A DNA stretch of 64,000 bases, taken from the NCBI RefSeq assembly GCF_002087085.1, contig NZ_MWQY01000008.1, positions 1 through 64,000 of the forward strand. The letters are read 5' to 3'. Below the pieces are notes generated by a model. It saw only the letters and a program-made list of their open reading frames with translations, did not search any database and was not told where the DNA came from. The first letter of the stretch is position 1. Each line of letters starts with the position of its first letter. This document shows positions 1-64,000 of the stretch, in pieces. The position numbers and the translations under genes were made by a program. This DNA comes from Marispirochaeta aestuarii. GTDB taxonomy: Bacteria; Spirochaetota; Spirochaetia; JC444; Marispirochaetaceae.

Positions 1-68
1 TCATTACACCACATGGAGGTATTTTTTTCTACACGTGAAAATCGCTCAGGTTAGGAATAAGTCAGATT

Positions 69-2903
69 ATGAGACTACAGAGATCACAACCCCTCGCCAG
101 AAGACTGTTCCTGCGCTACGGGCTTATATCCCTCGCTCTGATTCTGATTGTCGGCCTGGGGCTCTTTTTTGTTCTTTCCAACTGGGTGAACAGGAACATC
201 CGCAGTTCCCTGGAAAAAACAAACAGAAGCATTGTCGAAATCATCGAAAACGGTGCCCGCAGAGAGATTCGGCGCCTGCTGCAGGCGGAAGTAAGCGCTG
301 CCATGGACCGGATTGCCCGGATGCGCAGCGAAGCCCGGGAAGCGGGAGCCGGGGAACAGCAGATCCGGCAGATGGTAATCGATATGCTGGCGGCCGAGCA
401 CATAGGCAGGGAAGGCTATTTTTTTATCATCCACGGCAGCGGGAAGGTCATCTACCATCCCCGGAAGGAACTGGTGGGTGAGGAGGTCAGAAACCTCGAC
501 TTTATTCAGGCCATGAAGGAACAGAGGCGGGGCTTCATGGAGTATGAGAGTCGCCTTCCCGGGGAAGAGCAGGTTCGGGAAAAAGCCCTGGTATCGGACG
601 TAATTACCGACTGGGACTGGATTATCGCCGCCTCGGTATACTGGACCGATTATCCCCGGCTCTTTGATATCAACAGCCTGGATGATTTTATCCAGTCCAT
701 AGATCTGGGAGACCGGGGGTACTCCTTTGTCGTTAACGGGGAGGGGACCCTACTTGTTCACCCCACCCTCCGGGGACGCAGCCTGCCGGAAACTGACACA
801 CCACTTCTTTCAATAATGCGAAGGGGCGCAGAAACATCCTCTTCAGGTTTTATCCCTTATTCCTGGCATCCTGATGGCCGGGACCGATGGGAGAAAAAAC
901 TGCTCCACTATATTCAATTGAAGGAGTTCGACTGGTATGTGGCCTCCACGGTATACCTGACTGATGTTCAGAGGCCTCTGTGGAGACTGGGGATATTCAT
1001 TTTCCTCTTCAGTATCCTTACACTGATAATCTTTCTGATAGTATCTTCGAGGTTCGGCAGGATACTCTCCCGGCCTCTCGACTCGATCAATGAGTGCCTC
1101 GATAAGGGAGAAGCCGGGGATTACAGCCGTCGGGTCGCCCCTGTGGGCGTCAAGGAACTGGATGCTCTGGCGGAACACTTCAACCGTTTTATGGAACAGC
1201 TGGAACAGGGAAAGGAAGTCGCCATGTCCCTGGAAACCCTCCGGGCTCTGTCGGATACGGTGTTTCAGAACACCATAGAAGGCATCGCCATTACCGACCT
1301 TGAAGGCACGATTCAGCAGATAAACCAGGCTTTTACCGAGATCACCGGATACACCATGGACGAGGTGCTGGGAAAGAACCCCAGGATGCTCAAGTCGGAT
1401 CGTCACGAGAGGGATTTTTATGAATACATGTGGCGGTCCATTAACGAAACCGGCAGATGGAGCGGTGAAATCTGGAACCGGAGAAAAAGCGGAGAGGCCT
1501 ATCCTGAATGGCTCTCCATTACCACCCTTCGCGGAAACAGCAATGAGCCGGTGGGATACATAAGCATCTTTCACGATATATCCCGACAGAAGAAAACGGA
1601 ACAGAGGCTCAGCTATCAGGCATATCACGACGCCCTGACGGGACTCCCGAACAGAAGTCTCTTCCGTGACCGCCTGGAAATGGCCATTGCATCGGCCAAC
1701 CGTACGGGCGAAAAAGGTGCGGTTATATTCATGGATATCGATAACTTCAAGCAGGTAAACGATGTTCTGGGACATATTCAGGGCGATCAGTTCCTCTCAA
1801 TCCTGGCCGAACGTCTGGTGCGTTCAATCAGGGAGGTCGATACTGTGGCCCGTCTGGGGGGCGATGAGTTCTCCCTGCTTCTCCCGGTACTCCAGGAGCA
1901 GACCGATGCCATCGAGGTGCTTACCCGTATTATTGACAGAATTGAGGAGCCCGTACTCCTGGGGACCAAGACCATCCATCCCAGGGCCAGTTTCGGGATT
2001 ACCTACTTTCCGGAGGACGGAAACGACTCCGACCGGCTCATGCGTAACGCGGACATGGCCATGTATCGTTCAAAACATCGGGGCGACGGGGGATACACCC
2101 TGTTCAATGCAAACATCGAGAAGAAAAACCTGCGCCGGACATCCCTGGAAGACAAGCTGCGCGGGGCCGTCACCGCGGGACACTTCCTGGTCTATTATCA
2201 GCCCCAGTACAGCCTCGAACAGAAACGGGTCACCGGTTTCGAGGCCCTTATCCGCTGGAATGACCCTCAGGAGGGGTGGATTTCCCCGGGAGAGTTCATT
2301 CCCATCGCAGAATCCAGCGGCCTTATCTCCGCCATCGATACCTGGACCCTGCGTCAGGCCCTGGGAACCATAAATACGCTGAACCGGGAAACAGGAAAGC
2401 AGTACACCATCAGCGTCAACGTATCGGCCCTGCAGTTTCGCGAGGAAGGATTTGTAGAGTCGATTCTGGCGGCCCTGAATGCCACGTCTTTTCCGCCGGA
2501 GCTGCTGGAACTGGAGATAACCGAGAGTACCGCCATGCAGAATGTAAGCGCGGCCATAGCGAAGATCGAAGAGCTCAGCAAAAGGGGAGTCTGTTTTGCC
2601 GTGGATGACTTTGGCACAGGATACTCTTCGCTGAGTTACCTGAACCGACTGAAGGCAGATACCCTCAAGATCGACAGCTCCTTCATTCAGGAACTCGACA
2701 CCGTTCCCGAGGCAGCCGCTGTTGTCACCTCCGTAATTGCCCTTGGAAAGAACCTGGGCATGAGGATAATAGCAGAGGGAGTGGAAACCGAGGCACAGCT
2801 CGAATTCATACAGAAACACTCCTGCTCCATCATACAGGGCTACCTGTTCGGACGCCCCATGCCCTTCGAAGAACTGAAAGAGTTTCTGAAACATGAAGCC
2901 TGA
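69..2903 (+). CDS. Membrane-bound sensor GGDEF/EAL protein (c-di-GMP synthesis/hydrolysis)
   Basis: 944-residue protein. A transmembrane helix at about residues 15-35 and another at about 308-328 flank an extracytoplasmic region with two Cache-like repeats (each has an 'HP' turn: YHPRKE and VHPTLR). A HAMP linker, a PAS domain (about 390-510), a GGDEF domain and an EAL domain follow. The cyclase signature is intact (RLGGDEF, about residues 597-601) and the product-inhibition I-site RxxD (REVD) lies five residues before it. EAL is at about 725-727, with the DFGTGYSS and IAEGVET motifs also present, so both halves look catalytically competent. The predicted role is a ligand-responsive c-di-GMP turnover enzyme in the inner membrane. 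ATG 69 is used; its Shine-Dalgarno is weak. The gene ends 96 bp before tRNA-Asp. Domain calls are firm; the sensed ligand is unknown. Confidence 0.95.
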   Translation: MRLQRSQPLARRLFLRYGLISLALILIVGLGLFFVLSNWVNRNIRSSLEKTNRSIVEIIENGARREIRRLLQAEVSAAMDRIARMRSEAREAGAGEQQIRQMVIDMLAAEHIGREGYFFIIHGSGKVIYHPRKELVGEEVRNLDFIQAMKEQRRGFMEYESRLPGEEQVREKALVSDVITDWDWIIAASVYWTDYPRLFDINSLDDFIQSIDLGDRGYSFVVNGEGTLLVHPTLRGRSLPETDTPLLSIMRRGAETSSSGFIPYSWHPDGRDRWEKKLLHYIQLKEFDWYVASTVYLTDVQRPLWRLGIFIFLFSILTLIIFLIVSSRFGRILSRPLDSINECLDKGEAGDYSRRVAPVGVKELDALAEHFNRFMEQLEQGKEVAMSLETLRALSDTVFQNTIEGIAITDLEGTIQQINQAFTEITGYTMDEVLGKNPRMLKSDRHERDFYEYMWRSINETGRWSGEIWNRRKSGEAYPEWLSITTLRGNSNEPVGYISIFHDISRQKKTEQRLSYQAYHDALTGLPNRSLFRDRLEMAIASANRTGEKGAVIFMDIDNFKQVNDVLGHIQGDQFLSILAERLVRSIREVDTVARLGGDEFSLLLPVLQEQTDAIEVLTRIIDRIEEPVLLGTKTIHPRASFGITYFPEDGNDSDRLMRNADMAMYRSKHRGDGGYTLFNANIEKKNLRRTSLEDKLRGAVTAGHFLVYYQPQYSLEQKRVTGFEALIRWNDPQEGWISPGEFIPIAESSGLISAIDTWTLRQALGTINTLNRETGKQYTISVNVSALQFREEGFVESILAALNATSFPPELLELEITESTAMQNVSAAIAKIEELSKRGVCFAVDDFGTGYSSLSYLNRLKADTLKIDSSFIQELDTVPEAAAVVTSVIALGKNLGMRIIAEGVETEAQLEFIQKHSCSIIQGYLFGRPMPFEELKEFLKHEA

Positions 2904-2956
2904 CAGGAAATTCCATGGCATTTTTCTACCTTTGCCACAATTGGAATTGCCTGTGC

Positions 2957-2985
2957 TTGACAAAAATCCGTTAATCGGCTAAGTT
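2957..2985 (+). promoter_or_regulatory. Candidate promoter of tRNA-Asp
   Basis: TTGACA (2957-2962) matches the sigma-70 -35 consensus. A 17-bp spacer leads to TAAGTT (2980-2985), a weak -10. The tRNA begins at 3000, a fitting distance. The -35 is convincing and the -10 is poor. Confidence 0.45.
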
Positions 2986-2999
2986 CTGCTGACCTAAAC

Positions 3000-3073
3000 G
3001 GGGGTGTGGCGAAGCTGGTTATCGCGCCGGCCTGTCAAGCCGGAGACCGCGGGTTCAAGTCCCGTCACTCCCG
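3000..3073 (+). tRNA. tRNA-Asp (anticodon GTC)
   Basis: The cloverleaf folds by eye. The seven-pair acceptor stem has one G-U pair (5' GGGGGTG with 3' CACTCCC). The D-arm is GCGA/TCGC, the anticodon stem CCGGC/GCCGG closes the loop CTGTCAA with anticodon GTC at 3034-3036, and the T-arm is GCGGG/CCCGT around TTCAAGT. The discriminator is G at 3073. The 3' CCA is not encoded (TTA follows), so it must be added after transcription. The gene stands alone between its own promoter and terminator. Confidence 0.96.
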
Positions 3074-3082
3074 TTATACGAG

Positions 3083-3107
3083 CCTCCGCTTCTGCGGAGG
3101 TTTTTTT
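3083..3107 (+). terminator. Intrinsic terminator after tRNA-Asp
   Basis: A perfect seven-pair stem CCTCCGC/GCGGAGG closes a TTCT loop and is followed by seven T. It lies nine bases past the tRNA. Confidence 0.88.
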
Positions 3108-3115
3108 ATACCCCC

Positions 3116-3859
3116 CTATAATCCCGTGACCTGATCAGATCCCAGCACAGTCAGAAAATAATTCCACAGTGCGTCAGAAGGCGGCGGGGCCAGGCAGCGT
3201 ACCATCCTGCCCTTTTCTCCGATGGGATGTTCAAAAACGAGGGACCGGGCGTGGAGGGAAATACCGCCGTCGGGGTTCGAACGCCTGGCACCGTACTTCA
3301 GGTCTCCCCGGATATGCATACCCCGGGCCGCCAGCTGACAACGGATCTGGTGATGCCGGCCGGTACCGATCTCGACCTCGAGCAGACAGTAACGGTCTCC
3401 TCTGGCCAGGAGTCTGTACTTCAGCAGGGCCCGTTTGGCGCCCTTCGCCTGTCTGCTCCCCGGAGAGGCCTGGGAGGCAACAAAGGATTTATTCTTCTTT
3501 ACATCCTTCCAGAGAAGATCATCAAAACTCCCCTCCTCCTCCGGAGGCGGTGTATCCACCAGAGCCCAGTAGCGCTTTTCCACCAGGCCCTCACGAAAAA
3601 GGGCATTGATCCTGGAGAGGGCCTTCCCCGTTTTGGCAAAGATAACGGCCCCGCTGGTGGGCCGGTCCAGCCGGTGGGTGACCCCCAGAAAGACATTCCC
3701 CGGTTTGGCATCCCGGATACGAATGTACTCCTTGACGGCCTCCCCCATGGGGGAATCCCCGCTGCTGTCTCCCTGGACAAGTTCCCCGGGGAGCTTATTT
3801 ACGACAATAAGATGGTTGTCCTCGTAGAGGACCCGTTCAGAAAAAGCTGATTCGGACAC
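3116..3859 (-). CDS. RluA-family RNA pseudouridine synthase
   Basis: 247 residues. It isomerises uridine to pseudouridine in rRNA or tRNA. The catalytic aspartate sits in the family signature HRLDRPTSG (about residues 62-70). The N-terminal strand motif (LYEDNHLIVVNKLPGE) and the 'GRxHQIR' motif (GTGRHHQIR) are also present. There is no N-terminal S4 domain, so this is the short form of the family. The start is GTG at 3859, preceded by AAGGGG; no better in-frame ATG lies nearby. The gene converges on tRNA-Asp and is divergent from the kinase at 4063. The exact target uridine cannot be read from sequence. Confidence 0.9.
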   Translation of the reverse strand: MSESAFSERVLYEDNHLIVVNKLPGELVQGDSSGDSPMGEAVKEYIRIRDAKPGNVFLGVTHRLDRPTSGAVIFAKTGKALSRINALFREGLVEKRYWALVDTPPPEEEGSFDDLLWKDVKKNKSFVASQASPGSRQAKGAKRALLKYRLLARGDRYCLLEVEIGTGRHHQIRCQLAARGMHIRGDLKYGARRSNPDGGISLHARSLVFEHPIGEKGRMVRCLAPPPSDALWNYFLTVLGSDQVTGL

Positions 3860-3966
3860 ATCCCCTTGTACCCTCCCGGCAGCTCATGGTCAAGAGTCCT
3901 GGCCGTGCAGTCTTTTGTTTCAAGATGTTGCTTAATCGCTATTTTCTCTAAAATGTATATTTTTGC

Positions 3967-3995
3967 TTGACAGCAATCCAAAAGGGATACATTAT
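3967..3995 (+). promoter_or_regulatory. Candidate sigma-70 promoter of the soluble kinase
   Basis: TTGACA (3967-3972), a 17-bp spacer and CATTAT (3990-3995, four of six matches). The predicted transcript starts near 4002 and leaves about 60 nt of leader before ATG 4063. Confidence 0.5.
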
Positions 3996-4062
3996 GAGTA
4001 CAGTCAACATTTATAGTTGATTGATACAACAAACAGACCCTTTGGAAGGAGCCCTTTGCGGC

Positions 4063-5019
4063 ATGAAGCATCTGTCCATCGAAGAATACCCGGAAGGTAT
4101 TCTCATACTCGATACATCTACCCTGCAGATACAGGATGGTAACGCACGGGCCGCCGAACTTTTCGGGATCGACAAAGAGAGGATCCCGGAATTCAGGCTG
4201 CCGGAGCTTCTTCCGGAGGCGGCGTCCCTGATTTTCGACGGGGAAGCCGCCTCCATGATCCACGAATTACCCGATAAAACAGGGACCAGGGTACTGGAAA
4301 TCAGCCTGGCTCCCCGGGAAAAGGACAGAACTTCCAGCCGCCCTCTTTTTCTGCGGGAGATTACATCCCATTGTGCAATCCGCCGGGAGCTGGAAAAGGA
4401 GCTTGAACGTCACCGCCTGCTGGATCAAGAGACCCATCACCGGGTAAAAAACAGTCTTGCCATCGTCTCATCCCTGATAGGCCTTAAGTCGGTGGACCTT
4501 GAAAACCCCGGGGAACTCTTCCACCTTGCCAGCCAGGTGGATGCCATAGCAGCCATACATCATGAGCTGGCAAAGAAACCCGGCAGCCTCAGAATCAATA
4601 TCTGCTCATACCTGAGCACGGTGGTACAGAACGCCCTCCGTGCCTACGGTTTCCAGCAACTCCTTCCGGAAATGAACATCGAAAACCAGGATGTTCCCGC
4701 CAAAACGGCGACAAGCCTGGGCATTATTGTCAACGAGATTATCATCAACGCCTGCAAATACGGCTTCAAGTCCGGGACCCTTTCCGAAGCCAGGGTCTGG
4801 CTTGAGCTCAGCACCATAAGCCGGACCGACGGGACAGAAATAATGCTCAGGATAGGGAACAACGGCACCTTCCACACAGTAAACTCCCCTGCCGGGGACT
4901 CCTCGGGGACAGGAATGGCCCTGATCAACTCCCTGCTTCAGGAGATGAATGCCCGCCTTACGGTAACAAAAGAACCCCATCCCATTTTTGAGATCCGCTT
5001 GACCTTGACCGGTAAATAG
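4063..5019 (+). CDS. Soluble HisKA_2-type sensor histidine kinase
   Basis: 318 residues with no membrane segment. The N-terminal 100 or so residues look like a PAS domain (ILILDTSTLQIQDGNARAAELFG). The phospho-acceptor helix carries HHRVKNSLAIVSSL, typical of HisKA_2 kinases. The C-terminal ATPase domain has an N-box (NEIIINACKYGF) and a glycine box (GTGMALINSLL). ATG 4063 is chosen because AAGGAG lies 11 nt upstream; the frame is open to a TTG at 4021, which has no ribosome site. The protein should autophosphorylate in the cytoplasm in response to an internal cue. No receiver gene is adjacent, so the partner is unknown. The kinase assignment is firm. Confidence 0.88.
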   Translation: MKHLSIEEYPEGILILDTSTLQIQDGNARAAELFGIDKERIPEFRLPELLPEAASLIFDGEAASMIHELPDKTGTRVLEISLAPREKDRTSSRPLFLREITSHCAIRRELEKELERHRLLDQETHHRVKNSLAIVSSLIGLKSVDLENPGELFHLASQVDAIAAIHHELAKKPGSLRINICSYLSTVVQNALRAYGFQQLLPEMNIENQDVPAKTATSLGIIVNEIIINACKYGFKSGTLSEARVWLELSTISRTDGTEIMLRIGNNGTFHTVNSPAGDSSGTGMALINSLLQEMNARLTVTKEPHPIFEIRLTLTGK

Positions 5020-5032
5020 GGGTAGCTTTTTT

Positions 5033-5071
5033 TCAGGTGCTTGGATCAACCATAACGACCGAGACGCCTGA
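5033..5071 (+). other. RNA hairpin upstream of the ECF/coaX operon
   Basis: TCAGGTG/CGCCTGA and CTTGG/CCGAG stack into about 12 pairs with one bulged A and two G-U pairs around a 14-nt loop. No T-run follows, so it is not a standard terminator. It lies about 55 nt before ecfA and could be a leader regulatory element; this is a structural observation only. Confidence 0.35.
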
Positions 5072-5080
5072 AGGATCGCC

Positions 5081-5140
5081 ATGAGACATTCCCAGCCTGC
5101 CCTTTGCTCAAATATCGGGAGCTTCAATGATCGAGCTTGA
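5081..5140 (+). other. Possible 19-residue leader ORF overlapping ecfA start
   Basis: ATG 5081 has AAGGA five nt upstream and reads 19 codons to TGA at 5138-5140, 14 nt inside the ecfA reading frame. It may be chance, or it may couple translation to the hairpin just upstream. There is no homology evidence. Confidence 0.2.
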
Positions 5141-5936
5141 CGGGGTGAGCTATACCTATCCGGGATCAGAAAGCCCTGCAGTCTCGAAGCTGAGCACCCG
5201 GATCAATCCCGGGGAGATAACCCTCCTGGCAGGATCCAACGGTTCAGGAAAATCAACCCTGACCCGGCTTATCCTCGGGCTGCTGGAACCCGACGAGGGA
5301 AGCATACGCATCGACGCGAATACCAGCCCGAATAATCGCCGCAGCCTTATCGGTCTGGTGCGGCAGGATCCCCGCAGCCAGCTTATTGCCTCCCTTGTCG
5401 ACGAGGAGGTTGCCTTCGGCCCGGAAAACATCGGGCTTGCCAGGGAGGAGATCCGCGTGCGGGTGGCGGAATCCCTGGAAAAGGTCGGCCTGTCCGGTTT
5501 CGATGACCGTAATCCGGACACCCTCTCCGCAGGACAGCAGCAGCGTCTTGCCATCGCCGGTGTTCTTGCCATGAAACCCGCCTACGTAATCTTTGACGAG
5601 GCCTCCTCCATGCTCGATCCCGCAGGGCGGGAGGATTTCTATCGGCTCTGCAGGGAACTTGCCGCCTCGGGTGTGGGAGTCCTGAGTATTAGCCATTTTC
5701 CCGACGAAGCCCTTCAGGCGGATACGATGATCCTCCTGGAAAAAGGATCACTGGCCGCCCAGGGACCTCCCCTCACTGTCTTTCGCCAAAGGCCGGAGCT
5801 GAAGCGCTCTTTTCTGCTCAGGCTTACCGAAGCCCTCAGAAACCGGGGGATCTCACTCCCCGACAGGATCAGTACCCCCGGGGAGCTGATCGCCGGTCTT
5901 GATGCTTTGCTGACAGAGGGAGAAGGAAGAAGATGA
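5127..5936 (+). CDS. ecfA1: ECF transporter ATPase subunit 1
   Basis: 269-residue ABC ATPase. Walker A is GSNGSGKST (about residues 36-44), the Q-loop is VRQDP, the signature is LSAGQQQR and Walker B is YVIFDEASSML. The order and spacing match the EcfA/CbiO family that powers energy-coupling-factor vitamin importers. GGGAG lies six nt before ATG 5127. The stop overlaps the next gene's start (ATGA at 5933), the first of a chain of overlaps that binds five genes into one unit. It should pair with the ATPase at 5933 on the inner face of the membrane. Confidence 0.92.
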   Translation: MIELDGVSYTYPGSESPAVSKLSTRINPGEITLLAGSNGSGKSTLTRLILGLLEPDEGSIRIDANTSPNNRRSLIGLVRQDPRSQLIASLVDEEVAFGPENIGLAREEIRVRVAESLEKVGLSGFDDRNPDTLSAGQQQRLAIAGVLAMKPAYVIFDEASSMLDPAGREDFYRLCRELAASGVGVLSISHFPDEALQADTMILLEKGSLAAQGPPLTVFRQRPELKRSFLLRLTEALRNRGISLPDRISTPGELIAGLDALLTEGEGRR

Positions 5937-6808
5937 ACCCGGTTATACGTGTTGCCGGACTTGAATACCATTACGGCAGACAGGAGAAAAACCTCCCCTC
6001 TCCCCCGAAGGTCCTCGAAGGAATCGATCTGCGGGTGGAAAAAGCCGAACTTTTGGCAATTATCGGTGCCACAGGCTCGGGTAAAACGACCCTGCTGCAG
6101 ATACTGGCGGGACTTCTGCTTCCTCAAAAGGGAGAGGCCAGGGTCCTCGGTCTTGATCTGGGCAACCCGAAGATCGGGGAAAAAGAGCTGGACGCCCACC
6201 GTCGGCGGACAGTTATAGCCCTGCAGCGTCCGGAGGAGATGCTCTTCCGGACCTATGTCGGGGATGACGTTGCCTACGGACCCGCCAACTACGGCATCAG
6301 GGGGCGGGCCCTGGCCCTGCGGGTAAAGGAGGCCATGGAAACCATGGGCCTCTCCTACACCCGCTTCAAGGACCGGCGCACCGACTCCTTAAGCGGCGGA
6401 GAGATGCGCAAGGCGGCCCTGGCGGGGGTTCTGGCACTGAAGCCGGAGATCCTGCTTCTGGATGAGCCGGCGGCGGGACTCGATCCGCCCTCTGCAGGAG
6501 ACCTTTTCCGGCGGATAAGGGATCTTCGCGCCGGAGGGGTCACCGTTATCTTCTCTACCCACGACATGGACCAGGTCATGCTGGCCGACAGGGCGGCGGT
6601 TTTTCGCGAAGGACGCCTCCTGGCCGTCGAGTCTCCGGAACAGCTCTTTTTCCACAGCGATATCCCCGAGAAGGCTGGGCTCCTTCCCCCGGAGTCCGCC
6701 CGTATCTGCCGGAGCCTTATGGACAGGGGAATGGATCTCCGGAGCAACAGCGCCTTCGCCCAGGATCCTGAAGCTCTGGCGGAGATCATCGCAGGAGGCC
6801 TGGCATGA
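5933..6808 (+). CDS. ecfA2: ECF transporter ATPase subunit 2
   Basis: 291-residue ABC ATPase. Walker A is GATGSGKTT (about residues 44-52), the Q-loop is LQRPEE, the signature is LSGGEMRK, Walker B is ILLLDEP and the switch histidine lies in FSTHDMDQ. The 'QRPEEQLF'-type Q-loop segment (here QRPEEMLF) is characteristic of EcfA2 ATPases. It forms the heterodimeric motor with the preceding ATPase and overlaps both neighbours by four bases, implying translational coupling and equal dosage. Confidence 0.92.
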   Translation: MNPVIRVAGLEYHYGRQEKNLPSPPKVLEGIDLRVEKAELLAIIGATGSGKTTLLQILAGLLLPQKGEARVLGLDLGNPKIGEKELDAHRRRTVIALQRPEEMLFRTYVGDDVAYGPANYGIRGRALALRVKEAMETMGLSYTRFKDRRTDSLSGGEMRKAALAGVLALKPEILLLDEPAAGLDPPSAGDLFRRIRDLRAGGVTVIFSTHDMDQVMLADRAAVFREGRLLAVESPEQLFFHSDIPEKAGLLPPESARICRSLMDRGMDLRSNSAFAQDPEALAEIIAGGLA

Positions 6809-7680
6809 AGGATTTCGGAAGCTTCGGCGGAGGATTTGAGCTTTTCCGCCGACAGGCCTGTTCAGGTCCCCTGGGCCGGCTTCATCCGGGAGTCAAAGCA
6901 GCGGGGCTTGTCATCGGCATCGGAACAATCAGCCTGATCAGTTCCGCCAGCGGTCTTTTTATCATTCTCTGCTGCCTCCTGTGGGCAGCCGGCATCTCCG
7001 GTCTGTCGCCCTCCAGGCTCTTCAGACCCCTGCTTCCCGTTGCGCCCTTTCTTGTACTGCTTGTACTGCTTCACGGGGTCACCCGCAGCGGTTCCCCGGA
7101 GGAGGCCCTTCTCTCCCGGGGGGACATTCTCCCCATGCTGATCATGAGCCTGCGAATCATCACCCTGATGGGCTGGATAGGACTCTCCAGCGCCACGGTA
7201 ACCACCCCGGAGGTGAGTTACGGAATAGAGTCCCTCTTTTCGCCCCTGGAACGCCTCGGCTTTCCCGCCGGGGAGCTGGGACTCATCGCCACCGTCACCT
7301 TCCGCTTTATTCCCTTTTTACGGGAAGAGAGCGAACGCCTGGCCAAGGCCCAGACCGCCCGGGGCGGCAGCCTGGGCTTCAGGTCCGCCAACCCCTTCCG
7401 CAGAATGAAAGCCGCCCTTCCCACCATGGTACCCCTTTTTATCGGGACCCTGAGACGGGCGGAGGTTCTGGCGGAGTCCATGCACCTCCGGGGCTACGAC
7501 GAAAAAGGTGGCAGAATACGCCTGCGCCGGTATCGCTTGAAGCCTCAGGACCTTCTCTGGTCCGCAGCAGGCGCCGCTGTCCTGGGTGCCGCCGTTCTTA
7601 TGCAGTACGTAAATACGGACGCTCGTCTTGTACGGGCACTGATACATATCATTTTCATTTTTAAAGGAGCTGCAGTATGA
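6805..7680 (+). CDS. ecfT: ECF transporter transmembrane coupling subunit
   Basis: 291 residues with several hydrophobic helices in the N-terminal 120 residues and another at the C terminus. Two short coupling motifs of the EcfT family are visible: AQTARGG (about residues 186-192) and MHLRGYD (about 227-233). These usually contact the grooves of the two ATPases. The overlap is ATGA on both sides. EcfT carries the conformational change from the ATPases to the S-component encoded next. Family assignment is strong. Confidence 0.9.
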   Translation: MKDFGSFGGGFELFRRQACSGPLGRLHPGVKAAGLVIGIGTISLISSASGLFIILCCLLWAAGISGLSPSRLFRPLLPVAPFLVLLVLLHGVTRSGSPEEALLSRGDILPMLIMSLRIITLMGWIGLSSATVTTPEVSYGIESLFSPLERLGFPAGELGLIATVTFRFIPFLREESERLAKAQTARGGSLGFRSANPFRRMKAALPTMVPLFIGTLRRAEVLAESMHLRGYDEKGGRIRLRRYRLKPQDLLWSAAGAAVLGAAVLMQYVNTDARLVRALIHIIFIFKGAAV

Positions 7681-8240
7681 ATACACGAATACGTTTTCTG
7701 GTGATAACCGGTGCCCTGGGGGCCCTCTCCATCGTCCTCTCCCTGACTCCCCTGGGATTCATCCCCTGGGTCGGTGGAGCCTCCCTGACAACCATGCACA
7801 TTCCGGTCATTGTGGGGGCGATCATCGAGGGACCCGTCGCCGGTGCCATAATCGGAGGTATCTTCGGAATCTTCGGAATGATCCGAGCCGCCATAGCGCC
7901 CCAGGGGCCCCTGGATCCCCTCTTCGTCAATCCCCTGGTCTCCCTTCTGCCGAGGCTCCTGATCGGTCCCGCCGCCTGGGCTGTCTGGAGCTTTCTGAAA
8001 CGCTTCCCCCTTCCTGCCCTGACCCTGGCGGGTATCGCCGGAAGCCTGGTAAACACCGTACTGGTCTTGAGCGCCCTGGGGCTCCTGGAAGCCCTGCCCT
8101 GGAAGGTCATAGCCGGCGTTGCCGTGGCCAACGGACTGCCGGAAGCCGCCGCAGCGGCCCTGATTACCCTGGCGGTGGTGGCGGCCTGGAAGCGCATCGA
8201 TACCGGAAAAGGACGCTCATCCCTTGAGGACCTGGAATAA
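7677..8240 (+). CDS. ECF transporter substrate-binding S-component, probably for pantothenate
   Basis: 187-residue hydrophobic protein with about six helices and the fold pattern of ECF S-components: small-residue-rich helices with 'GAIIEGPVAGAIIGGIFG' and a loop with PLFVNPLVSLLPR. S-components bind the vitamin. This one is sandwiched between ecfT (ATGA overlap) and pantothenate kinase coaX (TAATG overlap), so pantothenate is the likely substrate, as for PanT-type S-components. Substrate choice is an inference from context; the S-component call itself is well supported. Confidence 0.85.
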   Translation: MNTRIRFLVITGALGALSIVLSLTPLGFIPWVGGASLTTMHIPVIVGAIIEGPVAGAIIGGIFGIFGMIRAAIAPQGPLDPLFVNPLVSLLPRLLIGPAAWAVWSFLKRFPLPALTLAGIAGSLVNTVLVLSALGLLEALPWKVIAGVAVANGLPEAAAAALITLAVVAAWKRIDTGKGRSSLEDLE

Positions 8241-9025
8241 TGCTGCTGGCAATCGATATCGGCAACTCGAACATCGTCTTTGGTCTCTACGGCAGCCGGG
8301 GATGGATCGACCACTGGCGGATCCACACGGATCACAACAAAATGCCCGACGAGTACGCCGTCCTCTTCCGTGACATCCTCAGGGAAGAGAGCGTACCCCG
8401 CGAAGCCATCGGTACCACGATAATCAGCTCCGTGGTTCCCCATCTTACCGAAAAGATCAAGGAAGTCACCCAGGCTCTCACGGGCAAGGACCCCCTCATC
8501 GTCGGTCCCGGCATAAAAACCGGTATAAAGATACGCACCGATAATCCGGCGGAGGTGGGTTCAGATCTGGTCTGTAACGCCGTCGCCGCCTACGAGCGGG
8601 TAAAGGGCAACTGTATAATTGTCGATTTCGGGACAGCCCTGACCTTTACCGCGGTCAACGACAAAGGCGACCTGATGGGAGTCGCCATTGCACCGGGTAT
8701 TCAGGCCGGGGCGGGTGCCCTGGCCGCCTCAACAGCCCAGCTGCCCCAGGTCTGGCTTCAGGAACCGGAGCACGCCATAGGCAAAAACACCACCCAGTCC
8801 ATCCGTTCGGGAATCCTCTTCGGTTACGCCGGGCTCGTGGAAGGACTGATACGCCGGATCCGGGCGGAGCTCGGGGGAGAAGCGACGGTTATCGCCACGG
8901 GAGGCCGGGCCTCGGTCATAGCGCCCCTTACCGACTGCATTACCCTGGTGGAGCCCTGGCTTATCCTGGAAGGACTGCGGCTCATAGCAGGACGAAACAA
9001 CTGGTCCGCACAAAGGGCTGTATGA
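8240..9025 (+). CDS. coaX: Type III pantothenate kinase
   Basis: 261 residues. It phosphorylates pantothenate, the first committed step of coenzyme A synthesis. The ASKHA-fold motifs are in order: phosphate-1 DIGNSN (residues 6-11), the pantothenate-binding region GSDLVCNAVAAY and IVDFGTALTF (about residues 128-137), and a C-terminal IATGGRAS. Length is normal for CoaX. Its ATG shares one base with the stop of the ECF S-component gene, which makes an uptake-plus-phosphorylation operon. Type III kinases are known to be insensitive to CoA feedback, so control may lie at transport or RNA level. Confidence 0.94.
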   Translation: MLLAIDIGNSNIVFGLYGSRGWIDHWRIHTDHNKMPDEYAVLFRDILREESVPREAIGTTIISSVVPHLTEKIKEVTQALTGKDPLIVGPGIKTGIKIRTDNPAEVGSDLVCNAVAAYERVKGNCIIVDFGTALTFTAVNDKGDLMGVAIAPGIQAGAGALAASTAQLPQVWLQEPEHAIGKNTTQSIRSGILFGYAGLVEGLIRRIRAELGGEATVIATGGRASVIAPLTDCITLVEPWLILEGLRLIAGRNNWSAQRAV

Positions 9026-9055
9026 ATTTGCATTTTCCCGAAGGAATGTTCATAC
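9020..9055 (+). other. Hairpin between coaX and cheW
   Basis: Perfect seven-base arms GTATGAA (9020-9026) and TTCATAC (9049-9055) enclose a smaller TTCC-CGAA-GGAA hairpin. No T-run follows. It starts inside the last codons of coaX and may trim readthrough or act as a weak attenuator. Confidence 0.35.
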
Positions 9056-9074
9056 TGAAGAGAGGAGGAGCGCA

Positions 9075-9590
9075 ATGTCGGGTCCGCAATCCACAATCAA
9101 TACCCTTACGCGTCAGTATCTGACCTTTCATCTGGAAAAGGAGCTGTACGCTGTTGACGTCCGGAATGTACGGGAGGTGCTGGAGGTACCCAGAATAACA
9201 AAGATTCCCCGTATGCCTGAGTTCATGAAGGGGGTAATCAACCTCCGGGGCAGCGTCGTTCCGGTAATAGATCTGCGCCTCAAGCTTGAGCTGCCCTCGG
9301 CGGAGCAGACCGAAAGCACCAGCATTATCATTCTGGAAGTTCTCCACAAGGGGCAGGAGCTGCAGGTAGGGGCCTTCGTCGATTCCGTTGACGAGGTCGT
9401 CGAGATCGACGAAGCCAGCATCGAACCTGCACCGAAGTTCAGCACCCAGATCAATGCCGATTTTATCAATGGTATCGGAAAAATGGACGAGGAGTTCGTT
9501 ATTATCCTGAACACCTTCAAGGTCTTCAGCGAAACCGAGCTTGGAATCCTCTCCGCCGCTAATGACGAAGCAGTGCCGGCGGAGCAGTAA
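9075..9590 (+). CDS. cheW: CheW-like chemotaxis coupling protein
   Basis: 171 residues, essentially one CheW domain. The opening strand (YLTFHLEKELYAVDVRNVREVLEV), the conserved PRMPEFMKGVINLRGSVVPVIDLR block (about residues 45-68) and the VDSVDEVVEI segment are all present. CheW links chemoreceptors to the CheA kinase in the cytoplasm. GAGGAG lies a few bases before ATG 9075. It sits 49 bp after coaX and ends two bases from the convergent glnS stop. No other che gene is adjacent; a soluble receptor-like protein lies at about 33-35 kb. Confidence 0.93.
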   Translation: MSGPQSTINTLTRQYLTFHLEKELYAVDVRNVREVLEVPRITKIPRMPEFMKGVINLRGSVVPVIDLRLKLELPSAEQTESTSIIILEVLHKGQELQVGAFVDSVDEVVEIDEASIEPAPKFSTQINADFINGIGKMDEEFVIILNTFKVFSETELGILSAANDEAVPAEQ

Positions 9591-9592
9591 AC

Positions 9593-11284
9593 CTATCCCC
9601 GGTTTTTCAGCTTCGCCCAGGTATCCTTTAATCCCACGGTGCGGTTGAAGACCGGGGCTTCCGGGGTGGAATCCAGGTCCACCGTATAGTATCCCTGACG
9701 CAGAAACTGGAAAATTCCTTCAATGGAACCGTTTTTCTCTCCCCTGGCAGCCTCCGCCAGGGCCGGTTCGAGCTTAACTCCCTGTACTATCTCCAGGGAA
9801 TCGGGATTCATGATCTCTGCAAAATCCCCATCATGTTCCCAGGGGCGTTCTTCACTGAAAAGTTCGCTGTAGTTCCTGACCTCCGCCTCAACGGCATGTC
9901 TGGCGCTGACCCAGTGGCTGGTTCCCCTGACCCTGCGTCCGTCTTCGCTCCAGCCGCCCCGGCTTTCGGGATCGTAGGTGCAGATGACCTCCGTCACCCG
10001 GCCGGAATCATCGGTCCGGTAGTCTGTGCAGGTTACATAGTAGGCGTGTTTAAGACGAATCTCGTTTCCCGGGGCAAGGCGGAAGAACTTCTTCGGAGGA
10101 TCCACCATAAAGTCCTCCTCCTCGATGTAGAGATCACGGCAGAAGGGGATCTTTCTGCTTCCCGCCTCCGGGTCCTCCGGGTTGTTCTCCCCGTCGAACC
10201 ACTCCACCTGGTCCTCCGGATAGTTGCTTATGGTCAGCTTCAGGGGCTTGAGAACCGCCATTCTCCTGAGGGAACGACGGTTAAGGTCTTCCCGCAGACA
10301 GTATTCCAGCTGTCCCGAATCGATAATGCTGTGGGCCTTTGAAATGCCGATCATCTCCACAAAGGCCTTGATTGCTTCCGGAGTATAGCCCCGGCGGCGC
10401 AGGCCCCGGATCGTGGGGACTCTGGGGTCGTCCCAGCCGGAGATCAGACCGTCTTTCATCAGACGGACGTAGAAGCGTTTTGATAAAAGGGTATTGGTTA
10501 TCTGCAGACGGGAGAACTCAATCTGCCGGGGACGATGAACCGGGAGCTGTTCCAGAAACCAGTCATACAGAGGACGGTGATCCTCGAACTCCAGGGTACA
10601 GAGGGAGTGGGTGATCCCCTCGAAGGAGTCTTCAAGGCCATGGGCCCAGTCGTACATGGGGTAGATGCACCAGGCATCCCCCTGACGGTAATGGGCAGCG
10701 TGCTGAATGCGGTACATCACCGGGTCCCGCATGTTGATGTTGCCGGAGCTCATGTCTATTTTTGCCCGAAGGACCCGTTCTCCGTCGGGGAACTCCCCTT
10801 TGCGCATGCGCCGGAAGAGATCGAGGTTCTCCTCCGCGCTCCGGTTGCGGTAGGGACTCTCCCTGCCGGGCTCGGTCAGGGTCCCCCGGTACTCCCGGAT
10901 CTCGTCGGCGGAAAGGTCATCCACGTAGGCCAGGCCTTTTTTTACAAGCTCCTCCGCGAGTTCATACATCCGTTCAAAGTAATCCGAGGCGAAGGTAAGA
11001 TTGGCCCACTGATATCCGAGCCAGAGGACGTCCTCCTGGATCCCGTCTATAAACTCCTGTTCCTCTTTGAGGGGATTGGTATCGTCCATGCGCAGATTGC
11101 AGTAACCGCCGTAGCGCCGGGCAGTCTCGAAATCGACATAGATGGCTTTGGCGTGGCCTATGTGCAGGTAGGCATTCGGTTCAGGAGGAAAACGGGTTAC
11201 AATCCTGTCGGGTACTTTTCCTGCGGCAAGGTCGCTGTCCACGGCCTCCCAGATAAAGTTTGTTCTGGTATCAGCATCGCTCAT
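9593..11284 (-). CDS. glnS: Glutaminyl-tRNA synthetase
   Basis: 563 residues from ATG 11284. It charges tRNA-Gln with glutamine. The class I signatures are HIGH (residues 41-44, in [11 protein letters not shown]) and LLSKR as the KMSKS equivalent. The GlnRS-specific segments RMDDTNP and [17 protein letters not shown] are conserved, and the C-terminal anticodon-binding beta-barrels are full length. ATG 11284 has AGAGGAG seven nt upstream; a longer frame opens at 11335, but that codon lies at about the predicted transcription start. A directly charging GlnRS means the Gln codon need not rely on the GatCAB route. Confidence 0.96.
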
Positions 11285-11333
11285 GTACGAACTCCTCTCT
11301 ATTTCTCCAATGGCTGTCGATTTTTTCAGCTGC

Positions 11334-11362
11334 ATTGTAAATTAAAGAGGAGGACGTTACAA
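11334..11362 (-). promoter_or_regulatory. Candidate promoter of glnS
   Basis: On the minus strand: TTGTAA (11362-11357), a 17-bp spacer and TACAAT (11339-11334, five of six). The predicted start near 11327 gives about 40 nt of leader before ATG 11284. The region also forms a GGAGGA/TCCTCC hairpin that may end the upstream stress-protein transcript. Confidence 0.55.
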
Positions 11363-11384
11363 GCGAAGGAACATATCCTCCGTA

Positions 11385-11873
11385 CTAGTCCCCCCGGTCC
11401 ACCGCTGTTTCCGGCACTACCAGAACAGGACACGAAGCCCGGCGCACAAGTTCAGAGTCGACGCAGCCGAACAGCAGCTTGTAAAATGCACCGTGGGCAT
11501 GGGCACCCACTACTATCATGTCGACGCCCCGTTCCTCGGCGGTTTCCAGGATAGCCTGTGCGGGGTCTCCGGTCATCAGAACGGCTTCGACATTCAGCCC
11601 GTCACCCTTGAGCTGCTTTTCGATAAGATCGAGGGCGTGTTTATCATTCTTGAGCTGTTCGACCTCGATCTCCCTGCGCACGGATTCATCCAGTCCGAAT
11701 CCCAGGATACCGTGGTAGGTGTAGCCGGGAGAATAGTAGATATAGCCCGTCTGGGGTGGTTCCGTGTGAAGAAGCAGCAGTTTTGCCTGCCATGCCTTGG
11801 CCAGGTCCGAACCGTAGCGCAGAACCGGACCGCTGAGATCGGAGAAGTCATGGGCGATTAATATGGTCTTCAT
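11385..11873 (-). CDS. Universal stress protein (UspA family)
   Basis: 162 residues, a single Usp domain. The opening strand is KTILIAHDFSDLS and the C-terminal block is MIVVGAHAHG...LVRRASCPVLVV. In ATP-binding family members the loop reads G-2x-G-9x-G-S/T. Here the second glycine is alanine (GAHA) and the residue after the last glycine is cysteine (FGCVDS), so nucleotide binding may be weak or lost. AAGGAGG lies six nt before ATG 11873. It follows msrB on the same strand, probably in one stress operon. The molecular role is unknown, as for most of the family. Confidence 0.9.
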   Translation of the reverse strand: MKTILIAHDFSDLSGPVLRYGSDLAKAWQAKLLLLHTEPPQTGYIYYSPGYTYHGILGFGLDESVRREIEVEQLKNDKHALDLIEKQLKGDGLNVEAVLMTGDPAQAILETAEERGVDMIVVGAHAHGAFYKLLFGCVDSELVRRASCPVLVVPETAVDRGD

Positions 11874-11953
11874 GGTGTTCCTCCTTGCCTCACATTAAAG
11901 GTAAACGCCGGAGCGCCGGTTTGGCAAGGATAAAACACCAGAAGTGTCCGGGC

Positions 11954-12496
11954 TCAGGGTTCCAGGATTTCCGGCGGGTCTTCTCCTTCCGGAACAAAGA
12001 TCAGGGCATCGGAGTTGATGCAGAAGCGCAGGCCCGTGGGATCAGGACCATCGGTAAAAACATGCCCGAGATGGGCGCCGCTCAGGGAATCCACCACCTC
12101 GATACGCCGCATAAAAAGGGAATTGTCCGCGATCAGGGTAACGGCATCCTTGTCGATGGGAGCGTAAAAGCTGGGCCATCCGCTGCCGGAGTCATATTTT
12201 GTATCGGAACTGAAGAGGGGCTGACCTGTGGCGGCGGAGTAGTAGGTTCCCTTCTCATAGAACTTGTCGTACTTGCCGCTGAAGGCATATTCGGTACCTT
12301 CTTCGCAGAGAATGTAGTACTGATCATCCGTCAGACGCTGTCTCCACTCTACTTCCGACAGCTGCACCGGAAAATCGATCTCCTCCTTGTCCGTATGCAC
12401 CGTATACCCCTGAAGCCCGCGGGTCTTCGATTCGGCAACGAGAATAAGCCCGGGTAACAGCAGAAGCAGAACCAGGGCGATACTGAAACGTCTCAT
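11954..12496 (-). CDS. msrB: Exported peptide-methionine (R)-S-oxide reductase MsrB
   Basis: 180 residues from ATG 12496, which has AAGGAGGA seven nt upstream; the open frame extends further but without a ribosome site. Residues 1-21 form a signal peptide, placing the enzyme outside the cytoplasmic membrane. The MsrB core is clear (GSGWPSF; GHVFTDGPDPTGLRFCINS), with the catalytic cysteine in RFCINS. The two CxxC zinc pairs of most MsrBs are missing (YYSAATGQPLF replaces the first). A second cysteine in YYILCEEGTE is a possible resolving residue. It repairs oxidised methionine in exported proteins. Confidence 0.92.
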   Translation of the reverse strand: MRRFSIALVLLLLLPGLILVAESKTRGLQGYTVHTDKEEIDFPVQLSEVEWRQRLTDDQYYILCEEGTEYAFSGKYDKFYEKGTYYSAATGQPLFSSDTKYDSGSGWPSFYAPIDKDAVTLIADNSLFMRRIEVVDSLSGAHLGHVFTDGPDPTGLRFCINSDALIFVPEGEDPPEILEP

Positions 12497-12588
12497 AGAG
12501 TCCTCCTTGGGATCTTCCCGTCGGTAAATTTCCATATTTACGACTATAAAAGTCAAATTAATTCTGGAATCGCCCCGGCGGGAGCCCC

Positions 12589-12617
12589 CTGACAAAACCG
12601 GCGGGATGGTCTATAGT
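12589..12617 (+). promoter_or_regulatory. Candidate promoter of the parvulin gene
   Basis: CTGACA (12589-12594), a 17-bp spacer and TATAGT (12612-12617, five of six). The predicted start is about 12624, giving a leader of about 38 nt. Confidence 0.5.
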
Positions 12618-12661
12618 GGGTCCTTGGGAACATAACAAACACATTTCCAGGGAGCTTGATA

Positions 12662-13807
12662 ATGCAAATTGTACAGAAGAAAACCACACCGGCGCTCAGA
12701 TCGATAGTGATTGTGCTGGTATTACTTTTAATCCTGGCGACTCCTGCCTTTGCCGGCGGGAACAAGGAGAAGGCAGCGGAGAACCAGGGAAAAACGGAAC
12801 AGGCTGCTGAAGCTTCACAGCCGGAGAACCAGAACGGAGACCAGGCCGGGAGCGCGGAAAATTCAAATAAAAAGCGCAGTACCCTGGCGGTCGCTTCCGG
12901 TGGAGCGGTAGCCTCGGTAAACGGGGAAGTCATTACCGAAGATGCCTTCAACGCCCAGATTGAAAACCTGCGGAAGAGCTACCGTGCCCAGCGTGGCAGC
13001 GATATCCCCGCCCAGGAGCTGGATAAACTGAAGAAACAGGTCGTTCAGGCCATGATAACAAAGAACGTGCTGCTGCAGAATTTCCGTGAACTCGGCTTCT
13101 CCGTTGATCCCGACAGGGTTGACAGGGAGATTCAGAATGTAAAAGACAATTACGGCTCCGAGGCGGAGTTCGAGAAGTCCATGGCCGACCAGGGTTACGA
13201 CATGGAACGGCTCAGGAAAGAGATTACCCAGAGCCTGCAGGTTTTCATGGTCCAGCAGCATGTGGTGGAAGACGTGGAAGTGACCGACGAGGAGATGCGC
13301 CGGGCCTACAACTCGAATGTCGACCAGATCGCCCAGCCTGAAACCGTTCGTGCCCGCCACATCCTGGTAAGCCTGGAGGAAGGCGCCACGGAAGAGGACA
13401 AGGCGGCGGCCCGGGAAAAGATCGAGGCTATTCAGGAAGAGCTTGCCGCGGGTGCGGATTTTGCCGAGCTGGCAAAGGAGAAGTCCGAGGGCCCCAGCAG
13501 CAAGAACGGCGGCGACCTGGGGTATTTTTCAGCCGACAAGATGGTCCCCAGCTTCTCCGACGCAGCCTTTGCCCTGCAGCCCGGCGAGGTAAGCGGCATC
13601 GTGGAGACCCGCTTCGGCTACCATATAATCAAGCTGGAGGACCGCAAGGACGCCTGGCTGCCCAGCTTTGACGAGGTAAAAGAGCATTTAAGGCCCCAGC
13701 TGGAACAGCAGAAGGCCCAGATGGTTTTCCAGGAGTATGTTCAGCAGCTGCAGGGTAAGGCGGAAATCGAGATTCTGCGCCCCGACCTGAAGCCGGAACA
13801 GCAATAA
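12662..13807 (+). CDS. Exported parvulin-type peptidyl-prolyl isomerase (PrsA/SurA-like)
   Basis: 381 residues from ATG 12662, which has CAGGGAG seven nt upstream; a TTG two codons earlier is less likely. A signal peptide ends near ATPAFAGG, followed by a charged, low-complexity linker rich in Gln, Asn and Glu (about residues 30-75). Next come a SurA-N-like helical chaperone region (VNGEVITEDAF onward) and one parvulin domain (about 230-330) with VRARHILVS, GGDLGYF and FGYHIIKLED motifs. It should help fold proteins in the periplasm. A strong terminator follows directly. Confidence 0.93.
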   Translation: MQIVQKKTTPALRSIVIVLVLLLILATPAFAGGNKEKAAENQGKTEQAAEASQPENQNGDQAGSAENSNKKRSTLAVASGGAVASVNGEVITEDAFNAQIENLRKSYRAQRGSDIPAQELDKLKKQVVQAMITKNVLLQNFRELGFSVDPDRVDREIQNVKDNYGSEAEFEKSMADQGYDMERLRKEITQSLQVFMVQQHVVEDVEVTDEEMRRAYNSNVDQIAQPETVRARHILVSLEEGATEEDKAAAREKIEAIQEELAAGADFAELAKEKSEGPSSKNGGDLGYFSADKMVPSFSDAAFALQPGEVSGIVETRFGYHIIKLEDRKDAWLPSFDEVKEHLRPQLEQQKAQMVFQEYVQQLQGKAEIEILRPDLKPEQQ

Positions 13808-13834
13808 ATCTCCAAAGCTGTGGAATTATTTACA

Positions 13835-13861
13835 CCGCTCCCCTTTCGGGAGCGGTTTTTT
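13835..13861 (+). terminator. Intrinsic terminator after the parvulin gene
   Basis: A perfect eight-pair stem CCGCTCCC/GGGAGCGG with a five-base loop, followed by six T. Confidence 0.92.
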
Positions 13862-13862
13862 A

Positions 13863-13892
13863 TTGACTTACAAAAGCCATATGCTCTATCTT
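13863..13892 (+). promoter_or_regulatory. Candidate promoter of the amino acid transporter operon
   Basis: TTGACT (13863-13868), an 18-bp spacer and TATCTT (13887-13892). It begins right after the preceding terminator's T-run and leaves about 29 nt to ATG 13928. Confidence 0.4.
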
Positions 13893-13927
13893 GATAGAAA
13901 TTAACGAATTCCTGAGGAGAACAGAGA

Positions 13928-14674
13928 ATGTTTAAAAGAATCGCACTTGTTTTTATGATTTCTTTAATTGGTTTCGCCCTTTTTGCCGGCGGACAGCAGG
14001 ACGACAACATGTATGTCTTCGCCTCCGACGTGGCCTGGGCCCCCATGGAGTTTGTAGACGAGAACGGCGATATGGTAGGCTTTGACATCGACCTGATGGC
14101 GGCCATTGCCGAAGAAGCCGGCTTCGAATACGAAATCCGCAACACCGCCTGGGACGGAATTTTTGCAGGACTCGCCAATGGTGCCTATGACGGAGTTATC
14201 TCCTCGGTAACCATTACAGACGACCGTAAAAAAGCCATGGACTTTTCCGAGCCCTACATCAATGCCGGTCAGGTACTGATTGTCCGCAAGGAGCTCAACG
14301 GAGTTACAAGCCTTGCCGACATGAAGGGCATGAAGGTAGGCGTCCAGAACGGCACCACCGGCGACTTTGTCGTGGAAGACGCCGAAGGGGTTGAGCGCCG
14401 GGCCTATGACGAGATCGGTTTTGCCGTGGAAGACCTGATGAACGGTAATGTCGAGGGTGTTGTCTGCGATTCTCCTGTAGCTGCCGACTATGTGCTTCAG
14501 AACAAGAACTACAAGGGTGCCCTGAAGATCGTCGGCGAACCCTTTACCGAAGAATACTATGGAATCGCTGTTCAGAAGGGAAACACCGAGCTGCTGAACA
14601 AGATCAACGCCGGCCTGAAAAAGATCATTGAATCCGGCAAGCGGGACGAGCTGATCGATAAATGGCTGCGATAG
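13928..14674 (+). CDS. Polar amino acid ABC transporter, substrate-binding protein
   Basis: 248 residues. A signal peptide runs to about FALFAGG, then a type II periplasmic-binding fold of the solute-binding family 3 follows: opening strand MYVFASDVAWAPMEF, GFDIDLMAAIAEEAG, FDGVISSVTI-like AYDGVISSVTITDDRK and the hinge GTTGDF. It captures an amino acid, probably a polar or basic one, in the periplasm. The stop lies 13 bases inside the permease gene, so expression is coupled. The precise substrate cannot be read from sequence. Confidence 0.93.
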   Translation: MFKRIALVFMISLIGFALFAGGQQDDNMYVFASDVAWAPMEFVDENGDMVGFDIDLMAAIAEEAGFEYEIRNTAWDGIFAGLANGAYDGVISSVTITDDRKKAMDFSEPYINAGQVLIVRKELNGVTSLADMKGMKVGVQNGTTGDFVVEDAEGVERRAYDEIGFAVEDLMNGNVEGVVCDSPVAADYVLQNKNYKGALKIVGEPFTEEYYGIAVQKGNTELLNKINAGLKKIIESGKRDELIDKWLR

Positions 14675-15459
14675 ACCAGCCGGCAAAGGGCACCAGGATC
14701 GAGGTAACCGACGGTGCCCTTCTGCCCGTAAAAAGCGAACGGGGTATCCTGAACTCCTGGAGGGTTACCTTTGTTTTTTCCATTGTCATGCTGGCGATCC
14801 TCTTTTTCTTTTATGAGGATCCCTACTCCCAGATTGTCTATGTTGTTGCCAAGGGAATCCCCATAACCTTCAATGTCACAGTTTTCGCGATCCTCGGCTC
14901 AATCTTCATCGGTCTCTTTGCAGGACTCGGCCAGATTTCCCGGGTACGCATCGTCAACCTGATCGCCGGGGTCTATATCGAACTGATCCGGGGTATTCCC
15001 CTCCTGGTGCAGCTGATCTTTATCTATTACGCCCTGGGACGTTTCTTCAAGATCGAGGGAGCGGTGGCTGCGATTATCGCTCTCTCCATCTGTTACGGCG
15101 CCTATATGGGGGAGATCTTCCGGGCGGGAATTCAGTCCATCCCCAAGGGGCAGATGGAAGCTGCTCTTGCCCTGGGACTCTCCCGGGGACAGGCCATGCG
15201 CCTGGTAATACTGCCCCAGACCATCAAGATAATCCTCCCGGCCATCGGCAACGAGTTCATAGCCATGCTCAAGGACTCTTCCCTGGTTTCGGTCATCGCC
15301 CTCCGGGATATTCTCCGGCGGGGGCGGGAATACATAGCCAGAACCTTTCTGTCCCTGGAGACCATGGCCATAGTCGCCCTGGTGTATCTGGTAATTACCC
15401 TTGTGCTCTCCAAACTTGTTGCTATACTTGAAGACAGGATGAAGACCAGTGAAACCTAG
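14662..15459 (+). CDS. Polar amino acid ABC transporter, permease
   Basis: 265 residues with five or so transmembrane helices of the His/Glu/Gln/Arg/opine permease family. The ATPase-coupling EAA loop reads [21 protein letters not shown] (about residues 167-187). The N terminus has about 25 extra soluble residues before the first helix. The start overlaps the binding-protein gene by 13 bases and the end overlaps the ATPase gene by 11. A single permease implies a homodimeric channel. Confidence 0.93.
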
Positions 15460-16180
15460 AATTCGAATAGAGGAGGCCGTAAAGAATTTCGGCCACGTAC
15501 AGGCTCTGAAGGGCGCCAGCCTGGAGGTTCAGCCGGGAGAGGTCGTTCTGATCATCGGTCCTTCCGGTTCCGGGAAAAGCACCCTGCTCCGCAGCGTCAA
15601 CCGGCTTGAACGCCTGACCAGCGGCCATATCTGGATAGACGACGACCGCGTTTCCGGACCAAAGGCGGATATCCGGCGCATTCGTGAAGAGGTGGGCATG
15701 GTTTTCCAGAGTTTCAATCTCTTTCCCCATCTCAGGGTACTGGACAATATCAGCCTGGGCCCCCGGAACGTCAAAAAAACCGCGAAGTCCGCCGCGGAGG
15801 AAAAATCCAGGGCCCTGCTCAAGAAGGTCGGACTTTCCGAAAAGGAACAGGCCTGGCCGGAACAGCTCTCCGGCGGACAGCAGCAGCGGGTCGCCATAGC
15901 CCGCGCCCTGGCGATGGAACCGAAGGTCATGCTTTTCGACGAACCCACTTCCGCCCTGGATCCGGAGATGATCAAGGAGGTACTGGATGTCATGCTGGCT
16001 CTCGCCCAGGAGGGAATGACCATGCTGGTGGTTTCCCATGAGATGGGTTTTGCCCGTGCAGCCGCGGACAAGGTCGTTTTTATGGACGAAGGACAGATCG
16101 TAGAGCTTGGCCCGCCGGATCAGCTTTTCAATTCTCCCAGAGAAGAACGTACCCAGCGTTTCCTGAAACACATTTTATAG
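15449..16180 (+). CDS. Polar amino acid ABC transporter, ATPase
   Basis: 243 residues, GlnQ/HisP-like. Walker A is GPSGSGKST (about residues 37-45), the Q-loop [10 protein letters not shown], the signature LSGGQQQR, Walker [15 protein letters not shown] and the switch histidine in VVSHEMGFA. The start is GTG 15449, overlapping the permease end; no ATG fits the domain start. With the two preceding genes it makes a complete importer. Confidence 0.95.
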
Positions 16181-16204
16181 ACTATCCTTAAAGGAGGTGG
16201 AGTC

Positions 16205-18100
16205 ATGCCCGATACCCTTCCCAAACGAATACTGCATTTTGCGGAAAAGCACCCGGAGGCAGTTATCCAGTACACGAAGGACGAAACCGGTACCTTTCAG
16301 CCGACGACATTTCCGGTATTCGTCCGGGAGTTCAAGGCCTTTGCTGCGGGACTGCATAACCTGGGAGTCAAAAAAGGAGACCATGTCGGGCTGATCAGCG
16401 AAAACCGCAAGGAATGGCTGATCAGCGATATAGGTATTCTCGCCCTGGGAGCTGCCGACGTCCCCCGGGGCTGCGATTCCACCGCCGAAGAAATAAGCTA
16501 TATTCTCTCCTTCTCCGAGTGCCGGGTGATCATCATTGAAAACGAGGCCCAGCTGGCCAAGATCAACGCCCACAAAAAAGAGCTGGGTCACCTGAAGCAT
16601 ATCATCCTGATCGACGCCGGGGTAAACCCGGAAGGCTGGCTGGGGGTCAAACTCCACAGTTTTGCCGAGGTACTGGAAAACGGAAAGGAACTGTACGACA
16701 AACGCCCCGAACAGGTGGATACGAGCATCCAGGAGGGCGACAGGGACGACATTGCCACTCTCATCTTTACCTCCGGCACCACCGGAGTTCCCAAGGGAGT
16801 AATGCTCACCCACGGAAATTTTCTCCATCAGGTGGAAAACGTACCGAAGCTGATCAACACCGGTCTCGGGGACATCTGGCTTTGTGTACTGCCGGTATGG
16901 CACTCCTTTGAACGGATCATGCAGTACGTGGCCACCGGCTGGGGGTCAGCCCTGGCCTATTCCAAACCCGTCGGCAAGATCATGCTCGCCGATATGCAGC
17001 AGATAAAACCGACGTGGATGGCTTCGGTCCCCCGTATATGGGAGGCCGTACAGGCTGGAATATATCGGAACATCAACAAGGAGGGAGGAGCCAAGAAACT
17101 TCTCTTCTACTTCTTCGTCGCCGCCGCCGGAGCCTGGACAGGATTCAGGAACCGGCTGTACGGACTGCTGCCGGAATTCAAAAAGCGGATCCGGGTGCTG
17201 GATATCCTGATCGCTGTTCTCCCCTTCCTTCTGCTCTACCCTATCAAAGCCCTTGGAGATCTCCTGGTCTTCTCGAAAATCAAGGCCAAGCTGGGGGGAA
17301 ATTTCGTGGCCGGCATTTCCGGCGGCGGAGCCCTGCCTAAATCGGTGGACCGCTTCTTTTCTGCTGCAGGGATTCTGCTTCTTGAAGGCTACGGCCTGAC
17401 AGAGACCGCCCCTGTATTGGGAGTCAGGGACCAGAAGCATCCCGTTCCCGGAACAATCGGTCCGGTTTTTCCCGGTACAGTGATCGAAATCCGCGATGAG
17501 GAAGGAAATATACTGCCCCCGGGGCACAAGGGAATCGTATTTGCCCGGGGCCCCCAGGTAATGAAGGGCTATTTCAAACAGCCGGAACTGACCAGGGCGA
17601 TACTTTCTCCCGACGGCTGGCTCAATACCGGTGACCTCGGTATGCTGACCTGGCACAACGAACTCGCGATAATGGGCCGTGTCAAGGATACCATCGTCCT
17701 TCGGGGAGGAGAAAACGTGGAACCCCTGCCCATCGAGCAGAAGATGCAGGAATCTCCCTATATTTCCCAATCCATGCTGCTGGGGCAGGACCAGAAATAC
17801 CTGGCAGCCCTGATTGTGCCGGATTTTGAGGCCCTCCAGGACTATGCCTCCCAGAACAACCTGAGTTTTATGGACAGGGAGGATCTGCTGGGCAGCCCGG
17901 AAATAGAGGAGCTCATTAACGGGGAAATTCAGGAACGAATCAACGGAAAAAGCGGTTTCAAGTCCTTTGAGAGGGTCAACCGCTTCCGTCTTCTGACCAA
18001 GCCCTTCGAGGTTGGTGATGAGCTCTCCCAGAAGCAGGAAATCAAACGCCATGTCATCAACGAAAAGTACGAAAAGCTCATTCAGGAAATTTTTTCCTGA
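16205..18100 (+). CDS. Long-chain acyl-CoA synthetase (AMP-dependent)
   Basis: 631 residues. It activates a fatty acid with ATP to acyl-AMP and then acyl-CoA. Motifs in order: the P-loop TSGTTGVPKGV (about residues 193-203), EGYGLTETAP (about 394-403), LNTGDLG (about 474-480) and the acyl-adenylate hinge region GRVKDTIVLRGGENVEP. Two hydrophobic stretches around residues 295-350 suggest membrane association, common in FadD15-like bacterial enzymes. AAAGGAGG precedes ATG 16205. It lies 24 bp after the transporter ATPase and ends at a terminator. Confidence 0.92.
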   Translation: MPDTLPKRILHFAEKHPEAVIQYTKDETGTFQPTTFPVFVREFKAFAAGLHNLGVKKGDHVGLISENRKEWLISDIGILALGAADVPRGCDSTAEEISYILSFSECRVIIIENEAQLAKINAHKKELGHLKHIILIDAGVNPEGWLGVKLHSFAEVLENGKELYDKRPEQVDTSIQEGDRDDIATLIFTSGTTGVPKGVMLTHGNFLHQVENVPKLINTGLGDIWLCVLPVWHSFERIMQYVATGWGSALAYSKPVGKIMLADMQQIKPTWMASVPRIWEAVQAGIYRNINKEGGAKKLLFYFFVAAAGAWTGFRNRLYGLLPEFKKRIRVLDILIAVLPFLLLYPIKALGDLLVFSKIKAKLGGNFVAGISGGGALPKSVDRFFSAAGILLLEGYGLTETAPVLGVRDQKHPVPGTIGPVFPGTVIEIRDEEGNILPPGHKGIVFARGPQVMKGYFKQPELTRAILSPDGWLNTGDLGMLTWHNELAIMGRVKDTIVLRGGENVEPLPIEQKMQESPYISQSMLLGQDQKYLAALIVPDFEALQDYASQNNLSFMDREDLLGSPEIEELINGEIQERINGKSGFKSFERVNRFRLLTKPFEVGDELSQKQEIKRHVINEKYEKLIQEIFS

Positions 18101-18128
18101 TCTCCTGAACACGGTCATCGTTCCGGTT

Positions 18129-18164
18129 AAGAACCCCGAGGAGCACTTCTTCGGGGTTCTTTTT
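18129..18164 (+). terminator. Intrinsic terminator after the acyl-CoA synthetase
   Basis: An 11-pair stem AAGAACCCCGA/TCGGGGTTCTT with an 11-base loop runs into a T-rich tail. Confidence 0.9.
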
Positions 18165-18234
18165 AGTTTGTAGTGCCTTGGTTCACAATAAAAAGAATCT
18201 CTTTGCTCATATATGACCAAAAAGATCAAAATGA

Positions 18235-18263
18235 TTGACCAATGCAACATTATAGGGTATGCT
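18235..18263 (+). promoter_or_regulatory. Candidate promoter of ndh
   Basis: TTGACC (18235-18240), a 17-bp spacer and TATGCT (18258-18263). It leaves about 90 nt of A/T-rich leader before ATG 18362. The 261-bp gap from 18101 holds only the upstream terminator and this promoter; I see no gene in it. Confidence 0.45.
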
Positions 18264-18361
18264 TTTTAATTGAAAAGATATAGTATTACGAATATACGAT
18301 TCTCATTGTATTTCTGGTCCCTGGTAATTACAATGAAGATGTCAAGAAGGAGTTACACTGC

Positions 18362-20527
18362 ATGAAGCGTATTGTTATTCTTGGCGGCGGGTATGGCGGT
18401 ATCGCCGCGGCTAAGAAGCTGGCAAAGATTTTCAAGAAAAACAACGATATCGAGATTACCATAGTCGACAAGAATACCTATCACACCCTTATGACTGAGC
18501 TCCACGAGGTAGCAGGATCAAGGGTGGATCCGGATTCGGTCATGGTCTCCTATGAGAGAATTTTCGCGAACACGAAAGTCAAGGTGATTACTGATTTTAT
18601 CACCGGTATCGATTTCGAGAAAAAAGCCCTCGTCTCCGAGAAAGCGGCATACCCCTACGACTACCTGATTCTCGGAACAGGCGGAGCCCCGGAATTCTTC
18701 GATATCCAGGGGATTCAGGAGAATTCTTTCTCCCTGTGGTCTCTGGAAGATGCCATCCGCATTCGGCAGCACATAGAAGAGCGCTTCAGGCTGGCGGCCA
18801 AGGAACCGGATCCTGAACAGAAAAAGCAGATGCTTACCTTTGTCGTTGCCGGGGCCGGCTTCACCGGCATCGAGCTCGCCGGTGAGCTTATGGAACGCAG
18901 GGACGTACTCTGTGCCCGCTACCACATCGACCCCAGGGATGTACGGATCATCGTGGTCGAGGCCATGGATCGGGTCCTTCCGATCATTGAAGAGCCCCTG
19001 CGAAAGAAAGCCGAAAAATACATGCGGAAGCATGGAATTGAAATCATGCTCAAGTCTCCCATTGTCGCGGCGGAAGAAAACCTGGTTATCCTGCAGAGCG
19101 GGGAATCCATAAAAACGGAGACCTTTGTCTGGACCTGCGGTATCCACGGTTCCGAGTTTACCAGCCGCATCCCCCTGGAAAAGGGACATACCGCCAGAGG
19201 AGAATGCTCAATCGCCTCCGAAGAAGGCATCCATGGAATGTCAGGCTGCCGCTTCGAAGAGGATGAAACCTATATCGTCGGCAAACGGGGACGTATTCTG
19301 GTCAATAATCTGATGCAGACCGCCGATTACCACGACATTTACGCCGTGGGAGATAACCTCTGGTTTGTTGAGGAAGGAAAGGTCCTTCCGCAGATCGTTG
19401 AGACCGCTCTTCAGACCGGAGAGTGCGCCGCCGAAAACATTGCAGCGGACATACAGAGCAAAGACAAGAAGGGCTTTAAATCAAACTACCACGGTTTCAT
19501 GGTATCCATCGGCGGACGCTACTGCGTCTCCAACGCGGGGGGTATCAAGCTTTCCGGTTTCTTTGCCATGGCCATGAAGCACATGGTCAACCTTCACTAT
19601 CTCTTTGGACTGGCCGGTATAAATGCCTGCTGGGCATATCTCAAACATGAGTTCTTCCATATGGAGGACAAGCGGACCCTGATAGGCGGACATCTTTCCT
19701 ACCGCATGCAGGGATTCTGGGCCGTTCCCCTGAGAATGTGGCTCGGACTTATGTGGCTCGTAGAGGGTGTGAACAAGATTGGAGAAGGCTGGCTCAATTT
19801 TTCCGCCGGCACAAAATCCGGCTGGATGTTCAGTAAGGGAGTAACCCAGGCGGGTGTCAAAGCAGCTGCGGATGCGGCCACTGCAGCCACCGGGGCCGCA
19901 GGGGATTATGCTGCGGACGCCGCGACTGCTGCTACCGGTGCCGCCGATGCGGCGGCCGAAACCGTCACAGCCGCCACCGGTGCTGCTGCAGACTATGCAT
20001 CCGACGCGGTAAGCGCCGCCACCGGAGCAGTTGCGGATACCGCCGCGGAGGCAGTAAGCGCTGCTACCGGAGCCGTCAGTGCAGCCGCCGACAGCGCCCA
20101 CGAGGCTTTCGGCCTGGTATGGGATACGGCCAAAACCATTATCCCCTACGATTCCGGATTCGTGACCTGGTTCAGGGAGATCTTCATGGACAGCATGGCC
20201 GCCTATATTCCGTACCAGCTCTTCCAGGTAATGGTTGTCGGGGTGGAGGTTCTCATCGGCCTTGCCCTCATCGGCGGGCTCTTTACCTTCCCCGCTGCCG
20301 GGGTCTCGATCATCATGTGCTTTGTGTTCATCTTCTCCGGAATGTTCAGCTGGAGTCAGCTCTGGTTCATCTTCGCAGCCATTGTTATGCTGGGCGGTGC
20401 CGGTCGAAGCTTCGGTCTGGATCACTATGTACTTCCCTTCCTGGGCAGGAAATGGCGCTCCATGTCGCTGGTACAGCGTTACCATCTGTACGGCGGCGAA
20501 CCGGTTAACACGAAGAAAAAGCGTTAA
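18362..20527 (+). CDS. ndh: Type II NADH dehydrogenase fused to a DoxX-like membrane domain with an alanine-rich repeat
   Basis: 721 residues. The first 430 are a type II NADH:quinone oxidoreductase with an FAD-binding GGGYGGIAA (about residues 8-16), an NADH-binding VAGAGFTGIELAGE (about 162-175) and a late FAD motif DIYAVGDN. Instead of ending there, the protein continues into a membrane helix (PLRMWLGLMWLVEG), then a 77-residue Ala/Thr/Gly/Asp repeat (about residues 507-583), then three more helices (VGVEVLIGLALIGGLF onward) resembling a DoxX domain. AAGGAG lies upstream of ATG 18362. It should oxidise NADH at the inner membrane without pumping protons. The fusion and repeat are unusual; the NDH-2 half is firm. 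Confidence 0.9.
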   Translation: MKRIVILGGGYGGIAAAKKLAKIFKKNNDIEITIVDKNTYHTLMTELHEVAGSRVDPDSVMVSYERIFANTKVKVITDFITGIDFEKKALVSEKAAYPYDYLILGTGGAPEFFDIQGIQENSFSLWSLEDAIRIRQHIEERFRLAAKEPDPEQKKQMLTFVVAGAGFTGIELAGELMERRDVLCARYHIDPRDVRIIVVEAMDRVLPIIEEPLRKKAEKYMRKHGIEIMLKSPIVAAEENLVILQSGESIKTETFVWTCGIHGSEFTSRIPLEKGHTARGECSIASEEGIHGMSGCRFEEDETYIVGKRGRILVNNLMQTADYHDIYAVGDNLWFVEEGKVLPQIVETALQTGECAAENIAADIQSKDKKGFKSNYHGFMVSIGGRYCVSNAGGIKLSGFFAMAMKHMVNLHYLFGLAGINACWAYLKHEFFHMEDKRTLIGGHLSYRMQGFWAVPLRMWLGLMWLVEGVNKIGEGWLNFSAGTKSGWMFSKGVTQAGVKAAADAATAATGAAGDYAADAATAATGAADAAAETVTAATGAAADYASDAVSAATGAVADTAAEAVSAATGAVSAAADSAHEAFGLVWDTAKTIIPYDSGFVTWFREIFMDSMAAYIPYQLFQVMVVGVEVLIGLALIGGLFTFPAAGVSIIMCFVFIFSGMFSWSQLWFIFAAIVMLGGAGRSFGLDHYVLPFLGRKWRSMSLVQRYHLYGGEPVNTKKKR
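19880..20110 (+). repeat. Five-copy 15-residue alanine-rich repeat inside ndh
   Basis: The motif (T/S)AATGA followed by about nine residues rich in Ala, Asp and Tyr recurs five times, with unit lengths 15, 14, 15, 15 and a final partial unit. The DNA copies have diverged at synonymous sites, so this is an established protein repeat and not a recent tandem duplication. It sits between the first and second helix of the DoxX-like region. Confidence 0.85.
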
Positions 20528-20553
20528 TACAACCGTGCGATCCGATTACATGC

Positions 20554-20595
20554 CGCATCCTGGAGCCGAACACCGGCTTCAGGATGCGTCTTTTT
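20554..20595 (+). terminator. Strong intrinsic terminator after ndh
   Basis: A 15-pair stem (CGCATCCTG pairs with CAGGATGCG, then GAGCCG with CGGCTT, one G-U) around loop AACAC is followed by TCTTTTT. It lies 26 bases after the ndh stop and overlaps the longest open frame of the next gene. Confidence 0.88.
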
Positions 20596-20642
20596 CTACA
20601 GCCAGTTCAGCATTTCTCGGCGATATCCTGGGAACCCCCCGG

Positions 20643-21581
20643 ATGGCGGGTGAGCTTGACAATGTACGCAGCATAATCCTCGACTCCGCTGCCGAAAGTG
20701 CGGCCCTCATCCGGGAAAGCCTCGGGGAGATGATCAACGCCGGGGGAAAACTGCTGCGACCTGCCCTGGTACTTCTGGCAGGCTGGTACGGGGGAAAAAA
20801 CCAGGAGACCCTTGGGGCCTTGGCCGCCTCGGTGGAGATGCTCCATATGGCCACCCTGGTGCATGACGATGTTCTCGATGATGCGCCTACCAGGCGGGGC
20901 AAACCGGCGCTGCACGTGACTGTGGGGGCCAAAGCTGCAATACTGATCGGAGACTATCTGTTTGCCCGCTGTTTCACCCTGCTCGATTCCCTCAAGAACA
21001 GGGAGATCGGCCTTCATGCCGCCCGGGCGGTGGAACGTATCTGCGACGGAGAGATCCGCCAGGACACGGAACGCTACTCCCTGGACGTAAGCATGCGCTC
21101 ATATCTTCGGCGGATTTTCGCCAAGACCGCCGTACTTATTACCGCCTCCATGGAGCTGGGCGCGGAACACGGCGAGGCATCGCCGGAGGATGTTCAGCGC
21201 TTCAGGCGGATCGGGTACAACCTGGGAATGGGTTTCCAGGTCGTTGATGATCTGCTCGATTTTACCGGCACAGAAAACCGGACGGGAAAACCGCTGGGCC
21301 GGGACCTGAGTGCCGGAATTTTTACTGCCCCGGTAATCTATACCCTCGCCGGTCCCCGGGGCCGGGACCTGCGGGAGCTGCTTGCATCTCCTCCCTATAA
21401 ACGCAGGGACAGGGATGCTGCGGTCTCTCTTATCCTGAAGGGCGACGGAATTGAACAGAGCCGCCGTCTGGCGAAGAGCTATACCCGACGGGCATTGAAA
21501 GAAATCGAAAGCCTTGAAAAAGGCGAAACCAGGAATCTTCTCGCCGCCCTTGCGGACAGCCTGCTTGTCAGGGAGATCTGA
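20643..21581 (+). CDS. Trans-polyprenyl diphosphate synthase
   Basis: 312 residues from ATG 20643. It condenses isopentenyl diphosphate onto an allylic primer to build the chain of quinones or undecaprenyl-type lipids. Both aspartate-rich motifs are intact: DDVLD (residues 75-79) and DDLLD (202-206). GGKLLRPALVLLAG and the lysine in TGKPLGRDL are also present. The frame is open to ATG 20550, but that start lies upstream of the ndh terminator hairpin, so 20643 (weak TGGGA upstream) is preferred. Length then matches heptaprenyl/octaprenyl synthases. Adjacency to NDH-2 suggests it makes the quinone tail. Confidence 0.87.
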   Translation: MAGELDNVRSIILDSAAESAALIRESLGEMINAGGKLLRPALVLLAGWYGGKNQETLGALAASVEMLHMATLVHDDVLDDAPTRRGKPALHVTVGAKAAILIGDYLFARCFTLLDSLKNREIGLHAARAVERICDGEIRQDTERYSLDVSMRSYLRRIFAKTAVLITASMELGAEHGEASPEDVQRFRRIGYNLGMGFQVVDDLLDFTGTENRTGKPLGRDLSAGIFTAPVIYTLAGPRGRDLRELLASPPYKRRDRDAAVSLILKGDGIEQSRRLAKSYTRRALKEIESLEKGETRNLLAALADSLLVREI

Positions 21582-21647
21582 GAACCCCCTACATTCCTCA
21601 ACAGTATACACCGGTATTCTTTCTTGCTGACAGATTTTATCCTGGAG

Positions 21648-21683
21648 AACCCCATCCCTCGCTATGTCGGATAGGGTTTTTTT
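21648..21683 (+). terminator. Intrinsic terminator after the polyprenyl synthase
   Basis: AACCC/GGGTT and ATCC/GGAT form nine pairs with one C-A mismatch around an 11-base loop, followed by seven T. The 215-bp gap from 21582 to 21796 otherwise holds only A/T-rich sequence upstream of the aldehyde dehydrogenase. Confidence 0.72.
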
Positions 21684-21796
21684 ATAATTTCTCTCTTTTT
21701 GTACACAATTTTGATATATACATCATGTTATTATAGCCCCAGGAACCAACATATGATACAATCATGAACAGTATATTACGTAAAAGGAGCTTCTGT

Positions 21797-23188
21797 ATGG
21801 CAATTCGATCGATTAATCCTTCCACCGGCAGGCTTATAAAGGAGTTCACTCCTCTGACAGAACAGGAGATCGAAATAAAACTGTCCCTGGCGGCAGACTG
21901 CTTCCGGGAATACCGCCGATTCAGCTTTGAAGAGCGCGCAGGGCTGATGTTCAAGGCCGCTGATCTTCTGGAAAACCGCAGGGACGATTATGCCGGTCTT
22001 ATAAGCGCTGAAATGGGCAAGACGATCCGGGATTCCCGGGCCGAGGTTGAGAAGTCAGCATGGGTATGCCGATACTACGCTGACAACGCGGCGGCGTTTA
22101 TGGCCGATGAGATGGTCGCCACCGAGGCAAAGCAGAGCTTTGTCCGCTACCAGCCCATCGGGCCGGTTCTGGCTGTAATGCCCTGGAACTACCCCTTCTG
22201 GCAGGTGTTCCGATTTGCCGCGCCCGCCCTTATGGCCGGTAATGTGGGACTCCTCAAGCATGCCTCCAACGTGCCTCAGAGCGCCCTGGAGATAGAGCGT
22301 ATATTTCTTCAGGCAGGCTTCCCGGAAGGAGCCTTTCAGACCTTATTGATTCCCGCCGGAAGAATAGCGGGCCTGACCGCCGACCCCCGCATAAAAGCAG
22401 CCACCTTGACCGGCAGTGAAGCAGCCGGCGCCAGCCTTGCGGCCAACTGCGGCGGGAATCTGAAAAAGACCGTCCTTGAACTCGGCGGAAGCGACCCCTA
22501 TATTGTGCTCCCCGATGCCGACATGGAGAAAGCTGCTGCAACTGCAACCCGGGCGCGACTGGTGAACAATGGTCAGGCCTGCATTGCAGCCAAACGCTTT
22601 ATCCTGCACCATGAGATTGCGGATGATTTTCTGAACCGCCTCGTTGCAGAGTACGGGAAGATACGGGTTGGGGACCCTGCGGATGAGTCTACCGATCTCG
22701 GTCCTCTGGTATCCTCCCAGGCTTTGGAGGAGATACGGGACCAGGTTGCTCAATGTGTCGCTCAGGGGGGAACGATTGCCTTCGGAAGAGATCCTGAGGA
22801 GCTCGAAACTTACAAAGACCCCGACTTGAGAGGCGGGTACTACTTTCCCCCCACGATAATCACCGGGCTAACCCAGGCTGCCCCCATATCAAAGCAGGAG
22901 ATCTTTGGCCCCGTGGCAATGATTTTTCGTGCCCGTGATCTTGACGAGGCCATAGAGATCGCAAATGCGACGGAATTCGGACTTGGTGCGAGCGCCTGGA
23001 CCGGAAATCCTGAAAACGCCGAACGACTGATCAATGAAATCGAGGCGGGTAACGTATTCATAAACAGCATGGTCAAGTCAGATCCCCGCCTTCCCTTCGG
23101 AGGAATCAAAACCTCCGGTTACGGCCGGGAACTGAGCGCTCTGGGTTTACGGGAGTTTACAAATATCAAGACCGTATGGGTGGACTAA
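21797..23188 (+). CDS. NAD(P)-dependent aldehyde dehydrogenase, succinate-semialdehyde type
   Basis: 463 residues from ATG 21797, with AAGGAG eight nt upstream; an upstream in-frame ATG at 21764 lacks this. The catalytic cysteine is C262 in NNGQACIAAKRF and the general-base glutamate is E228 in LELGGSDP. The cofactor motif PWNYPFWQV is conserved. The 'GQACIAAKRF' form and the absence of the long N-terminal extension match the YneI/Sad subgroup of succinate-semialdehyde dehydrogenases. The substrate is thus likely succinate semialdehyde, but related short aldehydes are possible. It stands alone. Confidence 0.9.
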   Translation: MAIRSINPSTGRLIKEFTPLTEQEIEIKLSLAADCFREYRRFSFEERAGLMFKAADLLENRRDDYAGLISAEMGKTIRDSRAEVEKSAWVCRYYADNAAAFMADEMVATEAKQSFVRYQPIGPVLAVMPWNYPFWQVFRFAAPALMAGNVGLLKHASNVPQSALEIERIFLQAGFPEGAFQTLLIPAGRIAGLTADPRIKAATLTGSEAAGASLAANCGGNLKKTVLELGGSDPYIVLPDADMEKAAATATRARLVNNGQACIAAKRFILHHEIADDFLNRLVAEYGKIRVGDPADESTDLGPLVSSQALEEIRDQVAQCVAQGGTIAFGRDPEELETYKDPDLRGGYYFPPTIITGLTQAAPISKQEIFGPVAMIFRARDLDEAIEIANATEFGLGASAWTGNPENAERLINEIEAGNVFINSMVKSDPRLPFGGIKTSGYGRELSALGLREFTNIKTVWVD

Positions 23189-23208
23189 TTCCCGGTTGAA
23201 ATGCTTAC

Positions 23209-23661
23209 TCAGCGAGCGTAATGTCCCACAATCCGGCATTCACCGCGGATGTGCCCTTCCATGGCTTTAAGCAGTTCCTTTTTGTCAGCCCCCTGTTTCA
23301 GGCTGAGAAGGGTATCCAGGGCATACAGCTTGAAAAAATAGCGATGCCTTCCCGCCGGAGGACAGGGACCGCCATAACCGATACGGCCAAAGTCGTTCTT
23401 TCCCTGCAGACCGCCGCCGTCGAGGACTCCTTTCGCCGGCAGATCCTCGGGAAGAGCAGAAGTCTCGCCGGGAAGGTTATAGAGCACCCAGTGAACCCAG
23501 GTTCCCATGGGTGCGTCAGGATCATCACAAATCAGGGAAAAGGAACGGACCCCTCCCGGAACACCCGACCAGCTGAGAGGGGGAGAGACATCGCTCCCGT
23601 CGCAGGTATACTTTGCAGGAATAGACTCCCCGTCTCTGAAAACAGGACTTTCAATCTTCAT
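23209..23661 (-). CDS. YbhB/YbcL-family PEBP-like protein
   Basis: 150 residues. The phosphatidylethanolamine-binding-protein fold is marked by KYTCDGSDVSPPLSW (about residues 17-31), DDPDAPMGTWVHWVLYNLP (about 46-64) and GYGGPCPPAGRHRYFF (about 96-111). Bacterial members have no settled function; some bind small anionic ligands. There is no signal peptide, so it is cytoplasmic. It lies 29 bp downstream of the split kinase on the same strand and converges on the aldehyde dehydrogenase with a 20-bp gap. Confidence 0.9.
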   Translation of the reverse strand: MKIESPVFRDGESIPAKYTCDGSDVSPPLSWSGVPGGVRSFSLICDDPDAPMGTWVHWVLYNLPGETSALPEDLPAKGVLDGGGLQGKNDFGRIGYGGPCPPAGRHRYFFKLYALDTLLSLKQGADKKELLKAMEGHIRGECRIVGHYAR

Positions 23662-23690
23662 GCATGCTCCTCCTATCTGATATATGCGGA

Positions 23691-24887
23691 CTATATTCCT
23701 TCACCGGACCTGGAAAAACTTATCCTGGCCAGCAGATCAGGCTCGGGCAGAAAATCTATGGAGCCGTTGATCTGTGAAGCGAGCTGTTTGACAAGTTCAC
23801 GGCTTAAACTCTTATCTGTATTCAGCATGGGAATGGATGTGAAAGTCTCACCGGTATTCCTGAACCCGATATGATATACCCCCTCGGTATCACGATAAAA
23901 ATCGATACGCAGGCGAATGTTGCCGGGCCCATCATCGCTTTCCCCCAGAATAGTAAGCAGAAGTTCATGGACCATCAGACCAAGGGGCATCGCATAGTGG
24001 ACATCCAGCGTAAGATCCTTTCCATGGACTTCGATACCGCCGGAGCCTGCTTTTCCCCCCGCCGCGGGCAGGGTCTCCGCAAGGACCCTGAGAAACTGGG
24101 TAAAATTCAGCAGCGACAGGTCCTCATTCTGATAGAGCAGGTTATGAATCATGCTCAGAGCGTGTACCCTGCTGCCGGTTATCTTCAAACCGGACTTTTC
24201 ACGGTCAGGGGTATCGGTATCTTCCAGCTGTAAATCAATCAGACTGGCGATCAGTGCGAGGTTGTTTCGTACCCTGTGGTGAACCTCCTGCAGAAGGGAG
24301 TCCTTCTGCCGCAGGGCATGCATGAGCCGGGTCTCCACCTCCTTCTGTTCGGTAATATCGATGATCACGGAGTTCAGAATTGTACGATCCGGCAGCTGAA
24401 CGGCACTGCTGAAGACAGCAACGTCCCGGAGAGACCCGTCCTTCAGACGATGCCTGAACTCAAAGTAGTTTCTTTTGTTCTCCGCAGCAGAGCGCATCTC
24501 CTCGAGGATTTCCTCTTTTGAAAGGGTATTGATATCCGGCACACCCATTGTACTGAGCTCGTCCCTGCTCCAGCCGTAAAAATTGACGGCAGCCTGGTTC
24601 GCATCCAGTATCCTTCCGTCGGCGGGGTTAAGAATCAAACGGGGAGCAAAGGTATCCTCAAAGAGGCTCCGGTACCAGGTCTCGCTGGTGTGAAGATCGC
24701 TTTTGGTCCTGATCAGCTCCTGCTGCTTCAGAAAGAGAAGCAGGATCACAACCAGAGCAGGCGGATACAGCAGCATCACCCAGACTCCGATGGAGCGTAT
24801 TACCGAAATTCCCAGAGAGCCGGGTAAGGTCAGCTGACAGAGAAGCATTGTTGCGTGAACGGCAAGCCCCAGAAACCACAGATTCAC
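23691..24887 (-). CDS. Split LytS-type sensor kinase, downstream fragment (PAS-HisKA_2-HATPase)
   Basis: The 398-residue open frame begins with the last two helices of a 5TM receptor domain, then a PAS domain (about residues 75-185), a HisKA_2 phospho-acceptor helix (HHRVRNNLALIASL) and an ATPase domain. The apparent start (GTG 24887) lies inside the receptor domain and has no ribosome site. The sequence is in frame with the rest of the receptor only if one G is added to the run of eight C (plus strand) at 24985-24992. It is best read as the 3' part of one 528-residue kinase gene, 23691-25276. As written, its stop and start overlap those of the upstream fragment (GTGA), so weak coupled translation is conceivable. 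Confidence 0.85.
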   Translation of the reverse strand: MNLWFLGLAVHATMLLCQLTLPGSLGISVIRSIGVWVMLLYPPALVVILLLFLKQQELIRTKSDLHTSETWYRSLFEDTFAPRLILNPADGRILDANQAAVNFYGWSRDELSTMGVPDINTLSKEEILEEMRSAAENKRNYFEFRHRLKDGSLRDVAVFSSAVQLPDRTILNSVIIDITEQKEVETRLMHALRQKDSLLQEVHHRVRNNLALIASLIDLQLEDTDTPDREKSGLKITGSRVHALSMIHNLLYQNEDLSLLNFTQFLRVLAETLPAAGGKAGSGGIEVHGKDLTLDVHYAMPLGLMVHELLLTILGESDDGPGNIRLRIDFYRDTEGVYHIGFRNTGETFTSIPMLNTDKSLSRELVKQLASQINGSIDFLPEPDLLARISFSRSGEGI

Positions 24888-25276
24888 AGGACGCTGCCAG
24901 GCCGGGTTTCGTCTGCGAAGAAAAAAGAAAAGAGTTCCGAGCGCGGCTGATTCGATAATGGTGAGGACCCCGGCAAGAACCCCGCCCCCCCCAGGTAGAT
25001 CCGGTAGGCAGCGGTAATGGATGCGGCGATGAACGCGGCGGCAGGACCGCAGATATAACCTGCGGCACTCAGCACAATGGACCGCCCGTCATAGATCACC
25101 CCGAGGGCAAAGACCATGGGGGTCATCATTCCGACAAGTCCGACACAGGCAAAAAGCAGACCGGCAAGAAGAGAAAAGAAGGGGTTTTCCCTCTTGAGTC
25201 TGGTATGGATCTGTTCGTACCCCACGGTAAGGGCTACCAGGAGCGCTATGTTATGTACCAGATCAAGAATAATCAT
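24884..25276 (-). CDS. Split LytS-type sensor kinase, upstream fragment (5TM-LYT receptor domain)
   Basis: 130 residues. The first 95 or so are the N-terminal part of a LytS/YhcK-type five-helix receptor domain, with the family marks IYDGRSIVLSAAGYICGP and AAYRIYLGGAG. Immediately after GGAG the frame leaves the family sequence (FLPGSSPLSNQ) and soon stops. Reading with one extra G gives VLAGVLTIIESAALG, the expected continuation. AGAGGTG lies seven nt before ATG 25276. Either the gene is a true frameshift, the run slips in cells, or the assembly dropped a base. Confidence 0.85.
   Translation of the reverse strand: MIILDLVHNIALLVALTVGYEQIHTRLKRENPFFSLLAGLLFACVGLVGMMTPMVFALGVIYDGRSIVLSAAGYICGPAAAFIAASITAAYRIYLGGAGFLPGSSPLSNQPRSELFSFFFADETRPGSVL
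24985..24992. other. Eight-C homopolymer at the kinase frameshift
   Basis: Eight C on the plus strand (eight G in the coding sense), preceded by a G and four more C. Nine would restore one continuous kinase frame. Runs of this length are prone to slippage in replication and to miscounting in sequencing. Confidence 0.85.
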
Positions 25277-25344
25277 ATACAGGCACCTCTAAAAACGTGG
25301 CATTTTTACCATAGTCAAGGAGGAATGATTTTGCAGCCCCCGCA

Positions 25345-25365
25345 AACTCTTGTGCAACAAGAGTT
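25345..25365. promoter_or_regulatory. Perfect palindrome upstream of the LytS-type kinase
   Basis: AACTCTTG (25345-25352) and CAAGAGTT (25358-25365) are perfect inverted arms around TGCAA, 69 bp upstream of the kinase start. There is no T-run, so an operator is more likely than a terminator. The rest of the 185-bp gap (25277-25461) shows no gene. Confidence 0.4.
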
Positions 25366-25461
25366 GAGGACCGCGGAAAATCTCGACGACGCAGGATATG
25401 GGAAAAAGAACAATTTTTTAAGGTGCCCATACGTTTACCTTGAAATCTATCACAACCTTAT

Positions 25462-26394
25462 TCAAATCCCAGGACTGCCTTTTATTTCCGCCTTTGTTTC
25501 ACCGAATCTGCTTACCACCACGATTCCGGCAGCGATCAGGGCGACACTGAGAATCAGCCAGGGGGACAAGACCTCTCCCAGAAGCACACCGCTTAAAATG
25601 ACACCGAACAAAGGAGTAAAGAACGAGAAGGAGGTTATTACGCTGGCATTGTAGCGCCGTAAAAGGCTGGTGAGCAGAATAAAGCAGAAGCCTGCCACCA
25701 CTACACCCTGATAGAGAATAGCGGCGACAACCGCAGGATTTATCCTGTACTCATAGGAGCCTTCGAAAATGAACGTCACCGCCAGAAAAGCCGGAACACT
25801 GAATACCGACTGCCAGAATACCAGCTTTACCGGATGCAGCCCCTGGGTCATTCTCTTGGTAACCACCTGTCGCAGACCGAGAAGAATACAGCTGCTGAAC
25901 ACGATGAGATCACCCGCAATCGAACCTGCACTGCCGACTATGAAGGCTTCCCCGAATATGAGCGCCACACCGCTGAAGGAGACAGCCATGCCCAGGATCT
26001 TACCGCCGTTCAGGTGATCTCCCCGGATCAGCAAATGGGCGAAAAGGGCCGTGGCAAAGGGATAAGAGGAGATAAGCACCGTTGCATGGGCCGCCAGAGT
26101 CAGGGAGGTCCCTATATTCATCGTAAGTATCTGTACCACAAAGAGGGCCACAAGACCCAGTAAAAAAAGGAGTTCCTCCTTAACGAGCTTCAGGGAAATT
26201 CCCGCGAACCTTGCATAGGGCCAGACCGCCAGGGCTCCCAGAAAAAAGCGGACCGCCGCAATGGCCGCCGGAGGCATACCGCTGGAGGCGATCTTTATGG
26301 AAACCGTATTACCGCCCCATAAGGTTGCGGAAAGAAAAGCCAGGAGACCTGCCCCAAGGGTAAGCCTGTCATTCAGTATGGATGAGTCCTTCAT
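25462..26394 (-). CDS. EamA/DMT-family transporter
   Basis: 310 residues with about ten hydrophobic helices arranged as two EamA repeats. The first opens with LSATLWGGNTVSIKIA and RFFLGALAVWPYARF; the second runs from GDLIVFSSCILLGLRQVV. These proteins export or import metabolites such as amino acids or nucleotide precursors across the inner membrane. The substrate is unknown. The gene is monocistronic or reads on from the kinase/YkgJ pair upstream (56-bp gap). Confidence 0.9.
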   Translation of the reverse strand: MKDSSILNDRLTLGAGLLAFLSATLWGGNTVSIKIASSGMPPAAIAAVRFFLGALAVWPYARFAGISLKLVKEELLFLLGLVALFVVQILTMNIGTSLTLAAHATVLISSYPFATALFAHLLIRGDHLNGGKILGMAVSFSGVALIFGEAFIVGSAGSIAGDLIVFSSCILLGLRQVVTKRMTQGLHPVKLVFWQSVFSVPAFLAVTFIFEGSYEYRINPAVVAAILYQGVVVAGFCFILLTSLLRRYNASVITSFSFFTPLFGVILSGVLLGEVLSPWLILSVALIAAGIVVVSRFGETKAEIKGSPGI

Positions 26395-26450
26395 TCCGGT
26401 GAGTGTAGGAACCCCGGCCCTTTAGGTCAAGCGCCGGAGGTGTAAGAACG

Positions 26451-26711
26451 TCAATCTTGAGGACAGGTCTCCCGTTCGAGTTCCGACAGGAACAGAAGGG
26501 CTTCCTGCCTGTTCGATCCGCACATACCGGGATCGGGACGCAAAGCGGCACACACCGCCGGGTAATCGGGAGAACCATGAATACTGCAGCGGAAATGTTC
26601 ATCAAGATTGACGCAGGGTACCCCCGCGGGTTTTCCATCGGGCATTCCGGGAATGGAGGATGAGATGGATATGGCGATGCAACAGGCTCCGCAGCCGGCC
26701 CGGCAGGTCAT
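26451..26711 (-). CDS. YkgJ-family cysteine-cluster protein
   Basis: 86 residues. The cysteine pattern CRAGCGACC at residues 3-11, then C33, C42, C54 and C64, matches the small zinc- or iron-cluster UPF0153/YkgJ family (CxxGCGxCC, then GVPCVNLDEHFRC). Function is unproven; metal binding is inferred from the conserved cysteines. It starts three bases after the PfkB kinase stop, so the two are co-transcribed. Confidence 0.85.
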   Translation of the reverse strand: MTCRAGCGACCIAISISSSIPGMPDGKPAGVPCVNLDEHFRCSIHGSPDYPAVCAALRPDPGMCGSNRQEALLFLSELERETCPQD

Positions 26712-26714
26712 TCT

Positions 26715-27611
26715 TCAGCCGCCCAGCTTCGCGAAGAGACTTCGGATTGTATCGTCATAGTCGGGAACTCCACCGGAGCGGGCGGCAGTAAAGGAGCCCA
26801 GGGCGGCGCCGTAGCCGGCAGCTTCGAAGGGATCCTTGCCCCGCCCCAGGGCATACATGAAGCCGGCGGAAAAACTGTCCCCTGCCCCCACAGCGTCGGC
26901 CACCTCCACCGGTTCAACGGGTATCCGACGCAGGATTCCACCGGACAGGAGGGTAACCCCGTCCTTTCCCCGGGTTACAATAAGGCTTTCCAGTCCGAAC
27001 TGCTCTGTCAGTCTGTTCATATGTTCTTCGGGGCTCCCGGTCCCGTCAAGACCGAACATCTCAGCCACAAGATCCAGTTCATCATTATTGAGCTTTACAA
27101 TGGTGGCGTGCCGGAGGGACACATCGATAATCTCCCGGGAATAGTAGCTCTGGCGAAGATTGACGTCATAAAAGCGATGTCGGGCCCGGACCTTCTCGAA
27201 AAGTGAACGCAGGGTTGTGCGGTTGATCTCGCTGCGCTGTGCCAGGGTTCCAAAGTAAAAGCAGTCCCAGTCTCCCGCCTGAATTGCGGCCAGTTGTTCA
27301 TCCTTGAGACGGATACAGTCCCAGGCGACTCCCTCGTGTATTGTATAGGAGGGCTGCCCGGCTTCGAGTTCCACCGTCACAGTCCCCGTCGGGGCATCGC
27401 CGACACGATTGATGTAATCCGCCTGAATTCCGTGCCTCACAAGAGCATCGAAACCCCTGTCGCCCCGCTCATCGTTTCCGAGAGCCGAAACCAGATACGA
27501 TTCCCCTCCCAGTTTTGCCAGATGGGCCGCAAAATTGAGGGAAGCCCCGCCTATATGCTCAGTATCGCCGATTATATCCCAGAGAATTTCACCGAAGGAG
27601 ATAGCTTTCAT
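26715..27611 (-). CDS. PfkB-family carbohydrate kinase (probable fructokinase)
   Basis: 298 residues. The ribokinase-fold signatures are the N-terminal GGASLNFAAHLAKLGG (about residues 21-36) and the C-terminal anion-hole motif DAVGAGDSFSAGF (about 238-250) with its catalytic aspartate. The opening FGEILWDII is typical of fructokinases. It would phosphorylate a hexose in the cytoplasm. It is divergent from an MFS transporter 126 bp away, which might bring in a sugar, and co-transcribed with a YkgJ protein. Substrate is an inference. Confidence 0.9.
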   Translation of the reverse strand: MKAISFGEILWDIIGDTEHIGGASLNFAAHLAKLGGESYLVSALGNDERGDRGFDALVRHGIQADYINRVGDAPTGTVTVELEAGQPSYTIHEGVAWDCIRLKDEQLAAIQAGDWDCFYFGTLAQRSEINRTTLRSLFEKVRARHRFYDVNLRQSYYSREIIDVSLRHATIVKLNNDELDLVAEMFGLDGTGSPEEHMNRLTEQFGLESLIVTRGKDGVTLLSGGILRRIPVEPVEVADAVGAGDSFSAGFMYALGRGKDPFEAAGYGAALGSFTAARSGGVPDYDDTIRSLFAKLGG

Positions 27612-27737
27612 GGACTCATAGTATCATGACAGGGGACATCTGGGAAATAATACTGAACGATTTGCGAGTATCGTCTATTCCCCATGTTTGATTTTCCTGC
27701 TATCGTTCCCTCTATAAGATAACCGGGGATAGTAAAA

Positions 27738-29003
27738 ATGCCAGATTCAACTCTGCACAATAAGCTTGGGAAAAACTTTTTTCTGAACGCCCTTGACGGC
27801 ATCTCTTTTCTTACGGGAATGATCTTTCTCTCCCCGGAAAGTGTTCTGCCGGTCTACATCGAACGCCTCGGAGGTTCCCCCTTCATACTGTCCCTTATTC
27901 CGGTTCTGCGCAATATCGGGGTCTTTTTCCCTTCCATCTTTGTGGCCAGATATATTCAGACCCTGCGTTACAAGAAGCCCTATATTCTGATTACCGGAGC
28001 CTTCCAGCGGGTTCCCTGGCTTCTGGCAGCCCTGAGCGGCCTGGCCTTTGGCGCGGAATATCCGGGGTTTGTCATCTTCAGCCTGATGCTTGCCCTCTTC
28101 ATTACCCAGGGAACCACCGGGATCGCCGTTCCCGCTTTCTTTGATCTGACGGCAAAGACCATTCCCATAAACCTTCGCGGCCGTCTTTTCGCCGTAAGGA
28201 ACCTGGGAAGCTATCTGATCGGACTTGCCTGCGGAGGAATCATCATTCGTATTATGAACACCGTCCCGTTTCCCGACAACTTTCCCCTGCTCATGATAAT
28301 CGGTTTCTCTTTTCTCATGATCTACCTGCCCTCCCTCGGTTTCTATTCCGAACCCCCGAGCAGACGGATACGATTCTCAACCGAACCATTGGGGAGTTTT
28401 CTGCGGGGCCTCCGGCAGATCCCCAGGGAGAACCGGGATTTCGGACGCTATATTCTTGGCAGGGTATTTTATACCCTGGCCTTTACCAGCTATTCCTATT
28501 TCGCGGTGCACCTGGTTCGCCGCTTTTCCCTGCATGAGAGCGAGGTGGGCCTTTTTACCATGATTACTGCGGCGACCTTCATTGTAGCAAATCCACTGCT
28601 TGGGGAGCTTGCCGACCGTAAAGGGCATCTCTTTAACCACCTTATCGGTGCCCTGTCCCTGATAATCGGAAACCTGGCGGCCCTTTTTGCGGGCTCCTAC
28701 TCCCTGGCCCTGATCAGTATCGCAGCAGGAGCGCTGACTCTCTGCATAAACAACGTGTCCCAGTTTGCCATTGTCATCGAGTTCGGCCAGGACTTCGAAA
28801 TCCCCGTGTATATCGGTATCGTCGGGCTGGCGGTGGGAATCTCGTCCCTGTCCATCATTTTTCTCGGATACCTCTCCTCCATCTTCGGGCTCGGGGTAAT
28901 CTTCTGGTTTTCCCTGGGAGCCTCCGTCCTGAGTCTTGGAATTTTCACCACAGTTACCGAGCCGAGAAAACACCGGCCACCCACGGTTGTGGACGCGCGG
29001 TGA
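27738..29003 (+). CDS. MFS transporter
   Basis: 421 residues with about twelve predicted helices. The loop between helices 8 and 9 has LGELADRKGHL, a form of the MFS 'DRxGR' signature. GGGGAT precedes ATG 27738. It is a secondary transporter at the inner membrane; the substrate is unknown. Position opposite the PfkB kinase gene would fit sugar transport, but no sugar-specific motif is visible. Confidence 0.85.
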   Translation: MPDSTLHNKLGKNFFLNALDGISFLTGMIFLSPESVLPVYIERLGGSPFILSLIPVLRNIGVFFPSIFVARYIQTLRYKKPYILITGAFQRVPWLLAALSGLAFGAEYPGFVIFSLMLALFITQGTTGIAVPAFFDLTAKTIPINLRGRLFAVRNLGSYLIGLACGGIIIRIMNTVPFPDNFPLLMIIGFSFLMIYLPSLGFYSEPPSRRIRFSTEPLGSFLRGLRQIPRENRDFGRYILGRVFYTLAFTSYSYFAVHLVRRFSLHESEVGLFTMITAATFIVANPLLGELADRKGHLFNHLIGALSLIIGNLAALFAGSYSLALISIAAGALTLCINNVSQFAIVIEFGQDFEIPVYIGIVGLAVGISSLSIIFLGYLSSIFGLGVIFWFSLGASVLSLGIFTTVTEPRKHRPPTVVDAR

Positions 29004-29048
29004 TCAACAGGAAAACACGGCTTAGCTCCATTCTCATGGTCTTTCCCC

Positions 29049-29078
29049 TTGACACCTTTCCGCTGAACCTGATCTAGT
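29049..29078 (+). promoter_or_regulatory. Candidate promoter of hrpA placing the start codon at the transcript end
   Basis: TTGACA (29049-29054), an 18-bp spacer and TCTAGT (29073-29078). The expected start, 29084-29086, is immediately before ATG 29087, and no Shine-Dalgarno precedes that ATG. Confidence 0.4.
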
Positions 29079-29086
29079 AACTGGCC

Positions 29087-32000
29087 ATGACGGATGCTCA
29101 AACCGACCCTGGACAACTGAAGAAACTCCTCCCCCACACCATGGGCGCAGAGCGGTATCGCCTTTCTCGGCGCCTGTCCAATGCCGGCAAGGACCCGCAG
29201 CGCCTGGAGGAGGCTGCACTCGGGATACTCGAGTCCGTTGAACAGAGACGCCGGAGAGCCGAAGGACTGCCCGCGCCGGACTACCCGGAGGAGCTTCCCA
29301 TTACGGCCCGGAAGGATGAAATCGTCGCAGCCATACAAAGGAACCAGGTGATCATTCTCTCAGGAGAAACAGGCTCAGGCAAATCGACCCAGATACCGAA
29401 AATGTGCCTGGAAGCCGGCCGGGGCATCGACGGCCAGGTAGGCTGCACCCAGCCCCGTCGTATCGCCGCCCTGAGCCTGGCATCCAGGGTTGCCGAGGAA
29501 CTTGGGGACGGAGAAAAAAAATGGGTCTCCAGCAAGATCCGCTTTCAGGAATCCGGCTCCGACGATGCCTATATAAAGTTCATGACCGATGGAATCCTGC
29601 TGGCGGAGACCCAGTCGGACCGCTTTCTGAACCGATATGACACCCTGATTATCGACGAGGCCCATGAACGGAGCCTGAATATCGACCTGATCCTCGGCAT
29701 TCTGCGGAAACTGCTCAAAAAACGCCGGGATCTCAAGCTGATTATAACCTCCGCCACAATCGACACGGAAAAGTTCTCCGCTGCCTTTGACGGAGCCCCG
29801 ATCTTTGAGGTCTCCGGAAGAACCTACCCGGTGGAGGTGATCTACCAGCCTCAGACCGGCGAATCCGAGGATCTCTCTTATGTGGAACAGGCGGTGGCTG
29901 CGGTTGAGAATATCTGTCGGACAAGCCGCGACGGAGACGTCCTTGTCTTCATGCCCACCGAGGCGGACATCCGGGAAACCTGCGACGGTATCGAAGGTCT
30001 GGGAATATCTTCCCTGACGGTGCTTCCTCTTTTTGCCAGGCTTACCTCCGCCGCCCAGAGCAGAATCTTCGCCACCCACGCAGGACGCAAGGTGGTCGTC
30101 GCCACCAACGTGGCGGAGACCTCCATAACCATTCCGGGAATTGTCTACGTTGTGGACACCGGCCTGGCCCGGATTTCAACCTATTCCCCCGCCTCGCGAA
30201 CCACCGCCCTGCCGGTTTCGCCGATATCCCGCTCCTCCGCGGACCAGCGCAAGGGACGGGCAGGACGGGTCCGGCCGGGGGTCTGTATACGGCTCTACCC
30301 GGAAGAGGATTACCAGAGCCGTGAGGAGTTCACCAGACCGGAGATTCTCAGAGACAATCTGGCGGATGTAATCCTGCGCATGGTGTCCCTGCGCCTTGGG
30401 GATGTGGAGGATTTTCCCTTTATCGACAAACCCTCGACCCGACACTTAAGCGACGGAATCGGCATTCTCCGGGAGCTCGGGGCAGTTACCCGGGACAGGC
30501 AGGGAGGTCTGCAGCTGACCCGCCACGGCCGCCTGATGGCCCGGCTGCCCCTTGACCCGCGCTTTTCCAGAATGCTTATTGAAGCAGCCGAGCAGGGCAT
30601 TCTGCGGGATGCAGCGGTCATTGTATCGGTACTGACCATCCAGGACCCCCGGGACAGGCCCCAGGGGGAGGAAGACAAGGCCGATTCGGCCCACAGGAAG
30701 TTCCATGATCAGGAGTCGGACTTTGTAAGCCTTCTGAATATCTGGGAAGAGTACCACCAGGTATGGCGACAGGTACGCAGCCAGGGCAGGATGCGCAAAT
30801 ACTGCAGCCAGAACTACCTGAGCTATCGCCGCATGAAGGAGTGGCGGGATATTCACCTGCAGGTTACCTCCCTGTTGAAGGAACAGGGCTACGAGATCAA
30901 AACACCCGATATAAGCAGAAAACCGGAGAAAAAGGGAGAACCCTCCCCCTGGTACACAGCTTTGCATATATCCATTCTGACAGGGCTGCTCTCCAATATT
31001 GCGGAGAAAAAGGAAAAAAACATCTATACCGCCGCCAGGAATCGGGAAGCGATGATCTTTCCAGGCTCCGGTCTCTTCGGGAACGGTCCCGGATGGCTGG
31101 TAGCAGCCGAGATGGTCAGGACCAGCCGGCTGTTCGCCCGGACCTGCGCCGGGATTGAACCCGCCTGGCTTGAACGGATAGCCACCGGACAGTGCAGCTA
31201 CAGCTATCATGGAGCAACCTGGGCGGAAAAACAGATGGAGGTCACTGCGGTGGAGCAGGTACGCCTCTACGGACTCCTGATAAACCCCGGACGGACCGTC
31301 GCCTACGGAAAAATCAATCCCGGGGAGGCCTCGGACATCTTTATCCGGGAAGGAATCATGGAGGGGAGGTACGACTTTCGCCGGATACACCGGATTCTCC
31401 CGGTCCTAGAAAAAAACAGAAACACCCTTAAGGGAATCCTCAAACTGGAGGAGAAACTGCGACGACGGGACATCTACTGCGGCGACGAGGAGCTCTTCCG
31501 ATTTTATCGGGAGAGGATTCCCCGGGAGGTGTACGATTTCAAGGGCCTTGAGAAGTACCTGAAAGAGAGCGGGGAGGGAATCAGGAAACTGGAACTCTCC
31601 CGGGAAGATATCATGCTCTACAATCCGGACAGCGAAATCCTGGAACGTTTTCCCTCAGAGGCAGTAATCGATGGTCATCGTATAGACCTCGAATATGTAT
31701 TTGATCCCCAGCGCCCGGAAGACGGGGTCACCGCCCTTATTCCGGAGCGCATAAGCCGTGATCTGACAACCCCTGTATTCGACTGGCTGGTTCCTGGACT
31801 TTTCGAGGAGAAGGTCAGCACCCTCATGAAAGGGCTGCCCAAGGAGTACCGCCGACGCCTCGCTCCGGTCTCGGAGAGCGCCGGAAGAGTTGCCCGGAAC
31901 ATACCCCGGAATACCCGGGAACGGCTCGTAGTAGCTCTGAGCCGCTATATTCAGGAGGACTTCGGCTTTCTTATCCCCGAATCCGCCTGGGACGAAGAGT

Positions 32001-33028
32001 CCCTGCCCCCCCATTTGAAAATGCGCTTTACCGTTGTTGATGCCCGGGGCAGGAGACTGACGGAAGGCCGGGACAGGGAAGTCCTGACCTCTGCGGGGCC
32101 CTCGAAGCATTTAACCGGCAGCCTGGACCGGCTGAAGCGCTCCTGGGAGATCGAGGAACTGCGGATCTGGGACTTCGATGAGATTCCCGAACGGGTGGAG
32201 GGAGACGACGGGCTCCCCGCTTTCCCGGCCCTTACGCCCGAAGGGACGCAGGTCGCCCTGCGGCTCTATTTAAGTGCCGAGGAGGCTGCAGGAATCCACC
32301 CCGACGGGGTGGCCCTTCTTGTCTACCGCTCCTTCTCCGATATTCTCAAGACCTTCCGCCATGAGTTCATGCTCGGTAAAGAGTATCAGATGAAAGTGCT
32401 GCCCTTCGGCGGTCTCGAGAGCTTTAACGAGGGGGTCTGGCGATCCCTGACCATGAGACTCTTCCGTCGCAGCATACGGAGCAGGTCCGAATATCAGGAG
32501 TTCTCCGAGTGGATAAAGCCGCGACTCTACTCGGAACTGAAGGAGCTCTATCAGCCGGTATTGAGTGTCCTGGAGGAATACGCCCAGGTGCGGGAGTGCC
32601 TGTCCCGCCTTGAGACCAGGGAAGGCTCCAGGAAGGGGGTCAAAAGGTTCCTGTCGGTCCGGCGCAAAGAGCTTGAAAACCTTGTGCCCAGAGAGTTTTA
32701 CCGACTCTATGACAAGGAGGAGCTCAAAGAGGTTCCCCGCTTTCTCAGGGCCCTGAAAACCCGCATCGAGAAGGGGGCTGTAAACCCGGCGGCGGACACC
32801 GAAAAAGCTTTCGCGCTTATCCCCTACCTCAGCTGGTACAGGGAGACCAGGGATCTCCTGAAGGAGAGGAGCGGAATGAGCTATGCAAAGCGTCAGGCCT
32901 TGAAGGAGTACCGCTGGGCCCTGGAGGAGTATAAAATTCAGCTTTTTGCCCAGGAAATGGGTACCCGGATAAAGATAAGCCCACAGCGCCTAGACAAGCG
33001 TATCAGGACCATCGAGGAGATGCTCTGA
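29087..33028 (+). CDS. hrpA: ATP-dependent DEAH-box RNA helicase HrpA
   Basis: 1313 residues, the usual length for HrpA. Walker A is GETGSGKST (residues 93-101), the DEAH box is residues 190-193, motif III is SATID and motif VI is QRKGRAGRV. The helicase-associated winged helix, OB-fold and the long HrpA-specific C-terminal region (DUF3418) follow. It unwinds RNA, with roles in mRNA processing and in rescuing collided ribosomes in related bacteria. The gene has no ribosome site and may be leaderless. Its last 26 bases overlap the convergent hydrogenase-chemoreceptor gene. Confidence 0.95.
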   Translation: MTDAQTDPGQLKKLLPHTMGAERYRLSRRLSNAGKDPQRLEEAALGILESVEQRRRRAEGLPAPDYPEELPITARKDEIVAAIQRNQVIILSGETGSGKSTQIPKMCLEAGRGIDGQVGCTQPRRIAALSLASRVAEELGDGEKKWVSSKIRFQESGSDDAYIKFMTDGILLAETQSDRFLNRYDTLIIDEAHERSLNIDLILGILRKLLKKRRDLKLIITSATIDTEKFSAAFDGAPIFEVSGRTYPVEVIYQPQTGESEDLSYVEQAVAAVENICRTSRDGDVLVFMPTEADIRETCDGIEGLGISSLTVLPLFARLTSAAQSRIFATHAGRKVVVATNVAETSITIPGIVYVVDTGLARISTYSPASRTTALPVSPISRSSADQRKGRAGRVRPGVCIRLYPEEDYQSREEFTRPEILRDNLADVILRMVSLRLGDVEDFPFIDKPSTRHLSDGIGILRELGAVTRDRQGGLQLTRHGRLMARLPLDPRFSRMLIEAAEQGILRDAAVIVSVLTIQDPRDRPQGEEDKADSAHRKFHDQESDFVSLLNIWEEYHQVWRQVRSQGRMRKYCSQNYLSYRRMKEWRDIHLQVTSLLKEQGYEIKTPDISRKPEKKGEPSPWYTALHISILTGLLSNIAEKKEKNIYTAARNREAMIFPGSGLFGNGPGWLVAAEMVRTSRLFARTCAGIEPAWLERIATGQCSYSYHGATWAEKQMEVTAVEQVRLYGLLINPGRTVAYGKINPGEASDIFIREGIMEGRYDFRRIHRILPVLEKNRNTLKGILKLEEKLRRRDIYCGDEELFRFYRERIPREVYDFKGLEKYLKESGEGIRKLELSREDIMLYNPDSEILERFPSEAVIDGHRIDLEYVFDPQRPEDGVTALIPERISRDLTTPVFDWLVPGLFEEKVSTLMKGLPKEYRRRLAPVSESAGRVARNIPRNTRERLVVALSRYIQEDFGFLIPESAWDEESLPPHLKMRFTVVDARGRRLTEGRDREVLTSAGPSKHLTGSLDRLKRSWEIEELRIWDFDEIPERVEGDDGLPAFPALTPEGTQVALRLYLSAEEAAGIHPDGVALLVYRSFSDILKTFRHEFMLGKEYQMKVLPFGGLESFNEGVWRSLTMRLFRRSIRSRSEYQEFSEWIKPRLYSELKELYQPVLSVLEEYAQVRECLSRLETREGSRKGVKRFLSVRRKELENLVPREFYRLYDKEELKEVPRFLRALKTRIEKGAVNPAADTEKAFALIPYLSWYRETRDLLKERSGMSYAKRQALKEYRWALEEYKIQLFAQEMGTRIKISPQRLDKRIRTIEEML

Positions 33029-35129
33029 ACTGTCCCTCACCCCGCAGACTGTCGATGTTTCTCTCGGAGATATCATTGATTGAGTTGATCACACTCCTCA
33101 TGTTGCCGAGCATTTCATCCATGGAAGCCTGAGAGGCATGCATATCCGCAGCCATATCCTTCAGCTCGGACAGGGAATCGGTTACCTGTGTCCCGCCGAC
33201 GGACATCTCGTCCATTGCCATGATTACCTCGCTGATACTGTCGGCAACTCCCTGTATATGATGGATCATTTCGTTGATACTCTCCCCTGTTTTCTGGGAA
33301 ACGCTGGAGGTATTCCGGATTTCACTGATGATATCCTTCAATGTTCCGGATATTGTCGTCGAGTTCCGGTGAGACGTCACGGACAGACGACGGACCTCGG
33401 AGGCGACAATCGCAAAGCCCCTCCCCGCTGCACCGGCATGGGCCGCTTCGATGGCGGCGTTTATGGACAGTATGTTCGTATTGTCCGCGGCATCATTGAG
33501 GACTGCAATCAGATTGTCTATATCCTCAATGGAATCCACTACCCTCTCGATTGATTCCACCGTATCCGTCATGTCTTTCCTGCCCGATCTGGCCAGATCG
33601 ACAAGATTCACGATGGCATTCTGTTTCTCCTGAGATTTTCTGGTGGTATTTCTTATGGAAGATATCATCTGTTCGATAACTGCCGAAGACTGCAGAATGA
33701 AGCTGTGCTGACTCTCGAACTTCCTGCGGACGTTTTCCATTAAACCCTCGATGCTGTTGATCAGTTCACGGGAATGCAGGATTTCCTCATGCAGGCGCGT
33801 GGAAATACCGGCGGTGTTCTCCTGAGATTCGACAATCATTCGTGTTTGATAGTGATGACAGTTTTCTGCTTTATTCAGACCGTTGAGAATTGCGGTTGCC
33901 ATCATTTCACAACTGTTATATCCGCAGGCAGCGCAATTCAGAACATCCTTGACCGTAGTTTTTTTCATATCCGCATATATTTTCTGTAATTGCTCAGCGT
34001 CGGGGTACCGCAGCTGCATGTTGGAGGATAAATCACGGTAGCCGCGATCATAGAGTCCGGATTTCCAGTAGGTTTTAACGACTTTGCGAATCTTCCTTGT
34101 TATCCCTTTGTCGCCTTTCAGCAACGTCGGTTTGTATTTCCGCCGAGCTGCTTCCATGCGTTTTTGGATGGAATATTCGACTTCATCAACAATTTTATCG
34201 CGATCAGGGGTTCCGGGACCTCCGTTACAGCCGGAACTGCAATTCAGACAGTCCACAAGCAGAGGGTTATATCCCTTCTTCAGCGCATGATGAAGAGTCT
34301 TGAAATATGGATAGACCGTCTCGGGCCCTTCGATTTTCCGTATTCTCTTGACAAGCCCGGGACGTTCGCGTTCGACGGTACGCATCAGGCCGCCGGGCGA
34401 CGAGAACAGGACCGCCCGCTCAGGCAGCGGACCGGCGAAATCAAGCTCCGGATATTTGGAGAGGTCAATCTTTTTTCGGTCCAGATAGGCCCGGATACCG
34501 GTAAAGGTCACATTATAGTCACCCATTCCGGTCTCCTCAAACTCACGTTTCTTCGCTATGCAGGGCGAAAGAACCGCAACGGCGTGGTCCTTGTATTCAG
34601 GGTAGAATTCACGAATCATGGCTATGGTATGAAGCATGGGACTCTGTGCAGGAGCCAGATATTTCAGCAGTTCCGGCTGGTAAATCTCAATATAGCTTAC
34701 AATCGCCGGGCAGGGCTGGGCGATCAGCATTTCGGGTTTTTTATTTTCAATATGTGCAAGGTATGAATGAACCGTCAGCTCAGCTCCGAAACTGACATCA
34801 AAAACAGCGTCAACCCCCAGGGAAGCAAGAAATCCGTTCAGGCGCAGATAGGAATCAGCGAAATTCGCCGCCACGGCGGGTGCAGAGATGGCGACCATCC
34901 TGACCTTTCTTTCAAGGTCAGTAAAAAACCGGGGGCTGTCATCAATCAGGCTGCGTGCGCCGTGGGAGCATGCATCAATACAGCTCCCGCAACCGATACA
35001 AAGATCGTGGTTGATATCAACATGCTCGCCGCTGCCGTCTATGCAGTATTTGACAGGGCAGACCGAGATACACATATGGCAATTTACGCACTTTTCCGGA
35101 TCCACCTCTACAACGGGAGTCAGCTTCAT
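33003..35129 (-). CDS. Soluble sensor: [FeFe]-hydrogenase-like domain fused to a chemoreceptor signalling domain
   Basis: 708 residues, no membrane helix. Two ferredoxin clusters (C14-C24 and C44-C54) lead into an [FeFe]-hydrogenase H-cluster domain. Its ligands are C140 (loop 1, QPCPAIV), C190 (loop 2, SPCIAKKREFE) and C297/C301 (loop 3, NCSSGCNGG). The proton-relay cysteine of true hydrogenases (first C of TSCCP) is proline 139, so turnover is probably poor and a sensing role likely. A further Fe-S motif follows (C399, C402, C407, C424). Residues 440-700 form a methyl-accepting chemotaxis coiled coil with the tip NTNILSINAAIEAAHAG. It likely reports H2 or redox state to CheA/CheW. GAGG precedes ATG 35129. 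Confidence 0.88.
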   Translation of the reverse strand: MKLTPVVEVDPEKCVNCHMCISVCPVKYCIDGSGEHVDINHDLCIGCGSCIDACSHGARSLIDDSPRFFTDLERKVRMVAISAPAVAANFADSYLRLNGFLASLGVDAVFDVSFGAELTVHSYLAHIENKKPEMLIAQPCPAIVSYIEIYQPELLKYLAPAQSPMLHTIAMIREFYPEYKDHAVAVLSPCIAKKREFEETGMGDYNVTFTGIRAYLDRKKIDLSKYPELDFAGPLPERAVLFSSPGGLMRTVERERPGLVKRIRKIEGPETVYPYFKTLHHALKKGYNPLLVDCLNCSSGCNGGPGTPDRDKIVDEVEYSIQKRMEAARRKYKPTLLKGDKGITRKIRKVVKTYWKSGLYDRGYRDLSSNMQLRYPDAEQLQKIYADMKKTTVKDVLNCAACGYNSCEMMATAILNGLNKAENCHHYQTRMIVESQENTAGISTRLHEEILHSRELINSIEGLMENVRRKFESQHSFILQSSAVIEQMISSIRNTTRKSQEKQNAIVNLVDLARSGRKDMTDTVESIERVVDSIEDIDNLIAVLNDAADNTNILSINAAIEAAHAGAAGRGFAIVASEVRRLSVTSHRNSTTISGTLKDIISEIRNTSSVSQKTGESINEMIHHIQGVADSISEVIMAMDEMSVGGTQVTDSLSELKDMAADMHASQASMDEMLGNMRSVINSINDISERNIDSLRGEGQFRASPRWS

Positions 35130-35161
35130 CGTTTACCTCATAGCTCTATTGGCATAACTAT

Positions 35162-35190
35162 ATTATAGCGAAGTGCTGCACCTGTTGCAA
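35162..35190 (-). promoter_or_regulatory. Promoter of the hydrogenase-chemoreceptor gene
   Basis: On the minus strand: TTGCAA (35190-35185), a 17-bp spacer and a perfect TATAAT (35167-35162). The predicted leader to ATG 35129 is about 25 nt. Confidence 0.65.
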
Positions 35191-35204
35191 GCTGACAGAC
35201 TGTT

Positions 35205-35744
35205 TTACTCTATGGAGATGAAAACCAGAACGGTACGTGAACCGTTACGCAGAGTCCTGCAGGTCCCGTGAGCGACCCCGGGGGACAGATCGATTACAGC
35301 TCCCGACGCTCCGCCGTCAGGAGCACCACAGAAGGGACAGGGACCGGAGAAGATCCCCCAGAAACCGGAACAGAAGAAACAGCCATTCTGCAGTGCGGAA
35401 GAGAGGGGAATTATAAAACGCCCTCCCCTGGCAGCTTCTTCCGGGCTCAATACAAGCTCGATATCCGCCCTTGAATACCGGGGCCTGAATGCCTGTTCCC
35501 GTTTCAAGGGTCGATTCTGGACCGCCTTCCGGCTGCGCCGGGTATCATATTCCCGCCGCTTCTCCGGATCACCCAGGACCTCGTAGGCCTCCCGGGCAGC
35601 CCGGAAATCCTCCGACTTTTCAGGACTGCCGGTTATGTCGGGATGACAATCCTTGACCCGTCGCCGGTAGGCATCCCGGATCTCTTGCTGGGATGCCTGA
35701 GCCTCCAGACCGAGAGAACTGTAGTGATTCGGTATCCCCGCCAT
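35205..35744 (-). CDS. DnaJ-domain protein with C-terminal zinc-ribbon-like cysteines
   Basis: 179 residues. Residues 6-70 are a J-domain with the Hsp70-stimulating HPD motif (CHPDITG). The C-terminal half has no DnaJ glycine-rich or substrate domain; instead it has CFFCSGFWG and CPFC (about residues 121-139), two CxxC pairs that could bind zinc. It probably recruits DnaK to a particular client. It lies near the hsp20 pair but on the opposite strand, and no strong ribosome site precedes ATG 35744. The client is unknown. Confidence 0.85.
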   Translation of the reverse strand: MAGIPNHYSSLGLEAQASQQEIRDAYRRRVKDCHPDITGSPEKSEDFRAAREAYEVLGDPEKRREYDTRRSRKAVQNRPLKREQAFRPRYSRADIELVLSPEEAARGGRFIIPLSSALQNGCFFCSGFWGIFSGPCPFCGAPDGGASGAVIDLSPGVAHGTCRTLRNGSRTVLVFISIE

Positions 35745-35746
35745 AT

Positions 35747-35759
35747 GGTAAATTTTACC
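35747..35759. promoter_or_regulatory. Short palindrome at the dnaJ-like gene start
   Basis: GGTAAA and TTTACC are perfect arms about a single T, just upstream of the start codon at 35744. It could be an operator or an RNA structure limiting translation. It is short enough to be chance. Confidence 0.28.
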
Positions 35760-35934
35760 CTTTCATTTCCAATCGTCAAGGGGGTTCTTGCGTCATAATG
35801 ACCCAGATTCCGGCACACATTCCCCGGGAACTGTCGTCTTTTTGCCCATTCAGTTCCGAACAGGGCTATTCATCATCGAGGAGGCGAACACTATATCTCT
35901 TTACACAATAATGACTTAACCATGCTTTCAATAC

Positions 35935-35951
35935 TTGGCACATTTATTGCA
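35935..35951 (+). promoter_or_regulatory. Sigma-54 (-24/-12) promoter of the hsp20 pair
   Basis: TTGGCAC, ATTTA and TTGCA place GG at 35937-35938 and GC at 35949-35950 with exactly ten bases between, the defining sigma-54 spacing. The predicted start is about 35962, leaving a 34-nt leader with GAGGAGG before ATG 35996. No equally good sigma-70 promoter is visible. The 251-bp gap from 35745 shows no gene; an activator site is not obvious. Confidence 0.75.
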
Positions 35952-35995
35952 TATAAATTAATAGAAAGAATAAAACCTGTTAGAGGAGGCAGAAT

Positions 35996-36451
35996 ATGGC
36001 ACTTGTACGATACCGCAATTCCATTGACCCGTGGCGGGAGTTTGAACGACTCAGGGATGAGATCAACGATCTTTTCGATTTTGATCAGACCGGCGGAAAC
36101 CGCGGCCTTTTTGACCGCCATGTATCCCCGGCGCTGGATGTAATCGAAGGATCCGACAATTTCACCGTAATGTGTGAGCTTCCCGGCATCGAGAAGAAGG
36201 ACGTCGAACTGTCCATTACCGGCAATGTGCTGACCATCAAGGGAGAGCGTTCCGCGGATAAAGAGAAAAGCAGCGAGAAGGTCTACCGGCAGGAGTCCTG
36301 GAGTGGAACTTTTCAGCGGACAATATCCCTGCCCCAGACTGTGGATGCCGACAGGAAGGTCGATGCTGTTCTAGAAAACGGCATTCTGACTCTTACCCTG
36401 CCCAAGAAGGAAGAGGCAAAACCCAGGCAGATTTCGATAAAGGTACAATAA
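35996..36451 (+). CDS. Small heat-shock protein Hsp20, first copy
   Basis: 151 residues. The alpha-crystallin domain (about residues 45-140) has CELPGIEKKDVELSITGNVLTIKGER and the C-terminal GILTLTLPK signature, followed by an I-x-I-like tail (ISIKV). It is an ATP-independent holdase that binds unfolding proteins. AGAGGAGG lies eight nt upstream. It is followed after 14 bases by a second hsp20 and driven by a sigma-54 promoter, so it may respond to an envelope or nitrogen/redox activator instead of the usual heat regulators. Confidence 0.94.
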   Translation: MALVRYRNSIDPWREFERLRDEINDLFDFDQTGGNRGLFDRHVSPALDVIEGSDNFTVMCELPGIEKKDVELSITGNVLTIKGERSADKEKSSEKVYRQESWSGTFQRTISLPQTVDADRKVDAVLENGILTLTLPKKEEAKPRQISIKVQ

Positions 36452-36465
36452 AGAGGAGGCGAATT

Positions 36466-36834
36466 ATGGCTGATAAAAATTTACAGAAACGATCGGAAAC
36501 CAGGCCCACGGTCCGCGCCTGCTGCGATGTTCTTGAAAATGACGGGGAAATCACCCTGAAGCTGGAGATGCCGGGAGTAACAAAGGACGGCCTCAATGTT
36601 AACATCGACGGCGATCAGCTGGAGATACGCGGCATGCGGGATGTAAAACGCCCGGAGGGAGGCAACTATCTGATCCATGAAATCCGGGAAGCTGACTTCT
36701 ATCAGGTATACACCATCGATGAAACCATCGACCGCAACAAGATCGATGCCTCCCTGAAACATGGGATTCTCACCCTCAAGCTGGGCGTAAAGGAATCTCA
36801 GAAACCCCGAAAAATCGAAATCGCGGCAAAATAG
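36466..36834 (+). CDS. Small heat-shock protein Hsp20, second copy
   Basis: 122 residues. A compact alpha-crystallin domain: LKLEMPGVTKDGLNVNIDGDQLEIRG, then GILTLKLGVKE and a short tail. It is clearly diverged from the first copy (shorter N-terminal arm, different flanks), so it is an older paralogue that may form mixed oligomers. AGAGGAGG lies six to eight nt before ATG 36466, and the transcript ends at the terminator just after. Confidence 0.93.
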   Translation: MADKNLQKRSETRPTVRACCDVLENDGEITLKLEMPGVTKDGLNVNIDGDQLEIRGMRDVKRPEGGNYLIHEIREADFYQVYTIDETIDRNKIDASLKHGILTLKLGVKESQKPRKIEIAAK

Positions 36835-36849
36835 AATGAAGGGTCCTGA

Positions 36850-36886
36850 AAAAATAAACCCGCCGGAGACGGCGGGTTTGTTATTC
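36850..36886. terminator. Bidirectional terminator between hsp20 and the kinase operon
   Basis: A perfect ten-pair stem AAACCCGCCG/CGGCGGGTTT with GAGA tetraloop (36856-36879). T-rich sequence follows on the plus strand and an A-run precedes it, giving a T-run for minus-strand transcripts. Confidence 0.87.
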
Positions 36887-38389
36887 CCCGGGGCAGCGAA
36901 AGGATATACGGACCAGTGTGCCCCCGTGATTTTCAAAGGAGAGAATCCCGTCCAGCTGGTTTTCCGCCAGCCCCTTTACCAGCCGAAGACCGAGAGAAGA
37001 TGCGGAATCAGGATCAAAGCCGGCTGGTAAACCCTTGCCATTATCAGCTATCCGAAGCTCACAGTAATCACCCCTCCTTTCGAACATGACGCTCACTACC
37101 CCATGACCATGGGGGAACGCATACTTGAGGGAGTTTGAAACCAGTTCATTCAGGATCAGACCGCAGGGAATCGCCGTATCGATATCCAGTGGTACCTCTT
37201 CGATGCGGATATCCGGGGTAATTCCGAATTCTCCCGAAGTCCGGTAGGTTTGAAAAAGGTCTGTCACCAGGGTTGTGGCGTATTCCCGGAAGTCTATTCT
37301 ATCGAGCTTTTCCGATCGATAGAGCTTCTCGTGAATGAGGGCCATGGCCCGTACCCGGTTCTTGCTTTCCTGCAGGGCCGCCCGGGAATTCTCGTCCTTG
37401 AGACTCGAAGACTGCAGTCTCAGAAGGCTGGAGATAACCTGCAGGTTATTTTTAACCCGATGGTGAATCTCCTTGATCAGGATCTCCTTCTCCCTGAGAG
37501 CCGCGCTTATCAGCTTTTCCGCATGCTTTCGCTCTTCGATCTCCGCCTGAAGATCCGCAGTCCGCTCCCTGACCTTTTCCTCCAGCATCGCTGCATTGGT
37601 GGTAAGTTCCTGGTTTATTCTTCCGATTGTCTGCACCATTCGGTTAAAGGAGCGGGAAAGCCTCCCGAATTCGTCCTGCGAGGAGTTTTGAATCATTGCA
37701 GCAGCCTCCGGACCATGCTCCTCAACGTACTCCACAGCCCTGGTCAACCTGGACAGATGACGCGTTACGGACCGGCCCAGTATAATCCAGGAGGCAATTA
37801 CCGCAAAAACCGATGTTGCCAGAGTTATCAGATATGACTGGTACCGGACAGGATTTATCCTCTCGTAAAGCCGCTTATGAGGAACAGCGACCTGCACCCA
37901 GGCCTGCATGCGTCCCAGGTGGTCCGTCGCCGGGAAACTGAGAGTCCACATCGCGGTGTCTCCCTCTCCCATGTTGACCTCTTCAACATAGGGTTCGGTA
38001 TATCCCGGATCATCAGTACCGGGAAGCCTTATGGCAGACCCGTGACGGTAGGACGAATTGTGAAAAATGACATTTCCCCGGGTATCAGCGACAAGAGCAT
38101 AATCCAGCAGTTTTTTTTCTGCTACAGCCTCCTCGCACTGAAGATCAAAACCGACAATCTCATCCAGTTTTATTTCGAAGCCCAGGATCCTCTCCAGCTG
38201 GATCCTCAGGTTCCGGGCAGTCCCCGTCCCTTCCAGAAGGAGCGCGTCCTGATAGGTTCTTACAAAGAGACGATTCATCAGAACCGAGGAGATCGACAGG
38301 GTGAAGATAAGAACAAGCAGGGTAATCAGGACAATTTTAAAGCGTACCCCCCGGGTCAGCCCCAGGATTCGCTTAATCGTTCCAGGCAT
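36881..38389 (-). CDS. Membrane HisKA_2 sensor histidine kinase with periplasmic Cache-like domain
   Basis: 502 residues from ATG 38389 (the frame is open to a GTG at 38425, neither with a clear ribosome site). A transmembrane helix (IVLITLLVLIFTLS) and a second near residue 185 flank a periplasmic domain of about 150 residues (YALVADTRGNVIFHNSS). HAMP, a coiled coil, the HisKA_2 helix (HHRVKNNLQVISSLLRLQ) and an ATPase domain (NELVSNSLKYAFP) follow. It is the last gene of a three-gene operon and overlaps the binding-protein gene by 17 bases. The neighbouring binding protein may feed it ligand and the receiver gene 39394 is its likely partner. Confidence 0.9.
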   Translation of the reverse strand: MPGTIKRILGLTRGVRFKIVLITLLVLIFTLSISSVLMNRLFVRTYQDALLLEGTGTARNLRIQLERILGFEIKLDEIVGFDLQCEEAVAEKKLLDYALVADTRGNVIFHNSSYRHGSAIRLPGTDDPGYTEPYVEEVNMGEGDTAMWTLSFPATDHLGRMQAWVQVAVPHKRLYERINPVRYQSYLITLATSVFAVIASWIILGRSVTRHLSRLTRAVEYVEEHGPEAAAMIQNSSQDEFGRLSRSFNRMVQTIGRINQELTTNAAMLEEKVRERTADLQAEIEERKHAEKLISAALREKEILIKEIHHRVKNNLQVISSLLRLQSSSLKDENSRAALQESKNRVRAMALIHEKLYRSEKLDRIDFREYATTLVTDLFQTYRTSGEFGITPDIRIEEVPLDIDTAIPCGLILNELVSNSLKYAFPHGHGVVSVMFERRGDYCELRIADNGKGLPAGFDPDSASSLGLRLVKGLAENQLDGILSFENHGGTLVRISFRCPGE

Positions 38390-39401
38390 AGTCGGTACAA
38401 ATCTCGGATGACAGTAATAGATCACTCGTTAACGAAATACCCAGAGATTTTGCCCGGGCCAGACTGATTACCGGTTCTCCCTTAAGACTGGGACTGACAG
38501 GAATATCCGCAGGAGATACACCCCCTGTCAGGATCTCTCTGGCCTTGCGTCCGGCCTCCCGGCCCTGCTCATAACCGGAGATCGTCACCGAGCAGAGGGT
38601 TCCGTACTGGATACGATCCTTCCAGTAGGTGAAATCCGGGAGCCTGCTGTTTTCTGCAGTCCAGCGAAGGACATCTATATAGGAAACATTGGAACCATGC
38701 TGATCCTTGAAGAGGAAAATTCCCAGAAGACCAATGGCATCGACGGTATCCTGATATTCAAGAATTTTCTGTTTGTACTCCTCGAAGCTGCGGATTACGT
38801 CCCAGCGGACAATCTCGATTTTGGGAAGCCGGGTATCGATATCCTGTAATCTCCCCACCACAGGATTCCACATGGGACTCTCATCCGTTACGACGGCGAG
38901 TTTTCTGACCTTCGGTTGTATGGACTGGAGCAGCCTTATGGATCCCAGGGCGTGCTCTTCCTCGAGAACACCAGTAGCCCAGGAGCGTATTGATTCGGGT
39001 ATCTCTTCAGCAGTGGCGTTTATTCCGCTGAAGACCATGGGAATATCCGAACGATGATAGTTCTCCAGCATATAGTCCAGGGCATCATCATCATTCAGGT
39101 AAATCAGGTCCGGCTCCCAGTCCGCAATAATCTGCAAGGCACTGCGACCGGCGGCTTCTATTCCCGCCGGAGAACTCTGGCGCTTCGCATCCAGCTCGAC
39201 AATTCTAATGTCCGCATCCGGAATGGACAGTCCGTCTCTGAACCCGGATAACTGATCGATGTTCCAGGGCCACGCGGCATGGTAGCTCATTATGTGCAGG
39301 ATTCGAACTCTCTCGCGCTGCTGGGCGGAGACTCCCACAGAAAAGAGCGTCAGGAACAGCAGCATGAGGATAACGGAGAGTCTCCGTGTCCGCTTATTCA
39401 T
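38373..39401 (-). CDS. Periplasmic ABC-type binding protein linked to a sensor kinase
   Basis: 342 residues from ATG 39401, with GGAGG five nt upstream. A signal peptide (LSVILMLLFLTLFSVGVSAQ) precedes two Rossmann-like lobes: ILHIMSYHAAWPW, then ADWEPDLIYLNDDDALDYML and PMVFSGINATAEE. The pattern fits the ABC_sub_bind family (PF04392). No permease or ATPase lies nearby; the gene overlaps a receiver gene upstream and a kinase gene downstream. It therefore probably senses a ligand for the kinase and does not feed a transporter. The ligand is unknown. Confidence 0.88.
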   Translation of the reverse strand: MNKRTRRLSVILMLLFLTLFSVGVSAQQRERVRILHIMSYHAAWPWNIDQLSGFRDGLSIPDADIRIVELDAKRQSSPAGIEAAGRSALQIIADWEPDLIYLNDDDALDYMLENYHRSDIPMVFSGINATAEEIPESIRSWATGVLEEEHALGSIRLLQSIQPKVRKLAVVTDESPMWNPVVGRLQDIDTRLPKIEIVRWDVIRSFEEYKQKILEYQDTVDAIGLLGIFLFKDQHGSNVSYIDVLRWTAENSRLPDFTYWKDRIQYGTLCSVTISGYEQGREAGRKAREILTGGVSPADIPVSPSLKGEPVISLARAKSLGISLTSDLLLSSEICTDYAWND

Positions 39402-39789
39402 CATATCCTCCGTACTTCTGCGGTCCCAGGGACGTCTCAATCGCCTGGATCAGCTCATTCTCATCAAAGGGTTTGGCCACCAGGGAACAGAGAGGAGAAG
39501 GCAGCCCGGCCTGTAATCCGGGAAGAGTGTTATTGGCCGTAAGAAAAATTATCGGGACCTGATGTTCCTTATGGATTTCTTCTGCAGCCTCAATTCCTGA
39601 GTAGGCATCTTTCAAACTTACGTCCATCAGAATACAGTCCGGTTTTTTCATCTCGCGTATATAATCCACAGCACCGCGGCCGGTATTGATTATGTGGTCG
39701 ACAGTGTACCCCCGTCGTTCCAGAGTTGTCTTGAGATCCGCTGCAACAATAAACTCGTCTTCCACAATCATCACGTTTTTTCTACACAT
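39394..39789 (-). CDS. Single-domain CheY-like response regulator
   Basis: 131 residues, only a receiver domain. The acidic pair is in IVEDEF, the phospho-acceptor aspartate is in CILMDVSLKD (about residue 56), the conserved Thr is in IFLTANN and the Lys is in VAKPFDE. There is no output domain, so it acts through protein contact or as a phosphate relay. Start ATG 39789 lies inside a palindrome and close to the predicted transcript start, with no ribosome site; a second ATG is six codons later. It leads the three-gene operon. Confidence 0.92.
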   Translation of the reverse strand: MCRKNVMIVEDEFIVAADLKTTLERRGYTVDHIINTGRGAVDYIREMKKPDCILMDVSLKDAYSGIEAAEEIHKEHQVPIIFLTANNTLPGLQAGLPSPLCSLVAKPFDENELIQAIETSLGPQKYGGYDE

Positions 39790-39808
39790 ATAGTAACACT
39801 ACTATATG
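39787..39808. promoter_or_regulatory. Perfect palindrome over the -10 box and start codon of the receiver gene
   Basis: CATATAGTA and TACTATATG are perfect nine-base arms with a four-base centre. On the minus strand the right arm contains the -10 box and the left arm contains the start codon, so a bound protein would block transcription, and an RNA fold could block translation. Confidence 0.6.
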
Positions 39809-39830
39809 ATCAAAATATCTATTCTGTCAA
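39801..39830 (-). promoter_or_regulatory. Promoter of the receiver/binding-protein/kinase operon
   Basis: On the minus strand: TTGACA (39830-39825), an 18-bp spacer and TATAGT (39806-39801). The expected start near 39793 lies about four bases from ATG 39789. Confidence 0.58.
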
Positions 39831-39930
39831 TTTTTTTCCAGATTCCAGGGATCGAATTATCCCCGGGGATTGAAACTTTTATGCATTATTCCGATACTTG
39901 AGCTCCCATATGACAATCCAAGGAGCCCCT

Positions 39931-40866
39931 GTGACTAAGAACGAGTGCGCCCTGCTGGCCGAAAATACCGCAAAGGTTGTTGTCGGCAAACAGCGCGCCA
40001 TGGAATTATTGACTGTCGCCCTTATAGCGGAAGGACATGTACTTCTCGAAGATGTACCGGGCCTGGGAAAAACCCTTATGGCCAAATCCCTGGCCAGGAG
40101 TATAGACGGCAGGTTCAGACGGATCCAGTTTACTCCGGACCTGCTGCCTGCGGACATTACCGGATTCTCGGTATACGATCAGAAAAGCGGCGATTTTGTT
40201 TTTCATCCCGGCCCGATAATGTGCAACGTACTCCTGGCGGACGAAATCAACCGGACAATTCCCCGGACCCAGTCGAGTCTTCTGGAGAGTATGGGGGAGT
40301 TTCAGGTCACGGTGGATGGCAGGACCCTGCAGCTGCCGAGGCCCTTTTTTGTTATTGCCACCCAGAATCCCATAGAAATGGACGGGACCTTCCCGCTTCC
40401 GGAAGCTCAGCTGGACCGTTTTCTCATGCGTATAGATCTGGGATATCCCTCCAGGGACGAAGAGATTCTCATCCTGGAACGTTTTCAGCAGGATGATCCC
40501 CTGGAGAGCCTGGAACCGGTCATAGATCCGGAACGCATTACCCATCTTCAGGAGGAACGAAGCAGGATAACCATCTCCTCCCCGGTAAGAGAGTATATTG
40601 CAGATCTGGTGGCCGCGACCCGCAGTCACGGGAAGGTACGCTTCGGCGTCAGTCCCCGGGGAGCCATCGGTATTATGCGGGCGGCCCAGGCCCTTGCCCT
40701 TCTGCGGGGACGGGAATTCGTTCTGCCGGATGATGTAAAGGAGCTTGCAGGTCCGGTTCTCGAGCACCGCATAATACTGCGTCACGATGAAAGAACCCGG
40801 GGGGCCACCGCCGCGGCGGTTCTGGGCGAGGTACTCGGCTCTGTTCCGGTTCCCGTACCTGTATAA
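39931..40866 (+). CDS. MoxR-family AAA+ ATPase (first locus)
   Basis: 311 residues from GTG 39931, chosen because AAGGAG lies five nt upstream; the ATG at 39910 has no ribosome site. Walker A is DVPGLGKTL, Walker B is VLLADEINR, sensor 1 is VIATQNPIEMDGTFPLPEAQLDRF and the arginine-rich lid contains SPRGAIGIMRAAQA. MoxR ATPases act as chaperone-like factors for partner proteins, often with a von Willebrand or DUF58 protein. DUF58 and a DUF4129-like membrane protein follow directly. Confidence 0.93.
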   Translation: MTKNECALLAENTAKVVVGKQRAMELLTVALIAEGHVLLEDVPGLGKTLMAKSLARSIDGRFRRIQFTPDLLPADITGFSVYDQKSGDFVFHPGPIMCNVLLADEINRTIPRTQSSLLESMGEFQVTVDGRTLQLPRPFFVIATQNPIEMDGTFPLPEAQLDRFLMRIDLGYPSRDEEILILERFQQDDPLESLEPVIDPERITHLQEERSRITISSPVREYIADLVAATRSHGKVRFGVSPRGAIGIMRAAQALALLRGREFVLPDDVKELAGPVLEHRIILRHDERTRGATAAAVLGEVLGSVPVPVPV

Positions 40867-40872
40867 AATCCC

Positions 40873-42087
40873 ATGAGCGATCAGGAATCGACCGTCTACT
40901 CCAGTTTCTTCTCCATGGGCTTCAGCCTTGGCCTTGTTTGTATCGTTCTGTTCATCGCTCTGGTACAGAAAAACCTTAATCTGGCCCTTCCTGCGGGAGG
41001 AATACTGATTATCGGGGTCGGTACCAGACTCTGGAGCCGCCTGTCCCTGTACAGGCTGGAGGTCTCAGTCGATTTGAGCACAGACCGCCTGTTCCCGGGA
41101 GAACTGCTCAGCCTCAGCGTAAAACTCGAAAACCGGAAGCTCCTGCCTGTTTTTACGGGACTTGAGCTGCACTCCCCTGCCCTTCTGGCTGATGAAAAGC
41201 AGCTGCCGCTTAACGGAGAGACACGGTTGCTCTCCTTCGAAAAAAGCCGACGGATCTGGCATGTGACGGCGCGAAAACGGGGAGTGGCCCCCCTGGGAGA
41301 GATACGTATCGCTTCAGGGGACCTTCTTGGACTCCACAGGAGAATCAAGACTGTAACCGATTCACGGGAGATTATCGTCTATCCGCGGCGTGGGGAGTTT
41401 CAGCCCCTGAACATCCCCTTCCAGGAGTTCTTCGGCATAAATGCCTCAAAGGGTCCGGTGGAAGATCCGGCCTGGTACGCCGGAACCAGGGATTACAGCG
41501 GAAACAGACCGGCGAGAAACATCCACTGGAAAGCCAGTGCCCGGCTTGGAAAACTCCAGGAAAAACTCTATGAGCCCACATCTCACCGAAAGGTCCTGCT
41601 GGTCCTGGACCTTTCGGGGTTCAGCCTGCTGGAAGATACGGAGGAGATTGAACACCTTATTACCAGTGTGGGAACCCTGGCCTACGTTCTGATGGAGACA
41701 GGCGCCTCCTTCGGGCTCGTAACCAATGCAGCCCTTGCAGGAGAATCAGAAGGCGTTCTGCCCATCGGCCGCGGTCCGGAGCACCTGGGACGGCTTCTCG
41801 AGATACTAGCCCGCATCGACTACAGAGAGGTCATAAGTATCCTGCCTCTTCTCAAGGTCCTGGACCACGGGGACCTGGGGCTGGTGTACTGTGCAGCCGG
41901 CAAATCACAGGCAATTGCCGAAAATCTTTCCGACATTCTTCCCCGCCGGCGAAGGATACTTTTTATTTTCTCCCGCCTGACGGAACACCCTGCCATGACC
42001 CCTTCCTCCTCCACAGGGCTGGTTGAACCTGCATTCTGGATGGGATTTCCCGCCTATCGTGCCGGGGAGGTGGTTCATGCCGAATAG
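40873..42087 (+). CDS. DUF58 protein (first locus)
   Basis: 404 residues with one or two N-terminal membrane helices (about residues 13-50), an immunoglobulin-like segment and the DUF58 core DYSGNRPARNIHWKASAR (about residues 211-228). The C-terminal vWA-like part (VLLVLDLSGF) lacks a full MIDAS. It starts six bases after the MoxR gene and overlaps the next by 11. The function of DUF58 proteins is unproven; envelope or stress roles are suspected from their constant pairing with MoxR. Confidence 0.88.
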   Translation: MSDQESTVYSSFFSMGFSLGLVCIVLFIALVQKNLNLALPAGGILIIGVGTRLWSRLSLYRLEVSVDLSTDRLFPGELLSLSVKLENRKLLPVFTGLELHSPALLADEKQLPLNGETRLLSFEKSRRIWHVTARKRGVAPLGEIRIASGDLLGLHRRIKTVTDSREIIVYPRRGEFQPLNIPFQEFFGINASKGPVEDPAWYAGTRDYSGNRPARNIHWKASARLGKLQEKLYEPTSHRKVLLVLDLSGFSLLEDTEEIEHLITSVGTLAYVLMETGASFGLVTNAALAGESEGVLPIGRGPEHLGRLLEILARIDYREVISILPLLKVLDHGDLGLVYCAAGKSQAIAENLSDILPRRRRILFIFSRLTEHPAMTPSSSTGLVEPAFWMGFPAYRAGEVVHAE

Positions 42088-43498
42088 GACAGGACTTTCC
42101 CCATATCTTCCGGTACTGCTTGCCACTGCGGCCATGGATCTCTGCCGCTGGTATATAGCCGCGGGTCTCTTTTTCATGATTCCAGAGCGCGGCAGCATTT
42201 CCCTGCTCCCGTCAGGCCTGGCCCTTACCGGGGCCATGTTCCTTTCTCTGCTGATGAGCAGACTAAAGAAGCGCCGTATCGCCGACCTGCTTGCACACAC
42301 CCTCGGGCTTGCGGCATCCCTCTGCCTTATGCTGAAAAGTTTTACGGGCCTGCCCTTCCATTTTTCAAAAGGCATCGCAGGTTTTTTCGGGGCTTACAGC
42401 ATGATCTCCACACCTGGAGAATGGTTTTCCCTTGCCCTTGTACTCGGCTGGACCCTCCTGCTCTGGCTGAGGGGCAGGCATCTGGGATCCCGGCCCGGGG
42501 ATTACAAGCGAACGGTTGCCCGTTTCGATGCTGGAATACTGCTTATTTTCGCCGTTTATTTCCTTCGCATGGGTATACGCCTGGAGGATCCCCATGCCAT
42601 ATCCTCCGTAAGCGCGTATCTGCTTTTCGGCATCCTCGCAATCTATGCGGCCCGCAATCGGGACAGGGACCGGAATTTCATACACACGACTTCAGCCTTC
42701 GGGCTTGTTCTGCTTTTTACTGTCGGCTTTATTCTTCTCGGGACCGCCGGCGTTGTGCTCTACCCTCTTATGGCGGATACAGCCGGCGAGGTATATTCGG
42801 TCATCAGGAAAGGGACGGAACCTTTTCAGCCCCTGATTATTGCCTTCCTTCGCTTTCTTTTCGGCCGACGATCTGCGGTATCAGCTGGAACGGCGGGCGC
42901 AGGTCCTTCCGCCGAGGAGCTCAGCGCCGGTCCGCCCCGGGAACCGGGCTTCTGGATGCAGCTCTTCGAGAAGATTCTGGTCTACAGCATCGGAGGCATC
43001 CTGGCTATCCTTACCCTCCTTATTGCCGGATACCTTCTCTGGCGGCTTGCAGGCTATCTTTTCGCTCCCGGGAAAAAGAAGGATGAAGGAATCGCTTTTC
43101 GAGAGTTCCTTCGGATTCTCCTGCAGAAAATCTCCGAGGGAACAGGCATACTCCTTCGTGCGGTCAGAAAGATCCCGGAGATCCTTTTAAAAAGCCGCAG
43201 GCGAAACCTGTCGGCAGGTTCCTCCGCCTTCAGGAAACTCATCTCCTGGGGCCGTTTTTCCGGGATAAGGATAGAAACCGACGAAACCGCCGGAGAGTAC
43301 GGCCGTCGTCTGGCAAAGGCTTTTCCCCCCGTTTCAGATGCCGTTCGTGCAATAGTCAGATACGCAGAGTCCGAAACCTATGGTGAGAAAGCTCTGTCCG
43401 GCGAAGAGCGTCTGGAACTCCGTCGTGCCCGCAGGAAGACAGGAACTTTCCGGCTGCTCCCTCTGCGCCTGGCAAACAGGATGGGGTTTCGTAGATAG
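42077..43498 (+). CDS. Membrane protein with a DUF4129-like C terminus (first MoxR locus)
   Basis: 473 residues from ATG 42077, with GGGAGGTGG just upstream. Seven or eight hydrophobic helices occupy the first 260 residues, a further helix lies near residue 310, and the C-terminal tail (ETAGEYGRRLAKAF ... VRYAESETYGE) resembles the DUF4129 domain found at the end of TgpA transglutaminases. No transglutaminase core is present. It is therefore a shortened relative of the protein in the second MoxR locus (60864). Role unknown; an inner-membrane partner of MoxR/DUF58. Confidence 0.8.
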   Translation: MPNRTGLSPYLPVLLATAAMDLCRWYIAAGLFFMIPERGSISLLPSGLALTGAMFLSLLMSRLKKRRIADLLAHTLGLAASLCLMLKSFTGLPFHFSKGIAGFFGAYSMISTPGEWFSLALVLGWTLLLWLRGRHLGSRPGDYKRTVARFDAGILLIFAVYFLRMGIRLEDPHAISSVSAYLLFGILAIYAARNRDRDRNFIHTTSAFGLVLLFTVGFILLGTAGVVLYPLMADTAGEVYSVIRKGTEPFQPLIIAFLRFLFGRRSAVSAGTAGAGPSAEELSAGPPREPGFWMQLFEKILVYSIGGILAILTLLIAGYLLWRLAGYLFAPGKKKDEGIAFREFLRILLQKISEGTGILLRAVRKIPEILLKSRRRNLSAGSSAFRKLISWGRFSGIRIETDETAGEYGRRLAKAFPPVSDAVRAIVRYAESETYGEKALSGEERLELRRARRKTGTFRLLPLRLANRMGFRR

Positions 43499-43505
43499 TT
43501 TTTTC

Positions 43506-43534
43506 TTGACAGTATCTGACGGGAGAGTTAAAAT
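43506..43534 (+). promoter_or_regulatory. Promoter of the PerR-like regulator
   Basis: TTGACA (43506-43511), a 17-bp spacer and TAAAAT (43529-43534). The match is close on both hexamers. Confidence 0.7.
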
Positions 43535-43542
43535 AATAATCG
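43528..43542 (+). promoter_or_regulatory. Candidate PerR box over the -10
   Basis: TTAAAATAATAATCG agrees with the Bacillus-type Per box TTATAATNATTATAA at 11 of 14 fixed positions and covers the -10, which would fit autorepression. The A/T bias of the region weakens the match. Confidence 0.4.
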
Positions 43543-43569
43543 TTCCTATTTTTACTTAAGGAGGAGAGC

Positions 43570-43968
43570 ATAGCAAAAAACCGCAGGTATAATCGCAGCA
43601 GACAGCGTGATCGAATACTTGAGCTGCTGCGAGAGACCGGTGACCATCCCACTGCCGACTGGCTCTACACCCAATTGAAGGATGAGTTTCCAAATCTCAG
43701 TGTAGGTACGATCTACCGAAACCTGAACATCCTTCTGGATCAGGGCCTTATTAAAAAGATCGACTTTGGAAGCACCTTCGACCGTTTTGAAGCGAATACT
43801 GCGCCCCATTACCATTTTATCTGTGATCGCTGCGGTTCCATTATCGATCTCGACCTTCCCATCGATCCCGACCTGGACTCCAGGGTCAATGACCGGACCC
43901 CCTACACCGCTCTGCGGCATAAGATCGAATTCTTTGGTCTTTGCAACCGCTGCTCTAACATGCAGTAG
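43570..43968 (+). CDS. PerR-like Fur-family regulator with an apparent ATA start
   Basis: 132 residues if read from ATA 43570. AAGGAGGA lies just upstream, and no ATG, GTG, TTG or CTG exists in frame between the upstream stop (43537) and the DNA-binding helices. The protein begins AKNRRYNRSRQRDRILELL and has the winged helix (VGTIYRNLNILLDQGLI), a regulatory metal site (HYHF) and two CxxC zinc pairs (CDRC, CNRC). The YHFICDRCGSIIDLDLP segment favours PerR over Fur. The next clear start, TTG 43675, would delete the first half of the DNA-binding domain. It probably represses itself and the Dps-like gene downstream. Confidence 0.82.
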   Translation: MAKNRRYNRSRQRDRILELLRETGDHPTADWLYTQLKDEFPNLSVGTIYRNLNILLDQGLIKKIDFGSTFDRFEANTAPHYHFICDRCGSIIDLDLPIDPDLDSRVNDRTPYTALRHKIEFFGLCNRCSNMQ

Positions 43969-43985
43969 GTTTTTTTGCTTTAAAT

Positions 43986-44008
43986 ATAAGAATCGTTCTG
44001 ATTCTTAT
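43986..44008. promoter_or_regulatory. Perfect inverted repeat upstream of the Dps-like gene
   Basis: ATAAGAATC (43986-43994) and GATTCTTAT (44000-44008) are perfect nine-base arms around GTTCT, 47 bases before ATG 44056. Position and A/T-rich dyad form suit a Fur/PerR-family operator. Confidence 0.6.
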
Positions 44009-44055
44009 TTATCAATGCGCAGGCATTGACAAACTTTTTTTCAGGGAGGCCTAAT

Positions 44056-44607
44056 ATGGCACGGGTAGCACAAGAGATGGTAAAAAAAGCGGGAGTAGAT
44101 CTGGATCTGCTCATCAAACTGTTGGTAAAAAACGCTTCTGCCGAGCTTACAACATTCTACTACTACACAATTCTCAGGGTTAATCTTATCGGACTTGAAG
44201 GGGAGGGAATCAAGGAGATTGCAGAAACCGCCCGTATTGAGGACCGAAATCACTTCGAAGCCCTGGTACCACGGATCTATGAGCTGGGAGGAGAACTTCC
44301 GGGGGACATGAAGAAGTTTCATGATATCTCTGCCTGCCCCCCCGCGAGCCTGCCCGGGAAGGCGAATAATGCCACTGAAATTCTGAAGGTTCTGGTGGAG
44401 GCGGAGCGCTGTGCCGTCCGGGGATATACGGAAATCTGCAACATGACCGCCGGCAAGGACCACCGCACCTATGATCTTGCCCTTGCGATTCTGAACGAGG
44501 AAATAGAGCATGAATCCTGGTTCTCGGAATTCCTGGGCGAAGGGCCCTCCGGCCACTTTCTGCGGCGGGGAGATACATCGCCTTTTGTTTCGAAATTTCT
44601 AAAATAA
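44056..44607 (+). CDS. Dps-like ferritin (DPSL/thioferritin type)
   Basis: 183 residues from ATG 44056 with GGGAGG six nt upstream. Four-helix ferritin-like pattern: first-helix glutamate in NASAELTTFYYYTIL, ARIEDRNHFEAL in helix 2, VLVEAERCAVRGYTEIC in helix 3 and ILNEEIEHESWFSEFL in helix 4, giving two ExxH iron sites. Cysteines near the sites (SACPPAS, ERCAV) recall DPSL or thioferritin proteins. It would store iron and detoxify peroxide. Placement 87 bp behind the PerR-like gene supports an oxidative-stress role. Confidence 0.88.
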   Translation: MARVAQEMVKKAGVDLDLLIKLLVKNASAELTTFYYYTILRVNLIGLEGEGIKEIAETARIEDRNHFEALVPRIYELGGELPGDMKKFHDISACPPASLPGKANNATEILKVLVEAERCAVRGYTEICNMTAGKDHRTYDLALAILNEEIEHESWFSEFLGEGPSGHFLRRGDTSPFVSKFLK

Positions 44608-44621
44608 GCCATGCATCCGGA

Positions 44622-44662
44622 GCCCGGAGCAGCAGAAGGGAATTCTCTGCTCCGGGCCCTTT
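44622..44662 (+). terminator. Hairpin after the Dps-like gene, terminator-like
   Basis: An 11-pair stem GCCCGGAGCAG/CTGCTCCGGGC with four inner pairs (AGAA/TTCT) beyond a bulged C. Only CCTTTC follows, so termination may be partial. Confidence 0.45.
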
Positions 44663-44731
44663 CAGGGCAGCTTGCAAATCTACCTGTATAGTGTAAAATA
44701 CCATGAAATATTCCTTGATCAGTGGAGGTCC

Positions 44732-46015
44732 GTGCTGGAACGGGAGGAAAAGCGTCTCTATGGACTTATGTACATTCTGCTGGCTGGATTCTTCCTCGCC
44801 GGGCTTTTTACTCAAGGTCCGGCCTCAGTCGGCGCCGGGCTGCTTAAGATACAGGTACACCCGGCACGCCTTTTAAACGATTTTACCCTGGTGGGCGGGG
44901 AAGGCGCCGCCCTGGTGAATGCTGCCGTTATCGCAGCCCTTGGACTGCTGCTGGTCCGAATAAACCGGGTCCGGCTTTCCGGCCCCACCCTGTCGGCTGT
45001 TTTTACCATTTTCGGATTCGGGCTCTTCGGTAAAACCGTCTTCAATATTTTACCCATCGTAATCGGTGTGGTCATCTCAGCGCGTATCGCCGGAAAAAGT
45101 TTCAGGGAGTACATCCTGATGGCCCTCTTCGGTACGACCCTGGGTCCCCTGGTGACCAGCCTGGGTTTCGAAACCGGCCTGCCCCTGCTTCCGGCCATGG
45201 CCGTAGCTGTGGCTGGCGGTATCACCGTGGGGATCCTGCTTCCCCCTGTCGCCATGATCATGCTTCGCATGCACCAGGGTTTCAGCCTCTACAATATCGG
45301 ACTTACCGGCGGGTTTATCGCAATATTCGGTGCCGCTGTCCTTACAGCCTCCGGCAGGGCTCTGAATACTTCCCTGGTCTGGAACTCCGCGCCTTCCGGA
45401 CTGCTGATCTATCTGGTTCCCGTAACCTCCGCTGTTTTACTGATTTTCGGACTCCTGGGGAAGGCTAAACAAAACCTCGGGGATTTTATAAAGATTCTGA
45501 CCCTCCCCGGACGTCTGCCGTCGGATTTTATGAGTTCCACCTCCATAAGTGGCAGCCTGATAAATATGGGTATAATCGGTCTGCTGACCTGGAGCTATGT
45601 ACTGCTGGTAGGAGGCGATGTGAACGGTCCGGTTCTGGGAGGGATATTTACCGCCCTGGGCTTTGCCGCCTTCGGAAAGCATCCGAAAAACAGCTGGCCC
45701 CTTGTCGCCGGGGTAGTCGCAGCCTGCCTTGTATTCGGTAAGGACCTGGCCGCCCCCGGACCTCTTCTGGCAGCCCTCTTCTGCCTGACCCTGGCCCCTG
45801 TGGCAGGCGAATTCGGCTGGATGGCAGGTGTTATCGCCGGTTTCCTGCACCTGGTCATGGTGGAAAGAACCGGGGCCTGGCATCTCGGGATCAATCTCTA
45901 CAACAACGGCTTCGCCGGCGGTCTGACAGCGACCCTGATGGTTGCGGTGATCGAGTGGTTCAGAACCAGCCGCGAGAACAGCAGGACAGAACCGTCCTAC
46001 AGAAGGAGAAGATAA
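44732..46015 (+). CDS. DUF1576 polytopic membrane protein
   Basis: About 427 residues from GTG 44732; the frame is open to TTG 44672, and ATG 44768 is another option, so the start is uncertain. About eleven hydrophobic helices, with internal similarity between the halves (FTIFGFGLFGKTVFN near residue 100; FTALGFAAFGKHPKN near residue 305). The length, helix count and 'FG(K/R)' turns match DUF1576. Function is unknown; the repeated halves suggest a channel or transporter. The next gene starts three bases later, and a sensor kinase follows. Confidence 0.82.
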   Translation: MLEREEKRLYGLMYILLAGFFLAGLFTQGPASVGAGLLKIQVHPARLLNDFTLVGGEGAALVNAAVIAALGLLLVRINRVRLSGPTLSAVFTIFGFGLFGKTVFNILPIVIGVVISARIAGKSFREYILMALFGTTLGPLVTSLGFETGLPLLPAMAVAVAGGITVGILLPPVAMIMLRMHQGFSLYNIGLTGGFIAIFGAAVLTASGRALNTSLVWNSAPSGLLIYLVPVTSAVLLIFGLLGKAKQNLGDFIKILTLPGRLPSDFMSSTSISGSLINMGIIGLLTWSYVLLVGGDVNGPVLGGIFTALGFAAFGKHPKNSWPLVAGVVAACLVFGKDLAAPGPLLAALFCLTLAPVAGEFGWMAGVIAGFLHLVMVERTGAWHLGINLYNNGFAGGLTATLMVAVIEWFRTSRENSRTEPSYRRRR

Positions 46016-46018
46016 GCA

Positions 46019-46408
46019 ATGAAACACAAGCGCACCGAGTTCATCCTGCATCTTATAAGCGAGGTTGCCCATTTTGTCCTGGACGCCGATCCCTCCAGAA
46101 TGGTCATATCCCTCCATCAGGAAAAAGACGGTCTGCATCTGGCGATCTTTGATGACCGGACCCGGAATGCGGAGGAACTCCAATCCATACGGAAGTCCCT
46201 GGAGCACCAGGAACGGCCTGAACTGGCCGGGTATTACGGTTCCATGGCAGGATACGATATGCTTGGAGAGGCACGCCTGGATCTGGTAGGCTGGCAGATA
46301 AAAGCCGCCACCGTCAGCGATACCGGCAGCGGAACCCAGATCGATCTATGGCTGGGGGGCGATCGTTTTGATCCGGAAAAGTTCACCCTGGGAAACACTA
46401 AGCAGTAA
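46019..46408 (+). CDS. Small protein resembling a degenerate kinase-type ATPase domain
   Basis: 129 residues, soluble. The order of elements resembles a shrunken HATPase fold: a first helix (HLISEVAHFVLDADP), a strand with DGLHLAIFDD where the G1 box 'DxGxG' would be, a loop with YYGSMAGYDMLGEARLDLVG, and a closing GSGTQIDLWLG. The N-box asparagine and the G1 glycines are missing, so ATP hydrolysis is unlikely. It lies three bases after the DUF1576 gene and 31 before a kinase gene. I infer an accessory role, possibly binding one of those neighbours. No family name is assigned. Confidence 0.7.
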   Translation: MKHKRTEFILHLISEVAHFVLDADPSRMVISLHQEKDGLHLAIFDDRTRNAEELQSIRKSLEHQERPELAGYYGSMAGYDMLGEARLDLVGWQIKAATVSDTGSGTQIDLWLGGDRFDPEKFTLGNTKQ

Positions 46409-46439
46409 TCAGGCACGGCTTTGAGTTGTAGAGAATCTT

Positions 46440-48164
46440 ATGTTGAAAAAGTTCCATTTCTCGTCCTTTAAGACCCTGTTCTCCGTAATCGTGGTCCTCT
46501 CCCTGGTACCTGCCCTGGTGATTATAATATGGACCGGAGTTGAACACGGTTCCTCCCTGGAAGAATCCGTCAGGGATGAGGCCTTTCGGCAGGTGGAAAC
46601 CCTGTCCATGGTTCAGAGAGTCATTTCCCAGTCCGTTTATCAGACCCTGATGACCCTGTCGATTCTGCCATCCTTTACCGACGGAGATTACGAAACCCAG
46701 AACATGGTCATCGGCGATCTGCTCAAGAAGAATCCGGAGTTTGTTAATATCTCCACCGTGGACACACGGGGCAGAGTCAGGGCCTCCGCTTCCCCGAATC
46801 TGGAAACCGGAATCGACCTCTCCCAGCGGCGACATATCAGGGAAGCCCTTGCGGGGAAGGGTTTTGTCGCCGGAGAGTTTATAATTGCCTACGTGGACCA
46901 GGAGCAATCCTTTCCCTTTGCCCTGCCCCTGAGGAGCAGAGAGGGAGAAATCATCGGGGTGCTTAACGCCGTTTACCGGCTGAGTGTCTACCGGACCATC
47001 TTTGACCGTCTCGAGCTGCCGGAGGAGACCATTCTCGGGATTACCGATTTCCAGGGTATCCGGATCTTTTTTCATCCAAGGAAGAAGACCAATCCGGTTG
47101 GAAAACCCATAAAGCAATCCGTCTGGCAGGGTATGCAGAACACAGCCGACTCAGGAACCCTCGTCGATACCGGGTCCGACGGTATACGGCGCTTCTATGC
47201 TTACCGGAAAATCAGGCTCTCTCCGGAGAGCGACCCCTACCTGTACATCGTACTTGGGATACCGGAAAGGAATGCGACCCGTCCCTCCCTCAGTATCCTC
47301 TACCGAAACATTATACTGATTGCGGCGGCGGCTCTGCTGAGTATCATAATATCCTCGGTACTTGGGCATATAAGCCTGGGCAGAAAACTGAAGAGCCTCA
47401 TTCTGACGGTTAAGCAGATCCGGGAAGGAGACCTCTCCGCACGCACGGGAATCGTTGATTCCGAATCCGAAGTGGGGCAGGTCGCCGAAGCCATCGATAA
47501 CATGGCCAACAGCCTTGAAGAGAGGAATTTCGAACGGGACAAGGCGGAGCGGATTCTGTCGGAGGCCCTTGCCGAGCGGGAGACCCTCCTGAAAGAGGTC
47601 CACCACCGGGTAAAAAACAACATGCAGCTGATTCTGAGCCTTCTGCACCTGGAGCAGCAGAACAGCAGCAGCATCGAGGACTTTTCCCTTCAGCTGGAAA
47701 ACAGAATAATGGCCATGTCCACGGTCCATGAAATGATGTACCAGTCCGAGACCATTGCGGAAATCAATATGGAAGATTTCCTCGAGCGCCTTGGATCCGT
47801 AACCAGGAACCTCTACGCCGGACTCGTAATCGATGTTCAGGCTGAACAGCTGGTCCTGACCCTGGAAGAGGCCGTCCCCCTGGCTCTGATCGTAAATGAG
47901 CTGCTTACCAACTGCGCAAAATACGGGAAATCTCCCGACGGGGTTGCCCGGGTAAACATTGCAATGGGTTCTGATGCGGGAAACGCGACTCTGACCGTTC
48001 GGGACCACGGACCGGGTTTTCCGGAACCCCGGGAAGAGAACAATCCCACAAATCTCGGAATGCTTCTTGTCAGCACCCTGTCGGAACAGATCGGCGGGAA
48101 GGTCTCGTTCTCATCCCGGGAGGGAGCCGTTGTAGAGCTCAGCTTTCCGCTGCAGAGAGTTTAA
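46440..48164 (+). CDS. Membrane Cache-HAMP-HisKA_2 sensor histidine kinase
   Basis: 574 residues. A transmembrane helix (about residues 15-35) and a second (about 285-307) flank a periplasmic dCache domain (FVNISTVDTRGRVRASASPNLETG; GVLNAVYRL). HAMP (IREGDLSARTG), the HisKA_2 helix with HHRVKNNMQLILSL (about residue 388) and an ATPase domain (NELLTNCAKYG; GLGMLLV-like NLGMLLVSTLSEQ) follow. It should sense a small external ligand. No receiver gene is adjacent. It is probably co-transcribed with the DUF1576 pair. Confidence 0.92.
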   Translation: MLKKFHFSSFKTLFSVIVVLSLVPALVIIIWTGVEHGSSLEESVRDEAFRQVETLSMVQRVISQSVYQTLMTLSILPSFTDGDYETQNMVIGDLLKKNPEFVNISTVDTRGRVRASASPNLETGIDLSQRRHIREALAGKGFVAGEFIIAYVDQEQSFPFALPLRSREGEIIGVLNAVYRLSVYRTIFDRLELPEETILGITDFQGIRIFFHPRKKTNPVGKPIKQSVWQGMQNTADSGTLVDTGSDGIRRFYAYRKIRLSPESDPYLYIVLGIPERNATRPSLSILYRNIILIAAAALLSIIISSVLGHISLGRKLKSLILTVKQIREGDLSARTGIVDSESEVGQVAEAIDNMANSLEERNFERDKAERILSEALAERETLLKEVHHRVKNNMQLILSLLHLEQQNSSSIEDFSLQLENRIMAMSTVHEMMYQSETIAEINMEDFLERLGSVTRNLYAGLVIDVQAEQLVLTLEEAVPLALIVNELLTNCAKYGKSPDGVARVNIAMGSDAGNATLTVRDHGPGFPEPREENNPTNLGMLLVSTLSEQIGGKVSFSSREGAVVELSFPLQRV

Positions 48165-48256
48165 GCTTTCCCCGGGGACCTGTCGCATGTTTACCTATAG
48201 CATCACCGGCAAATAACTAGTATCCTTCCTGATATCCAGTTTTCAGGAGTTCCGAG

Positions 48257-48742
48257 ATGTCTCAATGTCCATGCGGCAGCGGAAAAAGTTTTTCCGCCTG
48301 CTGTGAACCGTACCTTACCGGTGCTGCCGATGCCCCCACTGCCGAGGCGCTGATGCGTTCGCGCTATACAGCCTACACCCTCAACAAAACAGCCTATATT
48401 GAGTCGAGCCACGACCCGGAAACCAGGGATTCCCTGGATCTCGAGGCAACCGGCCGCTGGGCCGGTGAATCAGAATGGCTCGGGTTGAAGATTCTGCGAA
48501 CCGAAGCCGGCGGCAAAAAGGATGACAGGGGAATAGTCGAGTTCGAGGCCCGCTACAGGCAGAACGGGGAAGAGGTCCTGCACCACGAAGAGAGCATCTT
48601 CATCAGGCGTGGGGGCACCTGGTTCTTTCACGACGGACATAAACCTTCCCTTACGGTAGTCCGGGAGGAACCCAAGGTCGGCCGCAACGATCCCTGTCCC
48701 TGCGGCAGTGGGAAAAAATATAAAAAATGCTGCGGCAGTTAG
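48257..48742 (+). CDS. YchJ-family protein with SEC-C motifs at both ends
   Basis: 161 residues. An N-terminal [13 protein letters not shown] and a C-terminal [13 protein letters not shown] are zinc-binding SEC-C motifs of the type found at the end of SecA. Between them lies the NTF2-like YchJ middle domain ([20 protein letters not shown]). Family function is unknown; zinc binding and partner recruitment are likely. CAGGAG precedes ATG 48257. The gene is alone and converges on the next gene 25 bp away. Confidence 0.92.
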
Positions 48743-48767
48743 CCTTGCAGCGGAAAGGAACTGCTCC

Positions 48768-51239
48768 CTATCTGTTCAGAAAGCTGATGTAATTTTCGAT
48801 CTCCTCAGGGATCTTTACACCGGCTTTTTCGAAGCGTTTCTTTCGCGATTCCAGACGGAGCAGCTCTTTCCGGATCCGGTTCTGATACTTTGTCTCCATG
48901 TCGGTAAACAGGGGCTTCCTGGCCATCTCTTTTCGATGCTCCTCGGGAAAGGGAGCATAGCGGTAGAAGATCTCCCTGACCGCCGGATTCATTCTCAGCC
49001 GTCCCTCGAACTCGTAGTTGACCCAGGTAAGGTAATCACTGGTAAAGCGATCCCGGTCCGACCGGGTTTTCTGAATAAACTCTCTGAGTTTTTCCTTGGC
49101 CTCCGGGGTGAGTTTGGGATTCCTCCGATAGAAATTGATATAATCGTAGTAGGCGCCGACAATTCCCCCTTCGATGGGGTCGGTCCATTTGACCCCGGCC
49201 ATGGTCTTCTGCAGTTCCCAGCGGAACTGGGCCAGCACGGTGGGGATGGCCTCATCAAGACTCTCCGTAAAGAAGAGGGGTACAAAGATCCTCCCGGGGC
49301 TCTCACGTTTTGTACCGTCCAGCTCCTGCCACATCATGGCCCGGGAGCCGCTTACGGGATACAGTACAAAATTCGGCAGAAGCTCCTTGAACACCAGATC
49401 GTTACCGAACTTGTGGTGCAGAACAACCTCCCGGTAGAACACGGAAAAATCCCGTTCCCGATAACTGTTCACCCCTTCTCCCAGGGTCTCCGGTTCAATC
49501 AGCATTCGTTCCGCGGATCCCACAAAGGCTTCACTGCACAGAAAAGGAACGGAGCGCTGTCGTGCTCCCGAAAGCAGGCCGCCGGTCTGGGAGACCACAT
49601 TATGCAGTTCAAAACGCACCCGGTCCTCCGCCGTATCCTTGTACATATAGACGGAACTCTTCTGGGCTTTGGTCATTTTCGCCTGGCGTTTCAGAACTTC
49701 CCGAAAGGATTGCCCCATCTCGGTGATGGAGGGCAGAATTTCAGACCGGTAAATTTTTTCAAGAAAATAGGGCAGGGTCATGACCGGAATCTGCTCATCC
49801 GCATAGAGTACCCGTGAATAGGCATCGTCTATAGTGGCGAGATCCTCCCGGCTCAGAAGCGTCTCATCCACAAGACCGAAATGAAGCATGATACCCGGAA
49901 TAAAGCCCTTTAAATCCGTGTCGATGATTTTTAGAAAACATTTTTCATAGAGCTGCCAGTACTGCCCGCTGAGGGTTTCCCGCAGGTCCCTGAGGCCGCT
50001 GCCGAATTTATCCTGAGCCCCTCCGAAGCTGCGCATATTCTCCCTGAAGCTTTCGGAAAAATCACTGTCCATATCCGAAAACTCCAGGATCCGGTCAAGG
50101 AGATTGGCGTACTTTGCGAGACCTGACGCCCCATCCTTCTCTCCGCTTTTAGAGGTTCTCCGGCCTTTCCCCTCGAGCTCGAGGTCCTGGTACTGTCCAA
50201 GGCTGGAATAAACCGGAAATTCCCTGGCAAGATCGACCCCCAGCAGTTTTCTGGCATCCTGACGACAACGCCAGCAGAAGCGTCCCAGGTAATGGTTGAA
50301 AATCCCGGCCTTTTCACTCTCCGCCGGCTGGCGTTCAAGGGTCTGGTCAATCCAGCCGTCCTCAAGAAAGAGTCTCCGGATAAGATCATCAATCTCCGTA
50401 ACCAGGTGAAGGTTCTCATGAACCATTGTTTCGAGGGCCTTGCTCAGAAACTGGAAAATATAGAAATTGAGGGGTTCATCCTTTTTAAAGAGGGAGATCA
50501 GAATCTCATCGGGTTTCTGGACCAGCCGCTTCAGAAAAATGAGCTGCTGATAATCGATCATGTTCTCCACAACCCGGGCGTCCTGTTCCTCGTACAGACC
50601 CATAGCCTGCTGCAGACGGCCAAGAAAGAGATTATGGTCCCAGGGATCAGGCGCCTGAAGCCCCTCGGCGGCATTTATCCTCTTCCGGAGACAGGCGGCA
50701 TATTCCGCCAGATCTGCATTCTCCCTAGTGCAGGGGAGTTCTGCCGGACCGCTGTCCTCCGGAAAATCCCCGGCCAGGGCCAGGGTATCGGCTATGGAGG
50801 CAAATTTGTGCCAGAGATACTTATAATTTTTATGCAGAAAGACCGCCGATTCTATGCGCTGGGCGAGGGCACGCAGCACCTGCAGATTCAGCGAGATTCT
50901 GGACTGGAGAAGATGGATGATTTTTTCGTGTTTAACCGGAATAATGGTGACAATACAGTCGGTAACAGCCCGAATGGAGGTCTCATAGGGACCTTCTTCC
51001 CTGATGCCGAGGATACCGAATATGGACTCCCCCTTGATCAGTCCCACCCGAATACTGCTGTCTATAAGCTCCTCAGGGTCCGGGGGCAGGTCCCCTCCAC
51101 TGCGGGAACAGGAGAGGACCTCCGCCAGACCCGAGTGAAGCATGCTCATGGCCTTGGCGGTTTCTCCCTGAAGTATCAGGATCGTCCCCGCCGCAACCTT
51201 TTTCCGTTTTATCTCTTCGCTTAAGTCAAGTCGCTCCAT
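48768..51239 (-). CDS. Large protein with a degenerate cyclic-nucleotide-binding domain
   Basis: 823 residues, no membrane helix. Residues 5-145 fold like a cyclic-nucleotide-binding beta-barrel (AGTILILQGETAKAMSMLHSGLAEVL; SIFGILGI; SIRAVTDCIVTIIP). The phosphate-binding cassette lacks the usual Glu after FG, so classical cAMP binding is doubtful. The remaining 670 residues match no family I recognise: a helical middle with many charged residues, a conserved-looking block YADEQIPVMTLPYF and a lysine/arginine-rich C-terminal coil. No transmembrane, kinase or DNA-binding motif is visible. Possibly a lineage-specific regulator or cytoskeletal adaptor; not determined. Confidence 0.8.
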   Translation of the reverse strand: MERLDLSEEIKRKKVAAGTILILQGETAKAMSMLHSGLAEVLSCSRSGGDLPPDPEELIDSSIRVGLIKGESIFGILGIREEGPYETSIRAVTDCIVTIIPVKHEKIIHLLQSRISLNLQVLRALAQRIESAVFLHKNYKYLWHKFASIADTLALAGDFPEDSGPAELPCTRENADLAEYAACLRKRINAAEGLQAPDPWDHNLFLGRLQQAMGLYEEQDARVVENMIDYQQLIFLKRLVQKPDEILISLFKKDEPLNFYIFQFLSKALETMVHENLHLVTEIDDLIRRLFLEDGWIDQTLERQPAESEKAGIFNHYLGRFCWRCRQDARKLLGVDLAREFPVYSSLGQYQDLELEGKGRRTSKSGEKDGASGLAKYANLLDRILEFSDMDSDFSESFRENMRSFGGAQDKFGSGLRDLRETLSGQYWQLYEKCFLKIIDTDLKGFIPGIMLHFGLVDETLLSREDLATIDDAYSRVLYADEQIPVMTLPYFLEKIYRSEILPSITEMGQSFREVLKRQAKMTKAQKSSVYMYKDTAEDRVRFELHNVVSQTGGLLSGARQRSVPFLCSEAFVGSAERMLIEPETLGEGVNSYRERDFSVFYREVVLHHKFGNDLVFKELLPNFVLYPVSGSRAMMWQELDGTKRESPGRIFVPLFFTESLDEAIPTVLAQFRWELQKTMAGVKWTDPIEGGIVGAYYDYINFYRRNPKLTPEAKEKLREFIQKTRSDRDRFTSDYLTWVNYEFEGRLRMNPAVREIFYRYAPFPEEHRKEMARKPLFTDMETKYQNRIRKELLRLESRKKRFEKAGVKIPEEIENYISFLNR

Positions 51240-51292
51240 ATACAGCCTATGGTAGTAGGCCTTGGAAACAAATACAATAGCCGGAATGCCGC

Positions 51293-52264
51293 CTACTTAT
51301 TGAAGAGGTGACAGGCAACCTGGTGGCCCGGGGCTGCTTCGGTAATCTCCGGGTATTTCTCCTCGCAGATCGGCATCTTGTAGGGACAGCGGGGATGAAA
51401 GTGGCAGCCCGAGGGTGGATTTATCGGAGAAGGCACATCCCCCATGACTACCCGTTTTTTCTGATCCCTTTTGGCTGGATCATTTACCGGATAGGCGGCA
51501 AAAAGAGTCTTGGTGTAGGGATGCAGGGGATTGGCCATCAGCTCCACCTTATCCGCCAGTTCAACGATTTTCCCCAGGTACATAACCATGATCCGGGTGG
51601 AGATAAACTCAACCACCGAAAGGTCATGGGAGATGAACATATAGGTAAGCTTGTGTTTCTGCTGCAGGTCCAGAAGAAGGTTCAGTATCTGGGCCTGGAC
51701 GGAAACATCCAGAGCACTGACCGCTTCGTCGCAGACAATGAACTCCGGATTCAGGGCAAGGGCCCGGGCTATACCGATACGCTGACGCTGCCCGCCGGAA
51801 AACTGATGGGGAAAGCGACGCTGATGCCTGGGGTTAAGCCCCACCTCCTGCATCAGGCTCTCCACCCTTTCCTGGATCTCCGCATCGCTTCCTGTTTTAT
51901 GAATTTTATAGGGCTGTTTCAGCAGGGAGATTACCTTTTTTCGGGGATTCAGGGAGGATGAGGGGTCCTGAAAGATCATCTGCATCTTCTTCCGGTACTG
52001 CTTCATCTCCTTATGGTGAAGGGAGAATATATCCGTTCCCCGGTACAGGACATCCCCCGCGGCCTTCTCTTCAAGACGAAGAATAGTCCGGCCCAGGGTC
52101 GACTTGCCGCAGCCCGACTCTCCCACGACTCCCAGAACATCACCTTCGCTGATGGTCAGACTGACATCGTTTACAGCACGCAGAAGGGCCTTTTCCTGGT
52201 GCTGGCTTTTAACTTCAAAAACAGTATGCAGCCTGTCAGCATTAAGTACTGTATCGCCGCTCAT
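51293..52264 (-). CDS. oppF: Oligopeptide ABC transporter ATPase, OppF-like
   Basis: 323 residues from ATG 52264; AAGGAG lies eight nt upstream and the ATGA overlaps the oppD stop. The open frame extends to 52300 but without support. Walker A is GESGCGKST, the Q-loop MIFQDPSSSLNPR, the signature FSGGQRQR and Walker B FIVCDEAVSALD. The C-terminal cysteine-containing extension (GCHFHPRCPYKMPICEEKYPE) is the OppD/F oligopeptide-binding-ATPase tail that can hold a [4Fe-4S] cluster. It works as a pair with OppD. Confidence 0.93.
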   Translation of the reverse strand: MSGDTVLNADRLHTVFEVKSQHQEKALLRAVNDVSLTISEGDVLGVVGESGCGKSTLGRTILRLEEKAAGDVLYRGTDIFSLHHKEMKQYRKKMQMIFQDPSSSLNPRKKVISLLKQPYKIHKTGSDAEIQERVESLMQEVGLNPRHQRRFPHQFSGGQRQRIGIARALALNPEFIVCDEAVSALDVSVQAQILNLLLDLQQKHKLTYMFISHDLSVVEFISTRIMVMYLGKIVELADKVELMANPLHPYTKTLFAAYPVNDPAKRDQKKRVVMGDVPSPINPPSGCHFHPRCPYKMPICEEKYPEITEAAPGHQVACHLFNK

Positions 52265-53298
52265 TCTTTGCTCTCCTTGACTGCAGAAAGATTGTGACAC
52301 CAGGCTGAGTGATCCTCAGAAAGCCTGGTCTCGTCGGGGAACTCTTTGCCGCAGATTTCCGTGGCATAACGGCAGCGGTTCATGAAGGGACAGCCTTCAC
52401 CGATGCTCAGAAGATCCGGAACCGTCCCGGGGATCGCCTCCAGTCGTACAGCACCGCGGTACTTTTCGTTGGAGGGAAGGGAGTTCATAAGTCCCAGGGT
52501 ATAGGGGTGGCTGGGCTCCCGGAAAAGGGAGAATACGTCTCCTTCCTCGACCTTGCGCCCGGCGTACATTACCACCACATGGTCCGCGGTCTCGGCGACG
52601 ACACCCATATCGTGGGTTATCAGCAGCAGGGACATGCCGATACGCTGCTGCAGGGAGACCATAAGATCCAGTATCTGGGCCTGAATGGTGACATCCAGGG
52701 CCGTTGTAGGCTCATCGGCAATCATCAGACCAGGATCGGGACTGGCAAGGGCCATGGCAATCATCGCCCGCTGCCGCATGCCCCCGGAAAGCTGGTGAGG
52801 ATAGCTCTCGGCCCGTTTCGCGGGGCTGGGAATCTTTACCAGGTTCAGGAGCTCAACCGCCCGCTCCCAGGCCTCCGCTTTACTCAAGGCATGGTGGGTC
52901 AGGAAGACATCCGCGATCTGTTTTCCCACGGAGAATACAGGGTTCAGGGAGGTCATGGGCTCCTGAAAAATCATGGAGATCTTCTCTCCCCTGATTTTCT
53001 GCATCTCCTTCTCACTCTTTTTCAGAAGGTCCTCGCCCTTGAACCAGATCTCACCGGAGACAATCTTTCCGGGAGGCACGGGCAGTAACTGATTGATGGA
53101 ATGGGCGGTAACCGATTTACCGCATCCCGACTCTCCCACCAGTGCGAGGGTCTTGCCATTGGGAATGGAAAAGGAGAGGTTTCTGACAGCCTTCACGACA
53201 CCCCGCTGGGTATAGAAGTTGACCGAAAGACCTTTGACATCGATCATGGTGTCGGCGCTGTTCTGCTTGTCCGTTTTCTGTTTTTCTGTAGTCTGCAT
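52261..53298 (-). CDS. oppD: Oligopeptide ABC transporter ATPase, OppD-like
   Basis: 345 residues from ATG 53298, 14 bases inside the oppC end; a longer open frame reads into oppC and is discarded. Walker A is GESGCGKSV, the Q-loop [14 protein letters not shown], the signature LSGGMRQR and Walker [13 protein letters not shown]. The Fe-S type tail follows ([21 protein letters not shown]). The serine-to-valine change after GKS is common in this family. It is the fourth gene of the opp operon. Confidence 0.93.
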
Positions 53299-53312
53299 AA
53301 TTTGTCCGTGTA

Positions 53313-54203
53313 TTAATCCCTGAGTTTGGGATCGAGTATGTCCCGCAGACCGTCGCCGAAGAGGTTGAAACCCAGTACCGCGAAAAGGGTTGCAAGACCG
53401 GGAAACGTGACGATCCACCAGGCGTTGGTTATGAACTCCCGGGAACTGGCAATCATGAGGCCCCATTCCGGGGTGGGAGGCTGAGCACCAAGACCGAGAA
53501 AAGAGAGGGCCGCTGAGCTCAGGATTGCCTCGCCTACCCCCAGGGTGGCCTGTACCGAAACCGGAGCCAGGCAATTGGGAAGTATGGAGAGAAACATCAG
53601 CGAGAAGGGGGAGGCCCCCAGGGAGCGTTCGGCGGTAACATAATCGTTCTCCTTTTCCGCCAGCACAGAGGCACGCACAAGCCGGGCATACCGCGGAATT
53701 TGACTGATTCCAATGGCAACCATGGCATTGAACAGACTCGGCCCCAGAACCGCCACAATAACGATGGTAAGGAGGATATAGGGAAAGGCCAGCATGATGT
53801 CGATTAGCCGCATGACAATCTTGTCATACAGACCACCGATGTATCCGGAGGTAACCCCGATCAGCATCCCGAAGCCCATGGCAATACCGACAGAAACAAC
53901 ACCGATAACCATGGAGATCCGGGCGCCGTACATGAGCCGGCTCAGCATGTCCCGCCCCAGGTCATCGGTACCAAGAAAATATCCCGGGGAAAAGGGCGGC
54001 AGCGTACGGTCGGCTATGATCTGGTCATAGGGGCTTTTGGGCGACAGGAGGGGGGCAAATATTCCCACCAGCAGAAAAAGGGCGATTATAACGAGACCGG
54101 CCACGGCGGCGCGGTTCTGTTTGAGGTTGTGCAGGGACTCCTGAAAGGGTGTGGGGTCCTTGACCTCGATTATATTTCCGTTCTGTACAAGAGATTCATT
54201 CAT
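53313..54203 (-). CDS. oppC: Oligopeptide ABC transporter permease, OppC-like
   Basis: 296 residues with six helices. The N-terminal OppC segment (FQESLHNLKQNRAAVAGLVII), FLGTDDLGRDMLSRLMYGAR and the EAA loop ERSLGASPFSLMFLSILPN are all present. It forms the channel with OppB. The gap to oppB is nine bases. Start ATG 54203. Confidence 0.94.
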   Translation of the reverse strand: MNESLVQNGNIIEVKDPTPFQESLHNLKQNRAAVAGLVIIALFLLVGIFAPLLSPKSPYDQIIADRTLPPFSPGYFLGTDDLGRDMLSRLMYGARISMVIGVVSVGIAMGFGMLIGVTSGYIGGLYDKIVMRLIDIMLAFPYILLTIVIVAVLGPSLFNAMVAIGISQIPRYARLVRASVLAEKENDYVTAERSLGASPFSLMFLSILPNCLAPVSVQATLGVGEAILSSAALSFLGLGAQPPTPEWGLMIASSREFITNAWWIVTFPGLATLFAVLGFNLFGDGLRDILDPKLRD

Positions 54204-54212
54204 ACCTGTTAC

Positions 54213-55229
54213 CTACTTGAGCCGTACTTTCGGGTTAACCACGGAATAGAGAATATCCACCAGAAGATTGATAAGGACGAAAACGGTGGAAATTACAATG
54301 ATACCCCCCTGCACCGCGGGGTAATCTCTGGCGGAGATGGAATGGTAGATCCACTTGCCGATCCCCGGCCAGGCAAAAATCGTCTCCGTAAGGATCGCTC
54401 CCGACAGGAGAAGTCCGAACTGGATACCGATAACAGTAATAATCGGCAGCAGGGCATTTTTCAACGCGTAGCGGTAAACAACCTTCCGTTCAGGTATTCC
54501 GGCGGCCCGTGCGGTCTTTACATAGTCCTGCTTGAGGACCTCCAGCATGGAACTCCGGGTAGTCCGGGCTATAATTGCCAGGGGGATGGTTCCCAGGGCG
54601 ACGGAAGGAAGAATCAGGTGTTTCAGCGCGGAGCCCAGGTAGTGCCAGTCTCCGGTTTTAAAAACAGCAATAAGGGAATCAATGAGATAGAAATTGGTTA
54701 TGGTATCCATGTAATACCGAACGTTCATCCGGCCCCCGGTGGGGAAAAGGTCGAAGAATACGGAGAAAATCATGATCAGTACGAGGCCGAGCCAGAAAAC
54801 CGGCATGGAGACCCCAAAAAGCGCACCCACCATGGAGACATAGTCAACCATGGTGTTTCGCCGGGTAGCCGATATTACTCCTATTATTATCCCCGCCACC
54901 GAGGCAATCAACATGGCAAAAAAAGCCAGTTCCATTGTTGCCGGAAAAAGTTCAAGAACCTCTTCCACAACGGGTCTCCCGGTGGTAATGGATTTGCCAA
55001 GGTCGAGATGTGCTATTCGTCCGAGATAGGAAAAGTACTGCTCGTGCAGAGGCCGGTCGAGCCCCATGTCCGCCCGCAGCTTTGCCAGCTGCTCGGCAGA
55101 AGCCCTTTCCCCCAGCATGACCCTGGCGGGATCACCGGGAGATAGGGCTATCATAAAGAATACCAAAGTTATTACGCCCAGCAGGGTCGGAATCAACAGA
55201 CCCAGGCGTTTCAGAATGTATTTACCCAT
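54213..55229 (-). CDS. oppB: Oligopeptide ABC transporter permease, OppB-like
   Basis: 338 residues with six helices. The N terminus (YILKRLGLLIPTLLGVITLVFF) and the EAA loop TARAAGIPERKVVYRYALKN are family hallmarks, and the C terminus ends YSVVNPKVRLK as usual. The first permease gene after the binding protein, 98 bp downstream of it. Confidence 0.94.
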   Translation of the reverse strand: MGKYILKRLGLLIPTLLGVITLVFFMIALSPGDPARVMLGERASAEQLAKLRADMGLDRPLHEQYFSYLGRIAHLDLGKSITTGRPVVEEVLELFPATMELAFFAMLIASVAGIIIGVISATRRNTMVDYVSMVGALFGVSMPVFWLGLVLIMIFSVFFDLFPTGGRMNVRYYMDTITNFYLIDSLIAVFKTGDWHYLGSALKHLILPSVALGTIPLAIIARTTRSSMLEVLKQDYVKTARAAGIPERKVVYRYALKNALLPIITVIGIQFGLLLSGAILTETIFAWPGIGKWIYHSISARDYPAVQGGIIVISTVFVLINLLVDILYSVVNPKVRLK

Positions 55230-55327
55230 ATAAATGGTGTCCTGGAATTAGAGGATACGGGCATCCCCCGGGGAACCGGGGGAGCCCATTCATGGTATTG
55301 TAACAGAAAATTAGCAGTTATGTCAGG

Positions 55328-56935
55328 TTATTTTTCGATCCAGACACCGCGGAAAACACGTTTTCCCGTGGGATAGATGTGGAATCCCTGAACACTATTC
55401 TTCATGGGAACAGAAACAACCGAGTGAGCGATGGGAAGCCAGGGGGCCTCTTCCTTGAAGACAACCTGGGCCTTTTCGTACAGTTCGGTACGACGGGCCT
55501 GATCCATGGTCTCCTTGGCTTCTTTGATCAGAGCGGTAAACTCGGCGTTCTTCCAGGCAGCGATGTTTCCGGCGGGAGGCTCAGCCGCGGGTGCGGAGAG
55601 AAGTACCCACAGGAAGTTGTCGGGGTCACCATTGTCTCCGGTCCAGCCGAGCATGGCCATGTCGTGCTCCAGGTTGTCGGTCTTGTCCAGGTAGGTTCCC
55701 CATTCGTAGGAGACGATCTCTGCGTCTACCCCGATTTCGGCGAACTGGGCCTGCATGATCTCGGCGATCTTACGGGCGTTGGGGTTGTAGGGCCGTGCAA
55801 CCGGCATTGCCCAGAGTTGGGTGGAGAAGCCGTTGGGGAAGCCTGCCTGGGCCAGCAGCTGCTTTGCCTTGGCGGGATCGTAGGGATAATCCTTGATGTC
55901 GTCGTTATAGGACCACATGGTGGGGGGCAGAGGGTTCTTGGCGGGGGTTCCCGCGGAACCGTAGACTGCGGTAATGATCTCTTCCTTGTTGATGGCGTAG
56001 TTCAGGGCCTGGCGAACAAGCTTGTTGTCAAAGGGTTTTTTGCTGGTATTGAATGCCAGATATCCGACATTCAGTCCTTCCTGCTGCAAAACCTTGACAT
56101 TGGGATCGTTCTTCATAGCCTGCAGGTCCTGGGCAGAGGGGAAGTCGATTACATCCACTTCGCCTTTCTGCAGGGCAAGCCAGCGGGCGGTTGCATCGGG
56201 AATGACCCGGAGGATAAGACGATCCAGGTAGACATCGTCCGCCCAGTAGCCCTCGTTGCGCTCGAAGATGATGGCATCGTCCTTGCGCCACTCGACGAAC
56301 TTGAAGGGACCGGTTCCCACGGGATTGTTTTTGAAGTCTTCCCCGAGTTTTTCAACAGCGGCGGGGGATACGATGCCTGCGAAATCCATGGCCAGGTTGG
56401 CGAGGAAGGGGGCTTCCGGTTTTTTCAGGTCAAAGCGTACGGTGTAATCATCCACAGCAACAACCGCATCGACGATGTTACTCATGTCCATGTAACCCCA
56501 GTACTTCCAGGGTCCCAGATCATAGTAGGGATGATCTTCCTTGAACTGGCGTTCGAAGGTAAATACGACTGCATCGGCGGTAAAATCGGTCCCGTCGTGG
56601 AACTTTACGCCTTTGCGCAGATTAAAGGTAACCGACAGATTGTCGTCCGCAACTTCCCAGCTTTCCGCCAGGGCAGGCCGAACCTCGGTTTTTCCGGGGA
56701 CAAACTCCACCAGGTTGTCAAATACAGCGGTGGCGCCGTAAAAGGATTCACCGTCGGTTTCCCGGGCAGGATCGAGTCCTACAGAGTCGCCGGAACGGGC
56801 AAAAACCAGGGTCCCGCCCATTTTTCCGTCGCCGCCTGCGCTGGATGCAGCTTCCTGTTCACCACCGGCAAATGCCATGGGCACAGCAAGCAGAAGAACT
56901 AAAGCGACGGATAGAAACATAATGCTTCGCTTCAT
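55328..56935 (-). CDS. oppA: Oligopeptide/dipeptide-binding protein (solute-binding family 5)
   Basis: 535 residues. A signal peptide ends near PMAFAGG, followed by a Ser/Gly/Glu spacer. The family 5 fold has TLVFARSGDSVGLDPARETDGES at the start and VTFNLRKGVKFHDGTDFTADAVVFTFER in the first lobe. AGAGGAG precedes ATG 56935. It captures peptides, or possibly a related solute such as a sugar oligomer or nickel chelate. The 98-bp gap before oppB contains no clear terminator, so polar expression of the whole operon is likely. Confidence 0.94.
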   Translation of the reverse strand: MKRSIMFLSVALVLLLAVPMAFAGGEQEAASSAGGDGKMGGTLVFARSGDSVGLDPARETDGESFYGATAVFDNLVEFVPGKTEVRPALAESWEVADDNLSVTFNLRKGVKFHDGTDFTADAVVFTFERQFKEDHPYYDLGPWKYWGYMDMSNIVDAVVAVDDYTVRFDLKKPEAPFLANLAMDFAGIVSPAAVEKLGEDFKNNPVGTGPFKFVEWRKDDAIIFERNEGYWADDVYLDRLILRVIPDATARWLALQKGEVDVIDFPSAQDLQAMKNDPNVKVLQQEGLNVGYLAFNTSKKPFDNKLVRQALNYAINKEEIITAVYGSAGTPAKNPLPPTMWSYNDDIKDYPYDPAKAKQLLAQAGFPNGFSTQLWAMPVARPYNPNARKIAEIMQAQFAEIGVDAEIVSYEWGTYLDKTDNLEHDMAMLGWTGDNGDPDNFLWVLLSAPAAEPPAGNIAAWKNAEFTALIKEAKETMDQARRTELYEKAQVVFKEEAPWLPIAHSVVSVPMKNSVQGFHIYPTGKRVFRGVWIEK

Positions 56936-56969
56936 CAGAGTACTCCTCTTTTTACTTGAAACAGATTTT

Positions 56970-56986
56970 AGACATATACAATGTCT
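56970..56986. promoter_or_regulatory. Inverted repeat upstream of oppA
   Basis: AGACAT and ATGTCT are perfect six-base arms about ATACA, 35 bases upstream of ATG 56935. A TTGACA lies further upstream on the minus strand (57035-57030) but has no good -10. Candidate operator only. Confidence 0.32.
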
Positions 56987-57090
56987 TTAGCTTAGAGCCA
57001 TCTAAAAAAATTATCATACTGATATATTATGTCAAGTATATTTACTGTTCTAATCGGCCGCTTGGCCAAAAAAACAGTTCAAAATGCCGG

Positions 57091-57819
57091 CTAGCGTCCT
57101 TCACCGAGGCGCCGGACAAGATAATCAGGAAGATTGCACTCCCGCATACGCTTCTGAACCGCAGGAATATCATACTCCACCCGCCGAAGAAACCAGAGCC
57201 CTTTATCAGTGTCCAGTATCCCGTAAGCGGCCCGGGGATCGCCTTCCCGGGGCTGCCCGGTGCTGCCGGGGTTAAGCAGGCTCTGTCGGTGCAGGAGATC
57301 CAGATCATTCCTTTCACGGAGGGAATGACGCACGACCTGTCCGTCCGGTCCCCGACTGAAGTAAAAACGCAGATGGCTGTGGCCAAAAAGTCCCAGAGGC
57401 GTCTTCAGCAGGGAAAAGTTCTCTTCCGCGTCCAGGGAATCGAGAATATAATGGGTAATGGGGTCGGTAAGGGCCCCGTGAAAGAGGGTAAAGGTATCTT
57501 CCTGCACGAGGGGTTTCAGACGGGAAAGGTATTCCCTTGAGCCGGAGTTCAGCTGTTCCCGGGTCCAGATCAGCGCAGCCCGGGCATGTATATTGAAGTA
57601 GTCCAGGTCGAAACGGCCGATGGAGGCCCAGTCATGGTTTCCGGGTACCGCGGTTACCGGAAGGCGGGAGAGTTCCTCTGCACATTCGTTGGGGAAGGGA
57701 CCGTAACCGACGATGTCCCCCAGGCAGAGTATTCTGTCCCAGTCTCCCGCCGCATCTCCCAGTACCGCCTTAAGGGCCGGTAAATTTGCGTGAATGTCGG
57801 AGATAACCAGGTATCGCAT
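57091..57819 (-). CDS. Calcineurin-like metallophosphoesterase (YfcE/MJ0936-type)
   Basis: 242 residues from ATG 57819, where the domain begins (RYLVISDIHANLPALKAVL); the 46 extra upstream residues in the open frame are not family sequence. Metal ligands are in SDIHAN, CLGDIVGYGP, VPGNHDW, LFHGA and GHSHL. It hydrolyses phosphodiesters or phosphomonoesters with two divalent metals. The substrate is unknown. It is divergent from the hypothetical gene at 57852 across 32 bp. Confidence 0.9.
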   Translation of the reverse strand: MRYLVISDIHANLPALKAVLGDAAGDWDRILCLGDIVGYGPFPNECAEELSRLPVTAVPGNHDWASIGRFDLDYFNIHARAALIWTREQLNSGSREYLSRLKPLVQEDTFTLFHGALTDPITHYILDSLDAEENFSLLKTPLGLFGHSHLRFYFSRGPDGQVVRHSLRERNDLDLLHRQSLLNPGSTGQPREGDPRAAYGILDTDKGLWFLRRVEYDIPAVQKRMRECNLPDYLVRRLGEGR

Positions 57820-57851
57820 GCTGTATATTACTATGGTGCGAAGGAAACAGA

Positions 57852-58445
57852 ATGGCAAGAGATAAAGTTGACAGAATAGTAAATGGGCTCGCGGAGCATT
57901 TCGCCTCCGCCTGGCGGCTCCTCTCGGATACAACCATCTATCTGTCCTCCCTTCCATCGGGAAAGGTGTTCCAGCGTTATGAGAACACCCTTCGTAAATG
58001 GCGTCACAGCCTGGAAAACGGCCGCAGAAACCCGGAAGTGGTCAACGAGGTACGCTCGCAGATCATCGCCTTCCGGAAAACCCTGCGCAAAATGGGATAC
58101 GACATCCGCCTGGGAGCCTACGAGATCAAATTCGAAGGTTTCCGGCACGACGATGCCATTGCAGAGGGTTTCCGGCGGATGGTTCTGTTCATCGCGAAGG
58201 ACAGTCTCTATTATCTGACGGGGTCGGAAAACCATATCGAACTGGACAGGATTCTGGAGAGCCGCCTGAAAAATGCGCGAATCAGTGAATCCATGCGGCG
58301 GCACTATCTGTGGTACCGGTGGCGGCAGAATACACTGGTACTGTCCGGCGCGGATTCGGAAATGAAGGAGTCCTTTGAAAAGCTGCAGCAGCTTGTAAAC
58401 GAAAATACCCTGTTTTTCATCAGGCAGCTGAAAAAACTGCCCTGA
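57852..58445 (+). CDS. Unknown soluble protein, 197 residues
   Basis: No family recognised. Mostly helical by composition, rich in Arg and Glu, with GRRNPEVVNEVRSQIIAFRKTLRKMGYDI and a conserved-looking LGAYEIKFEGFRHDD segment. There is no signal peptide, membrane helix or cysteine. The last 40 residues could form a coiled coil. GAAGG lies upstream of ATG 57852. It stands between a phosphoesterase and the second MoxR operon (102-bp gap), with no shared operon evidence. The reading frame has the codon bias of its neighbours, so the gene is real. Confidence 0.75.
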   Translation: MARDKVDRIVNGLAEHFASAWRLLSDTTIYLSSLPSGKVFQRYENTLRKWRHSLENGRRNPEVVNEVRSQIIAFRKTLRKMGYDIRLGAYEIKFEGFRHDDAIAEGFRRMVLFIAKDSLYYLTGSENHIELDRILESRLKNARISESMRRHYLWYRWRQNTLVLSGADSEMKESFEKLQQLVNENTLFFIRQLKKLP

Positions 58446-58547
58446 TTCTCCGGGTACTCACCTTTATTTATGATTATCTTTGTTTTATATTTGTCTGAAG
58501 GAATCGACGATTCCCAATTTTCCCGCGTATGAACGGACGGTAGCAGC

Positions 58548-59561
58548 ATGAGCATGAATTATTCCGTCTCCTCCACAGGAGAGACGCTGGCCCTTGTTCC
58601 GGAAGAGATAAACTCCCTGGTCGATAATATCAGGTCCGTAATCTTTATGGACAGAATAAAGCTCGAATACCTACTGGCAGCCAAGGTTGCCGGGGGCCAC
58701 GTCATTCTCGCGGATTCCCACGGCGTAGGAAAAACCTCCCTGGCCCGGGCTCTGGCGGGATCGATAATCTGGAAGGCGGAAACCGTAGCCGCCGAAGAGA
58801 TCGCCATGGACCCCTTCTCGCGGATCCAGTCCACCGTCGACCTTCTTCCCCAGGATATAATCGGCTACTCCCGGCTATCCGGTCCGGAAAACGAGGTTGT
58901 TTTCAACAAGGGACCCATTTTCGCCCATTTTGTGCTCTGTGACGAGATCAACCTGCTGACCCCCAAGACCCAGGGCTCTTTTTTCCAGGCCATGGAGGAG
59001 CAGATGGTCTCCATCGAAGGCAGAACCTATCCCCTGCCGGCGCCCTTCTTCATAATCGCCACCATGAACCTTAAAGGGGCCCATCTTTTTCCCCTCCCCG
59101 CACCGCAGCTTGACCGCTTCATGATCCAGTTGTCCCTGGGCTTCCCCAGTGAAGAGGACGAGGCCGCCATTATCCGTCAGCATGGCCGCACCGACGGCTG
59201 GGAACGTTTTAAACCCACCACGGCATCCACCGATCTTCTCCGCTGGCAGGCCATGGTGGACGAGGTGGCAATCCACGATGATGTCATCGACTATATAGTC
59301 GCCCTGGTCCGGGCCACCCGGAACCATCCGGAGGTCTCCATTCCCGCCTCTCCAAGAACCGGAGTAAAGCTCTCCCGTCTTGCCCGGGCCCTCTGTCTTA
59401 TCCGGGGCCGGGACTATGCGACCCTGGATACCATCAAGGAGATCTTTATTCCCGCGGTGGCTCACCGCATCAGCCTTCACGATCCGGAGCGTCCCAGGGA
59501 TGGTGTTCTGAAGGAGATACTGAACTCCGTACCCGTCGATCCGCGGCGAAGGAGACTGTAA
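58548..59561 (+). CDS. MoxR-family AAA+ ATPase (second locus)
   Basis: 337 residues. Walker A is DSHGVGKTS, Walker B is FVLCDEINL, sensor 1 is IATMNLKGAHLFPLPAPQLDRF and the lid has SPRTGVKLSRLARAL. Diverged well away from the first MoxR (for example MNLKGAH in place of QNPIEMD), so the two belong to separate subfamilies. It heads an operon with DUF58, a TgpA-like transglutaminase and a PQQ-propeller lipoprotein. Confidence 0.93.
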   Translation: MSMNYSVSSTGETLALVPEEINSLVDNIRSVIFMDRIKLEYLLAAKVAGGHVILADSHGVGKTSLARALAGSIIWKAETVAAEEIAMDPFSRIQSTVDLLPQDIIGYSRLSGPENEVVFNKGPIFAHFVLCDEINLLTPKTQGSFFQAMEEQMVSIEGRTYPLPAPFFIIATMNLKGAHLFPLPAPQLDRFMIQLSLGFPSEEDEAAIIRQHGRTDGWERFKPTTASTDLLRWQAMVDEVAIHDDVIDYIVALVRATRNHPEVSIPASPRTGVKLSRLARALCLIRGRDYATLDTIKEIFIPAVAHRISLHDPERPRDGVLKEILNSVPVDPRRRRL

Positions 59562-59574
59562 GGATCTGTCCACC

Positions 59575-60867
59575 ATGAAGAGGGCCTGGACCAGAGTGTA
59601 CCGCTGCTTTCCTTTAACGATACTGGGCTTTCCCGCAGCCGCAGGACTGCTTGGAGTTCTGGGCAGGGCCTTTGCCGCAGCCAATGCCTATGCTTATTTC
59701 TTTTCCCTCACAGGCTTGAGTCTCATGGGGCTCCTGATGCTCCTCTCCTTTCTGCAGGCCAGAAAAATCGGAGAAGACGAGATTGTCTGGCACAGCAGAC
59801 ACCGGGTTTTCGCGGGAAAGGAACCGGCACCCCACGGACTCGAGCTGAAAAGCAGCCGCCTTCTGCCTTTTTTCCGGGTCCGTTTCCGCCTTGCAGGAGC
59901 TTTGAAGGTGGAGGGGAGGTACCTGGGATATCACTGTCAGAGCGGCCGTTTCAAACCTGCAGAGGATTTCATCGTCCCCATGCCCCTGGGACTCCCCCAC
60001 TGCGGCAGTTTTCACGCCGAACTCGCCTTAAGCGTGGAGGACATCTTCGGGCTGACCCGCTTCTGCATCGGCACACCCGTAAGCAGGCTTATACCGGTAC
60101 TCCCCGGGGTTCTCCACAGGCCGGTGCGTTACCGGATCGCCGAACGGGGAGCCGAGGAAAAGAGCCGGGTAAAGGAGAGCGAGGTGGAGCGCTATTACAT
60201 GAGGGAGTATGTTCCCGGAGACCGCTTCCGGGACATTAACTGGAAGGCCTCCGGCAGGGGAGACAAACTCTTTACCCGGATATCCCCGGTGGCCCAGGAC
60301 GAGAGTACCACGGTAACCCTGTGGGTCAGGTTTTACGCCAGGGACCGCCGCCCCTCACCGGCCCTCCTTGCCCTGGCGGAGTACCAGAAATCCTGGGTAC
60401 TTACCTTCCTGCTTCGCATAAAAGAGGAACACCCGGACTTCATGTTCCAGGTATTCATGAACCGGGATGAATTTCTGCTGGAGAACGATGAAGACCTGGA
60501 AGCCTTCGCAACAGCCCTGGGGGGTAAATGGTTCAGTGCAGCCTCCGACGATCTTCCGCCTTTGCCTCAGGAGGGACGGGTCTACCTCTTCAGCAGCTCC
60601 GCGGATGAAAGCGCGGAACATATCAGGCAGCTTTATCCCCGGGTGGAGTTCAGCCTGCATCTTTCGCGGATCGCCCGCAGGGACGAAGAGAAAACAGGAA
60701 TCAGGATTCCTCTTTTTCCAGCATACCGGGGGGAGGATCTGCCTTCGCCCGCTTTTCTGCCCGGTATGTTCAGGAAACGGGGCCGCCTTGTTCAGCGCAT
60801 GCCCGGTACGGACGAAGAGGCCGTCCTTATTCCCCTGATCGGGAGCAGGGGGGAGCCCATACCATGA
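59575..60867 (+). CDS. DUF58 protein (second locus)
   Basis: 430 residues with two N-terminal helices (about residues 12-60) and the DUF58 core REYVPGDRFRDINWKASGRGD (about residues 211-231). The C-terminal vWA-like part lacks a full metal site. AAGGAT precedes ATG 59575, and the stop overlaps the transglutaminase start (ATGA at 60864). It is longer than the first-locus copy and only distantly similar. Confidence 0.9.
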   Translation: MKRAWTRVYRCFPLTILGFPAAAGLLGVLGRAFAAANAYAYFFSLTGLSLMGLLMLLSFLQARKIGEDEIVWHSRHRVFAGKEPAPHGLELKSSRLLPFFRVRFRLAGALKVEGRYLGYHCQSGRFKPAEDFIVPMPLGLPHCGSFHAELALSVEDIFGLTRFCIGTPVSRLIPVLPGVLHRPVRYRIAERGAEEKSRVKESEVERYYMREYVPGDRFRDINWKASGRGDKLFTRISPVAQDESTTVTLWVRFYARDRRPSPALLALAEYQKSWVLTFLLRIKEEHPDFMFQVFMNRDEFLLENDEDLEAFATALGGKWFSAASDDLPPLPQEGRVYLFSSSADESAEHIRQLYPRVEFSLHLSRIARRDEEKTGIRIPLFPAYRGEDLPSPAFLPGMFRKRGRLVQRMPGTDEEAVLIPLIGSRGEPIP

Positions 60868-63065
60868 CGATTCTCTTTATTCTCCGCTCCCTGCTATACC
60901 TCTTCGCCCTGGCAATACCCTTTGCCCACAGCGGGGTGGTTATAGATTACGATCTCTACGGTCTGGGACTCTATTTCCTGCTTATTCCGGGGCAGGCCGT
61001 CCTGGCCTTTTTCTTTTCTCCCCCGGCCAGACGACTGAAACACAGTCTTCTGGCGGCGGGACTTTTTCAGCTTGTTCTCAGCCTCCTTTTTGCAGGGGGT
61101 GTTTCGGGGATACTTCAGTATCTTCTCCTGGGGTCCTGGAGTTTTCTGTCCACCTGGCTGCTCTTCCGCTTTCGCTGGAGAATCGCTGCTGTACCGGAAC
61201 TGATTTTTCTGGCAGCCGTGTATCTGCGGCTGGTCAATTTTACCCGGGGTCTCTCATCCTCCGCCGGAGTGCCTGACAGTCTGCCCCAGCTTCTGCTTTT
61301 TACCGGAATCGCCGCCCTCCTTATGCAGCTTCTGATTATCATGCTCATTCTGCGGCGCCGTTGGGAGGAACCCCGGGGAACCTGGGAATATACAAGCGTT
61401 CTGGCGGTAGCTGTACCACTTTTACTGGCCGCGGCCCTCCTGGTCCCCGGGGATTTCGTTCAGCATACAGTGGTCTTCAACCAGCTTTTTGAACCCCCGG
61501 AGCCGGAATACCGTCCCCTGGACGAGGAGGCGGAGGGACTTCCCGGGGGCAACCTTCAGGGACGTTCTCCCCTGGAGGGACGCCGCGGCAGAAACGGACA
61601 GCCCGGCCTCTACGGCCTGCCGGCGGACCGCTGGGGCGAAGGAAGACGACGGGGCGAGCGGGACGGGGAAGGAGAAGGCAGTGGCACGGGAGGCCGGCAA
61701 TATGCCGTAATGGTGGTCGCATCACCCCAGGACCCCACCTACCTTGCGGACGGATACTACGACAGCTTCGATCCGGTACGGGGATTCGGTAAAGCCCTTG
61801 AAATGCCCCTGAACGAGATCGTCGGAAGGCGCCTTCTGGAAACCTGGTTCAATCCTCTGATACCCCGGGATCGCTCCCGCCTGAACACGGAGATCTTCAC
61901 CCTCTCCACCAGGCCGGAACGGACCCTGGCCTACCTGCCCCTGCGGGCGGAACCGACCATATTCGACCCCTCGGTGCATCCCTTCACCTATTCATACCCC
62001 CACGTGGCGGCAATCTCCGTCAGCGATCCCTATGACTGGGTCACGTCCCGGGACTATAGCAGCCGGGAGAGGGAACAGTTGTCCGGGGAGCTGGAGATAG
62101 ACATGGACCCCGCAGCGGAGGAACGCTTCCGGTCCTACCTCGAGCCTGTCCTGGCCGAAGCGGAGGGACCGGGGGAGAAGATCCTGGCTATTCTGAAGAG
62201 TTTTGAGGAGCTCCAGTACGAAATCGGTTTTGACGAGGATGTCTCCGTGGCGGCCATGGAGCATTTTCTCTTTACCAGCAAGAGCGGCGACTGTACCGAG
62301 TTCTCCAATACCGCCGCCATTCTGGGACGCCTCGCGGGAATCCCCTCCCGCGTGGTTACCGGCTACCTGGCTTCGGAGGGGCTGCAGACCATGTCACACC
62401 TTCAGGGACTCATGCTGCTGCGGGAGAGCATTCCCAGCCTGAAGGATCATCCGCTGGAAGAGCTCTACCTGGTCACCACCGCCCACCGTCACTCCTGGCC
62501 CCAGTTCTATCTGCCTGACTACGGATGGATCGACTTCGAGTCGACCCAGTATGCCATACCACCGCTTCCCGGGGGAGACCCGAACTCCCAGGACGTTGTG
62601 ATTCCCCTTATCGAAAACCGGACTGTCGCCGGAAGAGATTTTCAGATCCCCTGGAATCTCCTCCGACAAGTGATGCTGAGCCTGTTTATTCTGCTCTTCG
62701 CGGCACTGTATGCCTACCGCTACGGACGGGAGATTCTTCTCAGGCACCTGGCATCCCGGCCGGGACGAAAGGGACTCCTTTCCGCGGAAAAACTGCTGCT
62801 GTCGCTGCTTGCCAACGAGGGCCTGCGCCTCAAGAAGAGATCCGAGACTCCCCGGGAATATGCAGAGGTGGTCCCTGAGCTGGGCCCCTTTGTCGGGATA
62901 TACGAAAAACTCCGTTTCAAGCCGGGTATCAGCACGGAGGAGGAAAAGAAACTCCGAAAGGAGCTCCTGGATGAACTGCACAAAGCAGTCTCCTTACGAC
63001 GGCGCCGTGGATTGAAGGGGGCTCTCTACAGGCTGCTGAATCTGAAAGGAGTCGTCTTCCCATGA
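60864..63065 (+). CDS. TgpA-like membrane transglutaminase/protease-fold protein
   Basis: 733 residues. Five or six N-terminal helices (to about residue 205), then a Gly/Arg/Glu-rich extracytoplasmic stretch (about 220-280), a transglutaminase-like core, a final helix (about 595-615) and a DUF4129 tail (TPREYAEVV). The catalytic triad is visible: C477 in GDCTEFS, H543 in RHSWPQF and D557 in GWIDFES. It may cross-link or cleave envelope proteins or peptidoglycan-linked peptides. ATGA overlaps both neighbours, so it is coupled to DUF58 and the lipoprotein. Confidence 0.92.
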   Translation: MTILFILRSLLYLFALAIPFAHSGVVIDYDLYGLGLYFLLIPGQAVLAFFFSPPARRLKHSLLAAGLFQLVLSLLFAGGVSGILQYLLLGSWSFLSTWLLFRFRWRIAAVPELIFLAAVYLRLVNFTRGLSSSAGVPDSLPQLLLFTGIAALLMQLLIIMLILRRRWEEPRGTWEYTSVLAVAVPLLLAAALLVPGDFVQHTVVFNQLFEPPEPEYRPLDEEAEGLPGGNLQGRSPLEGRRGRNGQPGLYGLPADRWGEGRRRGERDGEGEGSGTGGRQYAVMVVASPQDPTYLADGYYDSFDPVRGFGKALEMPLNEIVGRRLLETWFNPLIPRDRSRLNTEIFTLSTRPERTLAYLPLRAEPTIFDPSVHPFTYSYPHVAAISVSDPYDWVTSRDYSSREREQLSGELEIDMDPAAEERFRSYLEPVLAEAEGPGEKILAILKSFEELQYEIGFDEDVSVAAMEHFLFTSKSGDCTEFSNTAAILGRLAGIPSRVVTGYLASEGLQTMSHLQGLMLLRESIPSLKDHPLEELYLVTTAHRHSWPQFYLPDYGWIDFESTQYAIPPLPGGDPNSQDVVIPLIENRTVAGRDFQIPWNLLRQVMLSLFILLFAALYAYRYGREILLRHLASRPGRKGLLSAEKLLLSLLANEGLRLKKRSETPREYAEVVPELGPFVGIYEKLRFKPGISTEEEKKLRKELLDELHKAVSLRRRRGLKGALYRLLNLKGVVFP

Positions 63066-64000
63066 GAAAGCTTGCACGTGCGGTATTCTGCCTGCTTCTT
63101 GCCATGTCGTCCATGATATCCTGCAGCAGGGAAGCCCACTGGGTAATGTTCCGGGGAGAACAGAGCAAGGGATATACATCCGAAAAGGTCTACCCTCCCC
63201 TGGCGGTAAAATGGAAGCTGAAGCTACAGGAAAGTCCCGGAGAGAAGCGCAGCTTCAATCCCCCCATTGTGGTGGACGATACCATTTATTTCGGATCCAA
63301 CGACGGAAACTTCTACGCCCTGGATGTGGAATCCGGCTACATGCGCTGGGTTTTCAAGACCCTGAGCCCCATCAACTCCCTGCCCTACGCGGATGATGAG
63401 AAGGTCTACTTCGGCTCCTCCGACGGCTACCTCTACGCCGTGGACAGGGAAAGCGGAGAAAAGGTCTGGGACTTCAATACACGCTCACCGGTAAACTCCA
63501 CGGTTATCGGCTACGAAGACGGAATCGTCTTCACCTCCGATGTGGGGGCCAGCTACTTTTTCAGCGCCGAGGGGGAACTGCAGCACCAGATCCCGAATCC
63601 CGTATGGCTCTCCCACAGCTTCCAGATCCAGGACCACATCATGTACTTCGCGCCGGGACCGGAAACAAACCCGCACAGCTTCGGAGCCTACGACATCCGG
63701 GCCAGGGACTACCTCTGGTTCATCGACACCTGGGACGATGCTCCCACCTGGTACTCCTTTCCGGCTAAAAAAGGGAAGATCCTCCACTACGCCACCAGCA
63801 GGCTCTACGTTGACGGCTGGCTCCTCTCCTATTACGGGATTAACGCCCGAAACGGAGAGATAGAGTGGCTCCGGGAAGAGCCCGCGGTGCTGCCGGTCTG
63901 GCAGGACATCGATCACTACACCCTCTTTGAAGACTCCCTGGAACTCCTGGATTATCTTGCCCCGGCCCTCTGGAGAGACCTGGTTATCTATTCCTCCGGC
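63062..64000 (+). CDS. PQQ-propeller lipoprotein, partial at window end
   Basis: The frame is open for 313 codons from ATG 63062 to the window end with no stop. The signal peptide is MRKLARAVFCLLLAMSSMISC with a lipobox-like MISC, so the protein is probably lipid-anchored. Repeated propeller blades are visible: IYFGSNDGNFYALDVESG, then VYFGSSDGYLYAVDRESG, typical of BamB-like PQQ beta-propellers. Its ATG overlaps the transglutaminase stop (ATGA). It may be a docking partner for the MoxR/TgpA system at the outer leaflet. Confidence 0.9.
   Translation, partial: MRKLARAVFCLLLAMSSMISCSREAHWVMFRGEQSKGYTSEKVYPPLAVKWKLKLQESPGEKRSFNPPIVVDDTIYFGSNDGNFYALDVESGYMRWVFKTLSPINSLPYADDEKVYFGSSDGYLYAVDRESGEKVWDFNTRSPVNSTVIGYEDGIVFTSDVGASYFFSAEGELQHQIPNPVWLSHSFQIQDHIMYFAPGPETNPHSFGAYDIRARDYLWFIDTWDDAPTWYSFPAKKGKILHYATSRLYVDGWLLSYYGINARNGEIEWLREEPAVLPVWQDIDHYTLFEDSLELLDYLAPALWRDLVIYSSG

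Follow-up and report, generated by a model that had tools for sequence, protein, structure and literature searches.

A [FeFe]-hydrogenase-like domain fused to a chemoreceptor coiled coil in Marispirochaeta aestuarii: a putative cytoplasmic receptor for H2 or redox state

A [FeFe]-hydrogenase-like H-domain is joined to a methyl-accepting chemotaxis protein (MCP) in one gene of the analysed window, i.e. the stretch of 64,000 nucleotides at the start of M. aestuarii contig NZ_MWQY01000008.1. The fusion protein is probably a sensory [FeFe]-hydrogenase that acts as a cytoplasmic chemoreceptor and reads H2 or redox state. The same role, with signalling through CheA and CheW, was assigned to it in the original prediction, and it is supported by the cluster ligands, the recurrence of the fusion, the maturases and the CheA, CheW and CheR proteins of the genome; H2 is the presumed signal and swimming the presumed output. 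The idea of an H2 chemoreceptor is already in print, and the protein is a further member of a known putative class.

The coordinates of the gene and its parts are presented in Table 1. The start codon of the fusion gene is ATG, preceded by a Shine-Dalgarno-like GAGGT. Sites of the TTGCAA-17-TATAAT type, one of which lies upstream, were no rarer in shuffled sequence. The 3' end of the gene overlaps the convergent gene of a HrpA-like helicase (29087-33028) by 26 bases (33003-33028).

Table 1. Coordinates of the fusion gene, its parts and the cheW gene in the window.
Feature	Position	Strand	Details
Whole gene, [FeFe]-hydrogenase-like H-domain / FeS / MCP fusion	33003..35129	minus	708 aa, single ORF
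Two N-terminal 4Fe-4S ferredoxin clusters	34947..35111	minus	residues 7-61, Pfam Fer4
H-domain, Fe_hyd_lg_C	34215..34901	minus	residues 77-305, Pfam (PF02906, 7.4e-33), Foldseek, VIA-align
C-terminal 4Fe-4S motif, PF04060	33858..33941	minus	residues 397-424, Pfam (2.6e-6)
MCP helical hairpin	33027..33857	minus	helices 425-564 + 566-701, AlphaFold model, Pfam, Tsr alignment
Hairpin tip NAAIEAAHAGA, CheA/CheW contact region	33429..33461	minus	residues 557-567
Methylation-type motif SAVIEQMISS	33657..33686	minus	residues 482-491, consensus match only
Promoter-like site TTGCAA-17-TATAAT	35162..35190	minus	upstream of start codon, consensus only
cheW gene	9075..9590	plus	same window, 24 kb from fusion gene

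The architecture proposed earlier was recovered in all its parts. Both ferredoxin clusters are kept, as determined from the Fer4 matches and eight aligned cysteines, and C140, C190, C297, C301 and P139 were found at the claimed positions. The MCP coiled coil is complete with its tip, forming a full hairpin with an MCPsignal match (PF00015, residues 513-658, 3.6e-28). No membrane helix was detected by hydropathy in the protein, the highest 19-residue mean being only 1.31. A third iron-sulfur site, located between the H-domain and the coiled coil, had been overlooked. The model of the H-domain was aligned by VIA-align with solved [FeFe]-hydrogenases over 340-360 residues, resulting in a Z of about 30 and an rmsd of 2.6-3.0, and it was matched to [FeFe]-hydrogenases also by Foldseek.

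The scan of named genomes resulted in 593 matching stretches, at least 547 of which were confirmed as relatives; the best 80 were analysed and 78 of them had a readable frame. The MCP half was present in 69 of the 78 readable relatives (best 80 of at least 547 confirmed), spirochaetes included, which answers the question whether HydA_C plus MCPsignal architectures occur elsewhere. In a search of 60 relatives, full-length homologues with 40-52% identity were obtained from further families of the class, and some of these lie in single-contig genomes. By record title, the relatives among the best 80 belonged to Spirochaetota (50), Bacteroidota (12), Planctomycetota, Bacillota and no fewer than six further phyla; many of them are metagenome bins with uncertain individual phylum labels. 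Termite-gut Treponema were among the closest relatives (best 80 of at least 547), which suggests a role in H2-rich habitats. A conserved gene neighbourhood, such as a hydrogenase operon, was not found among the 78 loci. The DnaJ-domain gene upstream of the fusion gene in the window did not recur at the loci of the relatives.

MCP was the commonest output in the clade (best 80 of at least 547). In one branch, the same H-FeS module is followed by PAS with either a SpoIIE phosphatase or a histidine kinase. As the module is joined to varied signalling outputs, it behaves like a sensor module. The MCP output appears to be ancestral in the clade, with two changes to other outputs. The second change was seen in a Treponema bin (L091:2757-5492), where the H-domain, again of the QPC type, continues into a PAS-like and HATPase half which looks partly CheA-like; this protein is possibly a direct H-domain kinase.

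The ligands of the ferredoxin clusters are C14, C17, C20, C24 and C44, C47, C50, C54, and all eight were invariant in the 79 aligned clade sequences. The same was determined for C399, C402, C407 and C424 of the third motif, Cx2Cx4Cx16C, which is the signature of the sensory groups C and D (PMC8163306). The H-cluster ligands C140, C190, C297 and C301 were likewise invariant in 79/79 sequences from about ten phyla; their loss in close homologues, which had been named as evidence against the proposal, was not seen. In total, 16/16 cluster cysteines (4 H-cluster and 12 accessory) are conserved throughout the 79 sequences, and together with the equally invariant pocket residues this indicates strong purifying selection.

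The three H-cluster loops of the fusion protein are AQPCPA (P139, C140), SPC190 and DCLNC297xxGC301. Loop 1 of the clade reads [A/S]QPC in every sequence, and the position of the relay cysteine is always occupied by Pro. This position is Cys in group A and mostly Ala in groups C and D (PMC10407848). The replacement of the relay cysteine by proline, as predicted, was thus borne out by the loop alignment to the other groups. Loop 2 of the clade is SPC, with Ser188 where group A carries Met353, and loop 3 is DCLxC, with Leu295 at the Met497 position and Asp293 replacing a Glu which is near-universal there in groups A to D. Where group D has its relay Glu252, the clade alignment always shows Leu248. 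Altogether Q138, P139, S188, L248, D293, C294 and L295 were invariant in 79/79 clade sequences. C294 (window 34248-34250) is a non-ligand cysteine located three residues ahead of the ligand C297 throughout the clade.

The positions of the group A relay, C299 and E279/E282 of CpI, correspond to P139, Y123 and H126 in the fusion protein, and those of the group D relay, E252 and E289 of TamHydS, to L248 and D293; the group D rows of the same alignment have Glu at both. With P139 and L248 in place of Cys and Glu, both proton relays described so far are absent. Judging from these residues, the loss of both relays would slow or abolish turnover, and such a pocket is more in keeping with a slow binder or a sensor than with an enzyme. 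No description of the Q138-P139 / L248 / D293-C294-L295 pocket signature was found, and it may be new.

In the tree of 63 H-domains, the fusion clade came out as a single, fully supported group, set apart by a long branch (1.7 changes per column). The best tree joined it to the PAS-bearing group C (99/91), and a joint clade with group D was not rejected (p-AU 0.24); the groups were labelled from diagnostic residues, the domains present and NCBIfam models (A, B), not from TmHydS or TamHydS reference sequences. The group C features present are the lost relay cysteine (P139) and the C-terminal Cx2Cx4Cx16C. No Pfam match to PAS was obtained after the FeS motif of the fusion protein, where the MCP helix begins at residue 425; PAS occurs in some members of the clade whose output is a kinase or phosphatase. 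The link to an MCP output, by which HydDB group C2 is recognized, is present as MCPsignal within the same protein. Assignment to group D from Ser188 and Leu295 alone was ruled out by the residues at the E252/E289 positions, and it is not favoured by the tree.

The direct MCP output had been considered much less explored. This remains correct for experiments, as no biochemical or behavioural study of a [FeFe]-hydrogenase-type chemoreceptor was found in the open literature searched. It does not apply to the idea, given HydDB group C2 and the prevalence of this output in the clade. Table 1 of HydDB (2016) lists [FeFe] group C2 as 'Chemotactic (putative)', via methyl-accepting chemotaxis proteins (PMC5037454). 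The fusion protein resembles C2 in that a hydrogenase-like sensor is linked to an MCP output, with a function that is only inferred in HydDB. In contrast, no residue-level detail was found in the HydDB text consulted, and the Q138-P139 / S188 / L248 / D293-C294-L295 signature comes from the present data. Earlier work, cited in a 2016 paper on Fibrobacteres (PMC4704652) and in PMC12483993, is reported to have proposed sensory hydrogenases as the means by which bacteria of the termite gut find their way in H2 gradients.

TmHydS of Thermotoga maritima (group C, M2f) shares with the fusion protein the two N-terminal clusters, the absence of the relay cysteine (Ala131 in TmHydS) and the C-terminal Cx2Cx4Cx16C, and its group is the nearest one in the tree. 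However, TmHydS has PAS after the FeS motif where the fusion protein has the MCP helix directly, Ala instead of Pro at the relay position and Gly instead of Ser at the M353 position. TamHydS of Thermoanaerobacter mathranii (group D, M2e), a putative sensor, is similar in having Ser at M353, Leu at M497, no PAS and the same FeS motif; it differs in Glu252 and Glu289, which are Leu248 and Asp293 in the fusion protein, and in having no fused output domain in place of the MCP. Cytoplasmic MCPs have the same soluble hairpin and standard tip, whereas their sensor domain is a haem, PAS or zinc domain and not a hydrogenase-like metalloprotein head. Sensory H-domain proteins of termite-gut bacteria, with a proposed orientation in H2 gradients, were reportedly treated by Warnecke 2007 and Ballor 2012; they are likened to the fusion clade by this proposed role and by the termite-gut Treponema among its closest relatives, and were compared by description only.

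In the AlphaFold model (mean pLDDT 86), the two long helices of the MCP half pair as a hairpin, and the first one starts directly after the last FeS ligand, C424. The VIA-align list was filled by the hydrogenase half, and the MCP half was therefore assessed by sequence. Its alignment with Tsr was free of gaps for about 190 residues, and 24 of the 36 tip residues were identical to those of Tsr. Q487 was aligned with Tsr Q311, a known methylation site of Tsr. The EAAHAG tip signature was found also in several membrane-bound MCPs of the genome. The His for Arg in the tip is no oddity, being common to other MCPs of the genome.

The genome contains 27 MCP genes (own count from 28 matches), at least three CheA-size proteins with CheW domains, two of which were confirmed as CheA, and several CheW and CheR. 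The cheW-like gene noticed at 9075 indeed encodes CheW (PF01584, 1.1e-39).

HydG, HydE and HydF are clustered on contig C26; the absence of these maturases would have counted against the prediction. Among 26 carrier genomes, HydE was above the cut-off in 19, detectable in 21 and below the cut-off in 7, several of the latter being incomplete. The M. aestuarii genome has seven H-domain genes, i.e. two each of groups A and B, one of the PAS-type group C, one of the group D type and the fusion. Since the maturases are explained by the six other H-domain proteins, HydEFG is necessary but not specific evidence for an H-cluster in the fusion protein. Other [FeFe]-hydrogenases were found in 12/12 carrier genomes searched.

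In the proposed mechanism, the H-cluster would be loaded into the H-domain by HydEFG. H2, or a changed redox state of the H-cluster, would alter the H-domain, and the change would reach the coiled-coil bundle by way of the C-terminal FeS module, the last ligand of which (C424) directly adjoins the first receptor helix. The FeS module would occupy the place of the HAMP domain of membrane receptors, and its shift could alter the packing of the bundle. The altered bundle would then shift the activity of CheA through CheW and change the swimming pattern. In the group D protein TamHydS, H2 at 1 atm leaves the equivalent C-terminal cluster unreduced, though H2 does change the secondary structure of TamHydS (PMC13104023). 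A conformational route of the signal is therefore preferred for the fusion receptor and is considered no less likely than an electron route. A more specific proposal is that a widespread deep clade senses H2 without both known relays, perhaps via Asp293/Cys294, and hands the signal directly to the coiled coil without PAS, acting as a dedicated cytoplasmic H2 receptor; this is regarded as tentative and on balance rather unlikely in its full form.

The conserved iron-sulfur clusters could alternatively serve a receptor of the redox state or ferredoxin pool, reporting the level of reductant (or damage by CO or O2), with the H-cluster as a redox element only and H2 not being the physiological signal. 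The full conservation of the two ferredoxin clusters and the third FeS cluster is in agreement with this, and the lack of both known relays, with invariant P139 and L248, argues against fast H2 turnover. However, a plain redox sensor would not need the four H-cluster ligands, which are invariant in about ten phyla, and the other [FeFe]-hydrogenases in all 12 carrier genomes searched also speak against it. Such a receptor is considered unlikely, though it is the most probable of the alternatives.

It is less probable again that the receptor feeds a chemosensory pathway with a non-swimming output, such as gene expression or a second messenger. The several CheA and CheW of the genome indicate more than one Che pathway, and SpoIIE and kinase outputs are found in sister proteins of the clade, but the fusion protein shares its EAAHAG tip with several membrane MCPs and aligns gap-free with Tsr. 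A relic, i.e. an H-domain without an H-cluster retained only as a structural dimerisation head, would suit the branch length of 1.7 changes per column and the altered pocket of the clade; the purifying selection on the 16 cluster cysteines and seven pocket residues in 79/79 sequences makes this very improbable. The joining of two genes by an assembly error, which had been raised as a possible refutation, can practically be dismissed, as the same fusion forms a single ORF in many assemblies made independently, some of which are single-contig genomes.

For the favoured chemoreceptor of H2 or redox state, the simple read-out of the clade, CheA activity and swimming, could make the signal transfer from an H-cluster measurable. 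The conserved pocket also offers a test of the minimum of the known proton pathway that is required for an H-cluster to respond to H2.

Further loci of the genome were observed in parallel. On the same contig, about 5.7 kb past the window (C8:69749-70408, L006), an H-domain protein of the group D type with 468 aa is encoded; it has the FeS motif as well as the Glu typical of group D (SGGE) and is a putative second H2 sensor of the genome. An ORF resembling aspartate ammonia-lyase lies between hydE and hydF (L008, contig C26:41010-45861). On contig C25 (16675-21021; L004, L005), a group B hydrogenase gene is located ~3 kb from the gene of a PAS-bearing group C sensor; such proximity of sensor and enzyme genes has often been reported.
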